Of a DNA stretch of 22,048 nucleotides, positions 1 through 22,048 are shown in pieces. The notes beneath the pieces are model-generated. The model did no database searches and was not told the origin of the DNA. It saw only the letters and a program-made list of their open reading frames with translations. The position numbers and the translations under genes are program-made. The number at the start of each line of letters is the position of its first letter. The stretch's first letter is position 1. Source of the DNA: a virus; IMG/VR virus record IMGVR_UViG_3300003322_000726, positions 1 to 22,048 of that record; one strand, written 5' to 3'.

Positions 1-1
1 A

Positions 2-340
2 ATCAGGCATTGCGCCAGATGGTCTGATTTTAAGAACTTTTTTGAAGACATGGGGTATGCTCCAACAAAAAAGCATACAATTGGCAGAAAAGACAACGAT
101 GGCAACTATTCATGCGGCCATTGTGAAGAATGTATGTCAAAAGGATGGGACAGTAATTGCGAATGGCAACCGTATGATTTACAGTCTAGAAACAGACGAA
201 ATAATCACATGGTTGCCTATAATGGTAAAACACAATGCCTATCAGACTGGATTTCTGAATTAAAATTATCGCCAACAACCGTTTTCCGTAAATTAAAACA
301 AGGAGTTAGTATAGAAAAAATATTTAATAATGGGGTATAA
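2..340 (+). CDS. HNH/AP2-like DNA-binding or homing-endonuclease-type protein, 5' end missing
   Basis: The frame is open to the left edge, so the visible 112 codons are the C-terminal part of a longer gene; the first internal ATG (base 50) lies inside a conserved block and is unlikely to be the true start. The visible order is: an RW-x-DF-x-NFFEDMG block; a basic, Gly/Asp/Asn-rich GRKDNDGNY segment; an NCEWQ segment; an RNRRNN run; then a C-terminal stretch resembling a helix-turn-helix (LSDWISELKLSPTTVFRKL). In phage HNH/AP2-like proteins the usual pattern is DMG...DR-DN-G-Y...NCRWA...QxxN, followed by a DNA-binding tail, and this fits well. An apparent 13-residue insertion with three cysteines sits between the Y and NCEW blocks. 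Such proteins often act as selfish endonucleases or DNA-binding accessory proteins; whether this one cuts DNA cannot be judged without the N-terminus. Its 3' end overlaps the next gene by 11 bases. Confidence 0.7.
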   Translation: MRHCARWSDFKNFFEDMGYAPTKKHTIGRKDNDGNYSCGHCEECMSKGWDSNCEWQPYDLQSRNRRNNHMVAYNGKTQCLSDWISELKLSPTTVFRKLKQGVSIEKIFNNGV

Positions 341-1046
341 AATAGTAACCATAGCTAGCAGAATACCAACCGAATCGTATTATACATTTACAGAGCATTT
401 TACTTCTTTAAGGGGTGAAGGATGTCTTATCTTGGGATCAAATCCGGGAGAGTACGGAGGATTGGGATCAAAACCACGGCTTTTATATAATGCGATTAAG
501 GCAGGACAAATACCAGAATCTCATATAATATTTAGCGATTGTTTTGATTTGGTTTTTTCTTGCCCACCAAAAGAAGTGTTTCTAAAATATCTTCAATTCG
601 GAACTCCGTTTGTCATATCTGCCGAAAAAAATTGCTTTCCGGATACGTTTAAAACAGAATACGATATGCTGCCCTCCTCTGGAAGTCCTTATAAGTATTT
701 AAACTCCGGAATGATTGTGGCTGAAACAGAAGCAATGTTAACTGTTCTTGAATCTATGGATGCAAAAAATATACCCAATGACTATTGGAATGGGCAACAA
801 ATGATTAATCCAAACGATCAGGAATATTACCAAAAAGAATTTTTAAAACAGCCAGTACCAATGGCGCTGGATACCATGCAAATATTATCTCAGACTTTGC
901 ACGAAGTTGAGTTAGACGAGTTTGATTTTTCTGAAGAACGAGTAAGAAACAAAACAACTAATTCCTATCCCTGCACCTTCCACTTCAACGGTGGATCAAA
1001 AACAAGCGGTGTGAGAGAACCAATACTTAAACATCTTGGGCTATGA
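330..1046 (+). CDS. PLOD-type glycosyltransferase (collagen galactosyl/glucosyltransferase-like)
   Basis: This 238-residue protein resembles the glycosyltransferase domain of procollagen lysyl hydroxylase (PLOD) proteins. Visible motifs in order are: FSDCFD at residues 68-73 (the metal/nucleotide-sugar site, where the family has a D-x-D-like FSDxYD); SAEKNCFPD at 97-105 (family: SAE-x-CWP); YLNSGM at 123-128 (family: YLNSG); NDQEYY at 162-167 (family: DDQ-x-Y); LD followed by an IL pair near 180-186; and FHFNG near the end, a likely nucleotide-diphosphate-binding His. Length suits a single catalytic domain, and no hydroxylase domain is present. Such enzymes move hexose from a UDP-sugar to an acceptor; the acceptor here is unknown. 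It overlaps the preceding gene by 11 bases and the next by 4 (ATGA), implying one transcript. The family call is from motif memory and fairly confident; the reaction is inference. Confidence 0.72.
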   Translation: MGYKIVTIASRIPTESYYTFTEHFTSLRGEGCLILGSNPGEYGGLGSKPRLLYNAIKAGQIPESHIIFSDCFDLVFSCPPKEVFLKYLQFGTPFVISAEKNCFPDTFKTEYDMLPSSGSPYKYLNSGMIVAETEAMLTVLESMDAKNIPNDYWNGQQMINPNDQEYYQKEFLKQPVPMALDTMQILSQTLHEVELDEFDFSEERVRNKTTNSYPCTFHFNGGSKTSGVREPILKHLGL

Positions 1047-1654
1047 GCGATATAAAATATGGGCTAATATCAAAAACGGACGCTCAAACTATTGAGAATA
1101 CGCTTGACTTGATATGCCAAGAGTTCCCGGATGTAGAGGAAATTTTGAAAACGTGCGAAGTGGGCCTATATTCCGGGCTAACCAGCAAAGCCATTTGTGA
1201 CTATTTGTTTTATAAAAAGCGCCGAATAAATGCTCATATCGGTATTGATAATGGGAAGGACGGTGAGTTGATGACGAATTTCCCCGATTCCGCTAGGTTT
1301 ATAAATATGTCTTCAAGCGAAGCATATAAGCATATACCAGACAACAGCCAGCATTTTATATTTATTGACGCAAACCATTCATTCCCTTACGTAGTCAGTG
1401 ATATATTTTGCTATGAAGAAAAAGTTAAGATTGGCGGGTATTTGCTATTTCATGATACCGGGGAACATATTAAGCAGTTCACCGGCTATCAATTAGGGGA
1501 TAAAAACAGCCCCGATTCCTATATTTCTGTAAGAAGAGCATTAAAACGAACCGGACTACTTGATGACGAATTATATGGGTGGAGAAAAATATTTGATGAA
1601 GCTGATATTGAAGATGAAATGGGTGGTATTTGCGTATTTAAAAAGTATAAATAA
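1043..1654 (+). CDS. Class I SAM-dependent methyltransferase (Methyltransf_24-like)
   Basis: This 203-residue protein has the pattern of small Rossmann-fold methyltransferases found in glycan or secondary-metabolite clusters. CEVGLYSGLTSKAI at residues 38-51 matches the Gly-rich SAM-binding motif I (E-x-G-x-x-x-G-x-S). HIGIDN at about 65-70 is a candidate for the acidic end of strand 2. FIFIDANHS at 105-113 and GGYLLFHDTG at 131-140 match the strand 4 and strand 5 blocks typical of Methyltransf_24 (F-IDG-H-S and GG-hhhh-HD). These His/Asp residues often bind a metal or shape the active site. It probably methylates a small molecule or sugar rather than DNA, as no (D/N)PPY motif is present. It starts in a 4-base ATGA overlap and ends directly against the next start, so it is translationally coupled in the cassette. 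The substrate is unknown. Confidence 0.72.
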   Translation: MSDIKYGLISKTDAQTIENTLDLICQEFPDVEEILKTCEVGLYSGLTSKAICDYLFYKKRRINAHIGIDNGKDGELMTNFPDSARFINMSSSEAYKHIPDNSQHFIFIDANHSFPYVVSDIFCYEEKVKIGGYLLFHDTGEHIKQFTGYQLGDKNSPDSYISVRRALKRTGLLDDELYGWRKIFDEADIEDEMGGICVFKKYK

Positions 1655-2434
1655 ATGAAACTTTCGGTAGTTATCAATTGCGACACTAGGCCCCAAAACG
1701 ATGTGGCAGAGAAAATGTTTTCAGGCACGGTTAACAGCGATTTTCTCTTAGACGGAATCATAAACAAAAAAAGATTCTTTGCCGGATTTGACATTGAACT
1801 AATCGTTTATGTAGATGAGCATTTGCCTATCCCTCCCGAAATACTTCACGGTATGAGAATGATTGCCGATACAGTAGTAGCAAGAAAGCACACTACCGAA
1901 AATTCATTTAACGACTACAATTACGTTCGGGCGCTTTCAATGGCCTCCGGCGATATTGTTGTTCATTTCGATCAGGATACAGCGGCGTTTACATCTTCAC
2001 CCGAACCAATAGAAGAATTAATTACATTATTGAACCACCATAAATTTATTTCCTACCCATCTCATTGGAGTCCAAAACCAGTTATTGATGAGTCATTCGG
2101 CCACAGAACATGGGCCTCCACAAGGTTCTTTATGTGCAAGAGAGAAACATTGCAACTTGATAACCTGAGAAAATGTATTGAAGAGCCAGAATGGGCATAC
2201 GCAACATATGGGGATTCTCCAAGAAGGTTAAATTGGACGGAGCATTTTTTGACCTTAATGAACAATGATTCCTGCTATTACCCACCAATAGATTTAGAAA
2301 GGTATGCTATCTTTAGTTGGGGTTCTTATGAATCAGGCATCCTTAATATGCTCAACCATAATATTTATTCAGATATAAAAAACTGGATTTTAAAGGTCGG
2401 TGGTATAAACTATCCGGTGGACGTTAATATTTAA
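1655..2434 (+). CDS. GT-A fold glycosyltransferase (family 2-like)
   Basis: This 259-residue protein opens with LSVVINCDTR (residues 3-12), a short hydrophobic first strand like those of GT-A enzymes. It continues with ELIVYVDE at about 48-55, then ALSMASGDIVVHFDQD, whose Asp106 and Asp108 form the D-x-D metal/nucleotide-sugar motif preceded by the usual A-x-G-(D/E) lead-in. The second half, rich in Trp and Tyr, probably forms the acceptor side. No membrane segment is visible, so the protein is likely cytoplasmic or loosely associated. Its start immediately follows the stop of the upstream methyltransferase, and its stop lies 4 bases before the next start. It would transfer a sugar to a glycan or other acceptor together with the neighbouring enzymes. 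The fold assignment is fairly firm; the exact CAZy family and the sugar are not determined. Confidence 0.7.
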   Translation: MKLSVVINCDTRPQNDVAEKMFSGTVNSDFLLDGIINKKRFFAGFDIELIVYVDEHLPIPPEILHGMRMIADTVVARKHTTENSFNDYNYVRALSMASGDIVVHFDQDTAAFTSSPEPIEELITLLNHHKFISYPSHWSPKPVIDESFGHRTWASTRFFMCKRETLQLDNLRKCIEEPEWAYATYGDSPRRLNWTEHFLTLMNNDSCYYPPIDLERYAIFSWGSYESGILNMLNHNIYSDIKNWILKVGGINYPVDVNI

Positions 2435-2438
2435 AACA

Positions 2439-3083
2439 ATGAAATTTCCTAATCAATCTTTTTGGAAAGTTTTTAAAAAAACAGAAGGTGCCTTCTCTAC
2501 TGCGGAAGCACTTGCGTTATATAATATTTGTCTTTCAGTACCAACAAATCAAGTCTGCGCTGAGTTTGGGGTGTATCTAGGAAAATCGGCTAGTGTTGCT
2601 GTCTCAGCCCTTATTGATAAAAACATTATTTTCTATTTGGTAGAGCCAGAAGCAGAAGACGAAGACTGGAAAAGAAAAATCGCCAAAACTGTCAATAAGG
2701 CAAGCAATGGAAATATCGAAATATGGGTTGCTCCAAAAACTTCTATAGAGTTCTTAAAGACAAATAAAAATGATTTTGGGTATGTATTCGTAGATTCGGG
2801 AGCGCACGATGATATGGTAATGGAAGAGGTAAAACTATTGGAGGACAGAGTAATTAAAGATGGAATTATAGCTTTTCATGATTTTTTAAATCAGTTTACC
2901 GCCGTTGAAAGAGCCTATAACTATCTTATTTCAACTGGAAAATATGTTCCGATTCCAATAAATTGGGAAGAAATATTTAATTATGTTAAAGAACATAATC
3001 TAGAAGAAGGGAACGTTTCATGGCATCAATACCCAGAATTGCCACACCCTCCGAACTTTGTAGGCGCAGTACGTAAATTATAA
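2439..3083 (+). CDS. Class I SAM-dependent methyltransferase (second copy type in cassette)
   Basis: This 214-residue Rossmann methyltransferase is distinct from the one at 1043-1654. Residues 41-51 (AEFGVYLGKSA) form the SAM motif I (E-x-G-x-x-x-G-x-S). YLVEPE at 66-71 is the acidic strand-2 end; in this family that position is normally the Asp/Glu that binds the ribose. FVDSGAHDD at 117-125 matches the FIDG-x-H block, and DGIIAFHDF at 141-149 matches the GG-hhhh-HD block. A C-terminal extension of about 65 residues, with many Trp, Pro and His, may close over the substrate. No DNA-methylase catalytic motif is visible. It sits 4 bases after the glycosyltransferase stop and 2 bases before the homing endonuclease start. 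A sugar or small-molecule O-methyltransferase is the most natural reading, which is inference. Confidence 0.7.
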   Translation: MKFPNQSFWKVFKKTEGAFSTAEALALYNICLSVPTNQVCAEFGVYLGKSASVAVSALIDKNIIFYLVEPEAEDEDWKRKIAKTVNKASNGNIEIWVAPKTSIEFLKTNKNDFGYVFVDSGAHDDMVMEEVKLLEDRVIKDGIIAFHDFLNQFTAVERAYNYLISTGKYVPIPINWEEIFNYVKEHNLEEGNVSWHQYPELPHPPNFVGAVRKL

Positions 3084-3085
3084 AA

Positions 3086-3835
3086 ATGGCATACGTATAT
3101 AGACATATAAGGTTTGACAAAAATGAGCCTTTTTATATAGGCATAGGAGAAAATAAGTATCGACATTCCGCTCTTGGTAATAGAAATCCGATTTGGAGGC
3201 GTATTGTAGCAAAAACAGAATGGGTAAGCGAAATACTATTTGATAATATAACTTGGGATTTTGCTTGCCAGAAAGAGATTGAGTTTATCAAGCTATATGG
3301 AAGAATTGATAGAAAAACGGGCACATTAGCGAATATGACTGATGGCGGAGATGGTAATTTAGGGTTAGTCCATTCTGAAGAAGCCATTAGAAAAATATCC
3401 GAATCTAGCAAAACTAGAACCGGATATTGGAAGGGCAAAAAAATGCCAAAAGAAGCAGCCATAAAAATGTCAATTTCTAAAAAGGGGAAACCCTTATTGA
3501 AGGCGATTGGAAGGAAACTTTCAGATAATCAAAAGGAATCCGTTAGAAAGCATAGTATTGGGAATAAGTATCATTTAGGACACAAACACTCTGAGGAGTC
3601 TAAGAAGAAAATCAGTGACGGGATGAAGGGTAGAAAGGCCCATAATAAAAAAGAGGTTCTTCAGTTTTCTAAATCAGGAGAACTACTATTCGAGTATTCA
3701 TCCCTCAATGAAGCGGCTGCCAAAACAGGTTATTATTCTTACGCTATTTCATGTGCATGTTCTGGGAAAAGAAATACAATAAAAAAGGCATACGAATATT
3801 ATAAAGGGTACATCTGGAAATTTAAAAGCAATTAA
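3086..3835 (+). CDS. GIY-YIG homing endonuclease with NUMOD3 and NUMOD1 DNA-binding motifs
   Basis: This 249-residue protein carries a GIY-YIG nuclease domain at about residues 1-90: VY at 4-5, FYIGIG at 16-21 (the YIG half), an Arg-rich helix (RNPIWRRI), and catalytic-type Glu64 in QKEIEFI. YGR-D---GTLANMTDGGDG at 71-90 is characteristic of phage members. NUMOD3-type repeats follow (SEEAIRKIS at 97-105, a related segment at 121-130, and HSEESKKKISDGMKGRK at 169-185). The C-terminal NUMOD1-like module (about 189-249) has an L-F-x-S-G-E-L---Y-S-S-L-NEAA pattern, then a C-SGK turn and G-Y-x-W end. Such enzymes cut a specific allele lacking the element and spread by copying. It stands free between two cassette genes with 2-base gaps on both sides, and its very basic composition contrasts with its neighbours. 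Family confidence is high; its target site is unknown. Confidence 0.9.
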   Translation: MAYVYRHIRFDKNEPFYIGIGENKYRHSALGNRNPIWRRIVAKTEWVSEILFDNITWDFACQKEIEFIKLYGRIDRKTGTLANMTDGGDGNLGLVHSEEAIRKISESSKTRTGYWKGKKMPKEAAIKMSISKKGKPLLKAIGRKLSDNQKESVRKHSIGNKYHLGHKHSEESKKKISDGMKGRKAHNKKEVLQFSKSGELLFEYSSLNEAAAKTGYYSYAISCACSGKRNTIKKAYEYYKGYIWKFKSN

Positions 3836-3837
3836 AA

Positions 3838-4659
3838 ATGGATCAACAATTTACATCGTTTAAGCATCTTGCTAATTTGGGAGATTGCATAGCTATTATG
3901 CCATCATTAAAAAGATATTACGAAATAACTGGTAAAAAAGTAAGGCTATTGCAATGCTGCAATATTTTAGCAGCGTATTACCCCGGCGCGCGGCATCCTA
4001 CTCTTGACGATGCGGGAAACGCCGTGTGTATGAATAACAAGATGTTTGAAATGGTAAGGCCATTAATTACATCTCAGGAATATATTGACGATATGGTTAA
4101 ATATGAGGGCCAAAAAGTAGACATTGATTTGGATGTTATTAGGGGGAATGTTTTTGTAGGTATGCCAAATTTAATGATTCAGTCTTGGGTGATGTATGCC
4201 TACCCTGATTTAGCCTACGACTTATCGAAGCCGTGGATAAGTCTTCCAGATATTGAAGATCATCCAATCAAACAGCAGGTAGATGGGAAAATAATTATAA
4301 ACTTTACGGAGAGATATAGAAATCAAGTAACCGATTACTTCTTTTTAAGACATCATGAAGCAAATATGATGTTTGCGGGAACAGAGAAGGAGCATTTTAT
4401 CTTTTGCAATCAATGGAATCTGAATATTCCCAGACTGGAAGTAAATGATTTTTTAGAAGCTGCCTACGCCCTAAAGTATTGCAAATTCTTTTTAGGGTGC
4501 CAGAGTTTTTTATGGAACCTTGCTCAGGCAATGCACGTCCCAAGAATAGTAGAACTATGTTCGTATGCCCCCAATGTACAACCCTTTATTGGAGAAAAAA
4601 GTTACGGCTTTTTCCACCAAAAGGGGATAGAATATTACTTCGATCTTCTTAACCAATAG
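3838..4659 (+). CDS. Glycosyltransferase-like protein related to ADP-heptose:LPS heptosyltransferases (GT9-like, GT-B)
   Basis: This 273-residue protein begins with HLANLGDCIAIMPSLKRYY (residues 10-28), matching the N-terminal G-D-x-I---P-x-L loop of heptosyltransferase-like GT-B enzymes. The C-terminal half contains AYALKYCKFFLGCQSFLWNLAQAMHVPRIVEL at 209-240, shown here only for its pattern: a lead-in helix, a conserved Gly, then Ser and a helix before the P-x-(I/V)-x-L strand, as in the nucleotide-sugar site of GT9 (family: D-x-G-x-x-H-x-A-A). The usual Asp and His are replaced, so activity is uncertain and it may be a divergent or non-catalytic member. It begins 2 bases after the homing endonuclease stop. 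It ends with TAG and overlaps the opposite-strand 92-residue gene tail to tail by 11 bases. It closes the cassette; no terminator hairpin is visible after it. Confidence 0.6.
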   Translation: MDQQFTSFKHLANLGDCIAIMPSLKRYYEITGKKVRLLQCCNILAAYYPGARHPTLDDAGNAVCMNNKMFEMVRPLITSQEYIDDMVKYEGQKVDIDLDVIRGNVFVGMPNLMIQSWVMYAYPDLAYDLSKPWISLPDIEDHPIKQQVDGKIIINFTERYRNQVTDYFFLRHHEANMMFAGTEKEHFIFCNQWNLNIPRLEVNDFLEAAYALKYCKFFLGCQSFLWNLAQAMHVPRIVELCSYAPNVQPFIGEKSYGFFHQKGIEYYFDLLNQ

Positions 4660-4927
4660 TGGATGCGAGTGTTGCCGCTGAAGTGTCAGTAGCGTACTTT
4701 TGTCCATGAACATTAAGGCCAGAAGGAAGAACTTCAACAATACCATAGCAATAGAAGTTTGCTACTTTAACCCCTTGTAAAAAAGGGTGAATGATAGTGT
4801 TGTTAGTGGGGAAGTTCATGATTGCAGAAGAACCCCAATCAATAATACGTGAACCCGGCGCGGCTGCGGTAAATGGAGGATTCCCCTCAATCATTCCGTA
4901 TACACGGGTGTTAAAATGTACTGCCAT
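4649..4927 (-). CDS. Small unrecognised protein on the opposite strand (possible minor virion protein)
   Basis: This 92-residue protein is not recognised. It is judged real because its codon use and composition look like a structured, Ala/Thr/Gly-rich protein, because it fills a region with no + strand alternative, and because it has its own upstream leader. It starts MAVHFNTRVYGM, has alternating hydrophobic/polar segments suggesting beta strands, and contains an F-x-C-YGIVEVLPSGLNVHG stretch ending in a Thr/Ala-rich helix-like tail. No transmembrane segment or signal peptide is evident. It converges with the glycosyltransferase-like gene (11-base overlap) and diverges from the lysozyme-like gene. 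A minor capsid or decoration protein or a small regulator are possible roles; neither can be demonstrated. It is the only convincing - strand gene in the window. Confidence 0.65.
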   Translation of the reverse strand: MAVHFNTRVYGMIEGNPPFTAAAPGSRIIDWGSSAIMNFPTNNTIIHPFLQGVKVANFYCYGIVEVLPSGLNVHGQKYATDTSAATLASTIG

Positions 4928-4969
4928 AAAATAATTTTTTTAAGTGTAAGAAAGTATGTATGTCGGGAA

Positions 4970-4997
4970 CGAAATTAGCAAATATTCGTATATTCAA
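4970..4997 (-). promoter_or_regulatory. Candidate Bacteroidota-type promoter for the - strand gene
   Basis: On the - strand a TTG (complement of 4995-4997) is followed after 17 bases by TAATTTCG (complement of 4970-4977). The second box matches the TAnnTTTG consensus of Bacteroidota promoters except at one position. It lies 42 bases upstream of the 92-residue gene. The match is imperfect and the region is AT-rich, so chance is possible. Confidence 0.3.
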
Positions 4998-5006
4998 GTT
5001 ATTTTC

Positions 5007-5014
5007 TAACTTTG
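5007..5014 (+). promoter_or_regulatory. Candidate Bacteroidota -7 box upstream of the lytic-transglycosylase-like gene
   Basis: TAACTTTG is an exact match to TAnnTTTG, the -7 element of Bacteroidota sigma factors. It sits in the 104-base divergent gap and would place the transcript start about 10 bases before the ATG at 5032, a plausible short leader. No clear TTTG -33 box is seen at the right distance, so confidence is moderate. Confidence 0.45.
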
Positions 5015-5031
5015 AGTGAAATTCCAGTCCA

Positions 5032-5997
5032 ATGAAGTTGAGGCTTCCGGGGTCGCTTTATGAAGAGCCAATGGCTCAAAAAACTATGCTAAAGGTTGCC
5101 CCGCAGTCAATCGCTCCGGCCCCAAATCCTACACCAATCACAGAAGACCCCGATCCCAAAAAACAAAAAGTAACTAAAGTCGCTGTAGCCAAAAAACCAT
5201 TTGATTGGAACGGTGAACTAAAAGCCGGATATAATAAGAAACTCAATTACGATAACCTCCCCGTTGGAGAAGTCGTAAAACAGGCGGCAAAGGAAGGGAA
5301 GATTGATCCTTCAGAACTATTGACATCGGCATGGGTGGAAGGATTGAATGAGGCCGCGATTAATCCTAACAACGTATCGGAAGCGTATAATAATGCGGCG
5401 GCTGGAATGCTGGCAGAAAATAAAAAGAGAAACATTCCCCAATCACAGCAACAGAAAATAGATACAAAGCAATTTCCTGTAGACGGGTTTTATAATTACG
5501 GACTGGATACCATAGGCCAAAACTACTCCCAACTTAAAAAGTATCTTCCGGAAGGCTTTGATAAAAGGTTACAATTCTACGATGCCTATAATGAAAGTGG
5601 AGATAAAATAAAAACAGCGGCTTTTAAATCTCATAAAGACGCTCTGATTGCAAAAGCAGCTTTCATGAATATGGAAAAAGAGAATGCTGCTAATTATGCA
5701 AAGAAAAAATATGGTGTTGATCTTGATAATAAGGCCAAAACGTATTTTACTATGGCGGCGTTTAATGGGGGGCCATTGGCTGCACAAAAAATGATTGATG
5801 AGTACGTTAAAGCAAAGGATAAAAATAAATTCATTGATGAAGGGCAAACAACATACTTGGATGGAAGGGTGCATAAGAATATATCTCCCCGAATGAAGAT
5901 GCTTGCCACGGCTCAACAACTACTAAATGCCCCATCGCCATCTCCCGCGCCAATGCCAAATAGTTTTCCAATAAATTCATTACTTAATGTCCAATAA
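5032..5997 (+). CDS. Lytic-transglycosylase-like virion protein (SLT-type fold, divergent)
   Basis: This 321-residue protein has a Pro/Ala-rich N-terminal part (about residues 22-42), a central helical domain (about 55-295) and a Pro/Ser-rich tail (300-312). Two blocks recall soluble lytic transglycosylases. SELLTSAWVEGLNEA at about 94-108 places Glu103 where the catalytic Glu of the S--L--A--ES-x-N motif sits. MAAFNGGPLA at 241-250 resembles the A-A-Y-N-A/G-G-P motif that packs against the sugar. The Ser after the usual catalytic Glu is Gly here, and the spacing between blocks is larger than in standard domains, so this is a divergent or expanded member. There is no signal peptide. Its position just before the packaging genes suits a virion-borne peptidoglycan-cleaving protein used at entry, rather than a late endolysin. 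A purely structural internal protein is the alternative. Confidence 0.55.
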   Translation: MKLRLPGSLYEEPMAQKTMLKVAPQSIAPAPNPTPITEDPDPKKQKVTKVAVAKKPFDWNGELKAGYNKKLNYDNLPVGEVVKQAAKEGKIDPSELLTSAWVEGLNEAAINPNNVSEAYNNAAAGMLAENKKRNIPQSQQQKIDTKQFPVDGFYNYGLDTIGQNYSQLKKYLPEGFDKRLQFYDAYNESGDKIKTAAFKSHKDALIAKAAFMNMEKENAANYAKKKYGVDLDNKAKTYFTMAAFNGGPLAAQKMIDEYVKAKDKNKFIDEGQTTYLDGRVHKNISPRMKMLATAQQLLNAPSPSPAPMPNSFPINSLLNVQ

Positions 5998-6682
5998 TTT
6001 AAAGTACGTAAAAGACAGAATAATTTGTCGTGTTGATACTGAACAAAAGAATCACCACACATTTGAAAACGGCCAAACCATAAGAGTAGAAAGGGGGTTC
6101 GATAATTTTGATCGAAAACACACAGAACAGGTGTTAGGCGAAGTTGTTTCTTCTGAAAGCATTCCATTAGGCGCAATGGTATTATTTAATCACAACAGTC
6201 TCCACCAAGTAAATGAAATATTCAATCACTCAAACATTAGCGGAGCCGATATTGCAAGCGGCATAAAGATGTTTTCAATACCAGAAACAGAGTGCTACTT
6301 ATGGAAGATGGAAGGAGAAGATGAGTGGCATCCAACCAAAGGATTTGTTATTGCAGATAGAGTATTTCAGCCTTACAATGGAATCATAGAAGGCATACCA
6401 CCAACCAGAGTAAAGAATGTTCTGTACATAAAAACAGGAGAGTTTGCTGGCAAAGTAGCCCATGTATTAAAAGCAAGTGATTACGAAATAGTATTCCGTA
6501 ATGAAAAAGGAGTAGAAGAAAGAATAATCAGGTGCAGACATTTTGAAGATCAGTGTCACGAAAGGGAAGAAATTGTAGCCATCAATCATGAACTCACAGA
6601 CAAAGTTGAGTCCGGCGAATTACTTGTAGGGCTTACTCCATCTTCCGCAAAATCAATTCAAATAACAGCGTATGCCGACTGA
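5987..6682 (+). CDS. Conserved-looking protein upstream of terminase, possibly GroES-like fold
   Basis: This 231-residue protein is not firmly recognised. Its first half has features of a co-chaperonin: YVKDRIICRVD at 7-17 (compare the K-D-R-V-L-V-K opening of GroES), a polar Asn/Gly-rich loop at about 20-40 where the mobile loop would be, and GEVVSSESIPLGAMVLFNH at 51-69 (compare the G-x-V--G--(x)--GD-V-(L/F) strand pair). The second half has IPPTRVKNVLYIKTGEFAGKV and CRHFEDQ-x-HEREEIVAINHEL, a separate beta-rich part ending in a G-E-L-L-V-G-L strand. A sugar-binding or virion beta protein is an alternative. It overlaps its upstream neighbour by 11 bases and its downstream neighbour by 11, so it is expressed with the packaging genes. 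The GroES suggestion is inference from pattern only. Confidence 0.4.
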   Translation: MSNNLKYVKDRIICRVDTEQKNHHTFENGQTIRVERGFDNFDRKHTEQVLGEVVSSESIPLGAMVLFNHNSLHQVNEIFNHSNISGADIASGIKMFSIPETECYLWKMEGEDEWHPTKGFVIADRVFQPYNGIIEGIPPTRVKNVLYIKTGEFAGKVAHVLKASDYEIVFRNEKGVEERIIRCRHFEDQCHEREEIVAINHELTDKVESGELLVGLTPSSAKSIQITAYAD

Positions 6683-7004
6683 TGCAGAAAGGATAAAAGA
6701 GCTTGAAAAGGAATTGGAATTATACCGCCCTAACGGATCGGTAGCATTCTACTACGAACTCAATAGATTCCTCAATGCTACAGTATCTATGATGCGAAAG
6801 CAAAGCCTTGAAACATTAATGAGTGGAGGCAAGTCTGACGATGACCCTAAGAAGTTTGAAAAGATGATGACGCTAATAAAAAATGCAAAGGAACACGTTA
6901 TTGATATGGCTGATATAAAATCAAAACTAAAATTAAGCGGGAACGAAGAAAAGGATAAGGAAGATATTCCATTTGCCGAATCAATAGCAGAGGTTAGAAA
7001 GTAA
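6672..7004 (+). CDS. Small protein immediately upstream of terminase large subunit (TerS position)
   Basis: This 110-residue, highly charged, mostly helical protein starts with a heptad-like segment (RIKELEKELELYRPNG) suggesting a short coiled coil. A helical middle follows (VAFYYELNRFLNATVSMMRKQSLETLM), then an acidic/basic tail rich in Lys, Glu and Asp. Its size, helicity and position directly before the large terminase fit a small terminase subunit, which recognises viral DNA and forms a ring on it. However, no helix-turn-helix is clear, so the call rests on position. The stop TAA shares its last base with the ATG of the terminase gene (TAATG), indicating coupled translation. An unrelated assembly factor cannot be excluded. 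Confidence 0.4.
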   Translation: MPTDAERIKELEKELELYRPNGSVAFYYELNRFLNATVSMMRKQSLETLMSGGKSDDDPKKFEKMMTLIKNAKEHVIDMADIKSKLKLSGNEEKDKEDIPFAESIAEVRK

Positions 7005-9076
7005 TGTTATCCGTTGATATATATGGCAGTTTAGTTTATTGGCCCGATGCTCCCGAACATCATAAAATTGATGGGTGGGATTTGCCAAAGGAAAAACAAA
7101 TGTGGGTCAGGAAAGAACTTCCTGACTTTTTTGATCATGTTGAGATTGACAAGGAAGGGGTGGCATCGTTAACATATCAGCAAAAAGAATACGCCTCTAA
7201 AGAAGTAGAAAGATGTAAGAAGGGGTACTGGTTTTATAACAACGGTGTTCCAACATATATAACAGGTAAAAATTATTTCTATTTACAATGGTGGAAGCTA
7301 GAAGATGATATATATCCGGATTATAGGGATGCGGATAGGAGGTACTTTCTATTTCTAAATCATTGGGAAAACGTATTATGGTGCATAGGAGTAGGAAGGG
7401 GTAAAAAGCGTAGAGAAGGGGCCAGTTCTCAGGCAACCGCGAACTTAATATACGAATGTATTTTCTTTACAAATAGCAATTGCGGTCTTGTCAGTAAAAC
7501 TCAAATAGATAGCAGGGATACTTTCACCGATATGGCGGCGTTTGGCTATCATCAATTGCCCGTTTTTCTAAAACCAAGACAATTAAACAGAGCCGATTCG
7601 GTTACTGAATTGGTGTTTGCTGTTAAAAATGAAAAAGGCGTTTCAGGAACCAAAGGCACAAGATCAAAGATAAATTATAGAGCGCCGGTTGAAAATGCGT
7701 ATGACCGTGGTAGAATGTCTCGTATCTTGGGAGATGAAGGAGGAAAGTGGCCTGCCGACGTTAAATTTTCCAAATTCATATCTAAGGTTACAAAAACAAT
7801 GGTTAAGGGAGCAAAACGAGTTGGTTTTGCTGAATGCCCTTCCACTGTTAATGAATTAACTAAAGGTGGTGGCGCTGAGTTTAAAAAATTCTGGGATGGG
7901 GCCAATCAATTTAAAACAGGTGGCAAAAAGACTTCAAACAGGTTTGTAACATATTTCACGCCTGCATATGATAACTATGAGGGCTTCATAGATCAATACG
8001 GGATGAGTGTTATCGATGCTCCCACCGAAGAACAATACAAATATTTAGTAGAAAAATGGGTAGTTAAAGACCCAATAACAGGAGAAACAGTTAGTGAAAT
8101 TTCTGAAGAAGATATTCGGTTAGGAGCTAGGGCTTATGTATTGAGCAGAAGAAATGGCCTTTCGGGAGACTTGCTGGAAGAAGAAATAAGGCAGAACCCT
8201 TGCACAGTTCAGGAAATGTTTGAGGCTGCCAATACAGACTGCGTTTTCAACTCCATAAACATCAACAGAAGAAAGAAAGAACTAGAAGAGAATCCTCCAT
8301 TTAAGAGAAACATAATTTACTATAGGAATGAAGTAACAAATAAGGTTGATTGGAGAGATATTGACCCAAAGACAGAAAGTTTTTATTGGAGAGTTACAAA
8401 TACTGGGAAGCCAGAAGATAGTAATAAGTTTTATTTTGACGGCAAAGTTAGAATGCCGGGAAGAACAAAGGTTGGTGGCATTACAGTAGATAGCTATAGT
8501 AACTCACAAGGCGGCAGAAAGTATGGCTCTAAGGCATCTGCATGGATAGGACTAAAATATGATATGCTTGACCCTATGAATACAGGGAAAGCTATCGGGC
8601 ATTTATATGGAAGGCCAAAGGAGAAGGACGATCTTCACCGTCAGGTTATGCTTGCCGCAGAATATTGGGGATTTCAATGTTGGTACGAACACAATAGCGA
8701 CGATTACGACGGTTTTTTCAGAGACAGGGGAAGAACCGGATATTTGGGGCGGTATCCATTAAGTACAATTGATCCAATAAAACTGAAAAAAGAAAATGTC
8801 GAAAGGCATAGAGGGTTTCCAACGACTCCATTTTCTCTAACTAAACAACTGGATGCTGGTATATCCTATTTTGAACACTTCTGCGAATTAATAGACTTTG
8901 AAGAACTATTGGAAAACGCGCTTATATTTGACGCTTATGATCGGACAAAGTACGATTGTGTAGTAGCATTCATGATGCTGATTGTTGTATTGACAGAGCC
9001 GGTAGTAACGCCACCGCCAAAGAAGCATCCTATCATAGAAGTATATCCTGCAAATCAAACAGCCAACCTTAACTAA
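7004..9076 (+). CDS. terL: Terminase large subunit (DNA-packaging ATPase and nuclease)
   Basis: This 690-residue protein is the packaging motor: the N-terminal ATPase drives DNA into the prohead and the C-terminal RNase H-like nuclease cuts the concatemer. Before the ATPase core there is GYWFYNNGVPTYITG and a YFYLQWW segment, a lead-in typical of terminases from Bacteroidota phages. The Walker A-like loop is GVGRGKKRREG at residues 129-139, a deviant form rich in Lys/Arg. Walker B is ILGDEGG with Asp244 and Glu245. The nuclease half has VDSYS with Asp496 as the likely first metal-binding acid, and FDAYDRTKYD with Asp643, Asp646 and Asp652 near the end as candidates for the others. Length and order agree with the terminases of crAss-like and related phages. 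No intein or frameshift is seen. It is coupled to the preceding small gene. Confidence 0.88.
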   Translation: MLSVDIYGSLVYWPDAPEHHKIDGWDLPKEKQMWVRKELPDFFDHVEIDKEGVASLTYQQKEYASKEVERCKKGYWFYNNGVPTYITGKNYFYLQWWKLEDDIYPDYRDADRRYFLFLNHWENVLWCIGVGRGKKRREGASSQATANLIYECIFFTNSNCGLVSKTQIDSRDTFTDMAAFGYHQLPVFLKPRQLNRADSVTELVFAVKNEKGVSGTKGTRSKINYRAPVENAYDRGRMSRILGDEGGKWPADVKFSKFISKVTKTMVKGAKRVGFAECPSTVNELTKGGGAEFKKFWDGANQFKTGGKKTSNRFVTYFTPAYDNYEGFIDQYGMSVIDAPTEEQYKYLVEKWVVKDPITGETVSEISEEDIRLGARAYVLSRRNGLSGDLLEEEIRQNPCTVQEMFEAANTDCVFNSININRRKKELEENPPFKRNIIYYRNEVTNKVDWRDIDPKTESFYWRVTNTGKPEDSNKFYFDGKVRMPGRTKVGGITVDSYSNSQGGRKYGSKASAWIGLKYDMLDPMNTGKAIGHLYGRPKEKDDLHRQVMLAAEYWGFQCWYEHNSDDYDGFFRDRGRTGYLGRYPLSTIDPIKLKKENVERHRGFPTTPFSLTKQLDAGISYFEHFCELIDFEELLENALIFDAYDRTKYDCVVAFMMLIVVLTEPVVTPPPKKHPIIEVYPANQTANLN

Positions 9077-9084
9077 AATAAGTT

Positions 9085-9112
9085 TTTGAATTTAAAAAAA
9101 TAGTTATCTTTA
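9085..9112 (+). promoter_or_regulatory. Candidate Bacteroidota-type promoter ahead of the portal operon
   Basis: TTTG at 9085-9088 and TATCTTTA at 9105-9112 resemble the -33 (TTTG) and -7 (TAnnTTTG, last base differing) elements, 16 bases apart. They sit in the 61-base gap between terminase and portal, the longest gap between consecutive + strand genes before the capsid terminator. The start codon lies 25 bases beyond the -7 box. It suggests that virion assembly genes have their own promoter. Confidence 0.45.
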
Positions 9113-9137
9113 CTTGGAAGTATAGCCCTGACAAACA

Positions 9138-11600
9138 ATGTCCAATGCCCCCAAAACCTCTCCCGCCTCCCTTGAGTCTGGGAGCGACCCCATAAAATCC
9201 TTTCAATTAACTACTGAAGGGATTTCTGATAAGTCTAGCGAGGCTTATGGGCTTGCTATCTCCAAAGAAATTAGTAACTACGTTTCCTCCGGTCTTGGAG
9301 GTTATTACTTCAATCGCAATGCCAGATTTATAAAAAACCGCAATTGGGCCAACGGACGGATTAATGTCCAGCAAATGTTTCAAGACCGCTTTCGGTTTGA
9401 CGGCAAACAAAACTACATTCAACTTCACTGGAATACCCTTCAAATTGTTAATAGGATTGTTTCAGGATTAGTGGGCCGGTGGATGGCAAGAGGGGAAAAA
9501 ATACAGGTCAAGGCAATTGATGACCTTTCTCAAAAAAATAAAAAGGACGAATACGATCAGATTGAATTTATTCTGGATAATCGCCAAAAATTACAGGAAC
9601 TCCAACAGGAAAGCGGTGTGCAGATAATCCCGGAAGACCAATTTCTCCCCGGCGACAAAGAAGAATTAAAGCTATGGCAAGCGCAATTTCAGCGTATTCC
9701 AGAAGAAATTCTTTATGAAATAGGCTGTAATGATGTGCTTTCTTCAAACGGGTGGTTTGATGTATTGAAAGAAAAAATGCTTCACGATGCTTCCGAAGTA
9801 CTATTCGTAGGTACTTATACTTGGATGGACAGTGAGGGGGTTATTCATGTGGAATGGGTAAAACCGGAAAACGCAATTTACTCTTTCTCTGATTATCCAG
9901 ATTTAAGAGATACGACATGGAGGGGGCAAGTTCCGTCATTAAAAATCAGTGAAATACGCAAGCGTTACGGTAAAGAATTTGGCGGCAAATTGACCGAAGA
10001 GCAGCTTTGGGAGATTGCTCAAAAAACAAAAAACTATCAGTTAACCACAAATCTCACATGGCTGGATGATTGGCAAGTTGCCTATATCCGTCCGTATGAC
10101 GAGTGGAATATAAGAACTATAGAGTTTGAGTTCAAAACCGTTGACAATGAGCCATATACCGTTACAAAAACAAAGTCAACCGGCAGTACCTATGTTCAAA
10201 AAGGCTATCCTTCTACCCCGTCAGGAAAAAGGCGCGAAAAGCCATCAGAAAACCAAAAGGTAATTGAAGATACCAATTGGAATATTTATCGCGGAGTATA
10301 TCTTCCAGAATGTGACATACTACTTGAATGGGGGTTGAAAAAGAATATGATCCGGCCACAAGACCCCAAAGAAATTGGGAACGCTGAATTTTCATATTCT
10401 TATGTAATGCCACAGAATTACCAAATGCGTAATCTGGCAATTCCTGAAAAGATAGAAGCAGCGGTAGAAGGAATGATACTCGCTCTTTTAAAGATGCAAC
10501 AATGCGTGGCTAGGATGCGTCCTACAGGAGCGGCAATAGATGAAAGCGCCTTGCAAAATATTGACTATGGTTTGGGTGAGGCTGGCAACAAAGACATTGA
10601 CTACAAAAAGTTATACGATCAGACCGGGGATATTTATTACCGTAGCATTGGCCCAAATGAAGAAAGACTCCCTATTCCTATTCAGGAGTTGGCTAATTCA
10701 GGGTTCTTGGGGCAAATGGATGGCCTGATAAAGAATTATCAGTTCAATTATCAAACTCTTAAAGATGAACTAGGGGAAGACCCAAATCTTATATCCGCAG
10801 CACTTCAGCCAAGAGTAACGGCAGGAAACGTAGAGGCATCTCAAACGCAAGCCGAATACGCCACTGATTATATCTATAGGGCGTATGCAGAATGTATGAA
10901 AATCACAGCCAGAAAAGTGTCATGCCTTTTGAAAGATTCGGTTACTTACGGGGCTGCCGCCTATAGAAATCTAACCAAAGAAGATATTGATAAAAGAATT
11001 TTCTCTACCGATATACAATTCCTTCCAACAGAGCAGCAGGTGCAGATATTCAATCAAATGATGACTGAGGCTATGCGGTCAACGCCAGAACTAGTCTTGT
11101 TCATTGATCCATTCCAGTTAATGCGTGTGGCAAGAGAAGATGTGAAATTGGCTGAACTCTTATTCCGTCAGGGTCAAAAGAAGATGCTGCTTCATCAACA
11201 AATGACAGCGCAGCAAAACCAGCAACAAACAATACAGGGTCAAATAGATGCTGCAAAAACAGCCGAAGAGGAAAAGAGAAAGACAAAGGATATGGAGATG
11301 GAGGTGGAAGAAAGAAAGACGAAACTGACCGGTCAGGCGCAAAATCAGACAGCCGTAGTAAATATGGTTGCATCATTTTTTAAACCTTCAGCCGAAGGGA
11401 TTATGCCCTCAATTCCTCCTGAATTAAAGCCATTGGTGGACGCAGTGACACAAAATATACTTGTAGGGGCTGTTGCGTCTACCGAAGAACAAAAACAACA
11501 GATAATACAGCAAATGCAACAGGCGCAGATGGAGCAGCAGCAAGAGCAGATGCAACAACAACAAATTCAACAACAGCCGCAAGAACAGGTAGCGGCATAA
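9138..11600 (+). CDS. Portal protein
   Basis: This 820-residue protein is placed as the portal, the dodecameric ring at the unique capsid vertex through which DNA passes. Size and position directly after the terminase fit. The N-terminal third has the ARFIKNRNWANGR and WNTLQIVNRIVSGLVGRWM segments typical of portal clip/wing regions in large podovirus-type portals. The middle contains alternating beta segments with many Trp residues (WVKPENAIYSFSDYPDL). Residues after about 560 are helical, as expected for the crown or barrel. The C-terminus (about residues 675-820) is a coiled-coil-like Gln-rich region ending in many Gln runs, with a Lys/Glu-rich heptad segment before it. That tail may extend into the capsid as a barrel. 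A promoter-like sequence precedes the gene; the next start is 10 bases after its stop. Confidence 0.8.
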   Translation: MSNAPKTSPASLESGSDPIKSFQLTTEGISDKSSEAYGLAISKEISNYVSSGLGGYYFNRNARFIKNRNWANGRINVQQMFQDRFRFDGKQNYIQLHWNTLQIVNRIVSGLVGRWMARGEKIQVKAIDDLSQKNKKDEYDQIEFILDNRQKLQELQQESGVQIIPEDQFLPGDKEELKLWQAQFQRIPEEILYEIGCNDVLSSNGWFDVLKEKMLHDASEVLFVGTYTWMDSEGVIHVEWVKPENAIYSFSDYPDLRDTTWRGQVPSLKISEIRKRYGKEFGGKLTEEQLWEIAQKTKNYQLTTNLTWLDDWQVAYIRPYDEWNIRTIEFEFKTVDNEPYTVTKTKSTGSTYVQKGYPSTPSGKRREKPSENQKVIEDTNWNIYRGVYLPECDILLEWGLKKNMIRPQDPKEIGNAEFSYSYVMPQNYQMRNLAIPEKIEAAVEGMILALLKMQQCVARMRPTGAAIDESALQNIDYGLGEAGNKDIDYKKLYDQTGDIYYRSIGPNEERLPIPIQELANSGFLGQMDGLIKNYQFNYQTLKDELGEDPNLISAALQPRVTAGNVEASQTQAEYATDYIYRAYAECMKITARKVSCLLKDSVTYGAAAYRNLTKEDIDKRIFSTDIQFLPTEQQVQIFNQMMTEAMRSTPELVLFIDPFQLMRVAREDVKLAELLFRQGQKKMLLHQQMTAQQNQQQTIQGQIDAAKTAEEEKRKTKDMEMEVEERKTKLTGQAQNQTAVVNMVASFFKPSAEGIMPSIPPELKPLVDAVTQNILVGAVASTEEQKQQIIQQMQQAQMEQQQEQMQQQQIQQQPQEQVAA

Positions 11601-11610
11601 AATAAAAAAT

Positions 11611-11967
11611 ATGGCAATCGCTGTTAATTTGGACATGACGCAACAGTTTAAGCAGAATGTCTACCGTATATACCAAGATTTGTCAGGATGGGATAGATTT
11701 TCTATTCAGCCGGTTGGAATGACAAATCCAATCTACGTCTACGGTACTAACAATCCCAATGCCTTACAAGGCGTAAGAGACGGTAATGCGCAGCTTGCCA
11801 CAGATCATACACCGGTGCAGGTAACAAACCTTGCAAGTGGAACAGCCGGAACAAGTATAACTACTGCCGGTTTATACAAAGGGGATGTAAACTTTAAATT
11901 CCTGCGTGTCTCAGGAGGACAGGCAGATGTGTACAGGTTATTCCTGCACCTAATTAAAATTGATTAA
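11611..11967 (+). CDS. Small beta-rich structural protein between portal and scaffold
   Basis: This 118-residue protein is not recognised to family. It has an amphipathic N-terminal helix (QQFKQNVYRIYQDL), then beta-like segments with Gly/Thr/Asn-rich turns (IYVYGTNNPNALQGV; GTAGTSITTAGLYKGDVNFKFLRV) and a hydrophobic C-terminal strand. No signal peptide or membrane segment is present. Its composition suggests a compact beta sandwich, as in decoration, head-fibre or head-closure proteins. Lying between portal and scaffold with 10- and 11-base gaps, it is probably a virion component made with the head genes. The start follows an AT-rich stretch (AAAATAAAAAAT), as usual for this genome. The role as decoration or fibre base is inference. 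Confidence 0.6.
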   Translation: MAIAVNLDMTQQFKQNVYRIYQDLSGWDRFSIQPVGMTNPIYVYGTNNPNALQGVRDGNAQLATDHTPVQVTNLASGTAGTSITTAGLYKGDVNFKFLRVSGGQADVYRLFLHLIKID

Positions 11968-11978
11968 AAACAATCATT

Positions 11979-13145
11979 ATGTCAGAAGAAATCAAAGAAG
12001 AAGCGCAGCAAACCGTTGTGCAAAATCCATTCGATGATAAGAATTGGAAAGAACCGGGATCAGAAGAAATTAAGGAGGAGAAAAAAGAAGAAGTTATTGA
12101 AGAAAAGAAAGAAGAGGTAAAAAAGGAAGAAGAAGAAATACTCGATCCAAAGGATTACCTGAAACGTGAGTATGGATGGGAAAGCCCAGAAGATGGTAAA
12201 AAAGAACTCGAAGAATTAAGGGCATTAAGGGCCGCAGCAAAGACACCGGAAGAAATAAAGTTCGCCAATGATGCCAGTAAGCAGTTCTTTGATTACCTGA
12301 AGGAAGGAAAAGAAGAAGATGTTTATTCTTTCCTTGACAAAAAAAGAAAACTATCTACGGCAGACAAAATGGATGCCGCGTCAGCAATAAAGTTAAACAT
12401 TACCCTTAAAAACGAGCATTATACTCCCGAAGAAGTTAATGACTTGTTTAATGAGCAATATTCCTATCCTAAAAAGCCAGTTCAATATACCGATGAAACC
12501 GACGATGACTTTAATGAACGTGTAAAAGAACATGAAGAAACGGTAGCAAGGATTAACCGAAAAATTGAACGTGATGCCAAAGACGCAAAACTGTCTCTGG
12601 CACAAATGAGTACAGAATTAGTTCTTCCAGATATTCCAACGAAAACAAATGAACCTGCTGCCAAAAAAGAACCAACTCCACAAGAGTTGGAAGAGGCAAA
12701 GAAATTCAAAGATGAATTTTTAAAAGTAGCGGCTGGTTCAGTCCAATCATTCAACGGGTTTTCTACGGCAGTAAAAGACAAAGATGTTGATTTTACGGTA
12801 GCCTACGGAACTTCGGACGATGAAAAACAGTTTCTTTCAAAACAGATTCAGGCTTTTACAGAAAGCGGTTTTGATGCAAATGTATTGTTTGCTGGCAGGT
12901 GGTTAAATGAAGACAAAACCATCAACACAACCCAGATGATAAAAGATTTATCATTGGTTGAAAATGCCGACAAAGTAATGCAGAAAATAGCATCAGAAGC
13001 TGCCAACCAAAGGCTAGAAGAGTATTTGAAAACCAAAAAGAAGATTGACGTTAACGAACAAAAGCAGAACGGAACATTTACCCCTGACAAAGATGGTAAA
13101 ACCGAAATGCAAAATCTTCAGGAATTTTTCTGGAATCAGAGCTAG
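11979..13145 (+). CDS. Scaffold-like head assembly protein
   Basis: This 388-residue protein immediately precedes the major capsid gene, where scaffolding proteins are usually encoded. It is extremely charged: residues 1-50 are dominated by Glu and Lys (an A/G-rich run at about 12062-12141 in the DNA), followed by ILDPKDYLKREYGW and long Lys/Glu-rich helices through about residue 215, with further helices to the end. There is almost no Cys or extended hydrophobic core, consistent with an elongated helical scaffold that would leave or remain inside the prohead. The C-terminus (TEMQNLQEFFWNQS) carries aromatic residues, perhaps a capsid-binding end, as in other scaffolds. An internal head protein is the alternative. 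It is followed by a 31-base AT-rich leader before the capsid start. Confidence 0.7.
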   Translation: MSEEIKEEAQQTVVQNPFDDKNWKEPGSEEIKEEKKEEVIEEKKEEVKKEEEEILDPKDYLKREYGWESPEDGKKELEELRALRAAAKTPEEIKFANDASKQFFDYLKEGKEEDVYSFLDKKRKLSTADKMDAASAIKLNITLKNEHYTPEEVNDLFNEQYSYPKKPVQYTDETDDDFNERVKEHEETVARINRKIERDAKDAKLSLAQMSTELVLPDIPTKTNEPAAKKEPTPQELEEAKKFKDEFLKVAAGSVQSFNGFSTAVKDKDVDFTVAYGTSDDEKQFLSKQIQAFTESGFDANVLFAGRWLNEDKTINTTQMIKDLSLVENADKVMQKIASEAANQRLEEYLKTKKKIDVNEQKQNGTFTPDKDGKTEMQNLQEFFWNQS

Positions 13146-13176
13146 TTGTTTTATTTAACAATTAAATTTTAAAACA

Positions 13177-14595
13177 ATGGCAGGGATTCCTACCTCGAAT
13201 ATCCTCCAACCCGGTAACATCAGCTTATCAGGTGGAGCAACAAGGCAGTTAATATCTGATCTTCAGTTATTGACTCCTCAATTTTATAACAAGTATGTAG
13301 AAAAATACGGTAATGAAGAATTTTTCATGTGGCTTGCTACATACGGCGGCATGGAGCAGGTAAATAACAGGAACTTTTTCTGGTTTGAAAATCGTGGTAA
13401 ATTAATGCCAGCGGTTACAAATCTTAGCTTGGTTAATGCTCCGGCAGCAGGCGCAACAGTAACAGTTAATATTCCGGCAGCCGATCTTTACAACAGTGGT
13501 ACTCAAAGTGCTTTGCGTGTAGGCGAAACTGTTCGTATTGCTTCTAACAACGTAGAAGGTGAAATCTTAACTGTTCCCGCAGTAGATCAGTGTACAATCA
13601 GGCCAAAAAAATCAACCCTTGCATTCGCTGGCCCAACCGGAAATCTGGAAGCAGGCGAAATCCTGATATTTGGCGGTATGGTGGATGTTGGTGAAGCATC
13701 TACGCAAAGGGAGCCTCTTATTCACTTGGATACAAGGTATGATAACAACATTACTGAAATCCGTGAACCGTGGAGTGCAACTGACCTCGCAGAAATGACC
13801 GAGGTTTTCTATGACAGCGGTGTTTCTGGAAGTCTTCCCGGCGGTGGCGGTCAGGCTGGAACCAGCTACTTTACTTACAAAGGTCTGGTAAAAGCAAATA
13901 CCCGTTTCAAAAATAACATCGAATTAAAATTGATGCGCGGGGATGCTGTAACAAATACAGGTCTTCTTTCATCTACTTCTGTAGGTACACAAGGATTTAT
14001 TCCAAAGGTTACTACAGACGGCGAAACAGTTACATATACTCCCGGCACAATGGACATTGCCAAACTTCATGAGATTACCCGTATCATGGATGTTAATGGC
14101 TGCGCCAAAGACAATATGTGGCTGATGGATATTTTCCAACGTCAGGATTTCACTGATGGTATTTTCAAAGAGTTTCCTGCCGGTGCATGGGTATGGGGTA
14201 AAAATGAAAACTCAGAAGATGCCGCTGTTAACTACGGCGTACAATCAATGTACATCGATGGCTATATGCTGAAGGCTAAAAAATACAAAGAGTTCAACAC
14301 CGAAGTAACAACCGGCAAAACTCCTTTGGTAGATGCCTTCCGTAACTACGGTATCATTGTTCCGATGGGAACTACCCGCGATGCCAAAGATGCAAGCAAG
14401 ATTTACAAAAACGTTACCGTAATGTATCAGCAACCACCCAAAGGCGGAACTATCGGAAACGGTATTCGCGTATGGCAGTATGGTGGCGGATCAGTAAATG
14501 CAACTGATGGAACAATGCGCGACCAAGTGGCTATGATCACATATAGGGGGATCAGAGTATGTGCGGCAAATCAATTTGTTATCGTACAGGATTAA
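13177..14595 (+). CDS. Major capsid protein (HK97-type fold likely)
   Basis: This 472-residue protein follows the scaffold gene and is followed by a terminator, the arrangement expected for the most abundant virion protein. Codon use is cleaner and more GC-balanced than in its neighbours, as in a highly expressed gene. The N-terminus (about residues 1-80) has a helix pattern like an N-arm and E-loop region (FYNKYVEKYGNEEFFMWLATYGGMEQVNNRNFFWF). Residues about 81-165 form an Ala/Val/Thr-rich beta segment (TVTVNIPAADLY; GETVRIASNNVEGEILTV; GNLEAGEILIFGG), perhaps an inserted surface domain. After that come long helices and a beta-rich C-terminal part with Gly-rich turns. It has no cleavable prodomain that I can identify. 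The HK97 fold is inferred from phage type and size, not from a visible signature. Confidence 0.82.
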   Translation: MAGIPTSNILQPGNISLSGGATRQLISDLQLLTPQFYNKYVEKYGNEEFFMWLATYGGMEQVNNRNFFWFENRGKLMPAVTNLSLVNAPAAGATVTVNIPAADLYNSGTQSALRVGETVRIASNNVEGEILTVPAVDQCTIRPKKSTLAFAGPTGNLEAGEILIFGGMVDVGEASTQREPLIHLDTRYDNNITEIREPWSATDLAEMTEVFYDSGVSGSLPGGGGQAGTSYFTYKGLVKANTRFKNNIELKLMRGDAVTNTGLLSSTSVGTQGFIPKVTTDGETVTYTPGTMDIAKLHEITRIMDVNGCAKDNMWLMDIFQRQDFTDGIFKEFPAGAWVWGKNENSEDAAVNYGVQSMYIDGYMLKAKKYKEFNTEVTTGKTPLVDAFRNYGIIVPMGTTRDAKDASKIYKNVTVMYQQPPKGGTIGNGIRVWQYGGGSVNATDGTMRDQVAMITYRGIRVCAANQFVIVQD

Positions 14596-14601
14596 ATTAT
14601 C

Positions 14602-14615
14602 GGAGAAAAACCTCC
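14602..14615 (+). other. Small hairpin between capsid stop and terminator
   Basis: GGAG at 14602-14605 pairs with CTCC at 14612-14615 across a six-base A-rich loop. It is short and could be a chance pairing. It sits just after the capsid stop and just before the strong terminator hairpin. Confidence 0.25.
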
Positions 14616-14628
14616 AATATTCAATGAT

Positions 14629-14657
14629 AAGCAGCCCTGAAATACGGGCTGCTTTCT
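14629..14657 (+). terminator. Rho-independent-type hairpin after the major capsid gene
   Basis: AAGCAGCCC (14629-14637) and GGGCTGCTT (14646-14654) form a perfect 9-base-pair stem with an 8-base loop, followed by a short T-rich stretch (TCT after TT). It starts 34 bases after the capsid stop. The T-tract is weak, so it may only partly terminate, leaving some readthrough into the connector genes and raising the capsid-to-connector ratio. Confidence 0.7.
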
Positions 14658-14661
14658 AAAA

Positions 14662-14676
14662 CCTCTCACAGAGAGG
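14662..14676 (+). other. Second hairpin downstream of the terminator
   Basis: CCTCTC (14662-14667) pairs with GAGAGG (14671-14676) around a 3-base loop, six perfect pairs. No T-tract follows; GGCTATATG does. It may extend the terminator, protect processed 3' ends or be chance. The 123-base gap holding it shows no convincing promoter for the next gene. Confidence 0.35.
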
Positions 14677-14718
14677 GGCTATATGCCTTAAAACAAATAA
14701 CAATCAAAAATTAAAATC

Positions 14719-15591
14719 ATGGCAACATTAAAAGATGTTCAACTCTCCCAAAGCGGAGAAGTAAACAAGGAGTTAGAAACGAGCAGTATTTCAGGTGTAG
14801 TGGCCGCAAATCCAGACTCAATTATAATCTTTAAACTGGTAAAGAAAAACAAAGGACGTGTGTGGATTGACGGAATTTGCGACAATGTGGTCAACCCGAA
14901 AACAGGCAAAAGGGAAAGGATTTGGCTTCTTAAATCGGCAGATAGTATTTGGCAGACAGACCTTCAGGAGTTGATTAAGAACGAAAAATATATGCAGTCA
15001 AATAGAAGGAGCCTGCTTTTTGAAGATGGGTATTGTAAAATACCGGCGTGGGATGAAAGAGCCATTGAATTTGCAGAAGCCCATAATGGAAATATAAAAG
15101 TTAAGGGAAGAAAAAGCGGGTATAAAAATGAGTTCTATCGGTATGATGCACAAGAAGCAGCAAGAGAGGCGCATGCAAAAGAAATGCACGAAATAAAAAT
15201 GGTGTTGAAGGCAAGCGAGATGCCAATAGAAAAAGTGAAAAAACTGGCAATGTTCTTTAATATCAGGATAACAGATGACTTTGGAAATTACAAAGGGGAT
15301 GACGGAGTAAGAACAGAACTTATTTTAAGAGCAAAGCGTGATCCGAAAAACTTTGAAAAATATATTGAATCAAAAGAAGTAGAGATTTCCTACTTGATTA
15401 AAAAAGCTATTTCTGATTCAAAAATTGATATAGGTGGTTCAGATGGAAATGCAATATGGGCAAACGGAAAAGGATTTATCGGTAAAATTCCGATTGGAAG
15501 AAAGCCTGATGAATATCTTACTGAACTAGCCATGACGAACAGCGAAGAAGGAAGATCGTTTAAAGAACAACTTCAAACAATATCATCTTGA
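14719..15591 (+). CDS. Unrecognised virion-associated protein downstream of the capsid gene
   Basis: This 290-residue protein follows the capsid terminator and heads the connector operon. It is not recognised. The N-terminal 90 residues have beta-like segments (IIIFKLVKKNKGRVWIDG; KRERIWLLKSADSIW). The middle (about 125-170) is a charged helix rich in Ala/Glu/His (AQEAAREAHAKEMHEIKMVLKA), and the rest is helical with a distinctive IWANGKGFIGKIPIGRKPDEYLTELAM block near the C-terminus. No signal peptide, membrane segment or catalytic motif is visible. Auxiliary capsid or head-to-tail protein is the most plausible role given its position after the major capsid gene. Its stop TGA overlaps the TTG start of the next gene (TTGA). 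Confidence 0.6.
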   Translation: MATLKDVQLSQSGEVNKELETSSISGVVAANPDSIIIFKLVKKNKGRVWIDGICDNVVNPKTGKRERIWLLKSADSIWQTDLQELIKNEKYMQSNRRSLLFEDGYCKIPAWDERAIEFAEAHNGNIKVKGRKSGYKNEFYRYDAQEAAREAHAKEMHEIKMVLKASEMPIEKVKKLAMFFNIRITDDFGNYKGDDGVRTELILRAKRDPKNFEKYIESKEVEISYLIKKAISDSKIDIGGSDGNAIWANGKGFIGKIPIGRKPDEYLTELAMTNSEEGRSFKEQLQTISS

Positions 15592-16256
15592 CAGTAGATA
15601 CGGCATACAGGATAGTTCAGGGTCTTTTAGAAAAGAATCAGCAAGGCTACGCAACTCCCGATGAGTTTAACCTTTATATCAATCAGGCCCAACAAAGTTA
15701 TCTTGACTATCTTTTAGGCCAGTATCAAAAATATCAGCCGGGGAGAGGAATCGCCCCGGTTCACTTTTCTCAGAATCAACGGGTAAGGACTTCATTGGCC
15801 CCGCTCATTTATGGTACTATACTAAACGTAGATGGTACTGGCAGGTCTCCTTACCCTTCTGATTTTGAGCAGGTTGATGCCATGTGGAGCGTTTATGGGT
15901 TTTACCGGATCAGGTTTACGCAGCAAGATAGTTTATGGTCAAGGGTAAATTCAGTTATTGATCCGGTGAGCAGTAATCCACTTTATCTTTTGAATAAGGA
16001 TGGGTTCCAGTTTTATCCAGAAAACATATCTCAGGCTAGGTTAAGCTATGTAAGAAAAACTCCAACGATTATATGGGCTTATGTTACTTATGTAAGCGGA
16101 GAGCCTATCTATGATCCATTAAATAGCGTAGACCCTGTTTGGAGTGATACAGATATGTACAACATAATTGTGAGAGTATTGCAGTCATTCGGGGTAAGTA
16201 TGCAGTTGGGAGTAGTGATTGATTATTCTCAGAACATTAAAACAAATGGTCAATAA
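15588..16256 (+). CDS. Head-tail connector (ring/adaptor) candidate, TTG start
   Basis: This 222-residue protein begins with an AYRIVQGLLEKNQQGYATPDEFNLYINQAQ pattern: an N-terminal helix with a Y-x-x-P-x-x-F-N-x-x-IN-A-Q motif, common in Bacteroidota phage connector/ring proteins. It continues with a beta/loop region rich in Pro, Gly and Tyr (yPSDFEQVDAMWSVYGFYRIRF). The only plausible start is TTG, in a 4-base TTGA overlap with the upstream stop, implying coupled translation. The next start (ATG at 16256) shares the last base of its stop. It probably binds beneath the portal as one ring of the connector. An unrelated baseplate role is unlikely given the neighbours. The family assignment is by pattern. 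Confidence 0.6.
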   Translation: MTVDTAYRIVQGLLEKNQQGYATPDEFNLYINQAQQSYLDYLLGQYQKYQPGRGIAPVHFSQNQRVRTSLAPLIYGTILNVDGTGRSPYPSDFEQVDAMWSVYGFYRIRFTQQDSLWSRVNSVIDPVSSNPLYLLNKDGFQFYPENISQARLSYVRKTPTIIWAYVTYVSGEPIYDPLNSVDPVWSDTDMYNIIVRVLQSFGVSMQLGVVIDYSQNIKTNGQ

Positions 16257-16891
16257 TGCGGCGCATTGAATTTATAGAACGATGTCTGAGGCAGATTTAT
16301 GGTGACAATCCTAATGATGACTCATCCATTACCTATAACCTTGTAAATAGCTGGTTACAGGATGCTACTGCCGTTGCTGCAAAACAAAACAACAAAGAAA
16401 ATATTGCATTAGAAGGGATTTCATTTACAAATAACAGTTTTTACACCACCTTTAAAGGTCTTACAATTACCTACAATGACCGTTTCTTATATCGTGTGAC
16501 ACTCCCGCAAATCCCCTTAGGGATTGGCACCTCAGATGGCGTTTCCACTGCGGTATTGAAGGATACTGATGGCGCTATTACCTATCCGATAGTACTGATT
16601 AGCCAAAACCAGCGTACTTATTCTCCCGGAATGCGTCCAATCCCCAATAAATTAATTGGGTATATAGAAGGGGAATACATGTATCTAATAAGCACGTATA
16701 TCATAACAGATATGACGGCATCGGTAACAATGATTTCGGCAGGTGATTCAACCGATTTGAATAGCACTTTGAACGTGCCAAGTGATTATTTTCCAATAAT
16801 TGTTGATTACATAAAACAGCAGTTATTGTTTGAAAAGACTCAGCCCGTAGACACAACCAATAATGGCAAAGACGTAAATCCAGAAGCATGA
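16256..16891 (+). CDS. Second head-tail connector/ring candidate (P22 gp4-like position)
   Basis: This 211-residue protein starts MRRIEFIERCLRQIYG, a helical opening common in connector proteins, followed by a mid-section with Thr/Ile-rich beta segments (GLTITYNDRFLYRVTLPQIP). The C-terminal PSDYFPIIVDYIKQQLLFEK segment followed by P-V-D-T-T-N-N-G-K-D resembles the C-terminal helix and acidic tail of P22 gp4-type connector proteins. It lies between the TTG-start connector and the GroES gene with overlaps on both sides (1 base upstream, 4 bases downstream). It would stack below the portal and hold the tail. The assignment rests on position and the C-terminal helix, so a related ring protein is possible. 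Confidence 0.55.
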   Translation: MRRIEFIERCLRQIYGDNPNDDSSITYNLVNSWLQDATAVAAKQNNKENIALEGISFTNNSFYTTFKGLTITYNDRFLYRVTLPQIPLGIGTSDGVSTAVLKDTDGAITYPIVLISQNQRTYSPGMRPIPNKLIGYIEGEYMYLISTYIITDMTASVTMISAGDSTDLNSTLNVPSDYFPIIVDYIKQQLLFEKTQPVDTTNNGKDVNPEA

Positions 16892-17151
16892 AAGCAATAA
16901 GAGATAATGTATTGGTAAAACCTTTTGAATCTGACAGCGTAACAGCGGGCGGTTTATATGTCCCAGATTCATGCAAAGAGATCAGCAATAAGTGTACTAT
17001 AGTATCCGTAGGAGAGGGAACACCAAAAAAGCCAATGAGATTAAAAGAGGGGCAGATTGGCTATAGGGTACGTGATTGGGGGTGCGAAGTACTGATTGAT
17101 GGGGAACTTCATTACTTAATGAACCAAGACGCAATTATAGCATGGGAATAA
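16888..17151 (+). CDS. groES: GroES-type co-chaperonin (Cpn10)
   Basis: This 87-residue protein matches GroES along its length. MKAIRDNVLVKPFE (1-14) is the N-terminal beta strand. Residues 16-33 (TAGGLYVPDSCKEI core) are the mobile loop that contacts the chaperonin ring, with LYV in place of the IVL tripeptide. IVSVGEG (38-44) is the V-x-V-G block. GQIGYRVRDWGCEVLIDGELHYLMNQDAIIAWE gives, in pattern only, the G-(D/Q)--Y-x-V---G-E-V--DG-E---L---I-A- ending, at 55-87. The length is close to bacterial GroES (about 97), with a shortened roof loop. It caps a GroEL-like ring during protein folding, probably the host's chaperonin, as T4 gp31 and other phage co-chaperonins do, to fold capsid or tail proteins. 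It lies between connector genes with 4- and 10-base overlaps. Confidence 0.93.
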   Translation: MKAIRDNVLVKPFESDSVTAGGLYVPDSCKEISNKCTIVSVGEGTPKKPMRLKEGQIGYRVRDWGCEVLIDGELHYLMNQDAIIAWE

Positions 17152-17903
17152 ACTACATAACACTTGATTCGGTAATTAATGATTACCTGAATGAAAGCGA
17201 ACAGTCAAATTCTAAGTACTTTAAGATTTGGCACATAGCTTTTCGTGGGTTGGAGGATTTGGGTCTGGATTTTTTCTACATGGTAAAAACAGCAAAACTG
17301 CCAGTAAATTCAAACCTGACTGTGAATATCCCTGCCGATTATTTGAATTGGACAAAAGTAGGTGTGCTGAATAGTGTAGGAGAAATAATACCACTTTACT
17401 ACAATGACAAACTAACATCCTTCGCTGATCTATCTGCCGATAGATTGTCAAAGACTCAGGATAATACAATATTCGATTGGAATAATTGGGGGCCAAACAC
17501 ATGGTGTAATTACTGGAATGGATACGGCTATACTAATATTTATGGAGTTCCTAGCGGAGCGCCATTCGTCGGAAGTTTTAAAATTGACAATAATAACGGG
17601 GTAATTATACTGGATCAAACATTCTATTATGATTACATTATGATGGAGTATGTGTCAAGTCCAAAAGAAGGCGAAGAATACTATTTGCCGGTTCAATTCC
17701 GGGAAGCATTGTTATCGTGGATAAGGTGGAAGGATATTATAAGCATACCTGTTAAAACCCATATGCAGAATACAAATGTAATGATGAGAGAGAAAAACTT
17801 TTTCAGGGATAGAAGGAATGCAATAGCAAAGTTTAAACCAATAAGAATATCGGAAATGTATCAAGCCTCTCAGGAACAAAGTAGATTGGCGATTAAGAGT
17901 TAA
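17142..17903 (+). CDS. Tail tubular/gatekeeper-like protein (T7 gp11-like position)
   Basis: This 253-residue protein shows a pattern common in Bacteroidota podovirus-type phages: INYITLDSVINDYLNE near the start, then HIAFRGLEDLGLDFFYMVKTAKLPVN, NIPADYLNWTKVGVLNSVGEIIPL at about 60-83, and an aromatic, Asn/Gly-rich loop (WNNWGPNTWCNYWNGYGY). The N-terminal helix and W-x-K-V-G-V-L-N strand suit a tubular-A/gatekeeper-like ring at the end of the connector stack. It overlaps the GroES gene by 10 bases and ends 3 bases before the nozzle gene. Long helices at the C-terminus (MREKNFFRDRRNAIAKF) are basic and may contact DNA. It is a structural tail component; the precise ring position is inferred. 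Confidence 0.65.
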   Translation: MGINYITLDSVINDYLNESEQSNSKYFKIWHIAFRGLEDLGLDFFYMVKTAKLPVNSNLTVNIPADYLNWTKVGVLNSVGEIIPLYYNDKLTSFADLSADRLSKTQDNTIFDWNNWGPNTWCNYWNGYGYTNIYGVPSGAPFVGSFKIDNNNGVIILDQTFYYDYIMMEYVSSPKEGEEYYLPVQFREALLSWIRWKDIISIPVKTHMQNTNVMMREKNFFRDRRNAIAKFKPIRISEMYQASQEQSRLAIKS

Positions 17904-17906
17904 TAA

Positions 17907-20900
17907 ATGATTATAACAAATACATTTGACGGCAAGCTAAATCTGGACGATCAGGCGTTTAGAATCCAGAACGGAGACTACGTTGAAGCCCTTAATATAA
18001 CAAGGGATTCTCCCGGAGATGGGGAAGATGTGGTTATAACAAATGTAATAGGGAATGAAGAAGTTGATTATACTCTACCATCCGGAACAAACAAAGTTAT
18101 AGGATCATTTGCAGACAGGATAAGAAACAGGGTTTACATATTTATATGGAACAGCAATAACTTTGATTTAGTTCTTTACTATAGCAGAGATAATGACACA
18201 ATAGTAAAACTGATCGAGAACACTACTGATACCGATGGGGATATATTAAACTTTAATCCATCCAAGAAAATAAATCACATTGATATAATATATAGGGATA
18301 CCGATGGAGATTTGCTATATTGGACAGATGGCAATACTACCCCCAAAAAAATAAATGTAAGTACTATTGGCGATACTCTGCCAATAAAACGCAATTTCAT
18401 TGAAGTTGCAAAGGCTCCTCCGTTATCTGGCCCGACTTGTCAATATGGCTCCGATTCTACAAAAACTGCCAACGCCCTCAGGAAGAAATTATTTCAGGCA
18501 ACTAGCAGGTTTCAATATAATGACTTTGAAAAAAGTACTTTCTCTACCTTTAGCAAAATACCGCTTCCAATAGGATACTATGGTAGCGATAATGATGTAA
18601 GTAATGCAAAGAATAATTTCATAACAATAACCGTAGAAACGGGAGATACTAATGTCATAGCTATTGAAATAGCAATAAGATTCAGTATAAATAACGCATG
18701 GAGTGATTTGATTCTTGTTACCTCCCTTAATAAGGAACAGTTATCAATCCCGGATAATAGCACCTATCAATTCCTTTTTTATAATGATGGTATATATCCT
18801 CCAATTTCTGATGGGGTACAATATGTAGATGGTGTACAAGTGGTTCCTCTTTTTTATTGGGTTCCTCAATTAGCAGACTGTCAGGCATTGGCTAACGGAA
18901 ACGTGCCGGTTTATGGAGCTATAACAGAAGGGTATAATAATTATCCAATAAGCCAATTGGATGTTACGATGACTTCTGAAAATGTAACAAATGTCCCTCC
19001 CGATTCCGATCCACCCGCAGTAACGTATTCAAATTTTTCTGGGCCAGATTATTTGGGTTATTTATTTACAGTAACTGGTACGGTGCTGGATGGTGTTGTA
19101 TATAATGTTTCATTTACTGTGTTTACAAGTCCCGATCCAACGGTATATACGGCAACATATACGGCACTTCCCGGAGATACAGTAGATGATGTTGCTACCG
19201 GACTTTATACTTCAGCAAACTCAATATATAGCAGCGATTATTTTGTATTATTGCCTCCAAGCGGTGGGTTCCCTGTTACAGGGGCAGATCAATTTGGAAT
19301 AGGTGTTTTATATTCAAATCCGGGTGATGTGTCTGTTTCTGCGCCTACTATAACAGTATCTGGCGCTACTCCAACACCGGGACAGGCGGCTACTGAAAAA
19401 ACATGGCTATGGGCATCTACTTATATATTTGGACTCGTTTATGTAGATGAGCAAAATAGAGATATGCCCGGTGTAACAACTTTTCAGAATGCAACGGGAG
19501 GAGATAATGATTTTTCTGTAGACACGCCGGTATTTTCTGAAGATACCGGTGAGGCGCAAACCCCTGTTATTTATGCCAGCATAAACCATTTGCCTCCTGC
19601 CGGAGCCGTAAAATATTATTGGGTAAGAAGAAGGCAAACGTACGCTGATTTCTTGTTTTATGAAACTTGCGATTATCAAGACCCATCGGATGGATTCCTG
19701 TATTTCTGTCTGGCTAACATAGAACAATTTAAGGAAGATAATAGCCAGTTTATTTATGGAACTGCCCCAATCAATCCGGAAAGCAGGATAAAAATCATAG
19801 CAGGAATAACAACTAACGCATATGATGGCAATGTTTATACCGAAGATTACCAAATACTTGGAACAGTAACTAGAACGCTTACGGGTGGAAGCAGTCCAGC
19901 CAATGATAAATTATTCATTAAAGTTACTAAGCCAACAGACCCATTATCAGGCACATATCAGGCAAATATGCTGGTAATGATATATACACCAGCCTCTAAT
20001 CCAACCACATTAGCCGATAGTGTTTATTACGAATGGGGGGAATCTTATGATATTTATTTTCCTCAAACAATAAGATATAGTAGCTTAACATCACAGTTTG
20101 ATATTGGTGAAATAATAACAGGAGGAACAAGCGGGGCTACGGCTACTATATGTGAAGATGATGGGACTCAATTAATGGTGATTAAAATAATTAGTGGAAC
20201 ATTCATAGTTGGAGAAGTTATAACAGGATCAACTACAGGAGCCACCGGACAGATTGTTACTGTGACAGTAAGTTCGGTTGCCTATCATTCAGGGATGGAT
20301 CAAAACCAGACAGCCAATCAAACCGCTGATTTTACTTGGGTGGAAGGAGATGTTTATTTCCATACCAGAACAATGTATAATGAGCTACTAAGTGACCCAT
20401 TTGACTCAGATACGGTTAGTTTAATGGATGCCAATTATTCAGATTTCTTTGATAGCGCGGTAAATGATAATGGAAGAGCGCAGGCAATTGAGGTAAATGC
20501 CCAACAACTATATAATCCAGTTCTGGTAAGATTTGGAGGAGCATATCAGGCCGGAACAAGTGTTAATAAAACATCAGATTTTTACTTCGAAAATTTCGAA
20601 GAAGCAGATAGAAGATTTGGAGACATAAGGAAATTGTATATACGTGACAGGTATATGCGCTGCTATCAGAAGTTTCAGATAGGAATATTCCCAATCCTGC
20701 TTCAGATTATTAGAGATACGGCAGGAAACCCATTAGAAGCAAATAGTGATACTCTCATCAACAAGATAAACTATCCTTATTCCGGAAATTATGGTATTGG
20801 CGATGTGCCTGAAAGTTTTGCCGCTGATAATTATTCGGATTATTTTGTAGATAATTATAGAGGCGTAGTATGCCGCCTTTCACAAGATGGAATAACAGTC

Positions 20901-21644
20901 CTGTCGGTAGTATACAACTGCAATTCATTTTTTGCAAATAAACTCCCATTGTTTAGAAAGTCATTAAACAATGGAAATCCGGCATCGGGACAAGTCTATA
21001 CGGGAGATGCAACCGTATACGGATTATTTGAAGCAAAAACAAATAAATACATAGTATCACTCGAAGAAATAAACAGGTATGATGGAGACGGTAATTTAAT
21101 ATTTCACCAAGACCCATACACGCTCTCATTTAATGAGACAAGAGATAAAAAAGAAGGATTTGAAAGTATGCTTTCGTTCTATCCCGAAAATATGGTCTGT
21201 ATTGATGTTTTATCAATAGCATTCAAAAGTGGTGTTCTTTGGAAATTCACTGAGGATGCGCCAAGATGTAATTTCTTTGGAGTTCAGTACGATGCCTATA
21301 TAACAGGCGCATTTAATGAAAATTCTCTTGAAAAAAAAACATGGCAGTCATTGACTGAATTAGCTAGTGATGTATGGGAATGTCCGATTATTTATTCCAA
21401 CACAAATAGCTATGCCGGTCAAAGACAGGAAACTGCATTAGTTACTGAAAATTTCAGAAATTTGGAAGGCAATTTCCATGCAAGTTTTAGGAGAGATCAA
21501 AATAGTATCGGTGGGCTGATTAATGGGGGTTATATTAAGGGAAACTTCATTGTAATTAGATTTATGAAAAGAAGTGCCTCGTCTTTGGTTTATTTAAACG
21601 GGGTTTCAGTTAAATATATAACAAGTCCGGTAACGGTTAAATAA
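17907..21644 (+). CDS. Large nozzle/tail-stabilisation protein (P22 gp10 / crAss muzzle-like)
   Basis: This 1245-residue protein is the largest in the window. It begins with TNTFDGKLNLDDQAFRIQNGDYVEALNITRD, then RVYIFIWNSNNFDLVLYYS and DGDLLYWTDGNTTPKKINV, the pattern of the beta-propeller start in P22 gp10-like and crAss-like nozzle proteins. Residues about 375-500 form one or two Ig-like beta domains (GYLFTVTGTVLDGVVYNVSF; ATYTALPGDTVDDVA), probably inserted. Residues about 732-784 hold two repeats of a GE-(I/V)-ITG-(G/S)-TTGAT motif. After that come Tyr/Asp/Phe-rich beta segments and a C-terminal region ending RSASSLVYLNGVSVKY. No signal peptide or catalytic site is seen. It likely forms the ring that closes the tail tip and holds DNA before entry. 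Host recognition may lie on fibres outside this window. Confidence 0.75.
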   Translation: MIITNTFDGKLNLDDQAFRIQNGDYVEALNITRDSPGDGEDVVITNVIGNEEVDYTLPSGTNKVIGSFADRIRNRVYIFIWNSNNFDLVLYYSRDNDTIVKLIENTTDTDGDILNFNPSKKINHIDIIYRDTDGDLLYWTDGNTTPKKINVSTIGDTLPIKRNFIEVAKAPPLSGPTCQYGSDSTKTANALRKKLFQATSRFQYNDFEKSTFSTFSKIPLPIGYYGSDNDVSNAKNNFITITVETGDTNVIAIEIAIRFSINNAWSDLILVTSLNKEQLSIPDNSTYQFLFYNDGIYPPISDGVQYVDGVQVVPLFYWVPQLADCQALANGNVPVYGAITEGYNNYPISQLDVTMTSENVTNVPPDSDPPAVTYSNFSGPDYLGYLFTVTGTVLDGVVYNVSFTVFTSPDPTVYTATYTALPGDTVDDVATGLYTSANSIYSSDYFVLLPPSGGFPVTGADQFGIGVLYSNPGDVSVSAPTITVSGATPTPGQAATEKTWLWASTYIFGLVYVDEQNRDMPGVTTFQNATGGDNDFSVDTPVFSEDTGEAQTPVIYASINHLPPAGAVKYYWVRRRQTYADFLFYETCDYQDPSDGFLYFCLANIEQFKEDNSQFIYGTAPINPESRIKIIAGITTNAYDGNVYTEDYQILGTVTRTLTGGSSPANDKLFIKVTKPTDPLSGTYQANMLVMIYTPASNPTTLADSVYYEWGESYDIYFPQTIRYSSLTSQFDIGEIITGGTSGATATICEDDGTQLMVIKIISGTFIVGEVITGSTTGATGQIVTVTVSSVAYHSGMDQNQTANQTADFTWVEGDVYFHTRTMYNELLSDPFDSDTVSLMDANYSDFFDSAVNDNGRAQAIEVNAQQLYNPVLVRFGGAYQAGTSVNKTSDFYFENFEEADRRFGDIRKLYIRDRYMRCYQKFQIGIFPILLQIIRDTAGNPLEANSDTLINKINYPYSGNYGIGDVPESFAADNYSDYFVDNYRGVVCRLSQDGITVLSVVYNCNSFFANKLPLFRKSLNNGNPASGQVYTGDATVYGLFEAKTNKYIVSLEEINRYDGDGNLIFHQDPYTLSFNETRDKKEGFESMLSFYPENMVCIDVLSIAFKSGVLWKFTEDAPRCNFFGVQYDAYITGAFNENSLEKKTWQSLTELASDVWECPIIYSNTNSYAGQRQETALVTENFRNLEGNFHASFRRDQNSIGGLINGGYIKGNFIVIRFMKRSASSLVYLNGVSVKYITSPVTVK
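20100..20258 (+). repeat. Two-copy 35-residue repeat inside the nozzle protein
   Basis: Two coding segments, residues 732-748 and 767-784, share the pattern (I/V)-G-E-(I/V)-I-T-G-(G/S)-(T/S)-(S/T)-G-A-T-(A/G)-x-I and are spaced 35 residues apart. The DNA copies are diverged, so this is an old protein repeat rather than a recent duplication. Such Gly/Thr-rich repeats occur as surface beta modules in phage structural proteins. Confidence 0.75.
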
Positions 21645-21651
21645 TAATGTT

Positions 21652-22048
21652 ATGCCAGCATTACCTTTTATAGGCGCGGGAATAGGAGCAATTCAATCTG
21701 TAATTGGTGGAATTAAAGCGCACAAGGCAGAAAAGAAGTTGGAAAGGCTTCAGACCCCTACATATGGCGGTAGTTCATCTATTATGGACTACTATAATAA
21801 GGCACTGCAACGATTTAATGAGAATCCATATCAATCTCAGCAGGTACAATATGCCAACCAAGTAGCTGATAGGAGTCAGGCCGCAGGCGTAGGCGCACTA
21901 CAAGATAGACGAAGTGCGGTAGCCGGGATAGGAAGACTTTCGGCTATACGAAATGACGCTGGCCTAAAAGCAGGAGTAATGGCAGAAAATGAACAGGCTC
22001 AAAGATTTAACCAATTAGGCAATGCTTCCGAAATGAAAACAGCCGACG
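21652..22048 (+). CDS. Internal virion (cargo/ejection-type) protein, 3' end missing
   Basis: The gene starts with ATG 7 bases after the nozzle stop and runs off the right edge with 132 codons visible. An ATG 5 bases earlier hits a stop after eight codons, so 21652 is chosen. It opens MPALPFIGAGIGAIQSVIGGIK, a Gly-rich hydrophobic helix that could insert into a membrane, followed by a charged Lys/Glu segment (AHKAEKKLERLQ). Helical, Gln/Ala-rich sequence follows (YQSQQVQYANQVADRSQAAGVGALQD; AGIGRLSAIRNDAGLKAG). This pattern suits an internal protein ejected with the DNA at entry, or one lining the head. Its place directly after the nozzle gene matches the cargo-protein genes of crAss-like phages, though that comparison is by order only. 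Confidence 0.6.
   Translation, partial: MPALPFIGAGIGAIQSVIGGIKAHKAEKKLERLQTPTYGGSSSIMDYYNKALQRFNENPYQSQQVQYANQVADRSQAAGVGALQDRRSAVAGIGRLSAIRNDAGLKAGVMAENEQAQRFNQLGNASEMKTAD

What the first reader, a model, noticed from the sequence alone, without database searches (positions are those of the whole stretch)
330..4659. Phage-borne glycosyltransferase/methyltransferase cassette
Three different glycosyltransferase types (PLOD-like, GT-A/family-2-like, GT9-like) and two class I methyltransferases lie in one tight run with 4-base or smaller gaps, apart from the intruding endonuclease. A set this complete looks like a pathway that builds or decorates one glycan, for example on virion proteins, DNA bases or the host surface polysaccharide. 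I know of no described system with exactly this content, but cannot search. Sequence shows the order and motifs; the pathway idea is inference.
Basis: partly seen in the sequence, partly recalled or inferred. Interest (0 to 1): 0.75.

Follow-up and report, generated by a model that had tools for sequence, protein, structure and literature searches.

The report
Phage glycosylation cassette beside putative decoration-protein gene
Viruses that infect Bacteroidota-type bacteria carry a swappable set of sugar-attaching and sugar-methylating enzymes next to a small gene on the opposite strand, most likely so that the virus can coat one of its own particle proteins with sugars.

Summary
Window 330-4659 carries, in one tight + strand run, a PLOD-type glycosyltransferase (GT), a class I methyltransferase (MT), a probable GT-A enzyme with an invariant DxD, a second MT, an inserted homing endonuclease and a GT-B protein with the heptosyltransferase (GT9) fold. 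It is not a chance pile-up: the same order, without the endonuclease, lies beside the terminase in three more phages, and all but the cut-off 5' end in a fourth. In the wider lineage other GT/MT/sugar-nucleotide sets fill the same slot, and the terminase tree requires several cassette gains or losses. In 24 of 28 distinct GT9-bearing contigs a homologue lies beside GT9 on the opposite strand; in three related phages a DEC-like gene directly follows the putative capsid gene. Best reading: a virion-protein glycosylation locus making a methyl-capped glycan, with this small protein the leading but untested acceptor. No thymidylate-synthase/hydroxymethylase gene, no polyprenol-phosphate sugar transferase (both 0 of 38 records) and no membrane segments argue against DNA-base or host-polysaccharide roles. 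Phage virion glycosylation with GTs plus O-methyltransferase is already known: a new variant of a known kind.

The parts
330..1046 (+). PLOD-type glycosyltransferase (GT domain only, 238 aa)
   Evidence: PF25342 E 3.5e-19; profile hits the LH3 GT domain 6wfv 3e-15 and mimivirus R699 2e-13; D70xxD73 and H218 align with LH3 VDSYD and the H of VHGNG
1043..1654 (+). MT1, class I SAM methyltransferase (Methyltransf_24), 203 aa
   Evidence: PF13578 E 7.3e-12; homologous to MT2 by profile comparison, E 3e-7
1655..2434 (+). Probable GT-A (family-2-like) glycosyltransferase, 259 aa
   Evidence: PF00535 0.027 here, up to 2e-4 in relatives, below the curated cut-off; D106xD108 invariant in six members
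2439..3083 (+). MT2, class I SAM methyltransferase (O-methyltransferase-like), 214 aa
   Evidence: PF13578 E 8.4e-10; caffeoyl-CoA O-methyltransferase 8gxo 4e-7
3086..3835 (+). Inserted homing endonuclease (NUMOD3; GIY-YIG-like N-terminus by eye); not part of the pathway
   Evidence: NUMOD3 2.9e-7, phrog_314 homing endonuclease 1e-17, TIGR01453 7e-10 but below cut-off; the slot holds small ORFs in L002, L008, L026, L028
3838..4659 (+). GT9-like GT-B glycosyltransferase, 273 aa
   Evidence: AF2 pLDDT 87.5; VIA Z 16.7 to WaaF, 16.2 to WaaC, 14.5 to the protein heptosyltransferase TibC; found in 28 distinct phage contigs
4649..4927 (-). DEC: 92-aa opposite-strand protein, putative virion decoration protein and candidate glycan acceptor
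   Evidence: Homologues on the strand opposite GT9 in 24 of 28 GT9-bearing contigs; dN/dS 0.05-0.27; DEC-like genes directly after the putative MCP in L016, L018, L022; beta-rich model, pLDDT 82, no confident fold match
7004..9076 (+). Terminase large subunit: start of the packaging/head module that the cassette adjoins
   Evidence: phrog_6681 5e-76; same neighbourhood in relatives

Best explanation
The run is one functional locus that glycosylates a protein of the phage particle. A first GT (PLOD-type or GT-A) places a sugar on an acceptor protein in the host cytoplasm, the other GTs extend it (the GT9-like enzyme probably adds a heptose or similar sugar), and the two methyltransferases cap sugar hydroxyls. 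The likeliest acceptor is the small protein made from the opposite strand at 4649-4927, read here as a head decoration protein. The locus is exchanged between phages as a cassette, so related phages would display different glycans. Shown: gene identities (GT-A tentative), conserved order, GT9-DEC pairing, coding status of DEC, cassette exchange relative to the terminase. Inferred: that the enzymes act in one pathway, that the target is a virion protein, that it is DEC, and the identity and order of the sugars.
For: Order conserved in four other phages. GT9-like gene with DEC on the opposite strand in 24 of 28 distinct contigs, 23 within 123 bp, in both convergent and divergent arrangements; DEC under purifying selection. 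DEC-like genes sit directly after the putative MCP in three related phages. Related islands carry sugar-nucleotide genes: PfkB kinase + cytidylyltransferase + cupin in L009, DegT aminotransferase + formyltransferase in L026, and DUF5672-GT9 fusions with MTs. No transmembrane segment in any cassette protein. No PF00303 and no PF02397 in 38 related records. In L087 the MT2+GT2 pair with other GTs lies just behind the capsid and head-tail genes of an unrelated phage. Precedents: mycobacteriophage GTs plus O-methyltransferase modify capsid and tail tube proteins (PMC11600133); PBCV-1 A064R/A061L, two GT and two MT activities, build the capsid N-glycan end (PMC9614988).
Against: No glycan, acceptor or activity has been observed. 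DEC-type genes also occur where no GT was seen (L012 by eye; L015), so DEC is a core gene and the pairing could reflect an insertion hot spot. The decoration role of DEC rests on gene position. The GT-A call is below the Pfam cut-off. Most related records are incomplete, so absences are soft.
Confidence: 0.62

Rival explanations
1. The cassette remodels the host's surface polysaccharide (LPS or capsule) during infection, for example to block adsorption of competing phages.
For: GT9 enzymes typically build LPS core; GT/MT sets are common in polysaccharide loci (general knowledge). GT9-like fold.
Against: No polyprenol-phosphate sugar transferase in 38 records; no membrane segments in the cassette proteins; the locus lies with packaging/head genes and is paired with DEC.
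Confidence: 0.16
2. A hot spot next to the terminase collects unrelated cargo genes (morons); the enzymes do not act in one pathway.
For: The slot also holds homing endonucleases and varying small ORFs, and island content varies between relatives.
Against: The varying content is mostly of one theme (GTs, MTs, sugar-nucleotide genes); five genes keep their order across phages whose terminases are only 46-70% identical to the window's; the MT2+GT2 pair travels together into an unrelated phage.
Confidence: 0.12
3. The enzymes glycosylate modified DNA bases to resist restriction.
For: Phage GTs that modify hydroxymethylated bases are well known (general knowledge), and the two MTs could in principle act on DNA.
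Against: No thymidylate synthase/dNMP hydroxymethylase family gene in 38 related records, several of them 60-85 kb; the MTs match Methyltransf_24, not DNA MTs, in Pfam (weak PHROG hits to a 'DNA methyltransferase' family exist); the PLOD-type GT matches protein (hydroxylysine) glycosyltransferases.
Confidence: 0.06

Closest known systems
Mycobacteriophage virion glycosylation (cluster O phages such as Corndog; Freeman et al. 2023, as reported in PMC11600133 and PMC12363180)
   Same: Several phage-encoded GTs with an O-methyltransferase in one run; capsid and tail tube proteins are the reported targets.
   Different: Different host phylum and phage type; here a PLOD-type GT, a GT9-fold enzyme and two MTs, beside the terminase and paired with an opposite-strand small gene. 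Sequences were not compared directly.
Chlorovirus PBCV-1 A064R and A061L (PMC9614988)
   Same: Virus-encoded set of two GT and two MT activities that finishes a methylated glycan on the capsid.
   Different: Eukaryotic algal virus; the GT families described there are not those found here.
Mimivirus L230/R699 and animal PLOD3 (LH3) GT domain
   Same: The PLOD-type GT belongs to the same domain family, including residues that align with the DxxD and H of LH3.
   Different: No lysyl hydroxylase domain in the protein; acceptor unknown.
E. coli WaaF/WaaC and the protein heptosyltransferase TibC (GT9)
   Same: GT-B fold over most of the chain, Z 14.5-16.7.
   Different: 10-13% sequence identity; no Pfam GT9 match for the window protein; donor and acceptor unknown.

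Membership tests
GT_PLOD domain (PF25342) | Pfam profile over the gathering score | tested here: met
   69.4 bits against a cut-off of 27
GT_PLOD domain (PF25342) | DxxD motif and C-terminal His of the LH3 GT domain | tested here: met
   D70, D73 and H218 are invariant in A3 and align with VDSYD and VHGNG of LH3; their role as metal ligands is from memory
PLOD enzymes (lysyl hydroxylase + GT) | 2OG-Fe(II) lysyl hydroxylase domain in the same protein | tested here: not met
   The 238-aa protein holds the GT domain only; so it is a PLOD-type GT, not a PLOD
Glycosyltransferase family 9 (PF01075) | Pfam profile over the gathering score | tested here: not met
   No match for the window protein; best of nine members E 0.11
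Glycosyltransferase family 9 (PF01075) | GT-B fold of WaaF/WaaC | tested here: met
   Z 16.7, rmsd 3.3, 236 residues aligned to 1psw; hence 'GT9-like', not filed as GT9
Glycosyltransferase family 2 (PF00535) | Pfam profile over the gathering score | tested here: not met
   14.8 bits against 23.3
Glycosyltransferase family 2 (PF00535) | DxD metal motif of GT-A enzymes | tested here: met
   D106xD108 invariant in six members
Methyltransf_24 (PF13578) | Pfam profile over the gathering score (MT1, MT2) | tested here: met
   46.5 and 39.9 bits against 26.3
Phage virion glycosylation system | Phage-encoded GTs with O-methyltransferase-like genes in one locus | tested here: met
Phage virion glycosylation system | Glycan present on virion proteins and lost when the GTs are removed | not testable with these tools
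   Needs virion mass spectrometry and mutants
Phage DNA hypermodification | dNMP hydroxymethylase / thymidylate synthase homologue | tested here: inconclusive
   PF00303 in 0 of 38 related records, with the control positive in 9 of 14 genomes; the window's own phage is only a 22-kb fragment and most records are incomplete

The most novel reading that the evidence does not exclude
Phage 'glycotypes': at a fixed place beside the terminase, an exchangeable glycan-synthesis cassette is coupled to a dedicated acceptor, a small decoration protein encoded on the opposite strand, so that closely related phages display different sugar coats, comparable to serotype switching of bacterial polysaccharide loci.
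Probability: 0.35. Interest if true: 0.78.

Novelty: new variant of a known kind. Interest (0 to 1): 0.55.

Why it matters
Virion glycosylation in phages has been shown mainly in mycobacteriophages. This locus suggests that a lineage of environmental phages linked to Bacteroidota encodes interchangeable glycan-building sets, some with their own sugar-nucleotide genes, and it points to a specific small protein as the acceptor to test. It also gives annotation anchors: a GT9-like family with no Pfam, PHROG or NCBIfam match for the window protein, and a decoration-like family, both so far seen only in phage contigs in the collections searched.

Tried and rejected
Chance adjacency: rejected by conserved order in four other phages. 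Bacterial origin: no relative of the GT-A family in bacterial genomes; the GT9-like family in genome bins turned up only in two phage contigs binned with Bacteroidota MAGs. Known phage isolates: no tblastn match for GT2, MT2, GT9 or DEC; PLOD only at 25-29% in marine phages, mostly cyanophages. MT1 was not searched against phage isolates. DNA hypermodification: no PF00303. Polysaccharide initiation: no PF02397. Sequence search of GT9 and GT2 against PDB: nothing useful. Fold search of DEC: no match above noise, so its decoration role rests on gene position only. Comparing the GT-A profile with a clear GT2 profile gave no significant match. No glycosyltransferase is annotated near the terminase of an elemo phage. 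Papers on glycosylation in this phage group: none found; Freeman et al. 2023 itself is not held. The pattern-based contig scans miss distant relatives, so counts of co-occurrence are lower bounds.

Full report
What is there. The window is a whole 22,048-base IMG/VR record, the packaging/head end of a tailed phage. Its terminase (7004-9076) is 27% identical to that of Flavobacterium elemo phages, with Cellulophaga phages also among the hits; portal, a putative capsid protein and further virion proteins follow. The finding lies directly upstream. Genes at 330-1046, 1043-1654, 1655-2434, 2439-3083, 3086-3835 and 3838-4659 run on the + strand with gaps of -4, 0, 4, 2 and 2 bases.

Identities. The first enzyme is a PLOD-type GT domain (PF25342 3.5e-19; LH3 3e-15), with DxxD and H aligned to LH3. 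MT1 and MT2 are Methyltransf_24 proteins, related to each other (profile E 3e-7). The third enzyme is a probable GT-A protein: PF00535 below cut-off, best 2e-4 among relatives, DxD invariant in six members. A comparison with a clear GT2 profile was not significant, so this assignment is the least secure. The last enzyme has no profile match but folds like WaaF (Z 16.7, 236 residues; pLDDT 87.5). The gene at 3086-3835 is a NUMOD3-bearing homing endonuclease.

Not chance. The order PLOD-MT1-GT2-MT2-GT9, followed by a minus-strand ORF, a GroES-like gene, a 110-aa gene and the terminase, is repeated in L002, L008 and L026, with one extra gene between PLOD and MT1 in L002 and L026. L028 begins inside MT1 and shows the rest. 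None has the homing endonuclease; small ORFs sit in that slot. L087, an unrelated phage, carries the MT2+GT2 pair (there MT2 precedes GT2) with other GTs just behind its capsid and head-tail genes.

The overlooked gene. The minus-strand ORF at 4649-4927 overlaps the end of GT9 by 11 bases. Homologues were found in 26 of 38 related records. A search seeded only with GT9 gave new loci; counting those, the window and two phage contigs from genome bins, 24 of 28 distinct contigs have DEC on the strand opposite GT9, 23 of them within 123 bases (near-identical contigs counted once). One of the four exceptions (L047) is cut at the contig end and another (L053) has a DEC-like ORF by eye. Both convergent and divergent arrangements occur, so adjacency survives rearrangement. 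Pairwise dN/dS is 0.05-0.27 where dS is measurable. In L016, L018 and L022 a DEC-like gene follows the putative capsid gene on the + strand; with a profile built without them, L018 scores 1.6e-7 and L022 1.2e-3, while L016 does not reach E 1. The AF2 model is beta-rich with no confident fold match. 'Decoration protein' is therefore a positional inference.

Cassette exchange. Other relatives fill the same slot with other glycan genes: DUF5672-GT9 fusions with MTs and GT2s, a PfkB kinase, cupin and cytidylyltransferase in L009, and a DegT aminotransferase with a formyltransferase in L026. In the terminase tree the window's closest kin, L003 and L004, carry the DUF5672 type, and the window's type needs four gains or losses on well-supported branches. 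L092 in that tree is a fragment of the same contig as L002. Phage genomes are mosaic, so the terminase tree stands for the terminase only.

Mechanism. No cassette protein has a membrane segment, which fits cytoplasmic modification of a protein. There is no thymidylate synthase-type hydroxymethylase (0 of 38) and no polyprenol-phosphate sugar transferase (0 of 38). Precedents are mycobacteriophages, whose GTs and O-methyltransferase modify capsid and tail tube proteins (PMC11600133), and PBCV-1, where two GT and two MT activities finish a capsid glycan (PMC9614988). I conclude that a virion-protein glycosylation locus is most likely (0.62), with about 0.35 for DEC specifically as the acceptor.

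Limits. The contig scans need exact short patterns and miss distant relatives; records are fragments; no chemistry has been seen; AF2 jobs did not reach the GT-A protein. The full text of Freeman et al. 2023 was not available, and its content is cited through PMC11600133 and PMC12363180. Host assignment to Bacteroidota rests on terminase similarity and on two phage contigs in Bacteroidota genome bins, not on an isolate.

Noticed in passing
window 5987-6682 and 16888-17151: Two GroES-like genes (phrog_13932 at 6.7e-5 for the first; the second judged by eye); GroEL-like genes (by eye) lie near DEC in L014, L015 and L097.
   Followed up: no
window 5032-5997: Protein with a lytic-transglycosylase-like NGGP motif by eye; homologues in L013 and L025 at 33%.
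   Followed up: no
L071 and L078, 7983-9712: In a different phage lineage a GT9-like gene and a second gene, GT-like by eye, lie directly upstream of the likely terminase.
   Followed up: partly
L018 17218-18210: DEC-like protein in what look like tandem repeats right after the putative capsid gene.
   Followed up: no
L009 3190-4686: PfkB kinase, cupin and cytidylyltransferase beside GT9, reminiscent of ADP-heptose synthesis.
   Followed up: partly
window 2-340 and L002 1-580: HNH endonuclease (window) or HNH-like gene by eye (L002) upstream of the glycan genes.
   Followed up: no
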